NCBI RefSeq assembly: GCF_900100975.1
Contig: NZ_FNFX01000001.1
Span: forward strand, 251,820-315,819
Reading direction: 5' to 3'
Source of the DNA: Methylophilus rhizosphaerae
GTDB lineage: Bacteria; Pseudomonadota; Gammaproteobacteria; Burkholderiales; Methylophilaceae
DNA: 64,000 nt
The notes beneath the pieces were generated by a model. It saw only the letters and a list, made by a program, of their open reading frames with translations. It was not told where the DNA came from and made no database searches. The position numbers and the translations under genes are program-made. Shown in pieces: positions 1-64,000 of this stretch; within the stretch, counting starts at the first letter, position 1, and every line of letters begins with the position of its first letter.

Positions 1-3000
1 CTGCAATTCATGATCCTGGTAGCTATAACCCAATTGCTCCAGCACTGCCAGTGATAATCCACCAATATCGGAGGGTGTTTGCGGATGCGGTTTGGCGCAA
101 CCACGGATACGGTGCAATGTCAGGAACAGGCCCCGCAAGGCCACGAAAGACACCGGCAACGGAATGGCAAAGTCCCATTCCAGGTCAAAGAAGTTGCCCT
201 GCCCTTGCGCATCCACAACAAAGTTGGTCGGGGTGGCATCAAAATATTGGGATGGCAGCAGTGTTGTCGCACCTGCGAATTCCGGCAATGTATGGCCACC
301 TTTAGTCACATTCGCTTCCAGGGCTTTCACCCAGACAGAAGCCCAGGCAGTCAGGTCTTCTACGCGCCAGCCAGGACGGTTGACCAGTTGGGTCAATTTG
401 TCCATCCACAACGTGCCACCGTGGTAAGGCGATGGTTCCCAATCGGCTTGCAGCAATTTGGCCGTTTCCCCGGTATTGCGGGTACGGGTCGACAAGGTAT
501 TGTCGGCATGGACGAATTGGGTTTCCTTGCTGAACACTGCCTGGCGCTGGCAGCCGTAGTGTGCCGCCAGTACATCAGAGTGCTGTTTCCCGGCCTGCTG
601 TGCCGGGTAAGCCACAAACATGAATGAGTTGGCCATATCTTCCACCAGGTGATTGCGTGCCAGCACTTGCCAGGCATTTTCCAGCGAGAAGGTCGGGTGA
701 CGCGGTGACTGCCTGTCATGCACAACCGAGCCAGCCGCCAATGCGCCGACATCCCAGCCCGCTGCCTTATGCGCAGGATTAAAGCCTTCAGGATAAATCA
801 CGGTCACCGGTGTTTTGTAATCGGGCAATGGCACATACAGTTCGGTGGTTGCAAAACCGGCACTGCGGATCAAGGCATCCAGCTCTACCCGGCCAAATGT
901 GATCGGCGTGGTCGTGCTGTAGGAATCATTAATCCCATACATGGCCTGGCCCATGTGGTCTTCAGGCGCACCGCAGAAATACTTGAGGCCCAGCTGGTTT
1001 TCAATCGCCACAATCAGCATGCCGTCTTCCTTGAGGAAAGACTTGGCTTTTTGCAGCAAGGCCAGCAAAGGATTAGCTTCCTTGACATAGACCTGCGCAT
1101 ATTCAAGCACGCCGATCAGGGTGACGACATCGAATTTTTCATCGGTTTCATAAGACTGGATCAGGTCGCAGAACACGCTGACGTTCTGTAATTCAGCGCA
1201 GCGCTGACCAATGATACGCGCACGGTTAGGGCTGCCTTCCACGGCCACCACTTGTCCGCCCAGTTCCCCCAGGAAACGCGTCACTGCACCGCAACCGGCG
1301 CCCAGCTCCAATACTTTGCCGGAAGCAATTTTTTCCGAGAATGGGCGCAGCAGGTTGGCGCGCTGTGAAGTCAGGTGATAGTAGCTTGGCCAGTCAGTGG
1401 CTTTCGCTGAAAGCTCATCAGAAAACACGCTCCTGTCGCGTGACTGGCGGATGATGTCATACAGGCGCTGTTCGGCATTGCCGGCATCCTGGTAACCGAA
1501 TGCTTCGGCCTGGGCACGCTGGTAAAAATTGTCCTGCGGACGGTAGATATAGCCACCCACAGTTACCGCTTTTGTATTCTCTACAGCCGGTGTGGCAACC
1601 TCTGCATAATAAGCGGCACAAATCTGCTGTAACCTTTGTACTGCAGCTTCCGGCAAACCATGCTGGCGGGAGAACTCAATCACTTCAGTGACTTCCTGCT
1701 GGTGGGTGGTTTGCATCAGGGCATGCACATAAGCCGTCCAGTACTCTTCCGTTTGCGGCGCCAGGATCACGGCCTGTTCCAGTAATGGCAATGCCGCTTT
1801 GGCGGATTCCGGCAAAGAAATCAGCCCCAGCCCATAATAAGCCACGTGGTGTTTCGGGGAGATACTCAAAATCTCCTGGTACAACGCAGCGGCTGGTGCC
1901 AGTTCGCCCTGTTCCTGGTGTTTGATGGCCAATTGCAGCACTTCTTCAATCGACTGTTCCAGCGCCTGCTGACCAGCTGAATCCTGGTCGATAGCTAAAG
2001 TTTCCATGTAAGGTCCTTTGGTGATAATTTGGTTTGCAGTTGGCGCAATAAGTGCTTCATCGCCTGCAAGCAGGTTGATATTAAAAGATTCAGGAGACTG
2101 GTTTTGACACCAGCGATACCACATATTGCGCAAAGCTTCAGCCAGTGATGCTGATAATCTGGCGGGCTGTGATAATAATGACTGCTGTAAGCGGTCACGC
2201 ATGCCGTTGTGCAGTGCTGCCAATGCAGCCAGGTCAGCACACAAACTTTTTCCCTGTTCTATCCAGGCCTGGTGATTCGCGGCAATCCATGCCGGCAGGC
2301 CCGCATGTTGCATCAACGCCATGGCACCACGGCTGCTCAGGCGGTCACCTGCCAGACATAACGTTGGCACCCCCATCCATAAGGCGTGTGCGGTCGTTGT
2401 GACGCCATTAGAAGGGAAAGTATCCAGGCAGATATCCACACGGTGGTATTGCTGCAAATAATCAGCCATATCACTGCGTGCAACCAATTCCACCCTGTCT
2501 GCGGTAATCCCTGCCGCATCAAACCATGCCAGCAGGTGCGCATCATTATCAGTTGCTGCCATGCCGCCCAACAGCATGCGGCTGTCCGGTACGGCTTGCA
2601 TCAACTGCGCCCACAATTGCACGGTAGCCTGTGTGATTTTGTTCGGGCGGTTAAAGCAGCCGAACGTGATATAGCCATTGTTAAGTGCGGGTAATGCCTG
2701 GACATCCGGCATATTCGCATCCGGGACAAAAGGCGCATTCACCGGCAGCTGCACCAGCTTTTCCGTAAACTGGCCATCCAGTTCTCCTGCCGGTGCCAAC
2801 GCCGCATCTGCCAGGTAATAATCCATGGCGGCCAGGCCAGTGGTATTCAGGTAACCCAGCCAGCTGATTTGCACCGGTGCCGGCTTGCGTGCAAATGCCA
2901 ATAAGCGGTTACCTGAGGTATGGCCGGACAGATCAATCAGGATATCTATCTCATCCTGGCGAATGGTCGCGGCCAGGGCTTCATCCGATAGCGCAGAGAC

Positions 3001-6000
3001 TTCCTTCCAGCCAGCAAAATACTGGCGCATGTCTGCGGTCACTGTGTCACTGACCGGATGGTTGTAATAGGCATATAACGCCAGTTGCGGGTCACTGGCC
3101 AGCCCGGGCAGTAATGGCTGCAGGAAATGGGCGACGGAATGCGCCCTGAAATCTGCCGACACTATCCCTATCCGCAACCTGCGATCTGGATCACGGATAT
3201 TGGCATGCGGCTGCCAGCCAGCTTTCAAGGGGGTTTCATACCTCTCGGCATAAGCCAGGTGTGACTGTAATAGCGTTGCTGTATCCACTTCCTGCGCATG
3301 GCTCATGCAGAACAGCAAATTGCTGAAACAACCCGCGTCAGCAGGTTGCAATGCCAGTGCCTGTCTGAAATGGCTGATCGCAGCAGGTACATCCCCCAGG
3401 TCCTTGAGTACAATACCCAGGTTATTGTAGGCAGCGGCATAATCCGGTTTCAGCGCAATTGCCTGCTCGAATGCCTTGGCGGCTCCCCTTAAATCGCCCT
3501 GCGCTTTCAGCACCAGGCCATAATAACAATGTTCTTTCGGGTCATTCTGATTGAGGTCCAGGGCATGTCTGGCCGGTTCGCGTGCATCTTCCTTGAGCAG
3601 CATGCGCACATCACTCAGCATTTTCCAGCCGTTCAGCCAGTCAGCATGCTGGTGTAACAATGCCTCTAAACGTTGCTGCATCTCGGCATATGCTGCCTGC
3701 TCAAACAGCGCAAGCAGAGCCGCTTCTTCGGCTTCCAGAGCATTCATCAGCTGCTCTGTGGCCGAGTCATTGATCCCCCAGCTGGCCATTAAAGATTGTA
3801 GTGCCTGTGTGTGATGACCACGCTGTAGTGCCTGCGCCAGCACGGTTTGCAGTTGCGGATGTTTAGCCATCTCCAAGGCATTGACATAGCTGCTGAGCAA
3901 CTGCCATTGTTCTGACTCTAAACCATAGGCTTGCTCAAACAGGGCAATCGCCTGCGTTTGCTGTTGTTCATTCCAGGCCATCAGGCCCAGGTTATGCAAG
4001 GACAAGGCATGCTGCGGATGAATCTGCAGGATTTCCTGGTATAACGCACGCGCGGCCTGGGATTGCCCCTGCTGTTGCTGCGCGACCGCCAGGTCAAATA
4101 CTTCGGCAATCGATTCGAGCAATGCCGCAGAGGGTGCCTGCTGGGCAGCTTCCCACTTGCGTGCGTATTGCTGATATTTCTCACGCCAGCGCTGCGTACC
4201 AAACGCCCCGCCACTCTGGTGCGTCAGGCGCACTGGCCATACACCCAGTTGCAATCCGGCCTGGGTGGCTGTGCGGCAGAAATCCAGGTCATAAAAATGA
4301 AAGTCAAACTGCGGGTCAAAGGTGACATTGGCTTGTACCAGGCGCTGTTTATAGGCAGCCAGGAACACGCCATCCATCAACTGAGCGCTGCCTGACGGTT
4401 TGCCATAGGCAGAAACCGGTCCAAATGCATACTGGCCATGACCAACCGTCCCGCGCAAATACACAGGGTCATCCCAGGTAAACCGGGTATCGACAAAGCA
4501 CCACGCAGGCTGGCCTGGCTGCAGGCGTGCATTACCCGCCACGCCAATGACGTCATACTGCTGCAAACCGTTAGACACGCTTTGCACAAAGGTATTTTCA
4601 TCAATCCAGACATCATCATGGATAAACACCAGCAAGGCATTATCCGGTGCCGCAGCTATCGCTTCATTGAAAATCTCCGACAATCCGCGAGTATTCTCGC
4701 AAGCCACTTTTGCCACCAGGCGTGCATCCTGCTGCATATGCCGCGTCAGCGACCTGCCCAAGGCTGACTCACGCCAGAAAGTGGCTTCATCCATACGCGT
4801 AGCGCTGACGACCCAGACTGGCGTATCGCCGGCAAAGGCTGCTTGCACCGGCGTCTCGGCCAGGCATTGCTCGGGTTTCAGCTTAGTCAGTGCTTGTTGC
4901 CACAAACTGAACAGCAATTGCTCGAAATCATGCGCGAACTGCCCACCATTCATCAAAGGTGAAGCGATCACCTGCGCGCGTAAGCTGGCACGCAATGTCG
5001 CCAGGGCATCCAGGTCACGGCCAAACGCAATGGCTTTGCGGATATAGTCCTCACGACTGGTTGCCACCCACTCAGGCAAACCGGTGCAGGTCATAAAACT
5101 GGCACCCTGGCGCGCAATCAGGGTATCACCCAGCACAGTCAGCGTCGGTACGCCCATCCACAACGCCTCGCAGGTAGTGGTGCCACCGGTGAACGGGAAA
5201 GTATCCAGGATCATGTCGATCTGGTGATGGTTTTTCAGGTACTCTCCCCTGGACACGCCGCCAGCCAGGGTGCAGCGCTCGGCCGCAATACCATGTCTCT
5301 GCAACCAGGTGAATGCCTCTGCGCGCACCTTGGCATCATTGAAAGCCCTGGTCTGCCAGTACAACCTGGCCGAAGGCAGGGCTTGCAGGATTTCTCCCCA
5401 GCAGGCCAGCACATCATCGTTGACCTTGCTGTATTTCTGGAAGCAACCGAAAGTCACCGCGCCCGTCGCCAGCGCTGGCAGATCGTTGACGGCGACATCA
5501 TAGTCCGGGATAGCGAAACACATGCGTGTATGTGGCAGGTATTCCACCTGCTCGGTAAATTGTGCCGCAACCTGTCTATCTATGCTGACCGGATCAGCAA
5601 TCACATAATCCATGGCCGGCAAACCGGTGGTCCCCCAGTAGCCCAGCCAGGTCGCCTGTACCGGGGCGGGCCTATGAGCGAAAATCGGCAGGCGGTTACC
5701 TCTGGTCAGGCCGGACAAATCCAGCAGGATATGAATACCATCTTCACGGATCTGCTTGGCCGCTTGTGCATCTGTCAACCCGGCCAGGGAGCACCACTGG
5801 TTGCACAACGCTTTCAACTCATGGGAAAAAGCATCTTCGCAACCATCGGTGGAATAACCATAAATTTCCAGGCGGCTGGCATCAAACTTCTGCAACCACT
5901 GATGCAGGAAATAACCCACCGGATGTTTACGCAAATCAGCCGATACCACGCCGATACGGATACGTTGCTCCTGTGCATGCACATGCCAACTGTCATAAGG

Positions 6001-7389
6001 CAGCACATGTTGCATGATGGACGTACCCAGTTGGCGCGCGTACTCCAGGCTTTCATCGTGTGACAAGGTATTGACGTAACTATTGCAAAATAACAGGTTG
6101 GTCAGTGTCATCGCATCGCCAGGTTCCACTGCCAATGCCTGCTTCAAAATCTCAATCGCTTTTTCGACCTGCCCCATATCCAGATAAATATTGGCCAGGT
6201 TGACATATCCGCCGATAAATTCCGGATGACTGTTCAATACTTTTTCCAGGCAAGTGATGGCTTCATCGAAGCGCTCCAGCTGGCGCAAAATGACACTGTA
6301 ATTACTCACAATCACTTTAGCGTCCGGTAATTGCTGCAAGGCCTGCTCATAATAGTGGCATGCCTTGTCATATTCCTGCCGGGTGCCCTCGATCAGGCCC
6401 ATGTTCGCCAGTACATAAGGATTATCCGGATCCTTTTCCATGGCTTTCAGGCAGCAGCTTTCAGCCTGGCTGTACAAATGCTGGTTGATCATTTCAGTCG
6501 CAAAGCTATTCAGGGACTCCGCGCTGAAATCCTCAAGGCGCAGGATCTGGTCCAGGTATTGCTGGTATTCCCGTGGGCGCTGCGTCACACGGTATAACTT
6601 GGCCAGCCCTTTCAGTACGGATAATGCCTGTGGCTGTATGGCATAACCGGCCAGCAACCATTGCTCGGCTTCATTGAAATTTTCTTTTTCGAGGTATAGC
6701 GCCCCTAAATGGCCGTATGCCTCGACGTAATCAGCCTGCAGGGCGATTGCGGTTTCATAGGCCTGGATGGCCTCACTTTCATTGTCCAGTAACGCCAGCG
6801 CCACCGCCATATTGAAAAAAACAACCGCGTTTTGCGGTTCCAGCCCTGCGGCTTCGCGATAATATTGAATCGCCTCCAGCGGCTTGTCTGCTTCATGCAA
6901 CAGCGTCGCCAGTTCAAAATTGACACGCCCATCCTGTTGCTGCACCTTCAGGCCTCGGCGCAGCAGTTTTTCGGCTTCCTGCAATTGCCCGGTTTGTTTC
7001 AACTCACCCGCCCAATTCGCATAAGCGCGGCTGAAGCCGGGATTCAACTTGATGGTCTGCTGGTAATATTTGATGGCTTGCGAGTGGTCTTCCTGCTGGG
7101 CGTAGACATTCGCCAGGTTATAAAACACCTCGGCATCTTTTTTCAGTAATTTGCCGGCCTGGGAAAACGCGTCTGCGGCGGCAGCGAGATCGCCTTGCTG
7201 CTGGTACAGGCTCCCCAACAGCTTCCATGCCAGTCCTTCCCGCGGAAAATCTGTAGTGATTTTCTGCGCCAGAGACATGCATTGTGCCCACTCGCCCTGT
7301 TGCCAGGCCTGTATCAGTTGCTCCATCCAGTAGGGACTATCCTTTTCCGGCGAAGCAGCGGATGGCAAAGAAGCAGACGACGGTCTCAT
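1..7389 (-). CDS. Giant TPR / OGT-type glycosyltransferase / methyltransferase protein, partial at left edge
   Basis: A single frame is open from the ATG at 7389 to base 1, giving at least 2463 codons; the 3' end lies outside the window. Approximate domain order: TPR repeats (residues 25-440), a SPINDLY/O-GlcNAc-transferase-like domain (470-830; VSADLRKHPVGYFLHQ, later PFTGGTTTCEALWMGVP), a GT-A-like domain (840-1070; FIHDDVW, FHFYDLDFC, THQSGGAFG), TPR repeats (1090-1360), a second OGT-like domain (1400-1765; VSADFRAHSVAHFLQP), short TPRs (1820-1900) and a class I SAM methyltransferase (motif I VLELGAGCGAVTRFLG near 2025). By family it probably modifies surface protein or polysaccharide in the cytosol; the target is unknown. 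An in-frame ATG with its own Shine-Dalgarno sits at 2007, so a shorter methyltransferase product is possible. The continuous frame and domain identities are clear; function is inferred. Confidence 0.88.
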   Translation of the reverse strand, partial: MRPSSASLPSAASPEKDSPYWMEQLIQAWQQGEWAQCMSLAQKITTDFPREGLAWKLLGSLYQQQGDLAAAADAFSQAGKLLKKDAEVFYNLANVYAQQEDHSQAIKYYQQTIKLNPGFSRAYANWAGELKQTGQLQEAEKLLRRGLKVQQQDGRVNFELATLLHEADKPLEAIQYYREAAGLEPQNAVVFFNMAVALALLDNESEAIQAYETAIALQADYVEAYGHLGALYLEKENFNEAEQWLLAGYAIQPQALSVLKGLAKLYRVTQRPREYQQYLDQILRLEDFSAESLNSFATEMINQHLYSQAESCCLKAMEKDPDNPYVLANMGLIEGTRQEYDKACHYYEQALQQLPDAKVIVSNYSVILRQLERFDEAITCLEKVLNSHPEFIGGYVNLANIYLDMGQVEKAIEILKQALAVEPGDAMTLTNLLFCNSYVNTLSHDESLEYARQLGTSIMQHVLPYDSWHVHAQEQRIRIGVVSADLRKHPVGYFLHQWLQKFDASRLEIYGYSTDGCEDAFSHELKALCNQWCSLAGLTDAQAAKQIREDGIHILLDLSGLTRGNRLPIFAHRPAPVQATWLGYWGTTGLPAMDYVIADPVSIDRQVAAQFTEQVEYLPHTRMCFAIPDYDVAVNDLPALATGAVTFGCFQKYSKVNDDVLACWGEILQALPSARLYWQTRAFNDAKVRAEAFTWLQRHGIAAERCTLAGGVSRGEYLKNHHQIDMILDTFPFTGGTTTCEALWMGVPTLTVLGDTLIARQGASFMTCTGLPEWVATSREDYIRKAIAFGRDLDALATLRASLRAQVIASPLMNGGQFAHDFEQLLFSLWQQALTKLKPEQCLAETPVQAAFAGDTPVWVVSATRMDEATFWRESALGRSLTRHMQQDARLVAKVACENTRGLSEIFNEAIAAAPDNALLVFIHDDVWIDENTFVQSVSNGLQQYDVIGVAGNARLQPGQPAWCFVDTRFTWDDPVYLRGTVGHGQYAFGPVSAYGKPSGSAQLMDGVFLAAYKQRLVQANVTFDPQFDFHFYDLDFCRTATQAGLQLGVWPVRLTHQSGGAFGTQRWREKYQQYARKWEAAQQAPSAALLESIAEVFDLAVAQQQQGQSQAARALYQEILQIHPQHALSLHNLGLMAWNEQQQTQAIALFEQAYGLESEQWQLLSSYVNALEMAKHPQLQTVLAQALQRGHHTQALQSLMASWGINDSATEQLMNALEAEEAALLALFEQAAYAEMQQRLEALLHQHADWLNGWKMLSDVRMLLKEDAREPARHALDLNQNDPKEHCYYGLVLKAQGDLRGAAKAFEQAIALKPDYAAAYNNLGIVLKDLGDVPAAISHFRQALALQPADAGCFSNLLFCMSHAQEVDTATLLQSHLAYAERYETPLKAGWQPHANIRDPDRRLRIGIVSADFRAHSVAHFLQPLLPGLASDPQLALYAYYNHPVSDTVTADMRQYFAGWKEVSALSDEALAATIRQDEIDILIDLSGHTSGNRLLAFARKPAPVQISWLGYLNTTGLAAMDYYLADAALAPAGELDGQFTEKLVQLPVNAPFVPDANMPDVQALPALNNGYITFGCFNRPNKITQATVQLWAQLMQAVPDSRMLLGGMAATDNDAHLLAWFDAAGITADRVELVARSDMADYLQQYHRVDICLDTFPSNGVTTTAHALWMGVPTLCLAGDRLSSRGAMALMQHAGLPAWIAANHQAWIEQGKSLCADLAALAALHNGMRDRLQQSLLSQPARLSASLAEALRNMWYRWCQNQSPESFNINLLAGDEALIAPTANQIITKGPYMETLAIDQDSAGQQALEQSIEEVLQLAIKHQEQGELAPAAALYQEILSISPKHHVAYYGLGLISLPESAKAALPLLEQAVILAPQTEEYWTAYVHALMQTTHQQEVTEVIEFSRQHGLPEAAVQRLQQICAAYYAEVATPAVENTKAVTVGGYIYRPQDNFYQRAQAEAFGYQDAGNAEQRLYDIIRQSRDRSVFSDELSAKATDWPSYYHLTSQRANLLRPFSEKIASGKVLELGAGCGAVTRFLGELGGQVVAVEGSPNRARIIGQRCAELQNVSVFCDLIQSYETDEKFDVVTLIGVLEYAQVYVKEANPLLALLQKAKSFLKEDGMLIVAIENQLGLKYFCGAPEDHMGQAMYGINDSYSTTTPITFGRVELDALIRSAGFATTELYVPLPDYKTPVTVIYPEGFNPAHKAAGWDVGALAAGSVVHDRQSPRHPTFSLENAWQVLARNHLVEDMANSFMFVAYPAQQAGKQHSDVLAAHYGCQRQAVFSKETQFVHADNTLSTRTRNTGETAKLLQADWEPSPYHGGTLWMDKLTQLVNRPGWRVEDLTAWASVWVKALEANVTKGGHTLPEFAGATTLLPSQYFDATPTNFVVDAQGQGNFFDLEWDFAIPLPVSFVALRGLFLTLHRIRGCAKPHPQTPSDIGGLSLAVLEQLGYSYQDHELQ
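2005..2019 (-). promoter_or_regulatory. Internal ribosome binding site and start inside the giant ORF
   Basis: AAAGGA lies six bases before an ATG at 2007 that is in frame with the giant ORF. It sits exactly between the second glycosyltransferase domain and the TPR-methyltransferase part. It looks like the retained start signal of a once separate gene. Whether it is used is not known. Confidence 0.5.
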
Positions 7390-7665
7390 AAAAGAAATTC
7401 CAGAAAATTTCTCTTATTATTGAAAATTCAGGCGCAAATGGATTGCCCAAAAAAAGCGGGAAAAACCGGTCAACTTGCCTGTTTCAAGCAGCTTGATACA
7501 GTGAAATAGCCAGGAAAGCCGCGGCCAAGCTCAAAACACGGGAAACTTCCTCTCAATGCAGAGCGTGATAGTGCGAGATCAGAAGATTAAAGTCACCGGC
7601 AACATTGCCGTAAACAATGTCCCTGAGGGCTGCGATGACGGTTATTGAGAGAGCATCAAGCGCGC

Positions 7666-7938
7666 TCAGGCAACTTGTTCCTGCAATACCGGCAGGTCAG
7701 GCTCCCATCGCACCAGCTCGTACAAACTGCATTGCAAATATGCGCAGAGCTTATTGAGATGATCGGTACTGGCGTTATAAGCGCGGTCTTTTAACATGCG
7801 GTGCAGCGTCATGCGGCTGATACCGCTGGCATCCGCTATTTCCGTGACAGTGATGGTCCTGCCCCACGCCAATTGTTTTTGTAACATCACCGACTTTAGT
7901 TCAACGTAAATCACATTTTTTCCATATTCAATGACCAC
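7666..7938 (-). CDS. Small XRE/HTH_26-type transcriptional regulator
   Basis: A 90-residue Cro/CI-like protein. A central helix-turn-helix (TVTEIADASGISRMTLHRML) is followed by a segment typical of the HTH_26 family (DHLNKLCAYLQCSLYELV) in which the second half recognises small cytosolic operators. The start used is a GTG at 7938; an ATG at 7887 would remove the first 17 residues, but the VELKSVMLQKQ stretch matches the usual N-terminus of the family, so the longer form is preferred. It is alone on its strand between YihY and the giant glycosyltransferase gene. A perfect 30-bp inverted repeat about 110 bp upstream is a candidate autoregulatory operator. Target genes are unknown. Confidence 0.75.
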   Translation of the reverse strand: MVIEYGKNVIYVELKSVMLQKQLAWGRTITVTEIADASGISRMTLHRMLKDRAYNASTDHLNKLCAYLQCSLYELVRWEPDLPVLQEQVA

Positions 7939-8045
7939 ACCCTCTCATGCAGGTCATGGTTGAGGGCAGATAGCCAGCATAACGTAGCTCCCCGCTTTGC
8001 CCTTGATGCATATCAACCAAGCAGGCCAGTGGCAGGAGAAGCAGG

Positions 8046-8075
8046 TATACATTATACAATTTTATATAATGTATA
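8046..8075. promoter_or_regulatory. Perfect 11-bp inverted repeat (candidate operator)
   Basis: TATACATTATA and TATAATGTATA are perfect reverse complements separated by 8 bp, between the end of yihY and the HTH gene. The right-hand arm contains a TATAAT hexamer, so the palindrome could overlap a promoter for the HTH gene. It is AT-rich with no GC stem, so a terminator is unlikely. Confidence 0.5.
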
Positions 8076-8147
8076 AAATGACAATCCTATGAAATCCGGC
8101 GATTAAACGCAGTTTATTTCAGCGGGCAGGAAGAATTGCACACGATG

Positions 8148-9095
8148 CTACTTTCTGGCACGCGTGACTTTGGCTGGCGGACTGTCCGGGACAGGTGTTG
8201 ACCTTTCGTTTTCTGGCGCACGCTTTGCCAGCGACGGTAGCATATGCTTGCCTTTGCGTGAGCCGAAAAAATGCGAATAGGCCCAGGTAAATTCTGCGCC
8301 CAGCAGGAAGATTTGTGCGGAATAATAAATCCAGACCAGCAATGCAAGCAGCGAGCCTGCCGCGCCATAACTGCTGGAAATAGCGCTACGGCCGATATAA
8401 ATACCAATCAACCATTTACCCACGGTAAACAAGGCGGCAGTGATGGCAGCGCCTGTCCACACTTCACTCCAGCGGATACTGGCACGCGGCATAACTTTGT
8501 AAATCATGGCGAACATGCCGGTTGTCAGTAAAAAACTGAATACAACATTGACAATAGAAGCAATCAGCATCCAGTCCGCAAACACCGGCGACCACCATTT
8601 ATTCATGGCAGAGAGGCCGGCACTGAAAATCAGTGACACCATCAGTAAAAAACCGATACCCATGATCATGCCGAACGATAACAGCCTGGCACGTACCAGG
8701 CTCCACAAACCGCTATTATCCCTGACCGGCGCCCGCCAGATCCTATCCAGCGAATCTTGCAACTCCCCGAAGACGGTGGTGGCGCCGACCAGTAGCAACA
8801 CCATGCCTATCGCGGTGGCCGCAACGCCTTCTGTCGGTTGATTGGTACTTTCCAGCAATGCCTGTACCGCGCGTGCACCCTGCTCGCCCATCAGGCTGTT
8901 CAGTTGGCCGAGAATCTCTCCTCGCGCCGCTTGCGGCCCGAACACGATGCCGGAAATGGCAATGACGATCAGCAATAATGGTGCAATCGAGAACAGTGTG
9001 TAATACGCCAGCGCTGCGCCCATGCTTTGGGCATGGTCATCGTTCCATGACCGGAATACGCTCTTGATAAATATCCACGCCTGTTTGACCGGCAT
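8148..9095 (-). CDS. yihY: YihY/BrkB family inner-membrane protein
   Basis: A 315-residue polytopic membrane protein of the YihY (virulence factor BrkB, formerly mis-named RNase BN) family. The N-terminal part carries the family hallmark around AALAYYTLFSIAPLLL, with about six predicted hydrophobic segments to residue 280 and a basic, low-complexity cytosolic tail rich in Lys/Arg/Pro. Length matches the family. It follows the small unknown gene by 15 bp and is probably co-transcribed with it. The role of YihY proteins is still poorly defined (envelope or transport related); no substrate can be deduced here. Confidence 0.88.
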   Translation of the reverse strand: MPVKQAWIFIKSVFRSWNDDHAQSMGAALAYYTLFSIAPLLLIVIAISGIVFGPQAARGEILGQLNSLMGEQGARAVQALLESTNQPTEGVAATAIGMVLLLVGATTVFGELQDSLDRIWRAPVRDNSGLWSLVRARLLSFGMIMGIGFLLMVSLIFSAGLSAMNKWWSPVFADWMLIASIVNVVFSFLLTTGMFAMIYKVMPRASIRWSEVWTGAAITAALFTVGKWLIGIYIGRSAISSSYGAAGSLLALLVWIYYSAQIFLLGAEFTWAYSHFFGSRKGKHMLPSLAKRAPENERSTPVPDSPPAKVTRARK

Positions 9096-9110
9096 CGTTT
9101 ATTAAGCCTG

Positions 9111-9395
9111 TCAATCTGTGGTAATCAGGGCAGATGTACTGGGCGACGTTACCATATCTTCCTGCAGTATCTTTTCCGCTGCTGGCACAGGTGGCTCAGC
9201 GGCGTTTGTGCCATTTAATACCTGATCCAGATATTGCAGCCCCTGGGTTTTATCCTTGAAAACGGCAAAGGTTTCATCGGGGTGCTGGACGAGATAACCC
9301 CATTGCGTAAATGTTTGCGGGGCAAGTTTGATATATAACGCGTGCAGCGTATAACCGTGACTTGCAAACAATGGTGCTCCGAATTCTGAAAGCAT
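9111..9395 (-). CDS. Hypothetical protein, 94 residues
   Basis: I do not recognise the family. The frame extends further upstream to 9440, but the ATG at 9395 is preceded by AGGAG at a six-base spacing, so that start is chosen. The protein begins MLSEFGAPLFASHGYTLHAL, has no signal peptide or membrane segment, and ends in a Pro/Ala/Ser-rich tail. It sits 15 bp before yihY on the same strand and about 160 bp after the cupin gene. Probably cytosolic; function unknown. Confidence 0.55.
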   Translation of the reverse strand: MLSEFGAPLFASHGYTLHALYIKLAPQTFTQWGYLVQHPDETFAVFKDKTQGLQYLDQVLNGTNAAEPPVPAAEKILQEDMVTSPSTSALITTD

Positions 9396-9552
9396 GGCAA
9401 GCTCCTGACATGAAACTGGGAAGGATGCCTGCACAAACACACGCTATTGCGATGCAGGCATTAGCCGTTACAGGATACAAAGAGGGAGAAGCAGGCGGTA
9501 TAAGCCTATCGCGTATTTCGCTGTCAGATATGACCGCGATAGCGGCCAGCAC

Positions 9553-9885
9553 CTATTGCCGCCTTAACAGGATCGTGATGAGCAACACAGAATCCGCCAG
9601 CGCCTTGACCGTATGCGCATCATCCGCTTTCAAGTACACCAGCTGGTTGGCTTCCAGCACCTGTACGCGGCCATGCATGGTCAATTCCACCACGCCCTGC
9701 AGGCATTGTATGGTCAGGTCCCCGGCAGCGGTATGCTCCGGGGTAGACTTGCCTGACTTGAGGACGAAGCGGAATACTTCAATATGATTTTCCCGGATCA
9801 AGGTGGCAGAAGCCGTCGCCTCCAGATTGCCGCCCACAGGGCTGATGTCGATAATATCGCCTGGTGCAAAATGCTGGATACTCAT
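9553..9885 (-). CDS. Small cupin-domain protein
   Basis: A 110-residue single-domain cupin. The conserved small-barrel pattern is visible (FRFVLKSGKSTPEH, GDLTIQCLQGVVEL, LKADDAHTVKALAD). The first motif retains one acidic/His pair (PEH) and the second has only DDAH, so metal binding is uncertain. The ATG at 9885 has a strong Shine-Dalgarno (GGAGG, 6-base spacing). It begins 26 bp after the nitric oxide reductase gene and is likely co-transcribed with it; small cupins next to NO reductase genes suggest a role in NO/redox stress, but that is inference. Confidence 0.75.
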   Translation of the reverse strand: MSIQHFAPGDIIDISPVGGNLEATASATLIRENHIEVFRFVLKSGKSTPEHTAAGDLTIQCLQGVVELTMHGRVQVLEANQLVYLKADDAHTVKALADSVLLITILLRRQ

Positions 9886-9911
9886 GTGCCACCTCCATTC
9901 AGGTCAAGAAA

Positions 9912-12167
9912 TCAAGTCTTTCGCTGCAACGCCGGGCGCCTGAACAATGTCAGCAAAATCTGGCTGGCAATGGATACGGCCCCGATGATAAAGACCACAT
10001 CACCAAACGTCCTAACCCAGCGCAGCGTTTGCATATGCGGTTGCTGCATGAAAGCCTCGCTGCGCGCATACCACAGACCTTCGCTGACACTGGCCTGGAA
10101 CTGCAGGAAACCTATGGGCAGCAGGCTGGTGAAGATCATCAGCAACAGGCCAATATTCAGCGCCCAGAAGCCGGTTTTCATCAGCCGTTCGTTAAACGCC
10201 ACCTGTGGGTACAGATAACGTAATACCAGCAAGGTAAAACCCAGCGCCAGGAAACCATACACCCCAAACAGTGCCGCATGGGCATGCACGGCCGTGGTAT
10301 TCAGCCCCTGGATGTAATACAGCGAAATCGGCGGATTAATCAGGAAACCGAATACGCCGGCACCCAGCATGTTCCAGAACGCGACTGCAGCAAAACAGCA
10401 TAAGGGCCAGCGCAGGTTATTCAGCCAGGCAGCCCGCGTGTGTATATGCCAATGATGCCACGCTTCATAACTCAGCACCAGCAAAGGAACCACTTCCAGT
10501 GCACTGAAACTGGCACCCACCGCCATAATCGGGGTCGTGGTGCCCGAAAAATACAAGTGGTGGAAAGTGCCGGGTACGCCCCCTATCATGAACAATGAGG
10601 CAGAGGCCAGGCTGGTCACGGTCGCCGTTGTCCGGGAAACCAGTCCCAGCGATAGAAAGACATAGGCCAGAGCAACCGTTGCAAACACTTCAAAAATGCC
10701 TTCCACCCATAAATGCACCACCCACCAGCGCCAGTACTCCATCACGGACAGGTTGCTATGCTCACCATAAAACAGGCCGGAACCATAGAACAGGCCAATG
10801 GCGATCACCGATGCCGTCAGCAAGGCCAGCAGATTTTTATCGCCGGCAGGCACTTTAAGTGCCGGGATCATGCATCGCAGCATCAACCCCAGCCACAGCA
10901 GCAGGCCAATAAACAGGGCAGCCTGCCAGAAACGGCCCAGGTCTATATATTCATAGCCCTGGTGGCCGAACCAGAAATTAAACCGGATCGGCAATAGATT
11001 GGCGATCGCCGTATATTGGCCGAGGAAAGAGCCCACCACTACGATCAGCAAGGCCACAAACAGCAGATTGACACCCAGTTTCTGGTAAGCCGGGTCACGA
11101 CCGCCATTGATAATCGGGGCCAGGAACAACCCTGCCGCCAGGAAGCCGGTTGCGATCCAGAACAGTGCGCTCTGGATATGCCAGGTGCGTGTCAATGCAT
11201 AAGGAAACCACTGGGAAACATCCACCCCGTAAAACTCTTGGCCTTCTACGGTGTAATGCGCGGTAAAACCACCAATCATGACCTGGAACACCAGCAGCGC
11301 GGCGACAATAAACAGGTATTTCCCCAGGGCCCGTTGCGAAGGTGTCAGCACTAAAGTGGTAATCGGGTCCAGCATGCCCGTGACCGGCAAATCTGCTTCT
11401 TCTTTACGCAGCATAGAGGCACCCAGGATCAGGAAACCGACCCCTGCCAGCAACAAGATCACGCTGCCCATGGACCACAAAATATTTTCACTGCTCGGCT
11501 GGTTGCCGATCAACGGCTCGTGCGGCCAGTTATTGGTATAAGTCACCTTGCCATCAGGGCGCTCAGTCGCTACGGCCCAGGCTGTCCAGAAAAAGAAATT
11601 GGCCAGTTTCTGCCGGCTTTCAGCCGCTGGCAAAGTATTGTCCTTCATGGCGAATGCAATGCGTGTCTGCTTGAGCGCCGCCGCATCGGAAAACAAGGCA
11701 TCGTAATAAGCCGCCGCCTGCTGCACCGCTGCCGCACGCCTGGGCGTCAGTTGCAATACACCCTGCGCATCCAGCCGGTTACTGCGGTATTCTTGCTTCA
11801 GCAACTCACGCAGGCCAGCCTGATGCACGGCATCCAGCTCGCTGTAGGGCTTCTGGAAAGCGTCCTTCGCAGCCATGTCCAGCCATGCCACCAGTTCACG
11901 ATGTAACCAGTCTGCAGTCCAGTCAGGCGCCTGGTAAGCACCATGTCCCCAGACAGAGCCTAGCTGCATCCCGCCTACGGATTGCCAATAAGATTGCCCT
12001 TGAAGAATATCTTCCCGGCTAAATGATACCTGGGAATCAGCACTGCTCACCCGCTCCGGCACCGGAGGTGCGAACCGGTAAATCTCGGACCCATAATAGC
12101 CGAGGATAGTGAAAGTGACGATCAGGACAGCGATCAGGATAAACCAAAGCTTTTTATACGCCCCCAT
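9912..12167 (-). CDS. norZ: Quinol-dependent nitric oxide reductase (qNOR)
   Basis: A 751-residue single-subunit NO reductase of the haem-copper oxidase superfamily, reducing 2 NO to N2O with electrons from quinol in the inner membrane. An N-terminal helix and soluble cytochrome-c-like fold without a haem motif (residues 1-220) precede about 12 hydrophobic segments, the arrangement of qNOR rather than cNOR. Recognisable sites: the conserved glutamates in HLWVEGIFEVF (near 490), the paired FeB histidines in GTFHHLYFSG (near 532) and haem ligands in AVHAHAALFGVYG (near 629). The gene stands apart from other denitrification genes, suggesting NO detoxification rather than respiration. A perfect FNR-type site lies about 120 bp upstream. 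Confidence 0.93.
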   Translation of the reverse strand: MGAYKKLWFILIAVLIVTFTILGYYGSEIYRFAPPVPERVSSADSQVSFSREDILQGQSYWQSVGGMQLGSVWGHGAYQAPDWTADWLHRELVAWLDMAAKDAFQKPYSELDAVHQAGLRELLKQEYRSNRLDAQGVLQLTPRRAAAVQQAAAYYDALFSDAAALKQTRIAFAMKDNTLPAAESRQKLANFFFWTAWAVATERPDGKVTYTNNWPHEPLIGNQPSSENILWSMGSVILLLAGVGFLILGASMLRKEEADLPVTGMLDPITTLVLTPSQRALGKYLFIVAALLVFQVMIGGFTAHYTVEGQEFYGVDVSQWFPYALTRTWHIQSALFWIATGFLAAGLFLAPIINGGRDPAYQKLGVNLLFVALLIVVVGSFLGQYTAIANLLPIRFNFWFGHQGYEYIDLGRFWQAALFIGLLLWLGLMLRCMIPALKVPAGDKNLLALLTASVIAIGLFYGSGLFYGEHSNLSVMEYWRWWVVHLWVEGIFEVFATVALAYVFLSLGLVSRTTATVTSLASASLFMIGGVPGTFHHLYFSGTTTPIMAVGASFSALEVVPLLVLSYEAWHHWHIHTRAAWLNNLRWPLCCFAAVAFWNMLGAGVFGFLINPPISLYYIQGLNTTAVHAHAALFGVYGFLALGFTLLVLRYLYPQVAFNERLMKTGFWALNIGLLLMIFTSLLPIGFLQFQASVSEGLWYARSEAFMQQPHMQTLRWVRTFGDVVFIIGAVSIASQILLTLFRRPALQRKT

Positions 12168-12287
12168 ATGTTTCCCCTTATTATTGAGTTTGGATGATCA
12201 CGCTCGAGACTGCCTGGAAACTATAGCACTAATCACAGGCGGAACGAGGCAGCGCATACTTGGTTGAAGTATTTGTTTATGGATTAT

Positions 12288-12301
12288 TTGATCTTTATCA
12301 A
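12288..12301. promoter_or_regulatory. FNR/Dnr-type site upstream of norZ
   Basis: TTGATCTTTATCAA is an exact TTGAT-N4-ATCAA match to the CRP/FNR-family consensus, extended symmetrically by one T/A pair. It is 121 bp before the norZ ATG, so anaerobic (FNR) or NO-responsive (Dnr/Nnr) control is likely. Which regulator binds cannot be told from sequence. Confidence 0.75.
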
Positions 12302-12377
12302 ACTTATTCAAAACACGGCAAGAAGAATATCTTGACGTGGTGGCCCAACTTACAGGGCAAGAAAAATGGAGCGGGAA

Positions 12378-12404
12378 ATAAAAAACCAGCTGAACAGCTG
12401 GTTC
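12378..12404 (-). terminator. Intrinsic terminator after the propeller gene
   Basis: AACCAGCTG-AA-CAGCTGGTT forms a perfect 9-bp inverted repeat followed in the minus direction by a T-run. It lies 135 bp after the stop of the 320-residue propeller gene and probably ends the whole mxa-associated transcript. Confidence 0.75.
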
Positions 12405-12537
12405 TTAAAAATCCTCTTTTGTTTTTTCTAATTGGCCGGTTGCGCAAAGAGGCCTGCATGGCCAGCCTTGCAGTGCGCTCTTCGTTTGCTCACACCAATC
12501 TCATGACAGGTTCTCAACCATCCTCCTGTCATGACAC

Positions 12538-13500
12538 TTACCGGATAACGACGCCCCAGGGCAGTTTTCCTACGGCAATATCCTTGAGTTTGGTATTTGT
12601 TTGGGTATCAATCACGGACACATTATCACTACGGCCATTGGCCACATACAGCTTTTTACCATCTGGTGTCAGCGCCATATTCCATGGCCGCTTTCCGACT
12701 GCGACCGTGGCGATGATGCGCTGACTGGTAGCATCAATCACACTGACATTGTGGTCGCCACCGTTGCTGACATAGACACGGCTGCCATCCGCATTCACGA
12801 CCACCCCGTTGGCCCGCAAACCCACCCTGACCGTTGCCTCCACCTTCCAGCTTGCGGTAGAGATGATTTCCAGCAAATTGGCAGCTTCATTGGCAACATA
12901 AGCCAGTTTGCCATCAGGGCTGAAAGCCACCCCGCGCGGATGCTTGGTTGCGGCGACCAAATGCTCGGACTTGAACGAGGTGAGGTTAATCACATCCACA
13001 TTATTACTTTTCTCGTTACTGGCCAGCAGCCATTGCTGGTCAGGTGAAAAAACACAATGCTCAGGATTGCGCCCCTGGGTCGCGATGGTTTTCTTCAGCT
13101 GATTGGTTTGCAGGTCTACCAGTGCCACGGCATTTTCCTCTTCCAGGCAAGCGGCCAGTAGCTTTCCATCCGGTGAAATATCGATACCCTCAGGCTCATC
13201 GCCGACTTTAATCAAGGCAGTTTGCACGCCTTGTACCGTATCCACGACGGCCACTGCGTTTTTATCACGCACGACCACATACAGTTTCTGGTTAGCGGGG
13301 TGGATGGCAACTGCCTGGATTTTCTTGCCCAGCCTGCCATTGGCTGGCAATTGTTTCACTACCTCATCTGTGCCGGTATCAATGACAGATACCGTGCCAT
13401 CTTTTTCATTCGGGACATACGCCATTGGCTGGGAAAATGCAGAGGAACAAAAGAGGGTGAATACACATGCGGTCAATGTATATCGCAGGTTGCCTTGCAT
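12538..13500 (-). CDS. Periplasmic YVTN beta-propeller protein (PQQ-catabolism-associated type)
   Basis: A 320-residue exported protein. A signal peptide (about residues 1-24, cleavage after AFS) is followed by seven YVTN-type blades, seen as recurring AYVPNEKDGTVSVIDT, LYVVVRDKN, VYVSNGGDHNVSVIDA and LYVANGRSDNVSVIDT motifs. Such propellers are common beside PQQ-dependent dehydrogenases; the biochemical role is not established. It is the last gene of the mxa-associated run. An intrinsic terminator hairpin and its T-run end right at its Shine-Dalgarno (GAAGGA), so transcript must read through that terminator, which suggests attenuation. It is paralogous to the next gene upstream. Confidence 0.85.
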   Translation of the reverse strand: MQGNLRYTLTACVFTLFCSSAFSQPMAYVPNEKDGTVSVIDTGTDEVVKQLPANGRLGKKIQAVAIHPANQKLYVVVRDKNAVAVVDTVQGVQTALIKVGDEPEGIDISPDGKLLAACLEEENAVALVDLQTNQLKKTIATQGRNPEHCVFSPDQQWLLASNEKSNNVDVINLTSFKSEHLVAATKHPRGVAFSPDGKLAYVANEAANLLEIISTASWKVEATVRVGLRANGVVVNADGSRVYVSNGGDHNVSVIDATSQRIIATVAVGKRPWNMALTPDGKKLYVANGRSDNVSVIDTQTNTKLKDIAVGKLPWGVVIR

Positions 13501-13512
13501 AGGGAATCCTTC

Positions 13513-13547
13513 AAAAAAAATTGGCCAGTTGTTACAAACAACTGGCC
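13513..13547 (-). terminator. Intrinsic terminator/attenuator abutting the propeller RBS
   Basis: GGCCAGTTGTT and AACAACTGGCC form a perfect 11-bp stem with a 3-base loop, followed (minus strand) by AATTTTTTTT and then at once by the GAAGGA ribosome binding site and the ATG at 13500. It is a textbook intrinsic terminator placed inside the leader of the 320-residue propeller gene. Confidence 0.85.
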
Positions 13548-13626
13548 GTATGGAGATAGATCTTATGCAAATCAGTTAAATCTAAAATTTAAATGACAGA
13601 TGCATAGTAGTCGCTTGTTTTTCAAA

Positions 13627-13660
13627 ACTATAGCGAGAAACTTCCCGATATGATTGGGAA
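13627..13660 (-). promoter_or_regulatory. Candidate promoter with TTCCC-N9-GGGAA operator
   Basis: On the minus strand a perfect TTCCC-N9-GGGAA inverted repeat is followed after 8 bp by CTATAGT, a good -10 element. A start near 13620 would give a leader of about 120 nt containing the attenuator at 13513-13547. The same arrangement recurs before the exbB and kinase genes. Confidence 0.45.
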
Positions 13661-13732
13661 AAACTCCCGACAACGCCAGGTCATCCCTCCTTTGATGGTG
13701 CCTGGTACCAGGATTGTTCACCTAACAAAACC

Positions 13733-14740
13733 TCAGGGCAGGCTTCCGATGAACTGGCCAAAAGCTCTCGGTTGTGAACCTACGGCAATGGATGCTTTCA
13801 CATTCAAGCTTTGCCCATCTATCACGGCCAGTACATTCTTCATCCAGCTAGCGACCAGCACCTGTTGGTGCACGGTATCGTAAGCAATGCCCTCAGGCGT
13901 GCCTGGCACACGTATGGTACGCATCACCTTCTGGCTGACCAGGTCGATCACGCTGACAGTATCCTCACCGGTATTGGTCACAAACAACCGCTGCCCGGCA
14001 CTGTCTTCTACCACGCAATAAGGGTGGTCACCAACCGTCCATGTATGCACGACTTTATTGCTTGCTGTATCTACCACACTGACAGAATTTGAATACACAT
14101 TGACAGCGAATAACTGTTTGCCATCCGCACTTAACGTCAGTCCAAACGGATGCTGCCCGACATTGACCCGGCTGAGTTCCTTGCCGGATTGCGTATCAAC
14201 AACGCTGATATCATTGCTATCCCGATTGGCGACATATAACGTTGCACCATCCTGGCTCAGCTGCAAGCCGCCTGGCGCCTGGCCAACTTTGACCCTGGCC
14301 ATGATGGTCCCGGCGTCAGCGGCGATGATCAGGATGGTGTCGTGATACCAGTCAGCCACATATAAGCGGTCGCCATTACGATTGACGGTGATGCCGACCG
14401 GCGAGATTGGCAAGGCAATCGTCTGAATCACCTGCTGGCGCACCATATCGATCACGGACAACGACTTGCCCTCGACATTGCTGATATAAGCCCTTTGGTG
14501 AAGGTGATCGATTGCCACACCCACCGGTGCCCTGCCCACCTTGATGGTGCTGGTTACCCGCTGCTGTTCAAGGTTGATCACCGAGACCGTATCTTCGCCC
14601 TGGTTGGTGATATAGGCACTCCCGCTTGCCTGCCCCAATAGCGGCATGCTTATTCCCAGCACACATAGCCAAGCCCTCAATCCCGGCAACCTCACTTTAT
14701 TCATGCCTGACCAGATAGATCGCAATCGCCCTCCTTTCAT
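13733..14740 (-). CDS. Exported YVTN beta-propeller protein
   Basis: About 335 residues. A hydrophobic signal (LRAWLCVLGISMPLLG, cut after QASG) precedes YVTN blades beginning with AYITNQGEDTVSVINL and repeating about every 42 residues (LYVADWYHDTILIIAA, LYVANRDSNDISVVDT, LFVTNTGEDTVSVIDL). Start choice is uncertain: ATG 14740 has AGGTGG at 6 bases, TTG 14725 follows GGAGG by only 4 bases, and ATG 14704 gives the most compact signal peptide. It follows the thioredoxin-like gene by 81 bp in the mxa-associated run. Paralogous to the propeller downstream; presumed periplasmic, with a role connected to methanol dehydrogenase inferred from position only. Confidence 0.83.
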   Translation of the reverse strand: MKGGRLRSIWSGMNKVRLPGLRAWLCVLGISMPLLGQASGSAYITNQGEDTVSVINLEQQRVTSTIKVGRAPVGVAIDHLHQRAYISNVEGKSLSVIDMVRQQVIQTIALPISPVGITVNRNGDRLYVADWYHDTILIIAADAGTIMARVKVGQAPGGLQLSQDGATLYVANRDSNDISVVDTQSGKELSRVNVGQHPFGLTLSADGKQLFAVNVYSNSVSVVDTASNKVVHTWTVGDHPYCVVEDSAGQRLFVTNTGEDTVSVIDLVSQKVMRTIRVPGTPEGIAYDTVHQQVLVASWMKNVLAVIDGQSLNVKASIAVGSQPRAFGQFIGSLP

Positions 14741-14821
14741 TGCTGCCACCTGTTGCACAGAGGAGAATTGCCCTGGAAAGGCATGACGGTACATACTCGA
14801 TCGGGGATGCGCGTCCTGCCT

Positions 14822-15217
14822 TCATTTGCCGGCGGTCATTTTTTGCTCGAAATGTGCCGTCATTGACGCCATGTCCAGGGCCTGCCACATTTGCACGTGG
14901 TGATTCAGCTCATGAGCATGCATGGCGCCAGTCACCATATCCACCACCACGCGCTCACGAATAACCATTAAAGCCGGAACTTGCCTGACCTGGAAATTGG
15001 CGGTCAAATCGGTAGCTACATCAATATCCGCCACGGCAAATAATATCTGCGGATAACGGCCAGCCACTTCAGTGAAAACAACGGCAAATGGCTGGCACGG
15101 ATGGCACCATTTGGCGGTAAATAACAGCACCAGAAAATCATTGGCGGTCACCCAGTGATTAAATTGTGACTGGTTGCCGATGGTTACCGGGGTACATGAC
15201 ATAGGCTCAGTATTCAT
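14822..15217 (-). CDS. Thioredoxin-like protein
   Basis: A 131-residue thioredoxin-fold protein with the active-site motif AKWCHPCQPF and the cis-proline loop RQVPALMVI. It lacks a signal peptide, so it is probably cytosolic. Two ATGs fit: 15223 overlaps the stop of the preceding gene (ATGA) and 15217 has AAGGA at a seven-base spacing; the latter is preferred. The overlap means translation is coupled to the secreted 124-residue protein upstream. CHPC is one of the natural variants of the redox pair. Its place in the mxa run suggests thiol chemistry for dehydrogenase or cytochrome maturation, although a cytosolic location would argue against direct action on MxaF. Confidence 0.8.
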   Translation of the reverse strand: MNTEPMSCTPVTIGNQSQFNHWVTANDFLVLLFTAKWCHPCQPFAVVFTEVAGRYPQILFAVADIDVATDLTANFQVRQVPALMVIRERVVVDMVTGAMHAHELNHHVQMWQALDMASMTAHFEQKMTAGK

Positions 15218-15219
15218 GG

Positions 15220-15594
15220 TCATTCCTTGTGTGCTGCGGCTCCGCCCTGGAGCAAGCGTTTGATGGTACTCAGGGTCCAATGCTGTGGTCCGGCCATGCT
15301 ATACGAACACCCCAATTCTGTTGCAGGATCTGCCGCGGTTAATACATGCCGGGTATGGTCTGCCGTTTGTACCTGCATAAACCAGCGATCAACCCATACT
15401 TCCACAGCCTCGTCCCGGGCAGGCATGGCGGCTTCGTTTAATTGCAATGAAACCAGCTTGCCACCATGTGCCAGGCAAAGTGCATCCTCAGTTTCAACCA
15501 GTACCACCAGTTCAGCCTCATCTGCAGCGACAGCCATGCCACTGCACAAGGCTGATACCATGGCGGTAAAACAGAGGAACACGCGCATATCCAT
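15220..15594 (-). CDS. Exported protein of unknown function in the mxa run
   Basis: A 124-residue protein with a clear signal peptide (hydrophobic VFLCFTAMVSALCSG, cut after AVAA). The mature part has two cysteines (DALCLAHGG and ELGCSYSM) that could form one disulfide, and no recognised domain. It starts 18 bp after mxaD and its stop overlaps a start of the thioredoxin-like gene. In other methylotrophs mxaE and mxaH occupy this place; I cannot show homology to either. Presumed periplasmic. Confidence 0.65.
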   Translation of the reverse strand: MDMRVFLCFTAMVSALCSGMAVAADEAELVVLVETEDALCLAHGGKLVSLQLNEAAMPARDEAVEVWVDRWFMQVQTADHTRHVLTAADPATELGCSYSMAGPQHWTLSTIKRLLQGGAAAHKE

Positions 15595-15612
15595 TGCCTG
15601 TAGCCGCTATAT

Positions 15613-16209
15613 TCAAGCGCAGGTTGTCATGCCCAAACGGCTGAAGATCGGGCGCAGGTTCAGGCAAATCTTATTGCGCAGACTGTTATTACCAGCAGCG
15701 GCATTCTTGCGGCCATCTTTCAAGCCTTGCAAGCCCGCTTTGACAAAAGCGTCTACCGCGGTTTTGGCAGATTCGTCATCCTGGCCGGCAGGTGGTTCAT
15801 TGCCGGTAAAGGCACGGTAGTAGCGTGCCATCCAGGTCACTTTGGCATTGGCGCCTTCTGCCGCCACCTTGATTTTGCCGTTGAGCGAACTGACCGGCAG
15901 TGCTTCCAGGTCGATATCGCCAGACAAGCGGTATGACACCGTCATGTCCGCCACAGACACTTCGTCGATTTCCTGCAACAACTGCTTGCCATTTTTCAGG
16001 GTAATTTTCTGCTGCTTATCATTCACTTCTTCACACGCCGTCACTTCCGGGTGCCATTGTGCCAGCGCACAGGGACTACTGACGCGTTTCCACACCGCCT
16101 CTGCCGCTGCGTCAACCTGAATGGATTCATCCGTTTTTTGCGGCGTTGGGCCGTGCGCCCAGACATTCGCACTCAGCATTAATCCAGCCAGTAATAAACA
16201 CTTTTTCAT
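15613..16209 (-). CDS. mxaD: MxaD, periplasmic SRPBCC protein
   Basis: A 198-residue exported protein with signal peptide (cut after NVWA) and an SRPBCC/START-like fold (AAAEAVWKRVSSPCALAQWHP, VADMTVSYRLSG, KVTWMARYYRAF). MxaD is known to aid electron transfer between methanol dehydrogenase and cytochrome cL. The start has AAGGAG at good spacing. It lies 48 bp after mxaL at the conserved end of the mxa operon. The C-terminal 20 residues beyond the fold contain two cysteines and are longer than I expect for the family. Confidence 0.85.
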   Translation of the reverse strand: MKKCLLLAGLMLSANVWAHGPTPQKTDESIQVDAAAEAVWKRVSSPCALAQWHPEVTACEEVNDKQQKITLKNGKQLLQEIDEVSVADMTVSYRLSGDIDLEALPVSSLNGKIKVAAEGANAKVTWMARYYRAFTGNEPPAGQDDESAKTAVDAFVKAGLQGLKDGRKNAAAGNNSLRNKICLNLRPIFSRLGMTTCA

Positions 16210-16257
16210 TTCTACTCCTTCTCGATAAAATCTGTAGCCGGGACTGTCCCGTCATGG

Positions 16258-17337
16258 CTACGCACGGACAAACTGCCCGAGCTTGCGCCAGCACTGTTTT
16301 ATATACCTGAGCCAATGACTACCGGCAAAGGTCAGCCCCAGGTAAACCAGCCAGCACATCAGCACGGGTACAGCCAGCCAGGGCCTTAAATCCGTATCGG
16401 CCCAGCGCCAGGCGGTCATACCAAAGCCTGTGGCCCAGTCACTGCTCTGTGCTGCCGTATCCAGCCGCACATAAGACAGGCCGGTGCTGCCGGCCAGCTG
16501 TTGCAGGTTATGTTCATCCAGCGCCGACAGATGGGCATTGTCCAGTAAGGTGTTGCCAGGACCGTGCCCGGCATTACGGTCATGTTGCCCCTGCTCCATG
16601 GCCAGCACTGATAACGTTTCGGCCATGCCAAAATTGCCATAGCGTTGCACTTCTTCCTGTTCCCAATACCCTGCCACCGCATTCTTTTCATCCAGTTTGG
16701 GGATTTTGCTGAGTACGGGCTTGCCCATGCCAATCAGGTAACCCTGCACCTCTCCGGATTTACCGGCATAGGCAGGCATATACCTGGGATTGGCAGGCGG
16801 CGCTTGCTGGCCATCGGTAAAAAACATCACGCGCATCTGTTTGCCAAGCTGCGGTGCCTGCTCCAGGGCGTTGTACAATCCATGTGCAATAAATGAATCG
16901 GCCGCCCAGGCCATGCGCCAGTCCATGCTGGCGACGGTCTGGTCCAGTGCGGCAAAATGACGGCATACCTCGACTGGCCTCACCACATTGACCACATTGC
17001 GCTCGGTGAACATCCCCAACGCCACTTTCGAGCCGCATGGCAATGCTGACAAGGCTTTGCGTATGCTTTGCTTGGCCACCTGCAAGCGGCTCATGCTTTT
17101 GCCGCCCACCTCATAGTCAGGCACATTCATGCTCTGCGTGATATCCACCACGAAATACCAGTCATACACGCGATTGGGCAGCATGCTGTGCGGTTTGAAC
17201 AGCGCCAAGGTAAGCAATAAGCACATCAGCATCAGGCAGCGCCTGCGCCAGGCCAATGTCCGGCCTGCTTCCCCTTTCCAGCCGCGCAGCCATATAGCTA
17301 GGCGGCCCACCCAAACACTCACCATACCAGGCTGCAT
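16258..17337 (-). CDS. mxaL: MxaL, VWA-domain methanol dehydrogenase maturation protein
   Basis: A 359-residue membrane-anchored protein with N-terminal hydrophobic segment (near 35-45), a von Willebrand factor A domain (60-260) and a C-terminal transmembrane helix (near 320). The MIDAS-like site reads VVDITQSM, with Thr in place of the usual second Ser of DxSxS. MxaA, MxaC, MxaK and MxaL are needed for calcium insertion into methanol dehydrogenase. The ATG overlaps the mxaK stop (TGATG), indicating coupled translation. Confidence 0.88.
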   Translation of the reverse strand: MQPGMVSVWVGRLAIWLRGWKGEAGRTLAWRRRCLMLMCLLLTLALFKPHSMLPNRVYDWYFVVDITQSMNVPDYEVGGKSMSRLQVAKQSIRKALSALPCGSKVALGMFTERNVVNVVRPVEVCRHFAALDQTVASMDWRMAWAADSFIAHGLYNALEQAPQLGKQMRVMFFTDGQQAPPANPRYMPAYAGKSGEVQGYLIGMGKPVLSKIPKLDEKNAVAGYWEQEEVQRYGNFGMAETLSVLAMEQGQHDRNAGHGPGNTLLDNAHLSALDEHNLQQLAGSTGLSYVRLDTAAQSSDWATGFGMTAWRWADTDLRPWLAVPVLMCWLVYLGLTFAGSHWLRYIKQCWRKLGQFVRA

Positions 17338-17939
17338 CAGGGCATACCCCTAGGATTACCTGGCATGGCAGGCCAGCCACTGGGCTGCTCTTCTGCTTTA
17401 ATCTGGTCATCTTCGTATTGCTGTGGTCCTGACATGCCATGGCTAGTCGGCGACAGGCGCAAGGCCAGATGATAGTTATACTTTGCCTCTGACCAGTCCG
17501 GCTGAATGCGCAAGGCTTTCTGATAACTTTCTTTCGCCAGCGCAACCAGCGGCCCTGCCTCATCCCAGGCTGGCAGGCCCCGTTGCTCCAGCAGGCGCGT
17601 CGCCGTACGCATATAGAGATTGCCGGCGTTGAAATATGCCTGTTTGCGCAAGGGGTCATCTTCACCCACCTTGCTTACCAGCGCGGCATATTGCGCCAGG
17701 GCCTGCTCCGGTTTTAACTGATTGTCATAAAACACGGCATTGGCAAACAGGGCTTGCGGTGTCTGGTTTGCCGAAAACAAGCTTTGCCTGATCAGCACCT
17801 GTGGTTCCAGGCTACTGCGGTATACCTGGGCCTGGTACATTTCAATCAATTGCCTGATCAGCATCAGCGTAGCAATCAATACGATCAGGCCAGCCCACAA
17901 TATGCCACGCCGCATCACGCCTGCCAGTTTTCCATTCAT
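17337..17939 (-). CDS. mxaK: MxaK, TPR-containing maturation protein
   Basis: A 200-residue membrane protein: one N-terminal helix (ILWAGLIVLIATLMLIRQL), then TPR-like helices (PEQALAQYAALVSKVGEDDPLRKQAYFNAG region) and a Pro/Gly-rich tail. The ATG at 17939 overlaps the mxaC stop (ATGA); a GTG three codons earlier is possible. Belongs to the MxaACKL group required for active calcium-loaded MxaF. Confidence 0.82.
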   Translation of the reverse strand: MNGKLAGVMRRGILWAGLIVLIATLMLIRQLIEMYQAQVYRSSLEPQVLIRQSLFSANQTPQALFANAVFYDNQLKPEQALAQYAALVSKVGEDDPLRKQAYFNAGNLYMRTATRLLEQRGLPAWDEAGPLVALAKESYQKALRIQPDWSEAKYNYHLALRLSPTSHGMSGPQQYEDDQIKAEEQPSGWPAMPGNPRGMP

Positions 17940-18967
17940 GCCTGCCACCGTTTCAATTCCAATCCATACAAAGCAATCAGCAACACCGCCGCCAGCCAGG
18001 CCAGGCCATAGGCAAACTGGCTCAAATCCCGCCGTGACACGGGCTCCAGGTAACGCGTTGGTTTGTTTTCCAATTTGGAAATATCCCGCACAGCCGCCAT
18101 CACCGCCTCAGGGTTCTCCGCCTCATATACGCGATAAGGGACATTCAGGGTCTGGAAATATTCATGCAGGGCATATTCGGGATAGGCATCAATATTTTCA
18201 CCTTCCGCCAGGTTTTGCTTGAGGCTGACGCCGCTTTCAGAACGTAAATAAATCCAGTACAGCGAAGCCTGCTGGCGCATAAACATGGCTCGCAACATAT
18301 CCTGGGTTTTACCATCCAGGTGTGCGCCACCGTCGGATACCAGCACCATGGCACGCGCGCCAGTGACCGGCTGATCGGCAAAATAATCCAGCGCCATGCC
18401 CAGGCCACGCGCCACGGCCGTAAACCCCATGCCGCCAGCCTCGGTGGCATCTAGCGCCGCTTGCACATAAGCACGGTCATTACCCAGTGGTGCCGCCAGG
18501 ATAGGAGACGTACTGAACGTGACCATGCCCATCAGGTCATCATGTCCTTGTGCGACCAGTGTTTTGAGCACATTGCGTGCGACTTCCATCTTGGGCATGC
18601 GCGCCTGCACATTCCCTTTTTTCACAAACGGCTCATTCATGCTGGCACTGCGGTCCAGCACGATCATGACATGCGCCCCACGCCCGACTTTTTCCACATA
18701 TTGCGACTTGAGATATGGTCCGGCCAGCGCCAGCGCCAGTGACAGGACCAACAGGCTCAAGGCCATTTTCCATAGCCTGTCCAGCCAGGTCGACAAGGGG
18801 TCTTCAGGCAACCCTTGCAACGCCGGATGCGGAAAATTCATTTGCCCGTGCAGTATCCAGGGCAAGATTGCCAGCGGTAACAACAACAGTGGCCACAAAT
18901 GGGACAACCCCCAATGCTCACCATAGCCGGAGGCCAGCAATACCTGCTGAGTGCCATCGCTCCACAT
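17936..18967 (-). CDS. mxaC: MxaC, VWA-domain maturation protein
   Basis: A 343-residue BatA-like protein with two N-terminal membrane segments, a VWA domain with intact MIDAS (IVLDRSASMN, later DGGAHLDG), and a C-terminal membrane helix (FAYGLAWLAAVLLIALYG). The frame runs back to 19168, but the ATG at 18967 has GGAGG ten bases upstream and follows directly after the mxaA stop, so it is preferred. Part of the calcium-insertion complex for methanol dehydrogenase. Confidence 0.87.
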   Translation of the reverse strand: MWSDGTQQVLLASGYGEHWGLSHLWPLLLLPLAILPWILHGQMNFPHPALQGLPEDPLSTWLDRLWKMALSLLVLSLALALAGPYLKSQYVEKVGRGAHVMIVLDRSASMNEPFVKKGNVQARMPKMEVARNVLKTLVAQGHDDLMGMVTFSTSPILAAPLGNDRAYVQAALDATEAGGMGFTAVARGLGMALDYFADQPVTGARAMVLVSDGGAHLDGKTQDMLRAMFMRQQASLYWIYLRSESGVSLKQNLAEGENIDAYPEYALHEYFQTLNVPYRVYEAENPEAVMAAVRDISKLENKPTRYLEPVSRRDLSQFAYGLAWLAAVLLIALYGLELKRWQA

Positions 18968-18969
18968 AC

Positions 18970-19887
18970 TCAGGAAACCTCCACCTGGCTCAGGCGCCTG
19001 GCCAGTTGTTTTAGCTCTTCTAATGACCAGGCTGCCTGCTGGCCAGCGAAGAAGGCATGCTGCACTTCCTGGTAGAAATGCCTTAATGCCTCGGCATGTG
19101 CCGCGATCGCTGTTTGTGTCGCTAACAACCCGGGCAGGTTTTCTATGGTCACGGCATAGCCGGCACACTGGTCCATGGCCCGGCTGATCAGCCGCATGGC
19201 CTGCATGCGCGCTGCATTACCATCATCCGGCAAGCGACGAATGGTGCGCCACGCCTGCCTGAACGGCATGCGTTTTTCCTGCGGCAATTGAATCCAGCCA
19301 AAGTACCACAGCAGGTAGAGCACGCTAATACCCAGCAAAGACAACCAGCCAGCCAGCTGCCATAACTGGCTGGCCAGCGGCCACTCAGGTAGCGGTGTAT
19401 CGGGATACAATTTGACATGCTCGGCATCAATGCGCGCTGGCAACAGGCTGGACACAATAACTTTATCTGCCGGCACATCGACGGCCAGCCGTTGCTGGTC
19501 ACGCCTGAACTCCAGGTGCAGCTTCTTCAGCGGCAGGGTCTTGACCGTATCGCCTGCGGCAAATATCTGCCAGTCGATATCAAGCATAATCAGGCGCTCA
19601 TGCGCCATATCCTGAGTTTTCCAGTGCGCATTCCTTAATTCAATCGCCTCATTTTGTGCCGGTGGCGGCAGGCTGGAGGGATCCAGTTCAAAGCCTGGCG
19701 GCACATGCAGCGTGATGTGCTGCCGTGCAATACTGCCCAGCGTGTAGTCCGTTTCACGCGTGGCACTTTCAGCGCGCACCTGGAAATTGCTGTTTTCAGC
19801 GGTCAAACCAGGCCCGGACAATAAGCCCAGGCCAAGTAACAGGCTGGCTACCCTCACACCTTTAAATTGACACCATGTGGCACTCAT
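18970..19887 (-). CDS. mxaA: MxaA, methanol dehydrogenase maturation protein
   Basis: A 305-residue protein with signal sequence (cut near GPGLTA), a periplasmic beta-rich domain (30-165), one transmembrane helix (near 170-195, LSLLGISVLYLLWYF) and a helical cytosolic tail. Known to be required for calcium incorporation into MxaF. The ATG overlaps the mxaS stop by four bases (ATGA). Confidence 0.86.
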   Translation of the reverse strand: MSATWCQFKGVRVASLLLGLGLLSGPGLTAENSNFQVRAESATRETDYTLGSIARQHITLHVPPGFELDPSSLPPPAQNEAIELRNAHWKTQDMAHERLIMLDIDWQIFAAGDTVKTLPLKKLHLEFRRDQQRLAVDVPADKVIVSSLLPARIDAEHVKLYPDTPLPEWPLASQLWQLAGWLSLLGISVLYLLWYFGWIQLPQEKRMPFRQAWRTIRRLPDDGNAARMQAMRLISRAMDQCAGYAVTIENLPGLLATQTAIAAHAEALRHFYQEVQHAFFAGQQAAWSLEELKQLARRLSQVEVS

Positions 19888-20822
19888 GTCATTGTCTCCA
19901 TCAAATGACGGCTGATATCTTCAGCCCGCCAGCCCGGATACAGCCACAAAGGCGACCGTGTGCCGGCTTTGAGAAATTTCGTATTCAATATCTGTGTCTG
20001 CTGCCGGGCGTGCGCTGCAATCTGCTGGTGCAGGCTGCGCCTGAGCATCCAGCTGCGCTCTTCACCGGTTTCCATATCCCGCAACCTTGCCCAGCCAAAC
20101 GCCGGTAATCCTTCCGTTGCCGTCCGGTCCCGCAAGATCACGGGGATCACATCATGTGGCTGCCCAGCCTTCAGGGTTTGCTGCATCAGGGTTTCCGGCC
20201 AGTAAAAATCGGAGAGCAGGAAAACCAGCGCCCGCTGCGGCCCAATCGCTTCCATCACTGCCGGCATGGCAGAGGCACGATGGCCCTGTACATCACCAGC
20301 CGCTTCCTGCTGCTGCCAGTAGCGGGTCAGTTGCCGCGCCACCGCATGTGCCGTACCAGGCTGGAAGGTAGGTAATACCTGCAACGCTTCTTGTGGGATG
20401 TCATTGGCTGCACGCATGCCGAAAGCATCCCCCTGACGGGTGGCAGACCAGGCCAGTGAAGATACAAATTCCGTGACCTGCTGGCGCATATTGGCCGTGC
20501 CGTTAAAAAACATGGAGCTGGACACATCGACAATGGCATAGACGCGGATAGCGGCACGCTCAAGATAAGCCCTGACCAGCCACTGCCTCGGCACAGTACG
20601 CACACTGGCACGGATATCGATGCGCTTGGGGTCGGGGCAAGCCAGCAATGAAGCAAACCCGGCAAAATCGCTGCCGTTGCCATGATGCGGGGTCAGGGTT
20701 GCGCCTGCATGGTAGGACTTTGAACGCCAGTTGGTTTTGTAGAAAAACAGGCTGGGTTCAAATGCCGCATGCACATATGACGTCTGGTCTGTCATGACAG
20801 GAGGTACGGAGGGAATAGCCAT
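19884..20822 (-). CDS. mxaS: MxaS, DUF58-family protein
   Basis: A 312-residue cytosolic protein of the DUF58/VWA-like family that accompanies MoxR ATPases. The MIDAS-type motif is VDVSSSMF. Residues 50-115 carry the DUF58 segment (RIDIRASVRTVPRQWLVRAY). Starts 22 bp after mxaR without a strong Shine-Dalgarno; ATG 20795 is an alternative start. With MxaR it probably forms the chaperone-like module of methanol dehydrogenase maturation. Confidence 0.86.
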   Translation of the reverse strand: MAIPSVPPVMTDQTSYVHAAFEPSLFFYKTNWRSKSYHAGATLTPHHGNGSDFAGFASLLACPDPKRIDIRASVRTVPRQWLVRAYLERAAIRVYAIVDVSSSMFFNGTANMRQQVTEFVSSLAWSATRQGDAFGMRAANDIPQEALQVLPTFQPGTAHAVARQLTRYWQQQEAAGDVQGHRASAMPAVMEAIGPQRALVFLLSDFYWPETLMQQTLKAGQPHDVIPVILRDRTATEGLPAFGWARLRDMETGEERSWMLRRSLHQQIAAHARQQTQILNTKFLKAGTRSPLWLYPGWRAEDISRHLMETMT

Positions 20823-20844
20823 ATTGCGTGACGCTGCCTGTTAT

Positions 20845-21864
20845 TCAAGGCGCGGAGACCTTATCCAGCACCGCTTGCAGTAACAGCGGTGCCAGGTGTT
20901 CGTGCTGCAAGGCGTAGGCACCATTGAAGAATACGCGATGCGTCACCACAAACGGCCATACGGCACGGATATCATCCGGTGTCAGATAATCACGGCCCTC
21001 CAGCCAGGCACGTGTACGTGCGCTACGCATCAGCATGGCCATGCCGCGAGGGCTGGCTCCGCCCGCCAGTAGGCGGGACATGTCCACGTCCGGCAACTGT
21101 ATGCCTGCTGCCAGCGGATCCTTGAGTACCCGCCACAAATCCACCGCATAATTCTGCAGCGGCATTTCGGCACGGATGGAGACCTGTATGTTTTCTGCCA
21201 GCAGGTTCAACTGGTCATAAGGTGTCAGGCCGGCAGGCAACTGCCCCACCAAGGCTTCCACATCGTAAAAGCGGGTATCGAACATCAGCGCACGTTGCAA
21301 GTCACGTTCATCCGGTGCCTTGACCGAAATTTCCATCAGGAAACGGTCACGTGCTGCTGCAGGGATTTCAAAGGTTTCTTCACGTTCCAGGCGGTTCCTG
21401 TCGGCAAATACGGTCAGATGTGGGAAGTGGTATTCGCGATTAAAGGCATTCACCGAACGCTCCGCCATCAGGCGTAAAAACAGGGCGTGCGCCTGTGGCC
21501 GGGCACGGTTGATTTCGTTAAAAAAGAATACGGATAATGCCTCATCATGCTGCAACAAAGGGCCAGGTTTGACCGCAGCCTGGCCTTGCTCATTGATGTA
21601 GGCATGGTAAAGAAAATCGCTGGGCATCAGGTCGATGGCGCCTTCAATCCGCTGGTAGCCCCCACCCAGCAAATGCGCCGCGGCACGCAGTAATGTGGTT
21701 TTACCGACGCCAACATCCCCTTCCAGCAGTACATGTCCACGGGAGAAAATCGCAATCGTCAGCGCGCGGATTTGTTCCGGCATACCCACCACGGCTGTGT
21801 TCAAAGCTTGTTCAAACGCCAGTGCGCGCTCGCGCCAGGCTGGCAGATCCATTTTATTTTCCAT
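20845..21864 (-). CDS. mxaR: MxaR, MoxR-type AAA+ ATPase
   Basis: A 339-residue AAA+ protein with Walker A GDVGVGKTT and a Walker-B-like FFFNEINRARP in which Asn replaces the usual Asp, plus an atypical sensor-1 segment (VFADRNRLEREE instead of the ATQNP of general MoxR). Those changes fit the MxaR branch. The frame extends upstream to 21957, but ATG 21864 (MENKMDL) matches the family start. Acts with MxaS in MxaF maturation. Follows mxaI by 130 bp. Confidence 0.9.
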   Translation of the reverse strand: MENKMDLPAWRERALAFEQALNTAVVGMPEQIRALTIAIFSRGHVLLEGDVGVGKTTLLRAAAHLLGGGYQRIEGAIDLMPSDFLYHAYINEQGQAAVKPGPLLQHDEALSVFFFNEINRARPQAHALFLRLMAERSVNAFNREYHFPHLTVFADRNRLEREETFEIPAAARDRFLMEISVKAPDERDLQRALMFDTRFYDVEALVGQLPAGLTPYDQLNLLAENIQVSIRAEMPLQNYAVDLWRVLKDPLAAGIQLPDVDMSRLLAGGASPRGMAMLMRSARTRAWLEGRDYLTPDDIRAVWPFVVTHRVFFNGAYALQHEHLAPLLLQAVLDKVSAP

Positions 21865-21994
21865 ACATAATCCACGATTCAGGATGAAACAGGCCACTGT
21901 CGACTGCATACAATCGACACCGGTTTGCCACATACAAAGGGATGCGAAAACTGACACCGGAAACGATGCCAGTTTCCTTGGGGGGAATTTAGGA

Positions 21995-22270
21995 TTACTT
22001 CACGTCAAACACGAAGTTGCCGCTGGATTTGGCGTTCGCAATGCGTTTCGCATTACGCTCGTCCATCGCCTTGATGGCTTGCTCTTGCTTGTTGAGTTCT
22101 ACCGGATCATGTTTAGGGTCATATTTGGAACCCTCGATTTTTGCCGGATAGCCGGGTTTGGCTTCCCAGCAGTTACCTGGCTCTTTACAGTTTTGACCGT
22201 CGTAAGCCAGGGCCTGATTTGACACTGCAAACACACCGGCCACGGCCAGTAATGTCAATACGTGTTTCAT
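21995..22270 (-). CDS. mxaI: MxaI, small (beta) subunit of methanol dehydrogenase
   Basis: A 91-residue precursor; ATG 22270 has AGGAG at six bases. Signal peptide (cut after NQALA) then the conserved mature start YDGQNCKEPGNCWEAKPGYP with two cysteines, and a long basic helix ending FVFDVK. It wraps around MxaF in the periplasmic alpha2beta2 enzyme. Located between mxaG and mxaR as in the canonical operon. Confidence 0.95.
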   Translation of the reverse strand: MKHVLTLLAVAGVFAVSNQALAYDGQNCKEPGNCWEAKPGYPAKIEGSKYDPKHDPVELNKQEQAIKAMDERNAKRIANAKSSGNFVFDVK

Positions 22271-22317
22271 CACTTTCTCCTTCATCACAAATTAACTGGT
22301 GTATTGTTTTCAATTAA

Positions 22318-22344
22318 CGGATTGCCCACCAGTCCAACAATCCG
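22318..22344 (-). other. Intercistronic hairpin between mxaG and mxaI
   Basis: CGGATTG and CAATCCG (7 bp, 13-base loop) lie in the 83-bp gap before mxaI. No T-run follows, so it is more likely an mRNA stabiliser or processing site than a terminator. Confidence 0.35.
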
Positions 22345-22353
22345 ATAATGGGG

Positions 22354-22950
22354 TTAACTATGCGGCGCAGCACCACCGTTTTTCAGGTTCTCTTCTGCCT
22401 GATGGCGGATCCAGGCGACCACATGAATGATTTCATCCACGGTCAGGCGGCCTTGCTGCGGCCCCATCATGCCGGCTGCACCGCCATAAATGGTTTCAAA
22501 AATGCCCTTGTCGGTTTCGTTCTTAGGATAAGTCCAGTACTCGTCTGCCAATGCAGGACCCAGCTTGCCCTCCGCCAGGTGGCCATGGCAGCCGGAACAG
22601 GCGGTTGAGAAAATGGTGTAACCTTTTTTCACCTCCTCCTCATTGCCACGATAAGGGTTCTCGCCGGTGGCCAGGAAATGCTTTGCTTCCGGTGTAAAGG
22701 TCTCGCCTTCCATAGGCGATACATCCAGCACATCCCCGGAAATCGTGCCGCGGAACTCCAAAGGTGGTCCATCTTTGAGCGTCACCTGGGCAGAGGTACT
22801 TTTAACTTCACTGCTGGCCCGGGTAGACGATGTATCATCTTTGGCACAGGCAACGGTCAGGAAAGCGGCCATAACCAGCCCGGAAACACCAAACGCCATG
22901 GCAAGCTGCTGCTTCATGCGGCGCGATTGTGGTTGTTGAGATTCTTTCAC
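22354..22950 (-). CDS. mxaG: MxaG, cytochrome cL
   Basis: A 198-residue c-type cytochrome, the specific electron acceptor of methanol dehydrogenase. One haem site CSGCH near residue 115, and conserved GTISGDVLDVSP and GGAAGMMGPQQG segments. GTG 22950 is chosen because GGAG precedes it by six bases; TTG 22962 is the only longer form. The N-terminus MKQQLAMAFGVSGLVMAAF ends in LTVAC followed by AKDD, which reads as a lipobox, so this cytochrome may be lipid-anchored rather than soluble. Confidence 0.93.
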   Translation of the reverse strand: MKESQQPQSRRMKQQLAMAFGVSGLVMAAFLTVACAKDDTSSTRASSEVKSTSAQVTLKDGPPLEFRGTISGDVLDVSPMEGETFTPEAKHFLATGENPYRGNEEEVKKGYTIFSTACSGCHGHLAEGKLGPALADEYWTYPKNETDKGIFETIYGGAAGMMGPQQGRLTVDEIIHVVAWIRHQAEENLKNGGAAPHS

Positions 22951-22988
22951 TTCAAACTCCAAAAACTAATTAATAAGATAGCGGCCGG

Positions 22989-23828
22989 TTAAAGGCTCAA
23001 CAGCGGAATGCCTTCAGTTTTAAGAATGGCGGTGATTTCAGTCCCATGTGTCTCAATCACTTTGTTCAGGGCATCCACCAGTTCAGGGTGCTGTTTGCTC
23101 ACGCCCATCACGACGCTGTAATGCATGGGGATTTTTTCGCCATTGGATTTCTTGGCGTTGTCTTCAACCAGCACCATATTCAGTGGCACGTCCGAAGCAC
23201 GCACATAACGTGCCGCTTCCGGCGCCCACAACATCGCCATATGCAGGTGCATATTTTTCACATCATCAACCAGGCGCGAAGGTGGGACATGTACATAACG
23301 GTTACGGGTAGACTGGAAATTCTGGATTTCGGTAAAGTAATCAAACATGTCGTCAAAACGATTGATTTGCAGCAACATGTTTTTTCCGGGACTATCCGGC
23401 ATCACACCGATACGGAAACTCTTCTCCTTGAGGTAGGGATGATCCCAGGATGTGACATCAATCTCCCTATCCTTGCGGGTGACAAACACATAGCCAGAAC
23501 GGTAATAAGGCTTGGTGGCTAATACACGTGGATCCTGTGGATCTGTGCCTATCAGCACATCGCATTTGCCCGCCTCCATATCTTTTTGCAAGGTTAAAGG
23601 ATTGGTCCACCAGAAATAATTGACCGGGACATTCAATGCTTTGCCAATCACAGCCGCAATCTTGTTTTCAAAGCCTTGCTGCTGGTCATTGGAAAAAGGT
23701 AATTCGGATTTGCCGGCACACACATTCAGTGCATTGGCCGCGACCGCAGGCAGGGCAAGCAGGCTTAACGCCATGGACAAACATACACCCAACCATGTAT
23801 TGCGGGATTTCTTTACTTCAGGAAACAT
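22989..23828 (-). CDS. mxaJ: MxaJ, periplasmic solute-binding-like protein
   Basis: A 279-residue exported protein with the type-3 periplasmic binding fold (LNVCAGKSELPFSND, DVLIGTDPQDPRVLATKPYY). ATG 23828 has GGAG eight bases upstream; the frame begins 14 codons earlier. Signal cleavage probably after LPAVAA. MxaJ is required for, and can associate with, methanol dehydrogenase, though its ligand is unclear. Lies 54 bp before mxaF's stop side in the standard FJGI order. Confidence 0.92.
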   Translation of the reverse strand: MFPEVKKSRNTWLGVCLSMALSLLALPAVAANALNVCAGKSELPFSNDQQQGFENKIAAVIGKALNVPVNYFWWTNPLTLQKDMEAGKCDVLIGTDPQDPRVLATKPYYRSGYVFVTRKDREIDVTSWDHPYLKEKSFRIGVMPDSPGKNMLLQINRFDDMFDYFTEIQNFQSTRNRYVHVPPSRLVDDVKNMHLHMAMLWAPEAARYVRASDVPLNMVLVEDNAKKSNGEKIPMHYSVVMGVSKQHPELVDALNKVIETHGTEITAILKTEGIPLLSL

Positions 23829-23924
23829 CTGATTTTCTCCGGGGTAGAGAACAGGATGGCCTGCCATCATTGCGACTGACGGCCATCCTGCACACTTACA
23901 TCAACAGGTTCAGTGGTTGTTTGA

Positions 23925-25721
23925 TTACAGGCTGAACACCATCAGGCCACCGCCCATCTGTGTGTGGTTTTGCAGTTCCTTGAACGCACCAACCGCACCC
24001 AAACCGGCACTTGGGTCTGTCAAATCAAACACCAGACCAACACCTGGCCAGCCACCAACACCGTACATGCTGCCTACGTATTGTTTGCCTTTGAAGGTGT
24101 AAGTCATTGGAGAACCGATACCACCGGATGGCATCTTGAAGTTCCACAACTCTTTACCGTCTTTGTTATCCAACGCTTTCAGATAACCGTCCAGGGTTGC
24201 GTACCAGACCAGGCCACCTTTGGTGTACAAAGTACCGCCCCAGGCCGCGAATTTCTCCCACTTGGTCCATTTGGCTTTACCTGTGGTCAGGTCAAACGCA
24301 CGGATCTGGCCCATTTCTTTCTTAGTTGGGCCGTTAGGGCCAGGGTACATCGCCAGCGTTGCACCGACGAAGAACTGACCTGCACGGTATGGCAGCATGA
24401 ACGGCTCCCAATCCATACAAATATGGTTCAGGCCAGCGTACAGAGTACGGCTTTCCGGATCGTAAGAGTCAACACCTTGGTTGTGGAAGCCCATCGCTGA
24501 TGGACAAATGTTGATACCTTTATGGTCCATACGTGTCGCAAATTCTGGATCACGTACTGGTGTACCTGTTTTCAGGTCAACTTTCTTGAACACGTTTACA
24601 GCCGGGTCAACTTTTTCAGCCACTACCAGGCTGCCGTTTTCGCGGTTCAGTGTGTACAAGATACCGTTACGGTCAATGTGACTCAGCAATGGCGTCATTT
24701 TGCCGTTCACTGGCTGGTCAGTCAGTACCATCTGGTTCACACCAGCAAAGTCCCACTCATCATGTGGCGTTTTTTGGTAGCCCCATTTAGCCATCCCTGT
24801 ATCCAGGTCACGGCCCCAAATGGTCATTGTCCACTTGTTGTCGCCAGGACGCATGGTTTCGTTCCATGGTGCAGGGTTGCCTGAACCGTAGTAGAACAGG
24901 TTCAATTTAGGATCGTATGCATACCAACCCCAGTTTGTACCGCCACCGATTTTCCAGGCATCGCCTTCCCAGGTTTTAGTACCCAGGCCAAACTGGCCGT
25001 AGTGCGGATTGTCTTTGTTGAAGTCTTTCGCCAGGCGGATGGACTCATCAGAACCGGTTGCGAATGCACGCCATTTCAGCTCACCTGTTTTCAGGTCCAG
25101 TGCGTTCACCGCACCGCGCACACCCAGTTCAGCACCAGAACAACCGATCAACACGGTGTCTTTAGCCACGAATGGCGCCTGTGTCAGTGTCTGACCCACT
25201 TTAGGATCACACATTTCCACTTCCCAGTTCACCTTGCCGGTTTTCGCATCCAGCGCCAGCACGTGGCCGTTCGCTTGTTTTTTAACGATTTGACCAGCAC
25301 CATATGCCAGGCCGCGGTCCACCACGTCACAGCACATCACTGCTTTAGTGGATGCATCCTGCTTGGGTTTGTGCTGCCAGACAATTTTGCCCGGATCGTT
25401 CAGGTTCAAGGCATAGGTGTTGTTCGGGAAAGCCGAGTGGATATACATCATGTCGCCGATCACCAATGGCGCACCTTCGTGACCATTCAGTACACCGGTG
25501 GAGAATGACCACGCAGCTTTCACGTTTTTAACGTTGGATTTGGTAATCTGGGCCAACGGGCTATTGTGCTGGCTGTAGTAGCCACCGGTTGCGATTGGCC
25601 AGGAGCCAGGGGTGTTAACCACTTTGTCCAGGTCTGCGTCCGCCATGGCCAGGCCGGAGAAGCTTGCAAATAGGCCCCCGACCAAAGCACCCAGCATAGC
25701 ACTTGATGTTTTCATTTTCAT
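23925..25721 (-). CDS. mxaF: MxaF, large subunit of calcium-dependent methanol dehydrogenase
   Basis: A 598-residue PQQ-dependent eight-blade propeller precursor; signal cleavage after SGLAMA. Diagnostic residues: adjacent cysteines 130-131 (VMCCDVV) of the disulfide ring, Glu198 and Asn282 as Ca ligands, catalytic Asp324 in EWDFAGVNQ. Position 326 is Ala, where lanthanide-dependent XoxF enzymes have Asp, so this is the calcium-type MxaF. Oxidises methanol to formaldehyde in the periplasm, passing electrons to cytochrome cL. ATG 25721 has AGGAG at six bases. Divergent from the sensor kinase gene with a 214-bp shared regulatory region. Confidence 0.97.
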
Positions 25722-25935
25722 ACAATCTCCTAATCACTTAAGAATGAGTTTTTTTTGTGCTGTCGCTGACACCCCCCCGAATGCCGCACTTCACGACCGA
25801 GATTGTTAATAATTTGTAACATCGCTAACAGATGAAAGATTCCCTATGATGACTTCAAGAATTCATTCGTCATGACCGGCCAATAACGGGAATTTTTCAC
25901 AAGGCGTTGGGAATTGATGTGGTCTATAGTGGCGC
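25722..25935. promoter_or_regulatory. Divergent mxaF / sensor-kinase control region
   Basis: A 214-bp region carrying both promoters. Toward the kinase it has GGGAA (25909-25913) and TATAGT (25925-25930). Toward mxaF a GGGAA half-site (25840-25844, minus) is seen, and ATGAC-N15-GTCAT arms lie at 25849-25873. A run of seven C (minus: G) is in the mxaF leader. Binding by the adjacent response regulator is inference. Confidence 0.45.
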
Positions 25936-27399
25936 ATGTCCCGGCGCCATACCTGCTGTGGCGTATCGGAAATATTCCATAAAGTATCTGGTCACTCAGT
26001 CATGCATTCTTATAACCGGTCTATCCACTTGAATACGGCCATTCACAAGCTCGGCAAATTAGGCCGCCCCGGCCGGGACACGCTCATCGTGATCACTGGC
26101 GTGGTGCTGACTTTTGTTCTTTCGTCGGAATTCGACCTGGCCGAGCGCATCAATGCATGGCTGCTCACCTATGAGTATGCGCAACTGGACGAAGTCCCAT
26201 TGACCCTGTTTGTATTTGTATTACTGAGTGTCTGGTTCAGCCAGCGCCGCTGGCGGGAGATTCATGCAGAGATTCAGCGCCGCAAGCAAACCGAGGCACA
26301 GTTAAGCAGTAGCCGGCAACTTTACAAAACCTTGTTTGATGGAGACCTGACGGGCAATGTCGTGCTGGATATGGAAGGCAATATAGGCATGCATAACCGT
26401 GCGTTTGACCGTATCTGCCGTCCGTTAGACCATGACAGAAATGCCCGTGACCTGTTCTCGTTTGAGTGGCTGGCATTTGTCGCGCAACTGAAACATCACC
26501 AGGAAATCAATTTCAGCAAACTGCAAATCCGCCGCCCTGACGGACTGCCATGTTATGTGGGTGCACGTTTTATTTATGTGCACGCCAGCCAGTCGCAACA
26601 AGCACAGATTCATGGTTACCTGGTGGATATGACTGAGCAGTGCCTGGTAGAACTGGACCTGGAACGCACCCTGAAAGAAAACAGGATACTGGCGCGCCAC
26701 GCGATGCAAATGCAAGAGCAGGAGCGCAAATATATTGCCAGCGAGATCCACGATGAAACTGGCCAGTACCTCACTGCCATCCGCATGGATGCGCTGGCCC
26801 TGCAAAAAAGCCCGCCGGACCAGGCGCATGTGATCTCCGTCAGGATCGCCTCCAACACCCAGCATGTCCAGCAGTCCATCCGGGCACTGATCAAGCATCT
26901 GCGTCCGCCAGCCCTGGATTCGCTGGGGCTGATCGGGGCCGTAGAACGGCTGGTCAACGACTGGAAGAAACACAATCCCCAGGTGGATTGCAAAGTACGG
27001 CTGGATACTGGCGATCATGCCCTGAGCGAGGATATCAATATTGTGGCCTTCCGCGTCGTGCAGGAAGCACTGACCAATATTTCACGCCATGCGCAAGCCA
27101 GTGAGGTCTGCGTTGATATCCAGGTCATCACCCGCCAGGGCAAACCCATGTTGCAGATAGAAATTCGCGATAACGGCAAAGGCATGGATATGTCGCAAAC
27201 CTCGGAAGGCATCGGCCTGGTCGGCATGCGCGAACGTATTGAATCCCTGCAAGGCAGCTTCAAACTCATGAGTGGCCAGCAAGCTGGCACACTGGTGACA
27301 GGCTTGCTGCCCCTGCACGCCAGTAAACAGGCGGCACCGCTGCCGCTTGCTTCCAACCTGTTTCCAGATCCAGGAGTGAATGACTATGCAACATCCTAA
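25936..27399 (+). CDS. Sensor histidine kinase (HisKA_3 type), probable mxa regulator
   Basis: A 487-residue membrane kinase. Two transmembrane segments (near 48-64 and 87-101), a PAS-like region (120-235), a HisKA_3 dimerisation helix with phospho-acceptor His272 (SEIHDETGQYL), and a HATPase_c domain with N-box (ALTNISRHAQA) and G-boxes (DNGKGM, GIGLVGMRERI). It pairs with the NarL-type regulator two genes downstream and is divergent from mxaF, like the MxaY/MxaB-type regulators of methanol oxidation. The ATG is only five bases after a TATAGT, so translation may be leaderless or begin at ATG 26002. Confidence 0.85.
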   Translation: MSRRHTCCGVSEIFHKVSGHSVMHSYNRSIHLNTAIHKLGKLGRPGRDTLIVITGVVLTFVLSSEFDLAERINAWLLTYEYAQLDEVPLTLFVFVLLSVWFSQRRWREIHAEIQRRKQTEAQLSSSRQLYKTLFDGDLTGNVVLDMEGNIGMHNRAFDRICRPLDHDRNARDLFSFEWLAFVAQLKHHQEINFSKLQIRRPDGLPCYVGARFIYVHASQSQQAQIHGYLVDMTEQCLVELDLERTLKENRILARHAMQMQEQERKYIASEIHDETGQYLTAIRMDALALQKSPPDQAHVISVRIASNTQHVQQSIRALIKHLRPPALDSLGLIGAVERLVNDWKKHNPQVDCKVRLDTGDHALSEDINIVAFRVVQEALTNISRHAQASEVCVDIQVITRQGKPMLQIEIRDNGKGMDMSQTSEGIGLVGMRERIESLQGSFKLMSGQQAGTLVTGLLPLHASKQAAPLPLASNLFPDPGVNDYATS

Positions 27400-27739
27400 A
27401 TGGTTAGCCCTTATCGCCCTTGCCTTACCGCTTACGCTACCGGCCAAAGACTTGCAGACCAAAGAACAGCCGTTCCTGCAGGCTTATAGCGGCAAGTCCC
27501 GCCAGTTTGTCGAAGAGCAGCTGGGCAAGCCGGTGAAAAAAGAAACGGCGGTCAAACCGCACAATGCAGACCAGATTCTGCAAGCCCAGCAACAAGCGAT
27601 ACCTGGTGCTGGCGAGCAGATTGAAATGTGGTATTACCGCGGCAAAATACAATACGCACCCAACAAGTTTTTCAATACGGCGGAACTCACCTTTGCCAAT
27701 GACAAATGCGTCAACATCACCTTTGCAAACAAAAAGTAA
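27380..27739 (+). CDS. Small exported protein between kinase and regulator
   Basis: A 119-residue protein with signal peptide (WLALIALALPLTLPA). The mature part resembles the SmpA/BamE-like small fold in pattern (QAYSGKSRQFVEEQLGKP, then WYYRGKIQYAP and ELTFANDKCVNITF), but homology is not certain. It overlaps the kinase gene by 20 bp (CAGGAG before the ATG) and precedes the regulator by 12 bp, so the three are one operon. It could be a periplasmic accessory or sensor of the two-component system. Confidence 0.65.
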   Translation: MTMQHPKWLALIALALPLTLPAKDLQTKEQPFLQAYSGKSRQFVEEQLGKPVKKETAVKPHNADQILQAQQQAIPGAGEQIEMWYYRGKIQYAPNKFFNTAELTFANDKCVNITFANKK

Positions 27740-27751
27740 GGGGGTCGCGCC

Positions 27752-28390
27752 ATGGCTAAAGTAATGATCGCCGATGACCACGCCATGCTCAGGCAAGGCC
27801 TGCGCACCCTACTGGAACAAGCCAGCCACCAGGTGATGACGGATGCATTGACGGGGGAAGAAGCCTGCCTGCTGGTAGATAAACATCACCCTGACTTATT
27901 GATACTAGACCTGGATATGCCAGGCATAGGGGGTCTCGAAACACTTAAACGCCTGATGCATCGCCAGCCACAGATGCGCGTGCTGATTTTCAGCATGCAT
28001 GATGACTGTACTTATGCAACACGCGCCATCCAGGCCGGTGCGCGCGGCTATGTCACCAAAACGGAGCCTCCCGAAATCGTACTGGAAGCTATCCACAAAA
28101 TCCTCAAGGGGGGGCGCTACCTGAATAACGAGCTGGCGCAAAATCTTTCCATCTACCATATGGAAGGCCAGGAAAACCCGATCCAGAAACTGTCGCCGCG
28201 CGAATTTGAAGTGTTCCGCCGTATTGCCCAGGGGGAAACCCTGGCGACCATTGCCAAAGGGATGTATATCGGCTACAAAACCGTTGCCAACCTGCAAACC
28301 AGTGTGCGCCAGAAACTGGGGGTAGAAACCACAGGCCAGCTGGTACATATCGCCGTCCGCTTCGGCATCATCAAAGGCCTGGAACGCTAA
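27752..28390 (+). CDS. mxaB: NarL/FixJ-family response regulator, probable MxaB
   Basis: A 212-residue regulator: receiver domain with acidic pair D8/D9, phospho-acceptor Asp53 (LILDLDMPG) and Lys in GYVTKTE, then a LuxR-type HTH (LSPREFEVFRRIAQGE, KTVANLQTSVRQKLGV). GGGGG precedes the ATG. Its partner is the HisKA_3 kinase upstream. Position beside mxaF supports control of the mxa operon; the gene symbol is by context and family, not proven. Confidence 0.8.
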   Translation: MAKVMIADDHAMLRQGLRTLLEQASHQVMTDALTGEEACLLVDKHHPDLLILDLDMPGIGGLETLKRLMHRQPQMRVLIFSMHDDCTYATRAIQAGARGYVTKTEPPEIVLEAIHKILKGGRYLNNELAQNLSIYHMEGQENPIQKLSPREFEVFRRIAQGETLATIAKGMYIGYKTVANLQTSVRQKLGVETTGQLVHIAVRFGIIKGLER

Positions 28391-28405
28391 CCCGGCCCAG
28401 TACAC

Positions 28406-29152
28406 ATGATTCTGGTCATCGCCCGCAAAGAACTTCGCAGCCTGTTCGCCACGCCTATGGGCTGGCTTATCCTCGCCATTTTCCAGGCGATTGCCGGCAC
28501 CTATTACAGCCTGAGCTTTAACCAGTATTTTGAAATCATGCAAAGCGCACAATGGCAGGTACAACGCATAGGCATTACCCAGTTCATGGCCGAAGGCGTA
28601 TTTGGCGTGGCTACTGTCCTCATGTTATTTGTCGTGCCGCTGGTGACCATGAAACTCATCAGCGAAGAGAGAAAAAACCAGACCATGACCTTCCTGATGA
28701 GTGCGCCACTGTCCATGAGCGAACTCATTCTGGGCAAGCTGCTGGGCATTATCAGTTATCTTAGCTTACTGATTTTCAGCATGACGCTGATGATCGTCCT
28801 GATGCGCCCCCTGGCAGAAATAGACCTGCCCTACCTGCTCACCCATGCACTGGGACTCTGGTTGCTGATGGTTGCCAGCAGTGCGCTCGGATTATATGTT
28901 TCCTGCCTGACAGCCACCCCTATCCTGGCCGCCTTCTGCAGCCTGGTGGCGCTGGCCGCCTGCTTATTGCTGGACAAATTCTTCACCGATAACCAGCAGG
29001 CCCTGTTTTACGATTTTTCGCTAATGCAACATTACCGCCAATTCGCCTCGGGGATGCTGAACAGCTTTGATATCCTGTTTTTCGTACTCTTTGCCACATT
29101 CTTTGTACTGCTGTCGATTCGACGCTTACATGCCGACCGCCTGTATGACTGA
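28406..29152 (+). CDS. ABC-2 type permease (GldF-like)
   Basis: A 248-residue protein with six hydrophobic segments and the ABC-2 permease pattern (FVVPLVTMKLISEERKNQTM, LMSAPLSMSELILGKLLG). It resembles the GldF/NosY-type permease of gliding-like ABC systems. It follows mxaB by 15 bp and overlaps the next gene by 8 bp. No ATP-binding subunit is present next to it, which is unusual for this family. Confidence 0.8.
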   Translation: MILVIARKELRSLFATPMGWLILAIFQAIAGTYYSLSFNQYFEIMQSAQWQVQRIGITQFMAEGVFGVATVLMLFVVPLVTMKLISEERKNQTMTFLMSAPLSMSELILGKLLGIISYLSLLIFSMTLMIVLMRPLAEIDLPYLLTHALGLWLLMVASSALGLYVSCLTATPILAAFCSLVALAACLLLDKFFTDNQQALFYDFSLMQHYRQFASGMLNSFDILFFVLFATFFVLLSIRRLHADRLYD

Positions 29153-30554
29153 CTCTTCCCGCTTCAAACCGCTTCGTTCACGATTATCACTTGCTGCACA
29201 CTGGTGGCAGCACCGCCTGGCGATTCCCGCGTTATTACTGGTGGCACTGGCGCTGGGGTTTCTGTCCTGGCGATTCAATGTCATGTCTGACCACACCAAC
29301 AATCACCGCAATACCCTCTCAGCTGCCAGCATCCAGGTGCTGCACGCATTACCCGGGCGCATAGAAATAACCGCTTTTTGCAGCAACAGCCCGTATAAGG
29401 GGCGCTATTTCAGAAAATCCATTGAAGCCCTGCTGCAGCGCTACCAACATCAGCACACTGATATACACCTACAATTCATCGACCCGGCAAATGCCCCCAC
29501 GCTAGCTCGCGAGCAACAGATCAAAAAAGAAGGCGAAATGATTATCCGCTACCGCGGGCAGCAGGTGCACATGTATTTACCTTATACCGAAGAAGCCTTC
29601 ACCAATCTGCTACTGCAATTGCAGCACGGCGAGCGTGCGCCCTTACTGTTTGCAGGCAGTAACGGAGAACCATCCCTGGATAACACCACGGACACCGGTG
29701 CCAGCCAGCTCGCCACCGCTATCCGCAGTGCCGGGCTACATGCATACACCGCAGCCTCCCTTGAACCAGCGCCCGGCACTAATGAAAAACTGCCTACCCT
29801 GGTTTTGGGTGGTGCATCAACCCCTTATTCAGACACACAGGTACACGCCATCCAGGCGCACATTAGCAAAGGGGGCAGCCTGATATGGCTGGTAGATTCG
29901 GCTGAAAAACAGGGCTTACAATCACTGGCACAAACACTGGGACTGGAAATCAGCCAGGGCATCGCCATTGACCCGGCCAACCGCCAGTATGATATTGCAC
30001 TACACGCACTGGGCACACAACGCTACTCCGGCCAGGGTCCTACAGAAGACTTTGTGCTACGCACTTTTTTCAATACAGCCCATGCCATCGTGCGTTACCG
30101 CCAGCCCAACGATACCTGGCAAACCATGCCACTGGTCGCCGCAGCAGAACAAGGATGGGTCAGCGCAAGCTACCGCAGCAACCAGCCAGATAAACTGCCC
30201 GCATTTAACCCTCAAACCGATACGCAAGGGCCGGCCACCGTGGCATTGGCACTGGAGAAAAAATTCGAAACAGGTGAATGGCAAAGAGTCCTGGTCATTA
30301 GCAGCACAAGCTTTTTCACCAATGTACAATTGCAAAAAGGCGGCAACCTGGCATTGAGCCTGCGCAGCCTGCAATGGGTAGTCAATAACCAGCCAACGGT
30401 CACGCTACCAGTCGCCCCATTGCGCGATAGCGTGATCCTGTTACCCTCACAGCCAGCCTGGCTAATGCTGCTATTCAATGGCTTCCAGTTCGGCCTGCCC
30501 GCCCTGCTACTTATCGCTGGCTGGTGGACATGGCGCCGGAAATACCGGCATTAA
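29145..30554 (+). CDS. GldG-like ABC transporter auxiliary protein
   Basis: A 469-residue protein with an N-terminal membrane helix (LAIPALLLVALALGFLSW), a large periplasmic GldG/DUF4350-like domain (TLSAASIQVLHALPGRIEITAF, later KGGSLIWLVDS) and a C-terminal helix (FQFGLPALLLIAGWWTWRRK). The ATG at 29145 overlaps the permease stop by 8 bp; the frame extends further upstream without a better start. Forms an inner-membrane complex with the permease by family analogy; substrate unknown. Confidence 0.8.
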   Translation: MTDSSRFKPLRSRLSLAAHWWQHRLAIPALLLVALALGFLSWRFNVMSDHTNNHRNTLSAASIQVLHALPGRIEITAFCSNSPYKGRYFRKSIEALLQRYQHQHTDIHLQFIDPANAPTLAREQQIKKEGEMIIRYRGQQVHMYLPYTEEAFTNLLLQLQHGERAPLLFAGSNGEPSLDNTTDTGASQLATAIRSAGLHAYTAASLEPAPGTNEKLPTLVLGGASTPYSDTQVHAIQAHISKGGSLIWLVDSAEKQGLQSLAQTLGLEISQGIAIDPANRQYDIALHALGTQRYSGQGPTEDFVLRTFFNTAHAIVRYRQPNDTWQTMPLVAAAEQGWVSASYRSNQPDKLPAFNPQTDTQGPATVALALEKKFETGEWQRVLVISSTSFFTNVQLQKGGNLALSLRSLQWVVNNQPTVTLPVAPLRDSVILLPSQPAWLMLLFNGFQFGLPALLLIAGWWTWRRKYRH

Positions 30555-30619
30555 TTGAAAATATCCCACTCAACTCAATGGGGCCTGGCTCCATTGGTTA
30601 TTCGTTCTGCGGTGCCTGA

Positions 30620-33600
30620 TCAATCCGGTTCGAAATGCCAGTTCAGGCTGAACCAGACACCACGCGGCGCACCAGGGGCCAGGAAGTTGGTCATCAGCCA
30701 GTCGTTGGAGTTATGGTTGTAACCATCCGGGCCAATGGCACCATTGATACTGGGGGAAAATGGATTGCGGCCCAGGCGCCCGGCGCTGAAATATTCCTTG
30801 TCAAAAATATTGTTCACAATCATGCTTGCCGTCCACTCCTTGCTGAGCTTGTAACTGGTCTGAAAGTTAAAGAACATATAGCCAGCAACCTTGCCGGGGT
30901 TATTCGTGACCGGTCTGGCAATGGGTTGGTTATTAGCGTCCAAATCATAGACAGTCACCCCTTTCTGATGGTCATTGTTTTCGTTGCCACGTAAGAAGGC
31001 TGAAGAATGGGCCACAGCTGACAAGCCTACCTGCCAATCGGGAGTCACATCATAGCTAAGGCTGGCATTGAAGTTATGCATGGCCACGCCTGGCATGCGA
31101 TCACCAGGTTTGACTTTGATGCGCCTTGCCGTGTCACCTACATCGTAGACGCATTGACCTGATGAATTGCAGTAGGGGTCAAGCGTGGAGCTGCTGTTGT
31201 CATCAGCCGCCATGGTGAAGTTGCTTTCAAAGGTGGCATCGGTCAGCGCATAGTTGAGGCGCATCCTGAACTTGTCATAAGTGGCGGTCAGCCCTGCCTC
31301 CAGCCCTTTCCTGCGGGTTTTATCAATGGTGTCAAAGAAGGTACGGTTACCCGGGTAACTGATCATGTAAATATCGTCCTTCAGGTCAGTTTGATACACT
31401 CCGAGGTTCCACTCTATATTGTCTGTCCATCTGCCGCGCATGCCCAAATCAATCGTGGTCGCTTTAATCTGGGGTAAATAAGGGTCGCCGGACAGCGTGG
31501 TTGGTAAAGAGCAGGAGCGGTTTTCAATAATGCTCTTTTCAATATACTTTTGTGTACCATCTGGATTAAGTCCATTAGGAATCATGGTCTTATCAAATGC
31601 GCAGCCTAGCTCAATCACGGAAGGCGTTCTGGTGCCCTGTGCCCAGTTACCGTACACATTGAGATTTTCCTTAGCTTGCCAAGTGGCGCCAAAAGAAGGG
31701 TTCAATGAGTAGTAGCTGAACTTTTCCTTTTCTGCCGGGTGCAGCAGGTTGGCAACATTCGGCACGATATATCCGGTGGTAGGACATACCCCATTCACGC
31801 ACACATCATTGTAATTAGGATATGCCTGGTATTGCGCCAGATCCCAGACAAATGTGCCGTAGGTGCGTGACGCAATCCTGTTTTGCCCATGGGTTTCGTT
31901 ATAGCGTGCGGCACCAGTAATATGCAGCGTCTCTACCGGACTCCAGGTTTCGCTGAAGTAGATACTTTTTGTGATCTGTTTGCCGTCAAAATTGTTGTTA
32001 CTGATTTCCTGGCTGGCAGCGGCATATTGGTCACGAATTTCATCCGGGGCCAGATAGGCATTGCGCTCGGCATCCAGCATGCCCAGCATCTGGCCACTGG
32101 TATAGGTGGCCGAAGGCGCATCTATCGACATGCCCAGCATGAACTTATGTTTAGGGAAGTTCCAGTTGAACTGGATAGACGCTCCATCTGTGATCTGGTC
32201 AATCTGGGTATTGGAAAGCACGGCGGTGGGTGTGCCTTCCACCACGCCTTGAGAGCCGGGGCCGGTACCATAATAGGCGCCATCGACGGTCTGTGGCGGC
32301 GATCCCGGCGTCCCCGATACCGGGACGGACAGGGCGCGCAGACCCAGATCTTCCGGCTTGGTGATATCGCCGTGACACACGTCTCCATTGACCGGCGAGC
32401 GGAACACTACGATGTGTTTGACGCCGACCCCGTCACCAGGCGTATCGTCGCCAGCGGCCAAGGTATCCGGGCTGTACCAGTAGAACGAGGTCATGCCGCT
32501 GATCAGGGTATTACCCGGATCATTGATCTGCAGCGCGGAAAGCGTGGTGACGGATTCAAAGTAGTAGGAAAGATCACCGCCGGAATAGCTGGTAGTGTCG
32601 CCGTTCGGCACTTCCTGCCCCAACCCCTCACCGCCCGGGGTGAAGATATTGGTCTGCTCGAAATTCTTCTGCCGCTGCAGATTATCCAGCGCCCGTGCCA
32701 GAAACTGCGGGTTATCAATCGGGGCGTTGATGGCGCTGGACGGCAGGCTGGCAAAGGCGTCGTTCACCGTTGGGGCAGATAAAAATCCGCTGAGTACGGG
32801 ATCCGCGAACAATGCGCCCCAGTCGCCATTCGGCACGTCAAGAATGGCATAATCCGGCAAGCCATATTTGTTGGTACTGTTAAACAAACAGGTAAACTGC
32901 TCACCTGTAGCCAGGTTTCTTTTAACCTGCTGGTTGCCAAACTCGGTATAAACATCCGCCCCCAAAGATTTACGCTTGCTATCCCGACGATAAGCCTGGG
33001 CAGTGATCGTAAAGTTATCATTCACAAAATAGCTACCAGATAACTGGAACTGGGCCAAGCGGTTCTTGGTGGTGTCTGGTGAGGTGTATACGCCGTTCCT
33101 GTCCTGACGGTACATTTCATTTGGCAATAAACCATTCCCCACCAGGTCATTCCCGACAAGCAGTGTGCTCAGGTTTAAATCCAGCTTGTCACCGCGATAG
33201 CTGGCTTTGCCAAAAAACTGGTTGACCTTGCTCGGTGAGTTTTCACGCCAGCCATCTTCCATAAAGAAATTACCAGCCCCAAATAACCCGACTGTGCCAT
33301 TATTCCAGCCGCCTTCTAGCTGTAATTGCTTGCGGCCAAATGAGCCGGTCAGGACATTCGCATCGACGCCCGCATTGTTAAAGCCATCCTTGGTTTTCAG
33401 CGCAAATGCGCCCCCGAGCGTCCCCAGGCCAAACACAGGGTTAGAGCCAGGGAACACATCGACACCGGCCAAGGCATTCATGGGCATCATGTCCCAGTTC
33501 ACCACATCACCAAACGGTTCATTGACACGGATACCATCAAAAAATACAGATAATCCTTGTGGCGTACCAATCTGCGGGCCGGCAGTAAACCCGCGGTACT

Positions 33601-34207
33601 GCACATCCATTTGGAATGGATTGCCCTGGTAATCATTGACGGTTACCGACTGCAGTTTTTTATTCATCAGGTCCGCAATACTTAATGAATGAGAGTCTTT
33701 AATCTCCTGGGCAGAGATACTTTGCACGTTGCCAGGAATCTCTTCCTTGGTCAGCCCCAAACCAGGTAACGGACCGATTTCATAAAAACGTTTGGCACGT
33801 ACTTCGACTTTATCCAACTGGACACTTTTATCTTCAACTTTAGAAACACGCTGGATATAAAGCGTCTGGTCATTCAGCCTGGCTTCAAGCCCGGTATTCA
33901 CCAATAACTTCTGCAAAGCCTCTTTACTGCGCATGGTGCCACTCAAAGCAGGTGCCTGTTTATCTGAAACCAGATTGTCGTTATAGGTAATATTCAGGCC
34001 GATTTTTGCGCTGAGCGCCTTGAGTGAGGTGGCCAGTGGCTGGGCGGGCAGATTGACGGTTATTTTCTGCGACAGGACAATGTCTTCATCAGATTGTGGC
34101 AGGCTGGTATTGAGTTCTGCCGCCTGTAACGTGGCGAACCAGGCATCACCATTGGCAAAACATGCCGCAATCGCCACCCCCATCATCAGTTTTATAGATT
34201 TTTGCAT
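30620..34207 (-). CDS. TonB-dependent outer-membrane receptor with STN domain (copy 2)
   Basis: A 1195-residue receptor, long for the family. Order: signal peptide, secretin/TonB N-terminal (STN) signalling domain (residues 45-120, LPAQPLATSLKALSAKIG), plug (135-270, IPGNVQSISAQEIKD, LSVFFDGIRVNEPFG), and a beta-barrel ending in aromatic WFSLNWHFEPD. The STN domain marks it as a signal-transducing receptor of the FecA type, working with the FecR and ECF sigma genes immediately upstream. Plug and barrel end are nearly identical to copy 1 and copy 3; the mid-barrel loops differ. Ligand unknown. Confidence 0.93.
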   Translation of the reverse strand: MQKSIKLMMGVAIAACFANGDAWFATLQAAELNTSLPQSDEDIVLSQKITVNLPAQPLATSLKALSAKIGLNITYNDNLVSDKQAPALSGTMRSKEALQKLLVNTGLEARLNDQTLYIQRVSKVEDKSVQLDKVEVRAKRFYEIGPLPGLGLTKEEIPGNVQSISAQEIKDSHSLSIADLMNKKLQSVTVNDYQGNPFQMDVQYRGFTAGPQIGTPQGLSVFFDGIRVNEPFGDVVNWDMMPMNALAGVDVFPGSNPVFGLGTLGGAFALKTKDGFNNAGVDANVLTGSFGRKQLQLEGGWNNGTVGLFGAGNFFMEDGWRENSPSKVNQFFGKASYRGDKLDLNLSTLLVGNDLVGNGLLPNEMYRQDRNGVYTSPDTTKNRLAQFQLSGSYFVNDNFTITAQAYRRDSKRKSLGADVYTEFGNQQVKRNLATGEQFTCLFNSTNKYGLPDYAILDVPNGDWGALFADPVLSGFLSAPTVNDAFASLPSSAINAPIDNPQFLARALDNLQRQKNFEQTNIFTPGGEGLGQEVPNGDTTSYSGGDLSYYFESVTTLSALQINDPGNTLISGMTSFYWYSPDTLAAGDDTPGDGVGVKHIVVFRSPVNGDVCHGDITKPEDLGLRALSVPVSGTPGSPPQTVDGAYYGTGPGSQGVVEGTPTAVLSNTQIDQITDGASIQFNWNFPKHKFMLGMSIDAPSATYTSGQMLGMLDAERNAYLAPDEIRDQYAAASQEISNNNFDGKQITKSIYFSETWSPVETLHITGAARYNETHGQNRIASRTYGTFVWDLAQYQAYPNYNDVCVNGVCPTTGYIVPNVANLLHPAEKEKFSYYSLNPSFGATWQAKENLNVYGNWAQGTRTPSVIELGCAFDKTMIPNGLNPDGTQKYIEKSIIENRSCSLPTTLSGDPYLPQIKATTIDLGMRGRWTDNIEWNLGVYQTDLKDDIYMISYPGNRTFFDTIDKTRRKGLEAGLTATYDKFRMRLNYALTDATFESNFTMAADDNSSSTLDPYCNSSGQCVYDVGDTARRIKVKPGDRMPGVAMHNFNASLSYDVTPDWQVGLSAVAHSSAFLRGNENNDHQKGVTVYDLDANNQPIARPVTNNPGKVAGYMFFNFQTSYKLSKEWTASMIVNNIFDKEYFSAGRLGRNPFSPSINGAIGPDGYNHNSNDWLMTNFLAPGAPRGVWFSLNWHFEPD

Positions 34208-34271
34208 CAGGATTTCCTCGTTATTCCTTGGCTTGTTACTGCCTTAATGCACGAGAAACAGAAATCCTGAT
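34206..34271 (-). promoter_or_regulatory. 11-bp inverted repeat covering RBS and start of receptor copy 2
   Basis: ATCAGGATTTC (upstream arm) is perfectly complementary to GAAATCCTGAT, which overlaps the GAGGAAA ribosome binding site and the AT of the ATG at 34207. If transcribed, the hairpin would hide the start. The upstream arm overlaps a GCATATCAGG box shared with copy 1, so it could instead be a DNA site. Confidence 0.4.
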
Positions 34272-34325
34272 ATGCCGATTGCAAAAAATTGTTAGCAACC
34301 GGCGCTGATGTGGCCCATTAATTGA

Positions 34326-35309
34326 TTATTTGTCTGGACTGACAGTTTCAAGCAATGTGCCTGCCGTCGTTTGGCGGACACGGACATTGGCGATACGTGG
34401 CAGCGTGGAAATAAAGTTATTGGTATCTTTCACTGTCACCACGGCACTGATATGCTCGGTGGATAGCCCATCCGACATGACTGGGGTCGGGTTATACCGG
34501 CTCAGTGTTTCTGCAATTTCCGGCAGGTCCGCCTGGTTAAATACCAGGGTTCCGCTACTGAATCTAAAATAATCCTGTGCCGATACATTGCGGCGTGGCT
34601 GCAAGTGGTTTTGTTTAAACTCTGCCACCTGGTTATTTTGCAGAATGATCTTCTCCGGTCCGGTTTTGGAAACCACCTCCACCTTGCCATGATCCACACT
34701 CACCCGTTCCAGACGACTGAGTTTGTTGACGGCAAAACGTGTGCCTAATACCGTCACTTTCATACGGTCGGTTTCCACCACAAACGGTTTACCCGGATCG
34801 CGCTGCACCTCGAAAATGGCTTCCCCTTTCAGCAAGGTGATATGCCGCTGATGACGGTAATATTTCACTTCGATTTGCGTGTCGGCATTTAATGTGACAT
34901 GGCTGCCATCTTCCAGCATTTGCGTGATCTGTTGCGCCCGCGTGGTTTGGGAGGCCAGTTGCAACGTTGGCGTGGCCTGCCAGGTGTGATATTGCTGGTA
35001 ACCTGCCCAGCCGACAAACATCAGTGCAACACAGGTAGAAACAGCGCCGGCCACTTTGCGCACAGCCTTCTTGCGCTCGCTGCGTTTAAAGAACACATCC
35101 GCCTGCCTGCCTTGCGCAATAGCCTGCAACTCATTCACCGAATCAATGCCCTGCCAGGCATCACTAATGCTTGAATACTCTTGTTGATGTAGCGGGCTTT
35201 GCATCAGCCAGGCTTCAAACTGGCTGCGCTCAGGCGCATCAGGCGCAGCCTCCTGCATGCGGATAAACCAGCGGGCGGCAGTTTCACTGATTTTTTTCTG
35301 CGCAGTCAT
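34326..35309 (-). CDS. FecR-type anti-sigma/sigma regulator (cassette 2)
   Basis: A 327-residue inner-membrane regulator: N-terminal cytosolic DUF4880-like part (AARWFIRMQEAAPDAPERSQ), one transmembrane helix (near 88-106), and a periplasmic FecR domain (LEDGSHVTLNADTQIEV, GEAIFEVQRDPGKPFVV, VTVLGTRFAVN) ending in an STN-like segment. It relays ligand occupancy of the receptor to the ECF sigma factor. Starts 3 bp after the sigma gene and ends 118 bp before the receptor. Confidence 0.9.
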   Translation of the reverse strand: MTAQKKISETAARWFIRMQEAAPDAPERSQFEAWLMQSPLHQQEYSSISDAWQGIDSVNELQAIAQGRQADVFFKRSERKKAVRKVAGAVSTCVALMFVGWAGYQQYHTWQATPTLQLASQTTRAQQITQMLEDGSHVTLNADTQIEVKYYRHQRHITLLKGEAIFEVQRDPGKPFVVETDRMKVTVLGTRFAVNKLSRLERVSVDHGKVEVVSKTGPEKIILQNNQVAEFKQNHLQPRRNVSAQDYFRFSSGTLVFNQADLPEIAETLSRYNPTPVMSDGLSTEHISAVVTVKDTNNFISTLPRIANVRVRQTTAGTLLETVSPDK

Positions 35310-35312
35310 GGT

Positions 35313-35804
35313 TTATTTGAGAAATTGTTCGCGGGCAGCACGGATATCAAGCAAAGCGCGGATCAGGTGGCGCTCAACCATGTTGAGGCTGATATTCAAC
35401 TGGCTGGCGATTTCTTTCTGGGCGTAGCCCTCGATGCGGTACATGACAAACACCTGCCGGCACCGTGGCGGCAAATCCTGGATAATCTGGGTTACCAGTT
35501 CCAGGCGCTGTTTGATATCTGCCAGATGCTCGACTGATACCGTAAAAGGCTCTTCAAGATCGGCCTGTTGTTGATAGTCAGCAAAATAACTCTCTCTACG
35601 GTATTGCTCAAGTAACAGATTCTGCACAATCGTGCGCAAATAAGCATGCGGCTCATGTGCGCGATTCGGACTGGAAGTCAGGGCAAACCTGAGAAACCCA
35701 TCATGCAGAATATCGCTGGCCATATGCTGGCACCGCGTTTTACGCCGGATACCAGGCAGTAACGTCGTATATGCCCAATGTAAGTTGATCCCGTGCCAGA
35801 ACAT
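35313..35804 (-). CDS. ECF sigma factor, FecI-like (cassette 2)
   Basis: A 163-residue sigma-70 family ECF factor. Region 2 (MASDILHDGFLRFALTS, PHAYLRTIVQNLLLEQYRR) and region 4 (LPPRCRQVFVMYRIEGYAQKE, LNISLNMVERHLIRAL) are clear. Length is normal for FecI. Preceded by GGGAA-N8-TATAGT ending eight bases before the ATG. It should direct transcription of the receptor gene in its cassette. Confidence 0.9.
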   Translation of the reverse strand: MFWHGINLHWAYTTLLPGIRRKTRCQHMASDILHDGFLRFALTSSPNRAHEPHAYLRTIVQNLLLEQYRRESYFADYQQQADLEEPFTVSVEHLADIKQRLELVTQIIQDLPPRCRQVFVMYRIEGYAQKEIASQLNISLNMVERHLIRALLDIRAAREQFLK

Positions 35805-35812
35805 TTTGCTTC

Positions 35813-35831
35813 ACTATAAATGGCTGTTCCC
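35813..35831 (-). promoter_or_regulatory. GGGAA-N8-TATAGT before the ECF gene
   Basis: On the minus strand GGGAA is followed after 8 bp by TATAGT, which ends eight bases before the ATG at 35804. If this is the -10 element the message would be almost leaderless. It resembles the arrangements before the kinase and propeller genes. Confidence 0.35.
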
Positions 35832-35993
35832 TTTACATAGGCAAAGATCGTACCGGCAAAAAAACACTTATCCATTTTTATGTAAGCGATTGTTTCATCA
35901 TGACTTTTTGATTAACTCACTATGCGTCGATCAGTTAAAGCTGGTTGCAATCAACCACGATGGTCCAATTTAACCAGCAATATGTCAGCCTAA

Positions 35994-38900
35994 TCAATCT
36001 GGCACAAAGTGCCAATTGAGGCTAAACCACACCCCACGAGGCGCTCCAGGCGCAACAAAGTTAGTGCTTAACCAATCACTGGAATTATGGTTATAGCCAT
36101 CAGGACCGATAGCACCCAAAATACTCGGTGAAAATGGATTGCGCCCCAAACGACCTGCGCTGAAATATTCTTTGTCAAAAATATTGTTCACGATCATGGT
36201 TGCGGTCCACTCTTTATTGATTTTGTAACTAGTCTGGAAATTAAAGGTGGCATAGCCGGGCAATGTTCCTGGATTAGTCGTTTGTTGACGTGGTACCACT
36301 GCAGTTTGTCCAAAGCCAGTTGTCACTTCCCTATACATTGTTACACCTTGCTTATGTTCATTATTCTCGTTGCCTCGAGCATAACTACCAGAGTGCATCA
36401 CTGCAGTAAGCCCTACCACCCATTTATCTGTCAGGTCATAGGTCAGATTTGCGTTCAGATTATGCAATGCCGCACCTGGCATACGATCCCCAGCTTTAAC
36501 CTTAATCACTCCTCGACCTAAAGCAGGGATATAAAATGAGCTACTGTTATCTTCACTCATCATGTAAAAGTCATCCTGAAAAGTTGCATCCGTCAAGCTG
36601 TAGTTAAGGCCAAAACCGAGCCTGCCCTCTTTACCTGATAAGCCGGCCTCAATTCCACGGCGGCGGGTTTTACCAATAGTGTCAAAGAAGCCTTGACTAT
36701 TACCTACTGCGACAAAATAGATATCATCCTTTAAATCAGTTTGGAAAGCGCCCAGATTCCAACGCATATTTTCACCAATCGTGCCTCGCATCCCGATGTC
36801 GTAAGTAGTGGCCTTAATTTGAGGAAGATAAGGGTCACCGGATAGCGTTGTAGGCAAAGTACACTGGCGATTCTCTAAAATACTCTTAGGAACCTCGTAT
36901 GTACCCCCCTGACCATCGCTATAAAATTTGCCGGTTGGGGTGTGATCAAGCGCGCAACCGAGTTCAATTACACTTGGCGTACGCGTCCCTTGTGCCACAT
37001 TGGCATAAATATTGAGATTTTCCTTAGCCTGCCAGGTAGCACCGATAGAGGGATTTAGCGAGTAATAACTAAATTTCTCTGTTTCAGCAGAATCCAGTTG
37101 ATTATATAAACTTGGAAGCCTGAAATTCAAAGGCACATTGGAGCAATCACCATCGGGGCAAACAGCAAACTCACTTGGTATGGCAATCACATCCCCAATC
37201 TCATAAGCAAACAACCCACGACGGGCAGCAATTTTATTTTTGGTTTGTGTTTCGTTATAGCGGGCTGAGACATTGAAATGCCAATCATCTACTGGCGTCC
37301 AGGTTTCAGAGAAATAAACGCTCTTGGTTGTATTCGTGCCCGTGAAATTGTTATTTTCGATGGGAATAAAAGCACCGACAAATTGTGGATGTGCTTGTGC
37401 CGGGTCGAGATAACCATTTCTGTCTGCATCAAAAAATCCCAGACGTTGCGAATTGGTGTAATCAGCACTGGCAGCATCAATCGCAGCGCCGACCATGAAT
37501 TTATGATGTTCAAGATTCCAGTTAAATTGAATCGAAGCACCATCAACAATCTGATCAATCTGGTTGTCAGTCAGGAGTGCAGTAGGCGTTCCCTGCACAT
37601 ATCCTGGTTGCCCTGTACCTGCACCATCAATCAGTTTAGGATCAATGCCATTTTGTTGATATAAAACATATCCTGGCGATGGTGCTCGTAATGATAAACA
37701 ATTAGACTCATTTGTTGCTGGTAATAGCATTACATAGTTTCTGATTACGTCTGTTCCTGAAGCACCTCCGGCAGTATAAAAATAAGTTAAATCATTAAAG
37801 AGAATGCCGGAGCCTTGGCTATCAAATGTTTGAAATACATTGTCAAAATCACCGAGAAATGAATAGTCACCTGCAGCAGGATCAATATCCCCTCTACTAG
37901 GTGGAGGTGGCGGCGCATTTCTGTTGTAAGCTGCTTGTTCTGTAAAATTACTGTACAAGTTGAAATTGTAGCGATAAGTATCTACAAGCCCTTGTGATGT
38001 AATGGCAGCATTCAGATTACCAGAATAAGCAGTACGTAGATCTACACTTCCTGGAGCCCCTACATTTGTAATCACATCATTAAAAAAATTAGATGTGAAT
38101 ATATCTTCCCCTTGCGTAACATTGATGGGAATTACTAAATAGTCTGGCAACCCATACTGATTACTATTTGTAGTAGTTGTAAAAGTACAAGTAAACTCTT
38201 CTGCAGGAGTACCATTCGCAGGGTCAGCTGGCTTTGGCAAACGCTTAGCTGTTAGCTCATCATCCCAATTTGTCATGACATCAGATCCCTTCTGATGTCT
38301 CTTACTGTTTCTTCGGTATATCTGACCTGTGATAGAGAAAGTGTCATTCACAAAGTAGCTGCTGCTTAACTGAAACTGCTGAAGTCTGTTTTTAGTCGTG
38401 TCCGGGGAAGTAAACACGCTGTTTCTATCCTGTGCGTACATCTCGCTTGGAACCAAGCCATTGCCCACCAAATCGGTTTGTACTAGTAATGCGCTTAAAT
38501 TAAGATCTAATTTATCTCCACGATAGCTAGCCTTTGTGAAAAGCTGGTTCACCTTACTGGGTGAGTTTGTGCGCCATCCATCTTCCAAGAAGAAGTTGCC
38601 TGCTGCGAAGAGGCCAACCGTACCGTTATTCCAGCCACCCTCAACTTGTAACTGTTTACGGCCAAATGAACCAGTGAGAATATCTGCATCTACGCCGGCA
38701 TTATTAAAGCCATCTTTAGTTTTAAGCGCAAAAGCACCGCCTAAGGTATTCAGACCAAAAATCGGGTTGGAACCAGGAAACACCTCAACACTCTCCAGCG
38801 CGTTCATGGGCATCATGTCCCAGTTCACTACATCGCCGAATGGCTCATTCATGCGGATACCATCCAGGAAAACACTTAATCCCTGGGGTGTACCAATCTG

Positions 38901-39521
38901 CGGGCCTGCGCTAAAGCCACGATATTGCACATCCATCTGAAAAGGGTTGCCCTGATAATCATTCACCGTCACAGATTGCAACTTACGGTTCATTAAATCC
39001 GCTAAACTAAGCGAGTGTGCTTCTTTAATCTCCTTCGCTGAAATGCTTTGCACGTTGCCAGGGATTTCTTCCTTGGTTAGCCCTAGCCCAGGCAAAGGGC
39101 CGATCTCATAGAAGCGCTTGGCGCGGACTTCGACTTTATCTACCTGCACGGTTTTCTCCTCTTTTACCGCACGCTGGATAAAAATCTTTTCACCTTCGAT
39201 CCGCCCTTGCAGGCCGGTACCATCCAATAATCGTTTAATCGCTTCCTTACGGGTCATGCGGCCTTTAATGGCAGGTGATTTCTTATCTACGATGAGATTG
39301 CTATCCACCGTTAATGACAAATTGGACTGGATGGAAAACTGGCGTAGCGCTGCGGCAAGCGGTTGCGCGGGCATATCCAGGTTCATGGGAACAGAGAAAC
39401 CTTCGTCCGCCTCCTGGGGCAAGGCGGTATTGAGTTCTGCGGCAAGGGCTGCAAATTGAACTGGTACACTCAGGCCAATGAATGTGGCTAAAACCGTTTT
39501 TCTAATGGTATTTTTTTGCAT
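35994..39521 (-). CDS. TonB-dependent outer-membrane receptor with STN domain (copy 1)
   Basis: A 1175-residue FecA-like receptor. The frame opens at 39590, but the ATG at 39521 (MQKNTIRKTVLATF) begins a normal signal peptide. STN domain (about 45-120), plug (IPGNVQSISAKEIKEAHS, LSVFLDGIRMNEPFG) and barrel ending WFSLNWHFVPD. The plug matches copy 2 almost residue for residue; the central extracellular loops are longer and unrelated, including a proline run (NAPPPPPSRG). Codons in the loop region are AT-richer than in the plug. Works with the FecR and ECF genes upstream; ligand unknown. Confidence 0.93.
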   Translation of the reverse strand: MQKNTIRKTVLATFIGLSVPVQFAALAAELNTALPQEADEGFSVPMNLDMPAQPLAAALRQFSIQSNLSLTVDSNLIVDKKSPAIKGRMTRKEAIKRLLDGTGLQGRIEGEKIFIQRAVKEEKTVQVDKVEVRAKRFYEIGPLPGLGLTKEEIPGNVQSISAKEIKEAHSLSLADLMNRKLQSVTVNDYQGNPFQMDVQYRGFSAGPQIGTPQGLSVFLDGIRMNEPFGDVVNWDMMPMNALESVEVFPGSNPIFGLNTLGGAFALKTKDGFNNAGVDADILTGSFGRKQLQVEGGWNNGTVGLFAAGNFFLEDGWRTNSPSKVNQLFTKASYRGDKLDLNLSALLVQTDLVGNGLVPSEMYAQDRNSVFTSPDTTKNRLQQFQLSSSYFVNDTFSITGQIYRRNSKRHQKGSDVMTNWDDELTAKRLPKPADPANGTPAEEFTCTFTTTTNSNQYGLPDYLVIPINVTQGEDIFTSNFFNDVITNVGAPGSVDLRTAYSGNLNAAITSQGLVDTYRYNFNLYSNFTEQAAYNRNAPPPPPSRGDIDPAAGDYSFLGDFDNVFQTFDSQGSGILFNDLTYFYTAGGASGTDVIRNYVMLLPATNESNCLSLRAPSPGYVLYQQNGIDPKLIDGAGTGQPGYVQGTPTALLTDNQIDQIVDGASIQFNWNLEHHKFMVGAAIDAASADYTNSQRLGFFDADRNGYLDPAQAHPQFVGAFIPIENNNFTGTNTTKSVYFSETWTPVDDWHFNVSARYNETQTKNKIAARRGLFAYEIGDVIAIPSEFAVCPDGDCSNVPLNFRLPSLYNQLDSAETEKFSYYSLNPSIGATWQAKENLNIYANVAQGTRTPSVIELGCALDHTPTGKFYSDGQGGTYEVPKSILENRQCTLPTTLSGDPYLPQIKATTYDIGMRGTIGENMRWNLGAFQTDLKDDIYFVAVGNSQGFFDTIGKTRRRGIEAGLSGKEGRLGFGLNYSLTDATFQDDFYMMSEDNSSSFYIPALGRGVIKVKAGDRMPGAALHNLNANLTYDLTDKWVVGLTAVMHSGSYARGNENNEHKQGVTMYREVTTGFGQTAVVPRQQTTNPGTLPGYATFNFQTSYKINKEWTATMIVNNIFDKEYFSAGRLGRNPFSPSILGAIGPDGYNHNSSDWLSTNFVAPGAPRGVWFSLNWHFVPD

Positions 39522-39525
39522 GGAA

Positions 39526-39569
39526 ATTCCGCCGGTGACAGATCTTGATAGAGGTGTAACCGGCGGAAT
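39526..39569 (-). promoter_or_regulatory. 11-bp inverted repeat sequestering the RBS of receptor copy 1
   Basis: ATTCCGCCGGT pairs perfectly with ACCGGCGGAAT, separated by 22 bases; the second arm holds the GGCGG ribosome binding sequence of the ATG at 39521. The geometry matches that before copy 2 although the sequence is different. A GCATATCAGG box lies just upstream, as in copy 2. Confidence 0.5.
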
Positions 39570-39613
39570 GGCAAAATGCCTGATATGCAAAAGTTAAAAA
39601 GAAATGTAAAGAA

Positions 39614-40603
39614 TCACCTGGCAGGTTTGATCACCAGTTGATCCTGCCTGTTTTCCAGCATGACGGGTACCGAGCGTGGTAAGGTCTGGATAAAGTCTTC
39701 AAGCTCCGACACTTTCAGTACGGCATTGACGCGCGGACTATCATCGCCAGGAAACCGCGCGCTGACAGCGGTCTTGCGGTAGCGTGAGACAGTCTCGGCC
39801 ACTTCAGACATATCGGCACGGTCAAATACAATGTGACCGGTGGCAAAGCTGAAACTGTCTGCCGCATTACGATCAACCTTGGCAGGAACGGCGGTTGGTT
39901 GTGCAATCTCGGCCACTTCACCATCGTGGAGTATGAGTGTGTTTTCCGTGCCATCGGCACGCGCCACCTGCACACGCCCATGATCAACACTGATACGTAC
40001 TTTCCTGTTCAACTGATTCACGGCAAAACGGGTCCCTAGCACCGTGACCTTCACCTGCTGCGTTTCAACCACAAATGGCCGCTCCGCGTCTTTGGTCACT
40101 TCAAAAATAGCTTCGCCGCGACTCAGTTTCACCAGGCGCTGATGGCGATAAAACACGATTTCCAACGCGCTATTGGCATTGGCGGTCACCACAGAACCAT
40201 CGTCCAGCGTACGCTTCACAATCTGGGCAACTGCCGTGGTTTGTACTTGGGTGGAAAGCGGCGTGGCCTGCCAGTGCTGGTATTGCCGGTGCCCCAGCAG
40301 GCCCAGGCCAACACACACCAGCACCACCGCCAGGCCGGATCCCAGCCTGGACACTTTCTTGCGGCGGGTAGACTGCTCGAAATAAGCTTTCTGTGACAAT
40401 GCGCTAGATAGCTCCTTCAGGCGTTCGGTGGACGTAAAATCATCCATGGTATCTGCAATGAGTTGATAGGCGGCCTGGTGCCGGTGATCAGATAACAGCC
40501 AGGCCTCAAACACTGTGCGCTCAGGCGCATCCGCCGCAGCCTCCCGCATGCGCATATACCAGCGGGCAGCTTGTTTTTTGATAGACTCGTCAGCCTTACT
40601 CAT
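39614..40603 (-). CDS. FecR-type regulator (cassette 1)
   Basis: A 329-residue homologue of the cassette 2 regulator: DUF4880-like N-terminus (AARWYMRMREAAADAPERT), a transmembrane helix near 88-106 (LGSGLAVVLVCVGLGLLG), and the FecR domain (LDDGSVVTANANSALEI, GEAIFEVTKDAERPFVV, VTVLGTRFAVN). One base separates it from the sigma gene's stop. Inner membrane, signal relay from receptor to sigma factor. Confidence 0.9.
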   Translation of the reverse strand: MSKADESIKKQAARWYMRMREAAADAPERTVFEAWLLSDHRHQAAYQLIADTMDDFTSTERLKELSSALSQKAYFEQSTRRKKVSRLGSGLAVVLVCVGLGLLGHRQYQHWQATPLSTQVQTTAVAQIVKRTLDDGSVVTANANSALEIVFYRHQRLVKLSRGEAIFEVTKDAERPFVVETQQVKVTVLGTRFAVNQLNRKVRISVDHGRVQVARADGTENTLILHDGEVAEIAQPTAVPAKVDRNAADSFSFATGHIVFDRADMSEVAETVSRYRKTAVSARFPGDDSPRVNAVLKVSELEDFIQTLPRSVPVMLENRQDQLVIKPAR

Positions 40604-40604
40604 A

Positions 40605-41108
40605 TCACTCGCTAATCAATTCACGGGCGCCGCTTAAATCCAGAATGGCGCGCATGACATGGCGTTCAACCATGTTTTTACTGATACCGAGCTTTACTGC
40701 AATTTCGGGGTGGGTATAGCCTTCCACGCGATACATCCAGAACACCTGACGGCAGCGTGGCGGCAATTGCTCCAGTATCTGCTGAATCATTTCCAGTCGC
40801 TGCCTGATGTCATTTAGTTGCTCGACAGACAACGCAGGGGCATCCAGCCATTCCCGGTTAAGTCCAATATCGGCCTCTAATGATAAAAACCGCTGACTGT
40901 TATGATAAGCATCGACAATCAGATTTCTGGCTATGCTCCGCATGTAGGCATGTGGCTCTTCCTCTTTGTGAGGGCTGGCAGAAACCGTATAACGAATAAA
41001 GGCATCATGCAAAATGTCTTTGGCAACATGCGGGCACGACACCTTAAACTTTATATAGCTCAACAGGTCGGTATAAGCCCAGTGCAGGTTAATTCCACAC
41101 CACATCAT
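40605..41108 (-). CDS. ECF sigma factor, FecI-like (cassette 1)
   Basis: A 167-residue ECF sigma factor. The frame starts at 41183, but ATG 41108 aligns the N-terminus (MMWCGINLHWAYTDLL) with the paralogue at 35804 (MFWHGINLHWAYTTLL). Regions 2 (AKDILHDAFIRYTVSAS) and 4 (LPPRCRQVFWMYRVEGYTHPE, GISKNMVERHVMRAIL) are intact. First gene of cassette 1. Confidence 0.88.
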   Translation of the reverse strand: MMWCGINLHWAYTDLLSYIKFKVSCPHVAKDILHDAFIRYTVSASPHKEEEPHAYMRSIARNLIVDAYHNSQRFLSLEADIGLNREWLDAPALSVEQLNDIRQRLEMIQQILEQLPPRCRQVFWMYRVEGYTHPEIAVKLGISKNMVERHVMRAILDLSGARELISE

Positions 41109-41419
41109 TGTTTTTTCCATGGCAACCATGCCGCAAAATGCATGCCATGCCTGGGAGGTGGATAAATCCCCGCCACGTGGCAAAACAGGCGCATATCAAC
41201 CACCACAAAGGCTGAAAACAACCACTCCTGGGTGTTTGTCAGTCAATCATGTTGCAGGAGAGGCTGGCATGCCTGCGCCGATGTCAGCCTCGGCAAAAAA
41301 ATTCCCTGCACCCGCCGGAGGAAGCCAGCAAGTGCAGGGACAGGATAGAATTACCAGTCTTTTTGGGAAAAGGATCACTGATAATTCCGGGGGCAAAACG
41401 ATTATTATTATTGTTATGC
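41109..41419. other. Intergenic region between tonB and ECF cassette 1
   Basis: No gene seen. It contains the terminator of the exbB-exbD-tonB unit and should hold the promoter of the ECF gene; no clear promoter could be picked out. Confidence 0.5.
41295..41340 (-). terminator. Intrinsic terminator after tonB
   Basis: TCCCTGCAC and GTGCAGGGA form a perfect 9-bp stem with a 20-base loop, followed in the minus direction by AATTTTTTT. It lies 80 bp after the tonB stop. The loop is long, so efficiency is uncertain. Confidence 0.65.
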
Positions 41420-42262
41420 TTACTCCAGCTTGAAAGAGACGGGAATAGTGATACGGAAGGTCTTGCTTCTCAAGCTATCTTTCATCCCCAGTTGCTGTAT
41501 GGCTTTTTTCACCATGCGCATGGCCTCTTCATCCAGCGGCACATGCTTGCTGCTTTCTGCCAGCGAAACCTGTGTCAACTCGCCGCGCGTGAACTGGGCA
41601 ACTACAGTCACCTCGCCTTCCAGATGCCGCCTGATGGCAATGGTGGGGTACTGCTTGCTTTTGTTCACCAATGCACGCAACTGCTCGCCATAATCACCCC
41701 AGGCATCATTATCATTAGCCGTTAACTCATCGGATTCACTGTTGGTCCGTACACTGCCAGAGGTGGCAGATCGTGCCTCTTTCGCAGTCTGCTCTTCTGA
41801 TGAATGCTGGTTTTCAACCGGGCTGGGAACTGAGGGAGCGGTAACCGCTGGCGCTGGTGCAGGTTCCACTTTAACCGGCTCAGGCTCGGCTTTGGCCTGT
41901 GTTTGTTCAGGTACCCGGTATTCCGCTTCATGATTAACCGGGGCGGCCAGCACCTGTTTCGGTGTCGGCACGGGGGTTGGCGTAACCACGGGCTTCTGTA
42001 CAGGTTTGGGCGGTTCAGGCGGCGCAGGGGTTGATACCGGTTCGACTACCTCCTGTTGCCTGGCGGATGGCGCAGGTGCCTTGACAGAAAAGAACTCGAT
42101 TTCCAGCCGGTCCGGCACATCTGGCAATCGCACCTGGCTCAAATGCGGGTAAATCACCACCACCAGCGCATGCAGTGCCAGCGACAATATGACCGCACGC
42201 CAGACCTGCGTATCATCCGCCCTCCCTGCATGCACGCCATGATTGAACGCCAAGCTGGTCAT
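41420..42262 (-). CDS. tonB: TonB energy-transducing protein
   Basis: A 280-residue TonB: N-terminal anchor helix (VILSLALHALVVVIYPH, near 26-42), a long Pro/Glu/Lys-rich periplasmic spacer (75-165), and the C-terminal TonB domain (GEVTVVAQFTRGELTQVSL, LDEEAMRMVKKAI). It transmits proton-motive force from ExbBD to outer-membrane receptors. Begins 1 base after exbD. Its placement directly before two receptor cassettes suggests it is dedicated to them. Confidence 0.92.
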   Translation of the reverse strand: MTSLAFNHGVHAGRADDTQVWRAVILSLALHALVVVIYPHLSQVRLPDVPDRLEIEFFSVKAPAPSARQQEVVEPVSTPAPPEPPKPVQKPVVTPTPVPTPKQVLAAPVNHEAEYRVPEQTQAKAEPEPVKVEPAPAPAVTAPSVPSPVENQHSSEEQTAKEARSATSGSVRTNSESDELTANDNDAWGDYGEQLRALVNKSKQYPTIAIRRHLEGEVTVVAQFTRGELTQVSLAESSKHVPLDEEAMRMVKKAIQQLGMKDSLRSKTFRITIPVSFKLE

Positions 42263-42263
42263 G

Positions 42264-42677
42264 TTATTTCTTTGACTCCGGCGACATCACAAAACTGAAT
42301 TTGCTGATACCGGCGCGCTGGATAGCCGCCAGGACTTTGGCCACAATGCCATATTCGGCATGTTCATCGGCATAGATTTCCACTGCCGGGTCTTCCCGCT
42401 GTTTGAGGTTATCCAGGTCGGCAGTCAAGGTTTCCAGGGTCAAGTGTTCCTGGTCAAGAAACACATCGCCACCATCAGTGATACTGATATGTGCCGTTTT
42501 AGGCACCGTCACGGCCACCTCAGCGCTGGCCTGCGGCAGCTTGACCTTGACTGCATTCATCAGCAAAGGGGCAGTCACAATAAACACCGTGAGCAAGACC
42601 AGCATCACATCCACCAAGGGCGTCACATTGATTTCACTGACCAGGTCTTCCTGCTCTGCATCACCGAGGATCGCCAT
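42264..42677 (-). CDS. exbD: ExbD biopolymer transport protein
   Basis: A 137-residue ExbD/TolR protein: cytosolic start, single membrane helix with the proton-path Asp (INVTPLVDVMLVLLTVFIV, Asp25-27 region) and periplasmic domain. Forms the motor with ExbB for TonB. Four bases follow the exbB stop. Confidence 0.93.
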   Translation of the reverse strand: MAILGDAEQEDLVSEINVTPLVDVMLVLLTVFIVTAPLLMNAVKVKLPQASAEVAVTVPKTAHISITDGGDVFLDQEHLTLETLTADLDNLKQREDPAVEIYADEHAEYGIVAKVLAAIQRAGISKFSFVMSPESKK

Positions 42678-42681
42678 GGCC

Positions 42682-43320
42682 TTACCCTTCCATGCCAGAC
42701 TGGGTCAGCAGGGACTGGAAACGGCTGGCCACCTGCTCCATATCCGCCCTATGCACTTTCTGCCTGCGCATAAAGTAGTTGTAAGCCAGCACAGCAGGCA
42801 CCGCCGTGGCAATACCAATCGCCGTGGCAATCAGCGCTTCACCAATCGGGCCAGCAACTACATCCAGCCCGGCAGAGCCAGTGGCCGTGATGGTCTTGAG
42901 CGCATTCATGATCCCCCACACCGTGCCGAACAGGCCGATAAACGGCGCAGTAGAGCCGATGCTGGCCAGCACAGCCACCCCACCGTCCATACGCTTATGC
43001 TCTTCATAAGCCTGCTGCCTCAGGGATAACAGGATCACTTCCTGGCGCTCGTTCCGGCGCAACACCGAATTAGCCATCACGGCATTCATGGCATCCATTC
43101 CGGCATTGCACAGTCGCGCAAAACTGCTGTTACTCTTGGCAATCAGCTTGGGCAATTCATAGATGGTTCTCACCTGCTGCCATTCAGAGAGGAAATGATT
43201 GGTTTCATTGCGGGACTTGTACCACGCCCAACTCTTCATGATGATGATAGCCCACACCACTACCGAGAGAACGCCCAGCAGGTACAACACAAAATCGACA
43301 ATGTCAGGTACTGAATCCAC
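42682..43320 (-). CDS. exbB: ExbB proton-channel protein
   Basis: A 212-residue ExbB/TolQ/MotA-family protein with three membrane segments (VLYLLGVLSVVVWAIIIMK; VLASIGSTAPFIGLFGTVWG; IGEALIATAIGIATAVPAVL). GTG 43320 is preferred because GGAG lies seven bases upstream; TTG 43332 gives four more residues. First gene of the exbB-exbD-tonB unit. Confidence 0.93.
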   Translation of the reverse strand: MDSVPDIVDFVLYLLGVLSVVVWAIIIMKSWAWYKSRNETNHFLSEWQQVRTIYELPKLIAKSNSSFARLCNAGMDAMNAVMANSVLRRNERQEVILLSLRQQAYEEHKRMDGGVAVLASIGSTAPFIGLFGTVWGIMNALKTITATGSAGLDVVAGPIGEALIATAIGIATAVPAVLAYNYFMRRQKVHRADMEQVASRFQSLLTQSGMEG

Positions 43321-43719
43321 AAAAGGCTCCAAAAGAAAACAAATGATTCAAAACGCCCGGAGAGTCAGCTGATCAAAAACCGTCTCACGGATAAAAATGC
43401 CACTACGGGAATAATTCCCATACATTTAGGGAAATTTACGTATTCACCTCCCTACAATTGTTTAATCGCTGGGCGAGGCAAAACCCTGATGTTTTTAACA
43501 AAATTTTACAAATAAAAAGAGGGAGACCATGAATTAAGTGGAAAATGATCCTCTCAATCATGCATTACAAACTGAACATGTTGGTCGGTTTTGAGAGCGA
43601 TTCTGCAAAAGTGGAGGGTATAACGTATATGTCAAATACGTCAGGAAAACTGGCTTTCATGCGTGAACGCCAGCCGGGGATAGCGATATTTCTTCAGACG
43701 GTATCACCCCCTACAACCC
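43321..43719. other. Intergenic region between the pseudopilin run and exbB
   Basis: About 400 bp. The right half lies after the last pseudopilin gene and shows no clear terminator. The left half is the exbB leader and promoter. A 95-codon plus-strand frame here has no family likeness and overlaps the pseudopilin gene; I do not call it. Confidence 0.5.
43402..43433 (-). promoter_or_regulatory. TTCCC-N9-GGGAA operator and -10-like CGTAGT before exbB
   Basis: A perfect TTCCC-N9-GGGAA inverted repeat (43415-43433) is followed on the minus strand after 7 bp by CGTAGT. The start codon lies about 80 bp further. The layout copies that before the propeller gene at 13500. Confidence 0.4.
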
Positions 43720-44238
43720 TCACAACGGGTTCCTGCCGGAGATTTCCTGGGGCACGTAGACAAAATACCACTCACCGTAATAACGCTTGTTGTTCAGGTG
43801 TTCCAACTCGCCGTGATAGCCTTTGGTTTTAAAGGGCGGTTTATCGGAAAGACTATAGATGCCCATGATGCCGCCACTAGGCGCCTCTACAATACCCCAG
43901 CCTTCGCGCTGGGTAATCGGGTCCAGGTAGGCTTTACGTAAATGCTGCCTGGGGGTGGCGAAGCGCTCGTCCTTGAGCAAGGCTTCAAAGCTGCGTGGAA
44001 ATGTTTTCACTACTCCCGGCGTCTGGTTGTAATAGCGCCCGATGGCGTTCCGGTAAGCAATGCCGACCCGGATCAGTTCCTGCTCTCTTTCGCGCAGCAC
44101 CTGGGTTTGCCAGCGCATGGCTGCTTGCGCCATTACCAGCCCGCTCAGCATGATCAGCATGAACATGCCAATCAGTACAAACCCTGCTTGTGCGGCAGCG
44201 TTCTGTGGCTGCCTACCAGAGCGCATACGGTGTGCCAT
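43720..44238 (-). CDS. Pseudopilin-like protein lacking Glu5 (GspK-like role?)
   Basis: About 172 residues with a prepilin-type N-terminus: a basic leader, then AG-FVLIGMFMLIMLSGLVM. Position +5 after the cleavage Gly is Gly, not the usual Glu, a feature of tip pseudopilins such as GspK. The soluble part has aromatic and Gly-rich segments (NKRYYGEWYFVYVPQ). Start could be 44238 or 44226; the gene overlaps the preceding pseudopilin by about 26 bp. Likely tip or minor component of the secretion pseudopilus. Confidence 0.68.
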   Translation of the reverse strand: MAHRMRSGRQPQNAAAQAGFVLIGMFMLIMLSGLVMAQAAMRWQTQVLREREQELIRVGIAYRNAIGRYYNQTPGVVKTFPRSFEALLKDERFATPRQHLRKAYLDPITQREGWGIVEAPSGGIMGIYSLSDKPPFKTKGYHGELEHLNNKRYYGEWYFVYVPQEISGRNPL

Positions 44239-44584
44239 CTTCCGAAACCAACGTCGAGCCGCTATGCACATCGAACACACTGCCCGATTCGTCAATATTC
44301 GGTGGCAGCGTGATCACCCAGGTATCCACGCGTTCGGTGACCGGGTCAGGAGGAATCGCTTTCAGGTATTGCCGTTCGACCAGCTCATCCAGGGTTTCAG
44401 GGTAGCGGTTCTTGTCACTGTAAAATTTATCAATGGCATCACGCATGGTGAGCAAATCATGCCGCAATGTGGTCTCTTTGGAGCGCTGTAACACATGCAT
44501 GAATTTGGGGGTCACAAGGGTCAGCAGCGTGGCGAGGATCGCCAGTACTACCAGCATTTCAATCAGGGTAAAGCCGCGTTTCAT
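44213..44584 (-). CDS. Type II secretion pseudopilin (GspG-like)
   Basis: A 123-residue prepilin with short leader and cleavage/assembly motif KRG-FTLIEMLVVLAIL, then the GspG-like helix and TMRDAIDKFYSDKNRYPETLDELV, PPDPVT. ATG 44584 is four bases after the preceding stop; the frame extends upstream without pilin features. One of four pseudopilins in this run. Confidence 0.85.
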   Translation of the reverse strand: MKRGFTLIEMLVVLAILATLLTLVTPKFMHVLQRSKETTLRHDLLTMRDAIDKFYSDKNRYPETLDELVERQYLKAIPPDPVTERVDTWVITLPPNIDESGSVFDVHSGSTLVSEDGTPYALW

Positions 44585-44588
44585 GTGC

Positions 44589-45077
44589 TTACCATTCGCT
44601 GTAAGGTTGCTGGTTAAGGCCAATGCCCGCGGAGCGCGAAGAGACATCATAGACATCCTGCGCCATGTCATCCACTGCCCCGTCATAGGCACGGATACGC
44701 CAGGTTTGGGCATTGCTTGACTGGATATCGGAGGCAAAAGGATCACGTGGAATACGCCGCAGAAAAAACAGCCGTTTCTTTTTGGGATCCTGTGCATTCT
44801 GCACACCGGTGACCAGGATGGTTAAATTGGGCGGGTAGCCGCTACCATCGGCCACCTTCTTGATCAGCCCCTGGTCAACCGCATCTTTATACGCATCCAG
44901 TGCATCGCGGATCTGCCACAAGGCACGCTTGAGTTCACGCTCTTTTTCGCGCTTGCTGTTCAGTTGCACTACCGGGCTGGCCGAAGTCACCAGCAAGGCC
45001 AGCAGCGCCAGAGTCACCAGCAGTTCCACCAGCGTGAATCCCGCTATACGCAGCGATGAAAAGGGCAAGCGGTTCAT
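44589..45077 (-). CDS. Type II secretion pseudopilin
   Basis: A 162-residue prepilin: basic leader then IAG-FTLVELLVTLALLALL, followed by LWQIRDALDAYKDAVDQG and FFLRRIPRDPFAS. Starts 16 bp after the secretin gene. GspG/GspH-like; exact subunit position not determinable. Confidence 0.83.
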   Translation of the reverse strand: MNRLPFSSLRIAGFTLVELLVTLALLALLVTSASPVVQLNSKREKERELKRALWQIRDALDAYKDAVDQGLIKKVADGSGYPPNLTILVTGVQNAQDPKKKRLFFLRRIPRDPFASDIQSSNAQTWRIRAYDGAVDDMAQDVYDVSSRSAGIGLNQQPYSEW

Positions 45078-45093
45078 ACACTTCCTTCCCCTA

Positions 45094-47046
45094 TTAAGGC
45101 TGGCTACTGCCAGTCTCTGTACTGTTCATGATCTGTGCGCCAAACCCGCCATCGTTCAGGACATTGCTGCTTTGCCGGGATTCCGGCGTCACCACCGGCG
45201 CTGGCGGGGTTGTCTCGGCGGCAGGGGCCGCACGCACATTGCCTGCACCCAGCGGATTGGCCGCAGCCGCCACGCCGGAAGGAATCAGGCTGTACACCGC
45301 ATTGGCCGGGCTGATATTGTGCATGATACGTGGGGTAATCAGCAGCACAATTTCGTTCTTGCGCTTGTCCTGGTTATCATTGCTGAATAACTTGCCGATA
45401 ATGGGCAGACTACCTAGCCCGGGCACTTTGCGGCGGACCTTCTGTTCATCGTCCCGGAACAGGCCCGCCAGGATCTGGGTTTCGTTATTGCGTAACTGCA
45501 AGGTGGTATTGGCGTTGCGGCTGCCTATGGTATAGGCGACCACGCCACTGCTGGTGGTCACCTGGTCGGTGATATTGCTGACCTCCATTCCCACCTTGAT
45601 GCTGACCTGGTCCTGCATCTGGATGACCGGTTCCACATCCAGCTTGATCCCCACTTCGATATAGTTCACATTCTGGCTGACAAAGCCCTGGGCACTGGCC
45701 ACACTGGTGAGTACCGGGATTTTGTCACCGACATGAATCTTGGCGTGGTCACGGTTTTTCACCCGGATCTTGGGGCTGGCCAGGAGATTGGTATCCGTGT
45801 CCTGATGCAGCAGGTTGAGCACAATGGCAGGATCATTAATGCTGAACACGCCCAGGTTACCATTGAAATTGCGCAGTTCGGTCAGGCTCAGGCTGCCCGG
45901 CTGTGGCTGACCGGCGTTCCCGATGGCATTGCCCTGTACCCCGACACCGATCTGGCTTGGATACTGGATCCCCAGGTTTTCCAGGTTGCGCCGGTTGATC
46001 TCCATCACCTCGACTTCGAGCATGACTTCGGGTTCATTCAGGTCTTGCGAGGCAATCAGTTTTTCCGCGACTTTAATCCTGTCCATGGTATCGCGGATCA
46101 CCAGCGTATTCAGTTTCTCATCAATATAGAGGTCACTGGCGCGCAAGACCGTTTTCATCATGTTCAGGGCCCGCTTGGCATCCATGTGGGTCAGGTAAAA
46201 ACTGCGTACAAACAGCTCTTCATACTGGGCGGCACGTGACATGGGGTAAATCAGCAAGGTATTGCTGTTCAGCACCTTCTTGCCCAGTTGGTGACTGGTC
46301 AGGATCACATCCAGTGCCTGCTCCACCGGAGTGTCCCGCAGCAACACATTGACACGGATGCCCTCGTTCAGCTCCTGGTCGAACGAAAAATTCAGGTCTC
46401 CCGCCTTGCCCAGGTACTCAAACGCACTCTTGATAGGCGTATTTTTCAGTTCAAGCGTGACTTTCTTTTTAAGTGAAGACTGCAGCGGCCGTACCACACC
46501 ACTACGTTCGGATTTTTGTTGCTCCAGTTCCTCAAACAGTTTTCGCGCCTCGGCATGCGCAGGTTGTTCTGCCAGTATGCTGCGCAACGTGAATTCCGCA
46601 CCGGCAAAATCCTCAGCCGCAATAGCGGTTTTTACCTGCGCAATCTGGGCATCATGCGCACGCGCCTGTTGCACTTTCTGCAGGCCATCTACCGCCAGCC
46701 GGCTATTGGGCGCAGCCTGCAATACCTGCTGATAGGCGCGGGTGGCATCATCATACTGCTGCGCCTCCCGCAGGTTATCCGCCTGCTGGACCTGTTTTTG
46801 CAGTTTCCTCTCCTGTAACAGCGCCAGCCAGTTCTTATATTGCGGCTGGCGCGGATTTCGTTCCACCAGCGGTTGCAGCAACTGGATGGCTTCATCCTCC
46901 TGCCCGCGGGCGGCATAAAGCCTGGCCTGCTCAAGGTTTGCATCATCCGCGGTATTGGCCGGCAGGTAACCGCAACCGGCTAACAGCAACCCCAATGTGC
47001 AGACGTGTACCCATTGCCTTTGTTTTTGCTTTAATTGTTTTTTCAA
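45094..47046 (-). CDS. Secretin lipoprotein (GspD/MshL/PilQ family)
   Basis: A 650-residue outer-membrane secretin. TTG start (47046) overlaps the preceding stop (TTGA). N-terminal lipoprotein signal with lipobox LLAGC, TPR-like repeats (35-165), N-domains (KKVTLELKNTPIKSAFEYL; FVRSFYLTHMDAKRALNMM), and the C-terminal secretin channel (DVEPVIQMQDQVSIKVG, VPGLGSLPIIGKLFS, NEIVLLITPRIM). The TPR-secretin fusion is of the kind in MSHA-type systems. Forms the exit pore for the type II-like machine. Confidence 0.92.
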   Translation of the reverse strand: MKKQLKQKQRQWVHVCTLGLLLAGCGYLPANTADDANLEQARLYAARGQEDEAIQLLQPLVERNPRQPQYKNWLALLQERKLQKQVQQADNLREAQQYDDATRAYQQVLQAAPNSRLAVDGLQKVQQARAHDAQIAQVKTAIAAEDFAGAEFTLRSILAEQPAHAEARKLFEELEQQKSERSGVVRPLQSSLKKKVTLELKNTPIKSAFEYLGKAGDLNFSFDQELNEGIRVNVLLRDTPVEQALDVILTSHQLGKKVLNSNTLLIYPMSRAAQYEELFVRSFYLTHMDAKRALNMMKTVLRASDLYIDEKLNTLVIRDTMDRIKVAEKLIASQDLNEPEVMLEVEVMEINRRNLENLGIQYPSQIGVGVQGNAIGNAGQPQPGSLSLTELRNFNGNLGVFSINDPAIVLNLLHQDTDTNLLASPKIRVKNRDHAKIHVGDKIPVLTSVASAQGFVSQNVNYIEVGIKLDVEPVIQMQDQVSIKVGMEVSNITDQVTTSSGVVAYTIGSRNANTTLQLRNNETQILAGLFRDDEQKVRRKVPGLGSLPIIGKLFSNDNQDKRKNEIVLLITPRIMHNISPANAVYSLIPSGVAAAANPLGAGNVRAAPAAETTPPAPVVTPESRQSSNVLNDGGFGAQIMNSTETGSSQP

Positions 47047-47534
47047 AACACTACCCCATCGTCCAGCCTGATTTCAAAACGCTCACCAGCATGCTGCAAC
47101 ACGACTTTTTGCTGGTCGAGTGCCGCCACCTGCCACCCTTCGGCAAAGCGGTCGCCTGCCTGTAATACATATTGCTGCTGGCCATCGGTCAGGAACACCC
47201 TCCAGCGACCACCTTCCAGTAACCGGCCTGCATATTGATAAGGGTTCACCGGGGCGGCCGGTGGCGGTGCCATCGCGGCTGCCCCCGGCATGGCCAGTGC
47301 CGCAAACAGATTGACGGCAGGCCCTTCTTCGCCGCTACCAGCCTGCACCGGTACAGGCACCGATGGCATCGGGGGTGCCGTGACTGGGCTGGCGGCTGAC
47401 AAAGGCACGCTTTTTAGCGGAACGCGAGGTGATGTTGCAATCGCACTGTTCCCTGCGGACGGCTCATCCTGCCCTACCCACCAGCAGGCCAGCAATGTAC
47501 CCGTCAATGCCACCCAGACGACCCAGCGCCGCAT
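47043..47534 (-). CDS. GspC/PilP-like assembly protein
   Basis: A 163-residue bitopic protein: one N-terminal helix (WVVWVALTGTLLACWWVG), Pro/Ala-rich spacer (30-90), and a small C-terminal beta domain (YAGRLLEGGRWRVFLTDG, LQAGDRFAEGWQVAALD) of the GspC homology-region/PilP type that contacts the secretin. ATG 47534 overlaps the preceding stop (TGATG). Confidence 0.72.
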   Translation of the reverse strand: MRRWVVWVALTGTLLACWWVGQDEPSAGNSAIATSPRVPLKSVPLSAASPVTAPPMPSVPVPVQAGSGEEGPAVNLFAALAMPGAAAMAPPPAAPVNPYQYAGRLLEGGRWRVFLTDGQQQYVLQAGDRFAEGWQVAALDQQKVVLQHAGERFEIRLDDGVVF

Positions 47535-48094
47535 CACGATGCCCCTCGTTTACGCGTATACAGGTTGAACTCAATATAAGCCTCAATGCCAGGCTGCATG
47601 ACATCGGTACGTTGCAATTTGAACTGGCTGAGCGCCAGGCTGGGATAGGCCTGCAATACCTGTTGCAGGAACTGCCTGAGTGGCAGGTATTCCCCTTTAA
47701 GTGGCAGTTTGATGCGTTGGACCTTCAAAGCGGCATGCTCCAGCGGCAGTACCTGGAATTCAGCGCGCTCAAACAGCATGCCCATGGCATCTGCCTGTAC
47801 CAGGATATCCGCACTGATCTGGTCGGCCTGGTCTTCTGTCGGCCAGGTTTGCAATACTGTCGCAGCGGCAGGTGCTTTCATCTGTTCAGGCACTTGCACC
47901 TGTTTTAACGTGCGGGTGGCGGCGACATGCCGCGGTAATGACTGCAGGGCCTGCTGTAAATGCTGCTGGCTGAACCAGGTATAAGCAACCAAACCTAGCA
48001 ATAACACGTTCACTACCAGCAACGCCGTCAGCCAGCGCTGGCTGAAAATACTGCGCTGCCACAGGAAAAGCAGGCGTTGCGTCAAAATATCCAT
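47534..48094 (-). CDS. GspM/PilO-like inner-membrane assembly protein
   Basis: A 186-residue protein with one helix (WLTALLVVNVLLLGLVAYTW, near 21-40) and a periplasmic ferredoxin-like domain (VLPLEHAALKVQRIKLPLKG, YLPLRQFLQQVLQAYPSLAL). Overlaps the preceding gene by 13 bp. By family it links the platform to the periplasmic part. Confidence 0.72.
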   Translation of the reverse strand: MDILTQRLLFLWQRSIFSQRWLTALLVVNVLLLGLVAYTWFSQQHLQQALQSLPRHVAATRTLKQVQVPEQMKAPAAATVLQTWPTEDQADQISADILVQADAMGMLFERAEFQVLPLEHAALKVQRIKLPLKGEYLPLRQFLQQVLQAYPSLALSQFKLQRTDVMQPGIEAYIEFNLYTRKRGAS

Positions 48095-48603
48095 CCTGCC
48101 TCCAGCTGTACGGTGGTCATGGCCAGGCCATTCACGTCGGTAGATTCACTGGCATTCAGCTTGACATCCGCCAGCGTGGCCTGCTTTTTCAAGCGTTCCA
48201 CCAATGCCCAGCCCTGTTGGCGCTGAGGTGCCAGTACCGTCATCCGCAAGTGCTTATGCCGGGCATCCGGTGCCAGTTGCATCCAGTAGAGTTCGGGCTG
48301 GTGCACCTGCTCCAGGGTGGTTAATAACGGCAGCCAGGGCGTTTGTATAGATGCCTGGGCATCTGCCACCTCTCTAGCGACCGCCTGGCTCACTGTCCCC
48401 ATATTGCCTGCCTGCCGTGGCATGGGTGGTTGCAGGGCAGCCTGCCGTGTACGCAATTGCTGTTGCAGGGCGGCATTACCGGTATCCAGCTGGCGATAAG
48501 CACCAAACGACCCACCTGCGCACAGCAACAGGACCAGCCCCCATACGAAGATCATGGGTGCAGGCAGGCGGCCATGGGCATGGTTAAATATCAGCGGCTG
48601 CAT
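48082..48603 (-). CDS. PilN/GspL C-terminal-like protein
   Basis: A 173-residue protein with one N-terminal helix (PMIFVWGLVLLLCAGGSF) and a PilN-like periplasmic part (LEQVHQPELYWMQLAPDAR, RLKKQATLADVKL). The ATG overlaps the stop of the gene before (TGATG). Presumed partner of the PilM/GspL-like protein encoded next to it. Confidence 0.72.
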   Translation of the reverse strand: MQPLIFNHAHGRLPAPMIFVWGLVLLLCAGGSFGAYRQLDTGNAALQQQLRTRQAALQPPMPRQAGNMGTVSQAVAREVADAQASIQTPWLPLLTTLEQVHQPELYWMQLAPDARHKHLRMTVLAPQRQQGWALVERLKKQATLADVKLNASESTDVNGLAMTTVQLEAGWIF

Positions 48604-49505
48604 CAGGCCACCTTCCTGCGCAATAGCTGGTTAAATGATTCGCCCAATCCCTGCAACGGCTTGACATCGACTACGGTAAACGGCGCCAGGGTATCGCGGC
48701 TGATGCCGCTCAGCTGTGCATGCGGCAGATAAACCGGCAAGGCAGCGCGTTGCGGGTACATGACCTGCTCCCGCAACAAAACCTGCTGTAACGTCTGCCG
48801 CCAGTGCGCATCCACCGGCACATAACGAATGTGTTGCCAATCGCCATGTATAAGGCAGGCCAGCGTCAGGCTGTTTGATTCGCGGCAGACCACCCAGCCA
48901 TCCTGCCTGTTTTTTTGCCGTTGCAGCATATGCAGCGCCTGGTTGGCCGCCAGCATCCAGGCTGGGGCTATCATTCCTGGCAGCAACTGGTATTCGGCGC
49001 ACACACCCTGTAATTGGGTAATCAACGTTACCGGCAGTGCATTCACCAGCGTGTGCTGGCCGAAGCCGCCAGTGTGTGCTTCTATGTGCCAGTCCTGCAT
49101 CTCCTGGCCAAATGCCTGCTGCAAGCCATGGCGGTAATAAGCCTGCCGGTCAGCCTGGCTGCGGATTTCACTTTGCCAGGGCAATGCCAGCCAGCGCGCA
49201 TACTGGTTGGAAAGCACTACCACCACATGCCAGCGCTGCCCTGTCAGTGGCGCCAGCACATCACGCAGCGTTTGCCACAATATCTCCGGCGGCATGGCTT
49301 CCTGTGCATTGCCGGCCAGCGGATAACGCTGGTGCCCGATCAATTGCCTGGCCCTACCGGGCAACCATTGCCGTGAGAACATGAACACTTCCAGCTCATC
49401 ACAGCAAATGACCAGCCTGAGCTCCGGTGCCGTCAGTGCCTGCCACCAGCGGCGGCTGGCTGCCGGGCGGCAATCAATGCCTGGTTCAGGATAGTGATGT
49501 AACAC
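48603..49505 (-). CDS. PilM/GspL cytoplasmic-domain-like protein
   Basis: About 300 residues, no membrane segment. GTG 49505 is chosen for AGGAG at seven bases; it overlaps the end of the ATPase gene by 20 bp. Weak likeness to the actin-fold PilM/GspL cytoplasmic domain is judged from gene order and overall pattern (VVVVLSNQYARWLALPW). It would couple the ATPase to the membrane components. Confidence 0.65.
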   Translation of the reverse strand: MLHHYPEPGIDCRPAASRRWWQALTAPELRLVICCDELEVFMFSRQWLPGRARQLIGHQRYPLAGNAQEAMPPEILWQTLRDVLAPLTGQRWHVVVVLSNQYARWLALPWQSEIRSQADRQAYYRHGLQQAFGQEMQDWHIEAHTGGFGQHTLVNALPVTLITQLQGVCAEYQLLPGMIAPAWMLAANQALHMLQRQKNRQDGWVVCRESNSLTLACLIHGDWQHIRYVPVDAHWRQTLQQVLLREQVMYPQRAALPVYLPHAQLSGISRDTLAPFTVVDVKPLQGLGESFNQLLRRKVA

Positions 49506-51186
49506 GATTAATCTCCTGCAAGGTGGTTTCACCACTTTGTACTAGCGCCAGGCCTGCCTCACGCATGGAACGCGTACCTGACTCGGCCGCCAGCGCCTTG
49601 ATCTGGCTGATCGGTGCCCTGGATACAATCAACTCCCGCATACGGTCATCAAACAGCAATAATTCGGCAATGCCTTTTCGCCCCTTGTAGCCCGTGCCGT
49701 GGCACTGCCCGCAACCCTGCCCTTTTTTAAATGCATAGGTTTTCACCGTGCTGGCAGACAGCCCGGATTTCTGCAATAACTCAGCATCGGGCTGGTCATC
49801 CACCTTACAGAACGGGCAGATCACGCGCACCAGCCGCTGGGCCAGGATCACATTGACCGCAGACACGAAACTATAGGCATCCACGCCCATATTGGTGAAA
49901 CGGCCTATCACATCAAATACGTTATTGGCATGCACCGTGGTCAGCACCAGGTGCCCGGTCAGCGCAGACTGCACGGCGATCTGCGCCGTCTCGCCATCAC
50001 GGATTTCGCCGACCATGATCTTGTCCGGGTCATGGCGCAGGATGGAACGCAAGCCGCGCGCAAACGTCAGGCCTTTTTTCTCATTCACGGGGATCTGCAA
50101 TACACCGGGCAACTGGTACTCCACCGGATCTTCAATGGTGACGATCTTGTCCTGGCCCTGGTTGATCTCGGAAATCATGCCGTACAAGGTAGTAGTCTTG
50201 CCGCTACCGGTGGGGCCGGTGACCAGCAGCATGCCGTAAGGCGCCTCCGCCTGGGCACGTATCTGGCTTAACAATGCCGGGGCAAACCCCAGCACCTCCA
50301 GGCTGATGCCCTGCGCTTCACTCAGCGCCTTGCGGTCCAGTACCCGCAAGACCGCATCTTCCCCCACCACGCTGGGCATGATGGACACCCGCAGGTCGAT
50401 CTCACGCCCCAGCGCGTGCACCTTGCAACGTCCATCCTGCGGGATGCGCCGCTCGGCAATATCCAGCTCCGACATGACCTTGATACGGGAAATGGCCTGC
50501 TCCGCCTGCATTACGCCATTGAGCCCGCCTACTTCATTGAGTACGCCATCAATACGGTATTTCACGCGCAGGCCATGGATGGTCGATTCGAGATGGATGT
50601 CGCTGGCACCGGCCTTCAGTGCATCATATAAAGTGGAACGCACAAAGCGCACCACCGGGCTGCTGTCTTCGCTGATGGACTTGAGTGACAGTTCTTCCAC
50701 CGGCACATCTTCTTCGCTGGCAACGCCTTCGCCCGTGTGCACCTGATCCAGCGCGCGCATTTGTGCCTCGTGGAACTGCAGGCAAGTGGCAATATCATGG
50801 CGGTGTGCCAGGCACCATTGCACCGGCAGGCGCACCCGGCTTTGTAAGCGTGTTTGCAGACCTTCATCAAACGGATTGGCAATCACCAGGTGCAAACAGC
50901 CAGTTTCTGCCTGCATCAATATGGCCTGCTGCGTGACCGCCTCGTTAAACCCCAGCAGGTCGAATACCGGCTGCATGGCATGCAATTCCAGCGCGTTCAG
51001 GATGGGGTAATGCATCAGTTGGCCGAGCGCCTGCACAAAGGCATCCGGTGCCAGGCCGGACAATTCTTCCAGGATCTCCATCAGTGGCCGTTTACTTTGA
51101 GCGGCCAGCGCTTGTGCCTGCGGCAATAGCTCAACAGCTAGTGGCGACATCGCTGCCTGCTGCGTCGGCAAATCCTGCATATTCAT
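49486..51186 (-). CDS. gspE: Type II secretion/pilus assembly ATPase (GspE family)
   Basis: A 566-residue hexameric ATPase: N-terminal GspE_N region (1-150), Walker A GPTGSGKTTT near 322, Asp box (IVTIEDPVEYQL), Walker B (IMVGEIRDGETA), His box (TGHLVLTTVHAN), and a tetracysteine zinc motif (CPFC near 458, CGQC near 490). Drives pseudopilus assembly from the cytosolic face. Thirty bases after the gspF start side; co-directional with all neighbours. Confidence 0.95.
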   Translation of the reverse strand: MNMQDLPTQQAAMSPLAVELLPQAQALAAQSKRPLMEILEELSGLAPDAFVQALGQLMHYPILNALELHAMQPVFDLLGFNEAVTQQAILMQAETGCLHLVIANPFDEGLQTRLQSRVRLPVQWCLAHRHDIATCLQFHEAQMRALDQVHTGEGVASEEDVPVEELSLKSISEDSSPVVRFVRSTLYDALKAGASDIHLESTIHGLRVKYRIDGVLNEVGGLNGVMQAEQAISRIKVMSELDIAERRIPQDGRCKVHALGREIDLRVSIMPSVVGEDAVLRVLDRKALSEAQGISLEVLGFAPALLSQIRAQAEAPYGMLLVTGPTGSGKTTTLYGMISEINQGQDKIVTIEDPVEYQLPGVLQIPVNEKKGLTFARGLRSILRHDPDKIMVGEIRDGETAQIAVQSALTGHLVLTTVHANNVFDVIGRFTNMGVDAYSFVSAVNVILAQRLVRVICPFCKVDDQPDAELLQKSGLSASTVKTYAFKKGQGCGQCHGTGYKGRKGIAELLLFDDRMRELIVSRAPISQIKALAAESGTRSMREAGLALVQSGETTLQEINRVTSLS

Positions 51187-51216
51187 CCTATGGCCACCTT
51201 CACTCCCTGGCGCTGA

Positions 51217-52407
51217 TTACTCGATCGCGCCAGCCAATTCAAAAATCGGCATATACATCAATACCACCACCAGCCCGACAATCAGACCGATCACCACCAT
51301 CAATGCCGGCTCCAGCAATTTGCTAAGCCATTCAACCCGACGCGCAGTATCCTCATCATAAAAAACACCTATGCGCCCCAGCATCTCATCCAGCTGGCCG
51401 GACTTTTCCCCGACGCGCAGCATCCGGTTGGCAATCGAAGTCGTCAGCCCGTGAGATTCCATGGAAGAGGACAACGGCTTCCCCTCCCGCACCTCGCCAA
51501 TCACTTTCTGCAACGCTCGTTGCAATTCCTGCGGCAGCAGAGATTGCACCATTCCCAACGCGGTCAGCAAGGGAATTCCTCCCTGTAACAACATACCCAG
51601 CGTGCGGTAAAAACGCGCCAGCTGGTAAATACGCAAAGCCTCTCCCAGGCTGGGGATTTTCCATACCTGCTGCATCACCCATGCCTTGCTGGCCGGGCGG
51701 GAGAACACCAGCCACAACAGCATTGCCATGCCCAGCGTGCCCATCAGCACCACCTCGCCATGGCCCTGCAGCAATTGTCCCCAGCGCAGCAACATCCTGC
51801 TGGCCCACGGCAGCTTATCGCCGCCACTTTCATAAATCGTACTGAACCGCGGCACGACATAACCGAGCAGGAACAGCACCACCAGCCCGCCAACCGCCAT
51901 CAGCAAAACAGGGTAAATAGAAGCAGAAATGATTTTTTTGCGGATCGCCTCCACCTGCGCCTGGTAAGCCACATGGCGCCGCAGGGCCTGCACCATATCG
52001 CCGGTACGCTCACTGGCCCGGATCAGGGCCACATACAGCGGACTGAATACCGAAGGCTGCAACGCCAGTGCCTGCGAAAGCGGCAAGCCTTCGTACAAGG
52101 CAGTACGCAGCCTGGTCAGCACGGCACGTGCATGATCCTGCTGTTCTTTTTCCGCCAGGCCTTCAATCGCCTCAATCAGGCTGAGGCCGGATTCCAGCAG
52201 CGCCAGCAACTCCTGGCTGAACAAACTCAGGTTGAAGGTTTGCGCCTTGAGTGGCCAAGCAGGCAACCAGCGGCCCTGCGCCTGTCGCACCTGCAACACG
52301 CCATAGCCCTGGGCCTGAACCTGCTGGCAGGCAGACTGCCGATCCGTGGCTTCCAGCGTCAGCCAGCTGACCTGCGTCCCCTGCATGACCTTGAGTTCAA
52401 ACTTCAT
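51217..52407 (-). CDS. gspF: Type II secretion platform protein (GspF family)
   Basis: A 396-residue inner-membrane platform. N-terminal cytosolic part (MKFELKVMQGTQVSWL), two GspF repeats (LFSQELLALLESGLSLIEAI and ARFYRTLGMLLQGGIPLLTAL) with membrane segments near 170, 220 and 370. ATG 52407 selected at the family start; the frame opens 31 codons earlier. Confidence 0.93.
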   Translation of the reverse strand: MKFELKVMQGTQVSWLTLEATDRQSACQQVQAQGYGVLQVRQAQGRWLPAWPLKAQTFNLSLFSQELLALLESGLSLIEAIEGLAEKEQQDHARAVLTRLRTALYEGLPLSQALALQPSVFSPLYVALIRASERTGDMVQALRRHVAYQAQVEAIRKKIISASIYPVLLMAVGGLVVLFLLGYVVPRFSTIYESGGDKLPWASRMLLRWGQLLQGHGEVVLMGTLGMAMLLWLVFSRPASKAWVMQQVWKIPSLGEALRIYQLARFYRTLGMLLQGGIPLLTALGMVQSLLPQELQRALQKVIGEVREGKPLSSSMESHGLTTSIANRMLRVGEKSGQLDEMLGRIGVFYDEDTARRVEWLSKLLEPALMVVIGLIVGLVVVLMYMPIFELAGAIE

Positions 52408-52430
52408 GCCTGTGCGCTTCCTTGGCCAGG

Positions 52431-52859
52431 TTATTGCCAGCTGCTGATATCGCTGTCGGCATCCTGGCCGCCCGCCGTGCCATCGCTGCCCAGGGTCCAC
52501 ACATCGTAATCGCCGTGCTCACCTGGATAGCGGTATAGATACTGGCGCCCCCAGGGGTCAGCCGGCACGCCTTTGGCCAGGTATGGCCCTTGCCATTTCG
52601 GCTCGTTGTCAGGGTTGCGGTTGAGCGCTGCCAACCCCTGCTCGGTGGTGGGGTAATGCCCGATATCCAGCCGGTAAAGATCCAGCGCATGAGCCAGTGC
52701 CGTAATTTGTGCCTTGGCCGTCTTGGTCTCCGATTTACCAATCTGGGCAAAATACTTGGGCCCGACATACCCGGCCAGCAAGCCAATAATCACCATCACC
52801 ACCAGCAACTCCAGCAAGGTGAATCCCGCCTGCCTGCCTTGTTTCAATCTATGTTTCAT
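52431..52859 (-). CDS. gspG: Major pseudopilin GspG
   Basis: A 142-residue prepilin with leader and motif QAG-FTLLELLVVMVIIGLLAG, then the signature GspG features YFAQIGKSETKTAKAQI, YPTTEQGLAAL and the calcium-loop-like WGRQYLYRYPGEHGDYDVWTLG. Ten bases after the tolC-like stop, tying the type I and type II modules into one run. Confidence 0.94.
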   Translation of the reverse strand: MKHRLKQGRQAGFTLLELLVVMVIIGLLAGYVGPKYFAQIGKSETKTAKAQITALAHALDLYRLDIGHYPTTEQGLAALNRNPDNEPKWQGPYLAKGVPADPWGRQYLYRYPGEHGDYDVWTLGSDGTAGGQDADSDISSWQ

Positions 52860-52868
52860 CTTCTTTCC

Positions 52869-54380
52869 TTATTTGCCGGGAATAAATAACTGGCTGACGC
52901 GGTTGAGCGCTTCCAGTGTCAGCAGGCCGCTACTGAACTGCAGATTGGCCCAGTCACTGATCAGGCTGTAATAAGCCTTGGTCAGCGACAATTGATTGGT
53001 AAACAGTTTTTGCTGCGCATCCAGCACTTCGTGATTGGTCTTAAACCCGGCCAGGAAACCTTTCTGGGTACCATCCAGCGCCACTCTGGCCGACTGGACC
53101 GCCTGCCGGTAGGCATTAATGGCCTGCTGCTGCGCCAGCAGGCTTTGGTAATATTTGCGCACATTGAACTCGATCTCGCGCGACTTGGCCGTCATGCTTT
53201 CTTCGCTGGCGGTCAAGCGGCTGGCACTCTGGCGCACATTGGCGTTGACATAGCCGCCGGCGAACAACGGTACATTCATCTGCAAGGCAATGGTGGTGGT
53301 ATCAAAGCGCGAGCCCAGCGTATTGTTACTGTCGTTCTCGCTATAGGAGCGTATGCCGACCAGGTCCAGCGTGGGGTAATGCCCGGCCTGTTTTTTCTCT
53401 ACATCTTTCCTGGCGACCTCAATCTCGGCATTAGCCGCCGCCAGTTCAGGGTGGTGTTGCCTGGCCAGCGCCAGCCAGCGATCCAGCGGATACTCAGCGC
53501 CCGTGAATGTATTGAGTCCGTCCACCACCAGCCCGGCAGACAACGGCGTAGCCACGCCCGTTAGTATCTGCAGGCTTTGCTGGTTGGAAAGCAGGTCATT
53601 CGCTGCCTGGATTTCCTCTGCCCTGGCCACATCCAGGTTCGATTGCGCCTCACTCACTTCAACCACGGTACCGCTGCCGTGGCGATAACGTTGCTCTGCC
53701 TGCTGCAATTGCTGGCTCACTGCCTCGATCTTGCTTTGCTGCAAACTGACCCTTTCCTGCGAATACAGGGTTTCCAGGTAAACCGACACCAGTTTGAGGA
53801 TCAGCTTGGCATTCTCCTGCGCCAGCAAAGACTCCTGCTCACTGACATAGGATTTGGCACCACCATAAATGGCCATGGTTTCCTTATTGAACAAAGGCTG
53901 CCTGACGCTCAGGTTATAGTTCTGCAGGGTATAGTTCAGGTCGCTGTTGACTGCGCCTATGCTGGTTTGGGTCGTGCGGTCGGTGTCGCCTTTCCCGCGC
54001 ATCAACCCCAATTGCACTTTCGGATAGAACAGCGCTTTGGCCTTGGTCAACTCTTCCCGCTCGGCTTCGGTATTGGCCAGCGCCGCACGGTAATCCGCGT
54101 TATGCGTCACCGCCAGCTGATACAGCGCATTCAGGTCTTCCTGCGCCTGCGTTTGCGCTTGTGTTTGCAAGGCCAGGCACGGCATCACACAGCACAGTAC
54201 CGCATAGGCGTTCAATCTATGCCACATCCGCATAAGGAAACCCGGAATCAGTGATCTAGCGAGATGAAGTGCAAGGCGCACGGCACGCAGGAAGCAAGAC
54301 AGTACATAGAGTACGGCTTGCTTACGAGTACCGCGCAACGCCGCAATTCGCTCGCGCAGACATTGATGACGTGTTTCCAT
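52869..54380 (-). CDS. TolC-family outer-membrane channel
   Basis: About 503 residues. The TolC/OEP repeats are clear (LYQLAVTHNADYRAALANTEAE, VYLETLYSQERV, YRHGSGTVVEVSEAQSNLDVA, and the second copy after 320). The ATG at 54380 overlaps the HlyD stop (TAATG) and has AAGGA six bases upstream, but this puts about 49 basic residues, encoded by a palindromic repeat, before the apparent signal peptide (MRMWHRLNAYAVLCCVMPCLA). ATG 54233 would give a normal precursor but has no Shine-Dalgarno. Exit duct of the type I system. Confidence 0.88.
   Translation of the reverse strand: METRHQCLRERIAALRGTRKQAVLYVLSCFLRAVRLALHLARSLIPGFLMRMWHRLNAYAVLCCVMPCLALQTQAQTQAQEDLNALYQLAVTHNADYRAALANTEAEREELTKAKALFYPKVQLGLMRGKGDTDRTTQTSIGAVNSDLNYTLQNYNLSVRQPLFNKETMAIYGGAKSYVSEQESLLAQENAKLILKLVSVYLETLYSQERVSLQQSKIEAVSQQLQQAEQRYRHGSGTVVEVSEAQSNLDVARAEEIQAANDLLSNQQSLQILTGVATPLSAGLVVDGLNTFTGAEYPLDRWLALARQHHPELAAANAEIEVARKDVEKKQAGHYPTLDLVGIRSYSENDSNNTLGSRFDTTTIALQMNVPLFAGGYVNANVRQSASRLTASEESMTAKSREIEFNVRKYYQSLLAQQQAINAYRQAVQSARVALDGTQKGFLAGFKTNHEVLDAQQKLFTNQLSLTKAYYSLISDWANLQFSSGLLTLEALNRVSQLFIPGK
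54259..54355. repeat. 97-bp imperfect palindrome between hlyD-like and tolC-like genes
   Basis: Two arms of about 46 bp meet at a 5-base centre (GTAC-ATAGA-GTAC). Outer ends are GCGAG and CTCGC, and AAGCAAG/CTTGCTT flank the centre. It looks like an interspersed REP/BIME-like element, though no second copy is in this window. Confidence 0.55.
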
Positions 54381-55741
54381 TACTCTTCCTTCATCGAAGC
54401 TGCCAGCCGCTTGCTCAACGGATGCATCCAGTAACTCCACAGGGTACGCTCGCCGGTTTTGATCACTACCTGTACCGGCATGCCAGGCTGAAGCTGGCGA
54501 CCATGCAATGTTTTCATGCCTTTTTCCGTGAGCACCACCCGGGCCAGATAGTAGCTCTGGCTGCCTTCCAGCGTGGCTGCAGGCTTGGTCAGCAAATCGC
54601 TGGAAACGGATTTCAGGCGGCCTTCGACCAGCAATTGCGGACTGTTTGAAAAGGTCGAGAAGCGGATATCCGCAGCCTGCCCGGCATGAATCTTGTCGAT
54701 TAAATGGGGCGGCACCTGTGCATCAATAATCAGCGGCTCCCCTGACGGCACGATATCCATCAGCTTTTGTCCCGGCTGGATCACGGCGCCTACCGTATGC
54801 ACCTGCAAACCCACCACCTGGCCGGCAGCCGGGGCACGTATTTCGGTACGCCCCAGTTCATCGCGCAAGGCCAGCAGTTTTTGTGCATCCGCATCGACCT
54901 GCAGTTTGACCTGGGCCATTTCCGCATCTATTTCTTTCTGTTCCAGCTGGTTACGTTGCGTGATCTGCTGTTGCAGCTCCATGATGGCGCGCTGGGTGCG
55001 GATGATATTCGCCTGGTTATTGGCCTTGTCGCCATGCAAGGCCGCAATGCGCTGTTCCAGGTCACTTTGCTGGTTACGCGGGGCATATCCCTCGGCTGTT
55101 AATGCTTTCAGGTCTTGCAACTGCGCCAGCAACAGCGCCAACTGGGATTCATCACTGGCCAGCATGCCCTGGTACCCTTCAATCATGGCCTGGTAGCCGG
55201 CAATGGACTCCTTCTTACCGGCGATATCGGCTGCCAGGGTAGAGGTTCTGGCAGCCAGCAGCTGGGTCTGGTTACGCATCTGCTGCCGGATCAGCGGGTC
55301 TTGCTGTAGCGCCAGTAAATCCGGGTGAAACTCAATCACCGGCTGATGCAATTGTTCGGCACGCAAGCGGTCTTCCTGCGCACGCAAGCCGGCATAGCGC
55401 TGGCGCACTTCCTCGTAGCGTGCCTTGCTGGCCTGTTCATCCAGCTTGAACAACACTTCGCCGGCGCTGACTTCCTGCCCTTCATGCACCAGCAGGCTGC
55501 TGACGATGCCACCGGTGAAATGCTGCACCACTTTGTGATTGCCTTCGACACTGACCTGGCCTTCGGTAGGCACCCCCTCATCCAGCGGAGCGAGTGAAGC
55601 CCACACCACAAAGCCGATCACACCCGCCAGCAAGATGAGAGTGCCTTTCCTGGTGCTGCTAGCATTACGGGCATAAGTTTCAATCGCATGCACATTGCCC
55701 GCTACAGGATTGGCATCGGGGTTGGCCATTGTCAAGCGCAT
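54380..55741 (-). CDS. HlyD-family membrane fusion protein
   Basis: A 453-residue periplasmic adaptor of the PrtE/HlyD type: one N-terminal helix (GTLILLAGVIGFVVWASL, near 33-50), biotinyl-lipoyl halves (VHEGQEVSAGEVLFKLDEQ; APAAGQVVGLQVHTVG), a long coiled-coil (110-300) and a beta-barrel domain (QLQPGMPVQVVIKTGERTL). Overlaps the ABC gene by 10 bp. Bridges the ABC exporters and the TolC-like channel. Confidence 0.92.
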   Translation of the reverse strand: MRLTMANPDANPVAGNVHAIETYARNASSTRKGTLILLAGVIGFVVWASLAPLDEGVPTEGQVSVEGNHKVVQHFTGGIVSSLLVHEGQEVSAGEVLFKLDEQASKARYEEVRQRYAGLRAQEDRLRAEQLHQPVIEFHPDLLALQQDPLIRQQMRNQTQLLAARTSTLAADIAGKKESIAGYQAMIEGYQGMLASDESQLALLLAQLQDLKALTAEGYAPRNQQSDLEQRIAALHGDKANNQANIIRTQRAIMELQQQITQRNQLEQKEIDAEMAQVKLQVDADAQKLLALRDELGRTEIRAPAAGQVVGLQVHTVGAVIQPGQKLMDIVPSGEPLIIDAQVPPHLIDKIHAGQAADIRFSTFSNSPQLLVEGRLKSVSSDLLTKPAATLEGSQSYYLARVVLTEKGMKTLHGRQLQPGMPVQVVIKTGERTLWSYWMHPLSKRLAASMKEE

Positions 55742-57456
55742 GGGGACTCCGTAGCCACGCCTGGAGCAGTGGCATTCAGTTGGTTAAGGTAGACAATTCC
55801 CGCATCGCGCGGGCCATGATGCACGACTTCGCCGCGCTTGAGTACCAGCAAGTCATCCGTGACTTTCAGCACACCGGCACGGTGCGAGATCACCACAATG
55901 GTGGTCTGCAATTGTTTGAAGGCCTGCAACAGTTGCATCAGCATCGCTTCGCCAAACTCATCCAGGCTGGCATTGGGCTCATCCAGCACCAGCAAGGCAG
56001 GTTCCTTATAAATGGCACGGGCCAGCCCGAGTAACTGGCGCTGGCCGCCGGAAAGCGGCAAGCCCTGTTCATCCAGCCGAGTATCATAGCCCTGCGGTAA
56101 CCGCAGGATGGCTTCGTGCAGGCCCACCCGCTGGCAGGCCTGGATAATGTGCGGGCTGTCCAGGGCGCCGAATCTGGCCACATTCTCGGCAATCGTTCCC
56201 TCCAGCAGAGAAACCTGTTGCGGCAGGTAGCCCACGCTATTCAATACCGTGCGCGCATTTGCCGCATTAATCGCAAGCTGGTTGATGTAGTAAGCCCCGC
56301 TATGCGGCACCACCCCCACCAGCAGGCGTGCCAAGGTACTTTTACCAGAGCCGGAAGGCCCCATGACACACAATACGCGGCCAGGCGCAATGGTCAGGTT
56401 CAGCGCATGCAGGATGCGCCGTGATTGCAACTCCACGCCGAGATTTTCCAGGATCAAGGTATAAGGCCGCGCCAAGGCCTGGGCTGGTTTCGGGTCAACG
56501 GCGATACGGCCCAGATTGAGCAAGGCCTGCAATTCACTGGCAGCCGCATTCGCCTGCAACCACTGCCGCCAGCTGTGCACAATCACGTCAAACGGTTGCA
56601 GGGCACGGGCAATCAATACATTGGAAGCAATCATGGAACCAAGGCTGAGCTGCCCCTGGATAGTCAGCCAGGCAGCCACGGCCAGCATCAATGATTGCAT
56701 GGTATAGCGCACCCATTTGTTGACGAACTGGCTGCGGTCACTGGCAGCCAGCCAGGTATGCTCGGCCTGCGCCTGCTCGGACAATAATGCCTGCCAGCGC
56801 TGTCGCAGGGTCTGTGACATGCCAAGCACATGGCTGGTCTGCAGGTGCCTGACCTTCTGCTGGATAAAATAATCGGTCATTTGCCTGGCGACCTGTGCCT
56901 GTAGCGCCGGTGCCGCCACCACGCGCTGGTTCCAGACGGCCACACCGCACTGGATCAGGCAAAATACAATCGCGGTGCCGCCCAGCAGTGGATGCAAGGT
57001 AAACAACACTGCGATATACACCACGCTCCACGGGATATCCAGCATGGCAAACAAGCCCTGGCCGGTCATGAACTGCCTGACCGCGTTCAACTGCTGCAAG
57101 GCCTGGGCAGGCGGCTGGCGCTGCACATGATGCGGATCAAACACTGCCGCAAATACCTGCTTGCCATAGGTCAGGTCAAACTGCACGCCGGTCTTGATGG
57201 CATACAGGCTGCGCAGCCAGTCAGCGCCCGCCATCAGCAACAGCAAACCCGCCGCCAGCATCGTCACCGCCACCAGGGTCAGGGTGCTGCGGCTGAGCAT
57301 GACCCGGTCATATAACTGCAACATATACAAGGTTGGCACCAGCATCAGCACATTGGTCAGCAGGCTGAGCCAGGTCATCTGTATAAACTGCGGGCGGAAA
57401 GGCCTGACCAGGGACCACCAGGCCCCGCGACTGAGTGATTGCATGACGGCGTTCAT
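55732..57456 (-). CDS. Type I secretion ABC exporter (PrtD-like), second copy
   Basis: A 574-residue fused membrane/ATPase half-transporter. Membrane domain 1-310; nucleotide-binding domain with Walker A GPSGSGKST, signature LSGGQRQLLGLARA, Walker B LLVLDEPNASLD and His switch VVISHRA all intact. No C39 peptidase. Overlaps the neighbouring ABC gene by 4 bp and the HlyD gene by 10 bp. Two adjacent, distinct half-transporters suggest a heterodimer. Confidence 0.92.
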   Translation of the reverse strand: MNAVMQSLSRGAWWSLVRPFRPQFIQMTWLSLLTNVLMLVPTLYMLQLYDRVMLSRSTLTLVAVTMLAAGLLLLMAGADWLRSLYAIKTGVQFDLTYGKQVFAAVFDPHHVQRQPPAQALQQLNAVRQFMTGQGLFAMLDIPWSVVYIAVLFTLHPLLGGTAIVFCLIQCGVAVWNQRVVAAPALQAQVARQMTDYFIQQKVRHLQTSHVLGMSQTLRQRWQALLSEQAQAEHTWLAASDRSQFVNKWVRYTMQSLMLAVAAWLTIQGQLSLGSMIASNVLIARALQPFDVIVHSWRQWLQANAAASELQALLNLGRIAVDPKPAQALARPYTLILENLGVELQSRRILHALNLTIAPGRVLCVMGPSGSGKSTLARLLVGVVPHSGAYYINQLAINAANARTVLNSVGYLPQQVSLLEGTIAENVARFGALDSPHIIQACQRVGLHEAILRLPQGYDTRLDEQGLPLSGGQRQLLGLARAIYKEPALLVLDEPNASLDEFGEAMLMQLLQAFKQLQTTIVVISHRAGVLKVTDDLLVLKRGEVVHHGPRDAGIVYLNQLNATAPGVATESPCA

Positions 57457-59186
57457 GGCCGTGCCACCTTTCCGGCTTCCTGTTGAAAACTGGCCAGCAC
57501 TTCTGCCGGTTTGCCATAACGGATCATCTGCCCCTGGCGCATGACCAGCATAGCATCCGCAATGGCCAGCACATGCTGCAAGTGGCTGATGATGATAAAC
57601 GTGGTGCCCTGCTGTTTAAGTCGCGCAATCGCCAGTTGCAACGTGCGCTCCGTGCCGGTATCAAGATTGGCATTCGGCTCATCCAGCACCACGATGCGGG
57701 GCTTGCCATAAAAGGCGCGTGCCAGCCCGATTAGTTGCCGCTCGCCACCTGACAGTGGTATGCCACCCTGCCCAATGCGGGTCTCCAGCCCGTCCGGTAA
57801 CTGCTGAATCCAGTCAGCCAGCCCCAGCAGGTCAATCACCTCAGCCAGCGCCTGCGAGTCAGGAGTCTTGAAACGGCAGAGGTTATCAATCAGCTTGCCA
57901 TCAAACAGGTCCACTTCCTGCGCCAGGTAGCCGATATGTGGCCCCAGTTTCACTTTATCCCAGCCATAGACATCCACGCCGTCATAGCGCACGCGGCCAC
58001 TACTTGGTACCAGCAGACCCACCAGCAGCTTTGCCAGGGTGGTTTTGCCTGAGGCGGAAGCCCCTGCCACCACCAGCACATGGCCGGCGGGCAAGGTAAA
58101 CTGCACCTGGCGGATAAATACTTCAGACTGGGTCTTGCCAGCCTGCGGAATAGCATAGGCCAGTTGCTCGACACGCACTTCGCCGGTCGGCGGCGGCAGT
58201 ACCAGGCCATCGGTTTTTTTAACCGCCCCGGCAAACAGGCTGTCAATACGCCTGAATGCCGTCCATGCCTGCTCATAAGTTTTCCAGTGGCCCACGCATT
58301 GCACCAGCGGCGCCAGCACCCGGCCCGCCAGGATAGATGCAACTATCATCATCGCCCCACCCTGCACCAACTCACCGTTAATAAACAGGTAACAACCCAG
58401 CCCCAGGATCAGGCTGGTCTGCATGGTCTGCAACCAGCGCGACACCGCCGCACTCCTGCCCGCCAGCTCGGAGGCTTTCGTCTGTTGCCACAGAAAACCG
58501 TGCTGGCTCTGCAGCCAGCGCTGTTCCACCGGTGCCAGCATCTGCATGGCATGCATCACATCGCCATGACGGCTGATACTGGCAAAATAACGCTGCGACT
58601 CCATCGCCTGTTCATTCGCCAGCTTCATTAATGGGGTCACGCGGGCCTGGTTCTGTACGGTCAATGCCAGCTGGATCAGCAGCCCTACCAGCGTCAGCAC
58701 GCCCAGCGCAGGGTGTATCCAGAACACCGCCCCTAAAAAAATCAGGCAGAAAGGTGCATCCAGCAAACTGAGCAAAGCAGAAGAATGCAAGGTGCTTTTC
58801 AGCGTGGAAAAATCGGAAAATACTTGTGGTGCAGGAAAATCCGGCATGGATAACCTGGCAGCAAACACCCGGTCAAACAGGCGTTCCTGCAATAACTGTT
58901 CAAAACGATGGGCATTGGCCTGCAACAACAGGCGGCGCTGCCATTCCATGGCTTCCATCACCAGGTAAGCGAAAACAGCCAGCAAGGTCAGCATCAATAA
59001 TGTAGACGCATTACGGCTGTTAATGACGCGGTCATACACTTCCAGCATATACCACGAAGGCACCAGGATCAGCAGGTGCGTGACCACGCCAAACATCCAC
59101 ACTTTGTGCCAGGCTGGCCAAAGTTCGGACATGACTTGTTTAATGCTCTCGGATTGCGACAACATGCTCAGCAGACTTTCAAACAT
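57453..59186 (-). CDS. Type I secretion ABC exporter (PrtD-like), first copy
   Basis: A 577-residue half-transporter; ATG 59186 (MFESLLSML) starts the conserved region, the frame opens earlier inside the RTX gene's tail. ATPase motifs intact: Walker A GASASGKTT, signature LSGGERQLIGLARA, Walker B IVVLDEPNANLD, His switch IIISHLQ. The gene begins 43 bp after the RTX protein gene, its probable cargo. Confidence 0.92.
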   Translation of the reverse strand: MFESLLSMLSQSESIKQVMSELWPAWHKVWMFGVVTHLLILVPSWYMLEVYDRVINSRNASTLLMLTLLAVFAYLVMEAMEWQRRLLLQANAHRFEQLLQERLFDRVFAARLSMPDFPAPQVFSDFSTLKSTLHSSALLSLLDAPFCLIFLGAVFWIHPALGVLTLVGLLIQLALTVQNQARVTPLMKLANEQAMESQRYFASISRHGDVMHAMQMLAPVEQRWLQSQHGFLWQQTKASELAGRSAAVSRWLQTMQTSLILGLGCYLFINGELVQGGAMMIVASILAGRVLAPLVQCVGHWKTYEQAWTAFRRIDSLFAGAVKKTDGLVLPPPTGEVRVEQLAYAIPQAGKTQSEVFIRQVQFTLPAGHVLVVAGASASGKTTLAKLLVGLLVPSSGRVRYDGVDVYGWDKVKLGPHIGYLAQEVDLFDGKLIDNLCRFKTPDSQALAEVIDLLGLADWIQQLPDGLETRIGQGGIPLSGGERQLIGLARAFYGKPRIVVLDEPNANLDTGTERTLQLAIARLKQQGTTFIIISHLQHVLAIADAMLVMRQGQMIRYGKPAEVLASFQQEAGKVARP

Positions 59187-59229
59187 AGACTGCGGGCAGG
59201 GGGAAAGTCTGCCCGCAGTATGCGTGTAA

Positions 59230-61452
59230 TTACGCGATGATGAAGTCCGAAGTGGACACTGTGTTGACACCCGTCAGCACGGCAATGTCTACTGCTGCAC
59301 CACTACCGTTACCATCAGCGTCATAGCTCAAGGTATGGGTTGTCGTGTTGTATACCAGGTAGTCATTGGCATCCTGTGCAGTCCCAGTTGAATTCACACG
59401 CAGCATGCTGGCATTGAAGCCTGCCAACTGGCTGTACTGATCCAGATGCAGTTCGATCTTGTCAGTGCCACGGGTAAAGTCAGTGATGGTATCCACACCG
59501 GTCAGGTTGAATGCAGTGTTGGTGTAAGTCTGCACAGTGGTTGAAGAACCTGTCACCACCTGCTCATACACCTTGCCGAATACAAACGTATCCGCACCGC
59601 CGCCGCCAGTCAGCGTATCGTTACCACCATTGCCGATAAACACGTCGGCCTTGCTGGTGCCGATAAAGGTTTGCTGGTCAGCGTTACCTTCAAAGCGCAG
59701 GCCATTGGTAGTCACGCCAGAAGCATCGACCACCACATTGTTGATAGTGCCGCCGTTGTTACCCAGGGTGTTGGAAAGATCAGCCACAGTGCCATTGGCC
59801 TTGAAGTAGTAATGATCGTTGAGCAACTGCAAATCGGTGTTTTCAACGTTCAAACGCCCCACTGTGCCACCCACTTGCACCACTTCCATAGACTGGAAGT
59901 TAGCATCATTCAGCACCACAGTACCATTGGCTTTGGTGTTGGCACCAATACCAGTCGTGATCCGCAAAGTATCCACGCCATCACCACCCACGATCACATC
60001 GTGTTTAGCACCAGTCGCAATCCACTCTTTGTTACCGTCATCAACCTTGGAAGTCGTGCCTTGCACACCACTACCAAAACCGCCGATCACAAAAATGTCA
60101 TCGCCTTCACCACCATCCAGGTAGTCAGCGCCGCCATGACCGATCAACAGGTCATTGCCGCCGTTACCGTAAACAGTGTCGTCACCCAAACGCATGGTGA
60201 CATACTCAACACCATCGCCACCGTAAACGATTTCGTGGGCATCACTGCCTTCGTTAGCGCCGTCAATGCGCGTGTAACTACCAGCCTCGCCTTCAGATGC
60301 ATCGTAGATTACGTCGACGTTGTGGTAAAGATTAGCTACGGAATAATCATCTACCTCAAATACGGCAGCTTCATAAGTCACTGGTGTTGCACCAACGATG
60401 GTTGCTGCTGGAGTGAAAGTAGCGTCTTCAAACTCTAGTTCGACAGTGACAGTTTCAACTGGGCCACCGGCAACACCATAGATATGTGTACCAGGGTTAA
60501 ACTCACCGGTACTTAATGACTCACCATTTTCCTCCAGTTGTTCAGCTTCTAGCGTGATATGGACGCCACTCGCCAACTCAATGCGCTCAATGCCAGAGAA
60601 AACAATATCCTCAAACTCACCAGACTTTGTGAATTCAAGGGTATCCACCGCATTGTAACCAGCAATCGTTGTGGCAAAGGTACTTATGGCTGATGAGCCA
60701 GGACGAGTAACGATATTCAAGCGAACATCTGTTTCTGCCTCTAATGACATATCGTCATCGTCAATTGCGACGATCTCACCAGTTGTAGTATCAATTGCAA
60801 CCAAACCGGCATCTTCATCAGTTTCATCGGCTTCAGACAGTTCAATATAGCGTGCTTCATTGCCTGAATTATCAAGACCCGATACACCACCTTCAATAAT
60901 GATATGCCCAGCATCTTCCTCATTCCCAATCCGGAAAGTATCATTACCGTCTCCTCCTATAGCAACATCATATGATGTCATCAGAAAAAGATTACCTTGG
61001 ACTGTTTCATCTCCTGAGGAACTATCGTCACCCTGAAGGTAGTCATTACCCTCACCACCACTTAAAACGTCATCTCCATCACCACCATAAATGACATCAT
61101 TACCGCTTCCGCCATACAGGGTATCATCTCCAGCACCACCAAAAATATTGTCAATGCCATCGCCACCATCAATATAATCTTCGCCATCACCAGTTTCGAT
61201 AGTGTCATCGCCAGCGCCGCCTAAAATTATGTTGTTGCCATCACCACCAAAGATGATGTCATCACCATCACCACCAAAGATAATGTCATCACCATCACCA
61301 CCGTCAATGAAATCACTACCTGCCAACCCTAAAATGATGTCATTCCCTCCGTCACCGTAGATAGAGTTATCTAAACTATTGCCCACGATCAAATCAGGGT
61401 TAGATGTGCCTGTATAATCTGTTTCTGTACCATTAAAAATTTTAATTGCCAT
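59230..61452 (-). CDS. RTX-type calcium-binding secreted protein, probable type I substrate
   Basis: A 740-residue acidic protein without signal peptide. Three RTX blocks of GGxGxDxxx nonapeptides: a long one at the N-terminus (about 30-150, e.g. GGDGDDIIFGGDGDD), one near 455-480 (GNGGNDLLIGHGGAD) and one near 620-640 (GNGGNDTLTGGGGADTF). The C-terminus (TSDFIIA) fits an uncleaved type I secretion signal. ATG 61452 has GAGGAG at seven bases (ATG 61455 also possible). Probably an S-layer-like or surface protein. The N-terminal placement of the largest RTX block is unusual. Next gene downstream is its exporter. Confidence 0.9.
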   Translation of the reverse strand: MAIKIFNGTETDYTGTSNPDLIVGNSLDNSIYGDGGNDIILGLAGSDFIDGGDGDDIIFGGDGDDIIFGGDGNNIILGGAGDDTIETGDGEDYIDGGDGIDNIFGGAGDDTLYGGSGNDVIYGGDGDDVLSGGEGNDYLQGDDSSSGDETVQGNLFLMTSYDVAIGGDGNDTFRIGNEEDAGHIIIEGGVSGLDNSGNEARYIELSEADETDEDAGLVAIDTTTGEIVAIDDDDMSLEAETDVRLNIVTRPGSSAISTFATTIAGYNAVDTLEFTKSGEFEDIVFSGIERIELASGVHITLEAEQLEENGESLSTGEFNPGTHIYGVAGGPVETVTVELEFEDATFTPAATIVGATPVTYEAAVFEVDDYSVANLYHNVDVIYDASEGEAGSYTRIDGANEGSDAHEIVYGGDGVEYVTMRLGDDTVYGNGGNDLLIGHGGADYLDGGEGDDIFVIGGFGSGVQGTTSKVDDGNKEWIATGAKHDVIVGGDGVDTLRITTGIGANTKANGTVVLNDANFQSMEVVQVGGTVGRLNVENTDLQLLNDHYYFKANGTVADLSNTLGNNGGTINNVVVDASGVTTNGLRFEGNADQQTFIGTSKADVFIGNGGNDTLTGGGGADTFVFGKVYEQVVTGSSTTVQTYTNTAFNLTGVDTITDFTRGTDKIELHLDQYSQLAGFNASMLRVNSTGTAQDANDYLVYNTTTHTLSYDADGNGSGAAVDIAVLTGVNTVSTSDFIIA
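61238..61302 (-). repeat. Near-identical 27-bp tandem repeats in the RTX gene
   Basis: Two 27-bp units (61238-61264 and 61265-61291) differ by one base and are followed by a partial third. They encode GGDGDDIIF nonapeptides. DNA-level identity of neighbouring repeats suggests recent expansion by slippage. Confidence 0.7.
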
Positions 61453-61475
61453 CATGAAGCTCCTCAAATTTTGGA

Positions 61476-61504
61476 ACCAGAGCAGATTCAGCATCTACTC
61501 TGGT
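61476..61504 (-). other. Strong intercistronic hairpin before the RTX gene
   Basis: ACCAGAG-T-AGAT ... ATCT-G-CTCTGGT (11 pairs, one internal mismatch, 5-base loop) sits between the 308-residue gene and the RTX start. It is not followed by a T-run, so mRNA processing or stabilisation is more likely than termination. Confidence 0.55.
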
Positions 61505-61529
61505 GAATTAATATAGAAACACTTAGCTA

Positions 61530-62456
61530 TTAAGGTACAGTAGCCCCAGGAGGTGCATAGCCGAGATCAAGAGTAATTTCTTGCATAGTGGTAGCTTCCT
61601 GTCCGGTCTGACGTAAACGAATAGCACCAGCCTTTTCCCAGCCAGAAATAGCTGAATCATCGCACGCAGCCTCTACATAGGTCATTGCAGAGTTTACATT
61701 CGTGCCGCCATCATCATCCAGGTAACCAGAATCCAAAGTAAAATCTATCCAGTTGCTATTGACAACAGCATCCTGTGTTGTTGAAGAAGTTGAAGCCACA
61801 GTTGTAGCATTGATTCCAGTAGCCTCCCCACTCAAATTACTTGTCACGCTATTTTTGGTCGGCAAATCAAGATAATTGGTACCAAGCAAAGCTTTATTTG
61901 TAGCTGTATCATATTTGTAAGCACGGTGCTGTACAGAGGTAAATGTTCTACCAATACGATATACTGGGGAGGCATTTGTCGCTTGAATGTAATAACCTGC
62001 ATTTACAGATAAAGAACCAAACCCTGCACGTGCAATGTCATTTACCTCGAAGTACTGTGTACCTGCTGTATCAGGATCCCAATCCGCATCATATGCTGTA
62101 AAGCGTGCACCAAAGATGCAAGAGGTTTTAGCTGCATTTCTCCATACCCGATCTAAAACATAACCGACAGTTACGCCGTTGATGGTCGCACTGCGTGTTT
62201 TGGACGCAGCTAATGTATAACCAGCCCCAGTCGGATCTGCAGACTCGCTTGTTGGAAATACGGCACAAGTATTGTTAGCAGTAGTAGTTGGTAAAGTTGG
62301 GATGCTAGATCCAAAATTCCCAGTGGTATTGCACGAGGTATAAGCCGAGCTGGTGAATCCAGTAGTCGGAATCGCCACTAATCCAGTAGCCATACTCTGC
62401 ATAGAAATAAAACTCAAAGCACCTAACACTGCAAGTTTAATCGTTACACTTTTCAT
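61530..62456 (-). CDS. Secreted protein of unknown function, 308 residues
   Basis: Signal peptide (LAVLGALSFISMQS, cut after MA) followed by TGLVAIPTTGFTSSAYTSC. The mature protein is Ser/Thr/Ala-rich with four or more Cys (including CNTTGN, NNTCAV, TSCIFG, EAACDD) and no domain I recognise. Start has AAAGGAG before the ATG. It lies upstream of the RTX/type I genes on the same strand. Its first 41 residues align without gaps with the 44-residue ORF at 62575-62709, and both share a conserved leader element. Confidence 0.75.
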   Translation of the reverse strand: MKSVTIKLAVLGALSFISMQSMATGLVAIPTTGFTSSAYTSCNTTGNFGSSIPTLPTTTANNTCAVFPTSESADPTGAGYTLAASKTRSATINGVTVGYVLDRVWRNAAKTSCIFGARFTAYDADWDPDTAGTQYFEVNDIARAGFGSLSVNAGYYIQATNASPVYRIGRTFTSVQHRAYKYDTATNKALLGTNYLDLPTKNSVTSNLSGEATGINATTVASTSSTTQDAVVNSNWIDFTLDSGYLDDDGGTNVNSAMTYVEAACDDSAISGWEKAGAIRLRQTGQEATTMQEITLDLGYAPPGATVP

Positions 62457-62490
62457 AATTACTCCTTTGAGACATTTTGCAAAGCACTGA

Positions 62491-62553
62491 GGTAGCCTGC
62501 ATCACCCATTCCCACACCCTTCTAGCCCCTCGTCAGTTCTAAGCAAGGTGTGG
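62491..62553 (-). ncRNA. Candidate structured leader RNA, copy A
   Basis: On the minus strand a 7-bp stem CCACACC/GGTGTGG encloses a 28-base loop with GCTTAGAACTGACGAGGG, followed by GTGATGCAGGC. It ends 34 bases before the start of the 308-residue gene. Copy B has the same loop but a different, compensated stem. I could not match it to a known riboswitch class. Confidence 0.6.
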
Positions 62554-62574
62554 CAAATTTCTAGTACAAATACT

Positions 62575-62709
62575 TTAAAAAAACATTAAGGCGTAAGCCG
62601 ACTCACTGAAACCAGCAACTGGTATCACGACCAGCTCTGTTGCAAAAGCAAATGTTGTATTGAACGCACATAGTCCCAAAACTGCCATCGCCAAAATCAG
62701 TTCTTTCAT
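62575..62709 (-). CDS. 44-residue exported ORF, paralogous to N-terminus of the 308-residue protein
   Basis: ATG 62709 with GGGAG upstream encodes a signal-peptide-like start (MKELILAMAVLGLCAF) and then ATELVVIPVAGFSESAYALMFF. Against the neighbouring protein it shares MK, AVLG, AT-LV-IP--GF--SAY in identical positions over 41 residues, then stops at TAA where the paralogue continues for 267 residues. Either a truncated duplicate (pseudogene) or a genuine short peptide. Its leader carries element B. Confidence 0.6.
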   Translation of the reverse strand: MKELILAMAVLGLCAFNTTFAFATELVVIPVAGFSESAYALMFF

Positions 62710-62750
62710 CTTCTACTCCCTGGAAAAAGGTACAATAAGCAAGCATTTGT

Positions 62751-62812
62751 GGCTGCCCGCATCACGGATTTCCGTCATTTCTGGTCCCTCGTAAGTTCTA
62801 AGCAAATCACGG
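62751..62812 (-). ncRNA. Candidate structured leader RNA, copy B
   Basis: Stem CCGTGAT/ATGACGG (six pairs, one mismatch) encloses a 27-base loop with GCTTAGAACTTACGAGGG, then GTGATGCGGGC. It ends 41 bases before the 44-residue ORF. The ATGACGG arm can alternatively pair with a second CCGTGAT just downstream, giving two exclusive folds. Confidence 0.6.
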
Positions 62813-62909
62813 GAATTTAATCAAGGTACGCCACAAATGCCCTTTTTCATGCTCCCCAGAAGTTAACTAAACTCACGCAAGTTTTCACTAGGAGTTTTTC
62901 CCGCCTGTA

Positions 62910-64000
62910 TTAATCCGGCTGGAAATGCCAATTCAAGCTAAACCAGACTCCCCTTGGTGCCCCTGGCGAAATAAAATTCGTGCTACGCCAGTCTGCTGAA
63001 TTATGGTTATAACCATCAGGCCCGATATTGCCTAACACGCTTGGTGAAAAAGGATTTCTCCCCAGACGTCCAGCCGTAAAGTACTCTTTATCAAATAAGT
63101 TGGTGACAAGTACAGTAGCCGTCCACTCTTTATTGAAGCGATAACTGCTTTGCAAGTTAAAAGTCGCATAACCAGGCGCCTTGCCTGGGTTAGTGGTAGG
63201 CGCTAATGTGCGGGTATACACCTCGGTCATGGTTGTACCATTTCCGCTACCATCATCTACCTGTCGAAAGGCGGTGAAAGTTCGTGAAACACCCACCTGA
63301 TGCTCGTTATTCTCGTTGCCGCGCATAAAACTATCAGAATGCGCGACCATAGTCAGACCCACATTCCAGTTGTCAGTCAAGTCATAGCTCAGGCTAGCAT
63401 TCAGGTTGTGTAGTGAAACACCAGGCATACGATCACCAGGCTTAACATTAATGACACCCTCGCCCAATGTATTCACAGTTCTAGAGCTACTGTTATCTTC
63501 ACTGAACATCAGAAAATCATCCTGAAAGGTAGCATCGGTCAAACCGTAATTCAGCCCCCAATGCAACCGATCAATATTGCCTTTAAAACCTGCTTCAAGC
63601 CCACGACGACGAGTTTTACCCACTGTGTCAAAGAATCCTCGCCCGTTGCTAATGGCCACAAAATAGATGTCGTCCTTGAGATCGGTTTGATACGCGTTGA
63701 TATTCCATTGCGTGTTTTCACCCCATGTACCTCTCATCCCAACTTCATAACTGGTTGCTTTAATTTGCGGAAGATATGGGTCACCTGACAGGGTGGTTGG
63801 TAAGGTGCACTGGCGATTTTCGGCAATACTTTTGGGCACTTCATAAACATTACCATTGCCATCGGATTGAAAAACACCTGAAGGTCTATGATCCAAAGCA
63901 CAACCAAGCTCAATCACACTGGGAACACGCGTACCTTGTGCCACATTAGCGTAAATATTTAAATCAGGCCTGGCTTGCCAACTTGCCCCCAACTGCGGAT
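62910..64000 (-). CDS. TonB-dependent receptor, partial (copy 3), cut by right edge
   Basis: The C-terminal 363 codons of a receptor whose 5' part lies beyond the window; the frame is open to base 64000. It carries the same barrel strands as copies 1 and 2 (LNIYANVAQGTRVPSVIELGC, LPTTLSGDPYLPQIKAT, FDKEYFTAGRLGRNPFSP) and ends WFSLNWHFQPD. Closest to copy 1. Whether it too has an ECF/FecR pair cannot be seen. Confidence 0.93.
   Translation of the reverse strand, partial: PQLGASWQARPDLNIYANVAQGTRVPSVIELGCALDHRPSGVFQSDGNGNVYEVPKSIAENRQCTLPTTLSGDPYLPQIKATSYEVGMRGTWGENTQWNINAYQTDLKDDIYFVAISNGRGFFDTVGKTRRRGLEAGFKGNIDRLHWGLNYGLTDATFQDDFLMFSEDNSSSRTVNTLGEGVINVKPGDRMPGVSLHNLNASLSYDLTDNWNVGLTMVAHSDSFMRGNENNEHQVGVSRTFTAFRQVDDGSGNGTTMTEVYTRTLAPTTNPGKAPGYATFNLQSSYRFNKEWTATVLVTNLFDKEYFTAGRLGRNPFSPSVLGNIGPDGYNHNSADWRSTNFISPGAPRGVWFSLNWHFQPD

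Follow-up and report, generated by a model that had tools for sequence, protein, structure and literature searches.

A conserved intercistronic RNA element with two mutually exclusive helices in a receptor and secreted-protein operon of Methylophilaceae

The window analysed here, a stretch of 64,000 nucleotides of Methylophilus rhizosphaerae (contig NZ_FNFX01000001.1), carries on its minus strand the end of a TonB-dependent receptor gene, the remnant of a secreted-protein gene, the intact secreted-protein gene S308, an RTX repeat protein gene and the gene of a type I secretion ABC transporter. Two copies of a structured element, A and B, are located between the receptor and S308 (Table 1). In the receptor (L160:4733-8290) the domains PF00593 and PF07715 score above cut-off and STN below it (24.7 of 28.4 bits); the best haem-type NCBIfam match, TIGR01785, reaches 65.5 bits against a cut-off of 316.85, which does not place the receptor in the haem type. 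Five members of the S308 family were scanned against Pfam and NCBIfam and none matched, and an AlphaFold2 model from three sequences was unusable, with a mean pLDDT of 37.7. The S308 protein of the window has 40 relatives. Upstream of the receptor, the same genome encodes an addiction-module antidote-like protein (PF21716) and a HipA_C protein (L160:9258-9860, 10916-11935).

Table 1. Coordinates of the RNA element, its parts and the neighbouring genes within the window
Feature	Position	Strand	Basis
3' part of TonB-dependent receptor gene, 1186 aa, running past the window	62910..64000	-	
Copy B, complete RNA element	62728..62848	-	R2 match 87.6 bits, E 1.3e-16
Copy B, P1 5' arm GGCATTTGTGGC	62830..62841	-	Sequence; predicted P1 probability 0.99 in ensemble
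Copy B, central stem P2, apical P3 and conserved loop TTAGAACTTACGAGGGACCAG	62768..62818	-	
Copy B, alternative hairpin H3, GCGGGCA-GCCACAAA-TGCTTGC, excluding P1	62739..62760	-	
Copy B, P1 3' arm GCCACAAATGC, common to H3	62743..62753	-	Near-invariant, 37 copies
Copy B, tail ATTGTA (family motif ATTNTA)	62731..62736	-	Counts in 51 copies
44-aa ORF, 5' remnant of second S308 gene	62575..62709	-	~810 bases missing compared with L122
Copy A, RNA element, outer arms diverged	62468..62592	-	R2 match 36.2 bits, E 2.2e-4
Copy A, central stem CCACACC/GGTGTGG and loop	62512..62553	-	Sequence
S308, 308-aa secreted protein, downstream of copy A	61530..62456	-	Aligned with 28 relatives
RTX repeat protein, ~740 aa, same operon	59230..61452	-	PF00353; synteny
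Type I secretion ABC transporter	57453..59270	-	TIGR01842 519.4 bits, cut-off 510.15

Read from 5' to 3', the element is composed of the following segments: (a) an arm, GGCATTTG(T/C)G; (b) the loose 3' side of a possible hairpin, H1; (c) a central hairpin in which P2 (AATTCAACC..GCAATC / GATTG..GGTGAATT) continues into P3 (TTAG/CTAA) around a conserved apical loop, e.g. AACTTACAAGGCG; (d) TTGGTGNTGC; (e) the almost invariant GCRGGCAGCCACAAATGCCYGC; (f) the tail ATTNTA; and (g) the Shine-Dalgarno sequence with the start codon. Segment (e) can pair either with arm (a), forming the closing helix P1 (GGCATTTGTGG/CCACAAATGCC), or with itself, forming the alternative 3' hairpin H3 (GCRGGCA-GCCACAAA-TGCCYGC). 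One strand is common to both helices, and because the same bases are used, P1 and H3 are mutually exclusive. The H1 loop TTTGTG is complementary to the H3 loop CACAAA, and if H1 and H3 both form, these loops could kiss. The label P1/K denotes pairs belonging either to such a kissing contact or to an extended P1, two options that look the same in the sequence.

An earlier note on this DNA had described one element standing before both the 308-residue gene and the 44-residue ORF. Both copies are indeed present, and the core common to them, TGCTTAGAACTNACGAGGG, has exactly two occurrences in the window, where shuffles lead one to expect 0.01. A pattern search of the own genome with 3 mismatches returned the two copies and one 3-mismatch place, the reversed-pattern control returning 4 places. 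The length of about 62 nt given earlier was too short: by covariance model R2 each copy measures about 121-125 nt; the earlier description had taken in the central hairpin and some of the 3' side, and P1 and H3 had been missed. Copy B is a seed sequence of both models and is placed by model R1 at 62732-62844 (102.8 bits); copy A, a seed of R1 and not of R2, is placed by R1 at 62472-62577 (77.5 bits), its R2 match corresponding to G000:C10:314287-314411 in the own genome. The compensated 7-bp stem reported for the two copies is complete in copy A (7/7); in copy B, CCGTGAT/ATGACGG pairs by eye at 6/7 positions with a G-G mismatch, and longer arms, AAATTCCCGTGATTT/AAATGACGGAAAT, bring more bases into pairing than the 7-bp stem. 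The alternative pairing suggested for copy B (ACGG/CCGT) does appear in its minimum-energy fold and, by eye, is not kept in the related locus L122. The switch-like option drawn from it has a counterpart in the family, where exclusive alternatives are conserved, in the form of P1 and H3 rather than of the copy B pairing.

The 44-residue ORF is the product of a deletion. Alignment with L122 (L122:3948-4759) gave flanks that are 84% and 86% identical on either side of the block absent from the window; the deletion spans codon 41 of the first S308 gene to the start of copy A, with its junction near 62587. As a result of this internal deletion copy B now precedes a remnant, and its function in this genome may be on the way to being lost.

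The common gene order at the loci carrying the element is receptor - element - S308 (- S308) - RTX - ABC exporter; several loci lack the RTX and exporter genes, at least within the sequence fetched. As a rule the element occupies the space that separates an S308 gene from the TonB-dependent receptor gene, or other S308 gene, before it. S308-type genes follow 45 of the 54 elements recognised in the family (41 complete by automatic call, together with L121, L124:2960, L141 at a contig end and the remnant of the window), RTX genes follow four (L129, L136, L140 and L144), and five have no such ORF (L124:10805, L147, L148 twice and L152). The element was found in a constant position upstream of one gene family, on the same strand. 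Its distance from the upstream stop codon is -1 to 177 nt, with a median of 33, for 49 of the 54 elements; the count leaves out L149 and both L148 elements, where the closest ORF is over 700 nt distant, L151, which lacks any ORF upstream, and copy A, which is preceded by the remnant. For three of the 49 (L124:2960, L132:6405 and L133) the large upstream ORF was unmatched to a receptor by BLAST. From this position after an upstream stop codon the element is intercistronic; the earlier term leader element says more than this position shows if a 5' leader is meant. No sigma-70-like promoter was found in the window between 62400 and 63050, a weak negative that leaves room for a promoter, since shuffled sequences give just 1.0 there.

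Two further observations concern individual loci. In L041 a FecR-type gene (PF04773; L041:2081-3046) directly precedes the TonB receptor gene, which suggests sigma/anti-sigma signalling at the operon. In L148 (L148:4936-5304, genome G186) two elements lie about 250 bases apart with no operon gene matched nearby, and may be relics or free-standing copies.

The spread of the element was determined with patterns and covariance models. At 2 mismatches the pattern gave 17 places in 15 of the 187 family genomes and its reversed control about 30; as the control was no lower than the pattern, single pattern matches are no evidence. Ten of the 17 places proved to be elements, the conserved region extending past its first limits, and two 2-mismatch places, in L005 and L006, resemble the antisense of a tRNA-Ser gene, a lead that was dropped. 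Pattern scans of wider genome contigs and of viral contigs yielded 50 and 18 stretches, respectively; among seven genome stretches inspected, L041 and L046 hold the element. The first covariance model, R1, was built from nine copies. By covariance model the element is present in 39 of the 187 Methylophilaceae genomes (E < 1e-3), eight further genomes with weak matches only (E 0.07 to 0.76) being set aside as chance. With flanks fetched, 64 matches were obtained: 54 elements, among them the nine seeds of the first model; one weak match in L161 (E 0.0087), dropped as spurious; and nine opposite-strand matches, rejected because they overlap elements and are echoes of the near-palindromic P1 helix. 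The covariance search proposed in the earlier note thereby produced further homologues with covariation in Methylophilaceae. The element and the operon occur in 10 of the 24 genera searched. S308 matches better than E 1e-50 occur in exactly the 39 genomes that carry the element; a fortieth, G075, has a weak S308 match and no element.

Outside the family, R2 matched 7 of 399 genomes of an order sample, all of them Methylophilaceae, under stricter filters that may lose weak matches, and 1 of 274 genomes of an overlapping class sample under stricter filters, namely the genome of the window. Distant S308 relatives are encoded in seven sampled genomes from other families of the order; several of them follow, by eye, an ORF with a receptor-like end, and three of the four scanned carry a PEP-CTERM motif. 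Ten loci with such relatives gave no R2 match with filters off. The element appears to have arisen within Methylophilaceae, at a receptor/S308 gene pair that is older. Rfam 15 produced no match in the window at gathering score, none at E<=5 in 62000-63200 and none at E<=0.5 in ten of the related loci, in agreement with the earlier statement that riboswitch consensuses such as those of c-di-GMP-I, TPP, guanidine, fluoride and ZTP do not fit. Among the literature matches listed, no paper deals with this RNA or operon, and the excerpt of PMC7589939 has no bearing on this operon.

Base pairing was evaluated in two alignments: A4, aligned by sequence only and containing 37 of the 54 elements after removal of the longest, the most diverged and nearly identical sequences, and A5, fitted to the model and containing 52 rows, one of which is an opposite-strand echo, with three elements, including copy A, excluded by the cut-off. 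In A4, 83.7% of the stem cells pair, against 32-42% with partners slid by 1-3 columns, and changes on both sides were found at 22/36 pairs against a shuffled mean of 13.2, 0/500 shuffles reaching the observed value. In A5, 86.9% of cells pair and 24/30 pairs are changed on both sides, including 13/13 of the P2 pairs. H3 is paired in 98.8% of its A4 cells, with two pairs changed on both sides there and three in A5. Pairing kept despite sequence change, the mark of a structured cis-regulatory RNA, was found in both alignments. GU pairs outnumber AC combinations 44 to 12 in P2 and 14 to 2 in H3, which fits an RNA of this strand; P1/K behaves in the opposite way (0 to 21), owing to two positions at which C-A or A-C combinations are frequent. 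The presence of 54 copies in 39 genomes, the covariation above shuffled and slid controls and the GU excess all uphold the functional RNA claimed earlier.

A tree-aware null, built by the author for this analysis, was applied to A5 minus the echo. Two pairs pass (E 0.007 and 0.017), and six of the ten best-ranked pairs lie in proposed helices (five tagged and the P1/kissing pair). For a sequence-only alignment of 41 copies no pair passes the same null (best E 0.22), and four of its top five pairs belong to the structure by nesting. One P1/kissing pair is G-C in 32/41 and A-T in 7/41 copies; in A4, P1/K has no standard pair at one position in 12/37 copies and at the next in 8/37. In H1, 57.3% of the A4 cells pair, and its outer bases give 11.73 with their own partner against 10.81 with a swapped one (0/300). 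Judged from the alignments, P2 and P3 are firmly supported and P1/K and H3 reasonably supported; the support for H1 is weak.

The competition between the two folds was followed by energy prediction. Forced folding gives P1 a lower energy than H3 in 34/51 copies, by a mean of 2.8 kcal/mol, and the probability of H3 exceeds 0.5 in 13/51. Copy B folded alone is predicted to adopt P1 (0.99) with H3 at 0.00 and P2 at 0.03, and given the last value its central stem is taken from the family alignment. The tail following H3 was counted in 51 copies as A 51, T 50, T 49, N, T 48 and A 49; with A3, T4, T5, T7 and A8 near-invariant, it amounts to more than a U-tract and constitutes a motif. At least five T in 8 positions were found in 27/51 tails, against 2.6% expected from downstream composition, TTTT in 9/53 and TTTTT in 0/53. 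For an intrinsic-terminator attenuator these observations point both ways: P1 and H3 compete in the predicted folds and about half of the tails are T-rich, yet the tail is not a plain U-run. H3 of copy B was flagged as terminator-like, one such hit comparing with 0.8 by chance in shuffles.

Several other candidates were examined and rejected. A pseudoknot between the apical loop (TTACAA) and the tail (TTGTAA) was dropped, as all four bases (G, C, T, A) occur at the tail position while the loop is constant; an upstream reading frame, GTG-AAT-TGG, loses its start in some copies; and a sigma-54 spacing is, by eye, one base off. Stops occur in all three sense frames in 39/54 elements and not in 15.

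The RNA probably helps to set the amount of secreted proteins made. As to the manner, we tentatively prefer, at slightly less than even confidence, a cis-acting RNA, intercistronic in position, that alternates between two folds and in this way sets the expression of the secreted product. This comes first because both exclusive helices are kept, one of them near-invariant and then followed by a fixed motif. In its favour also count the homologues and their covariation, the predicted competition of the folds, the terminator-like flag on H3 of copy B and the T-rich tails, the distribution shared with S308, the spacing to the start codon and the GU excess in P2 and H3. The element would be carried in the mRNA of the receptor, secreted-protein, RTX and type I secretion operon; it follows the upstream stop codon (receptor or S308) and ends ahead of the site where ribosomes bind for the secreted-protein gene that comes next. 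By sequence comparison the central P2 and P3 hairpin is flanked by two arms, which can be joined as P1 in the closed fold; in the open fold the 3' arm can form H3, optionally together with a weak H1 whose loop is complementary to that of H3. Exchanging between these folds, the RNA would lower (attenuate) S308 and the later genes when H3 stands before the U-rich tail ATTNTA and would permit their expression when P1 is formed, so that the operon could set the secreted product relative to the receptor. The conserved apical loop would be the likeliest binding site for a putative signal. Against the P1/H3 switch stand the near-invariant A positions of the tail, needless for a generic terminator, the scarcity of TTTT and the near-chance terminator flag, the non-standard pairs and AC excess of P1/K, the few pairs that pass the tree-aware null and the low pairing of H1, together with the diverged outer arms of copy A, the strong preference for P1 and lack of P2 predicted for copy B alone, and the scattered Shine-Dalgarno access. 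A more specific version, in which the element is a riboswitch-like class, found so far only in Methylophilaceae, that senses a nutrient imported by the receptor (e.g. a metal) and gates S308, RTX and exporter through the P1/H3 exchange, is unlikely in our estimation, if worth keeping in mind.

Close behind the switch comes a papBA-like element, for which no switching is needed and which we consider possible, if less probable. By this analogy an endonuclease would cut after the receptor gene and the fold would protect the new 5' end, so that the S308 and RTX mRNA would outlive the receptor mRNA. The short distance of the element from the upstream stop codon, the short ribosome-binding leader after it and the copy preceding RTX in four genomes all agree with such processing, and receptor and secreted product may be needed in unequal amounts; there is precedent in papBA and in other E. 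coli operons in the excerpt of PMC5927463. A protective stem would need neither the near-invariant H3 strand nor two exclusive helices, and the gap of -1 to 2 nt in L132:5243, L136:6688 and L142 offers little single-stranded room for a cut.

Control of translation, in which the element would tune the access of ribosomes to S308 (by standby, protein or small-RNA binding) at an unchanged amount of RNA, is improbable. The conserved AU-rich tail does lie just before the Shine-Dalgarno sequence, and tight spacing, with a median of 26.5 nt in the 36 of 42 copies measurable, separates the region where H3 ends from the start codon of S308; four RTX copies depart from this spacing, at 19-113 nt from the start codon. 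The explanation is made less likely by the scattered Shine-Dalgarno access predicted in 42 copies, where the unpaired probability ranges over 0.03-0.96 with a mean of 0.48 and shows no uniform sequestration (an upstream in-frame start being taken in L132:5243 and L135).

A role at the level of DNA, as an operator, promoter or recombination site, is very improbable. The ATTNTA tail resembles the T-A-T-T-N-T pattern of a -10 box, its positions matching A2 and T6 of the hexamer; the compensating changes and the excess of GU over AC in P2 and H3 fit a transcribed RNA, and the blank promoter search described above, weak as it is, points the same way. That the copies are alike merely by duplication of gene and leader, as the paralogy of the two downstream genes might suggest, deserves practically no credence in view of 54 copies with maintained pairing in 39 genomes of 10 genera and of the element before an unrelated RTX gene in four genomes.

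Through the element, an uncharacterised operon for uptake and secretion in one methylotroph family becomes open to experiments at the RNA level; the operon also encodes S308, a secreted family absent from Pfam and NCBIfam. Should the switch prove real, identifying its signal would tell what the receptor and the proteins secreted alongside it deal with; if the element acts on stability, it would be a well-conserved case of sequence-specific operon balancing.

Among known gene arrangements, the Has haemophore operon has the order hasI-hasS-hasR-hasA-hasD. The present operon resembles it in that a TonB receptor gene, whose STN domain scores weakly, precedes genes for secreted proteins and for a type I secretion ABC transporter, and in the FecR-type gene before the receptor in L041. 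No HasA-like match was obtained in Pfam for S308 or RTX, the latter matching PF00353 only, and no paper on a hasR-hasA stem-loop was found. Attenuator-type cis-regulatory RNAs and riboswitches are among the known systems closest to the element. Like them, the element is a structured RNA just upstream of a gene, with two exclusive helices on a common strand and a terminator-like 3' hairpin; unlike them, it lies between the genes of an operon and has a weak U-tract with conserved A, and it gave no Rfam 15 match. In papBA, as presented in the excerpt of PMC5927463, an intercistronic structure protects the 5' end left by an endonuclease cut, and the same excerpt reports, for 10 of 15 E. coli operons, RNase E cleavage directly ahead of the gene that is stabilised. 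Compared with papBA as described there, the present element is long, conserved in sequence and provided with a predicted alternative pairing; the two are alike in their intercistronic site and in a downstream secreted or surface product that may be needed in excess.
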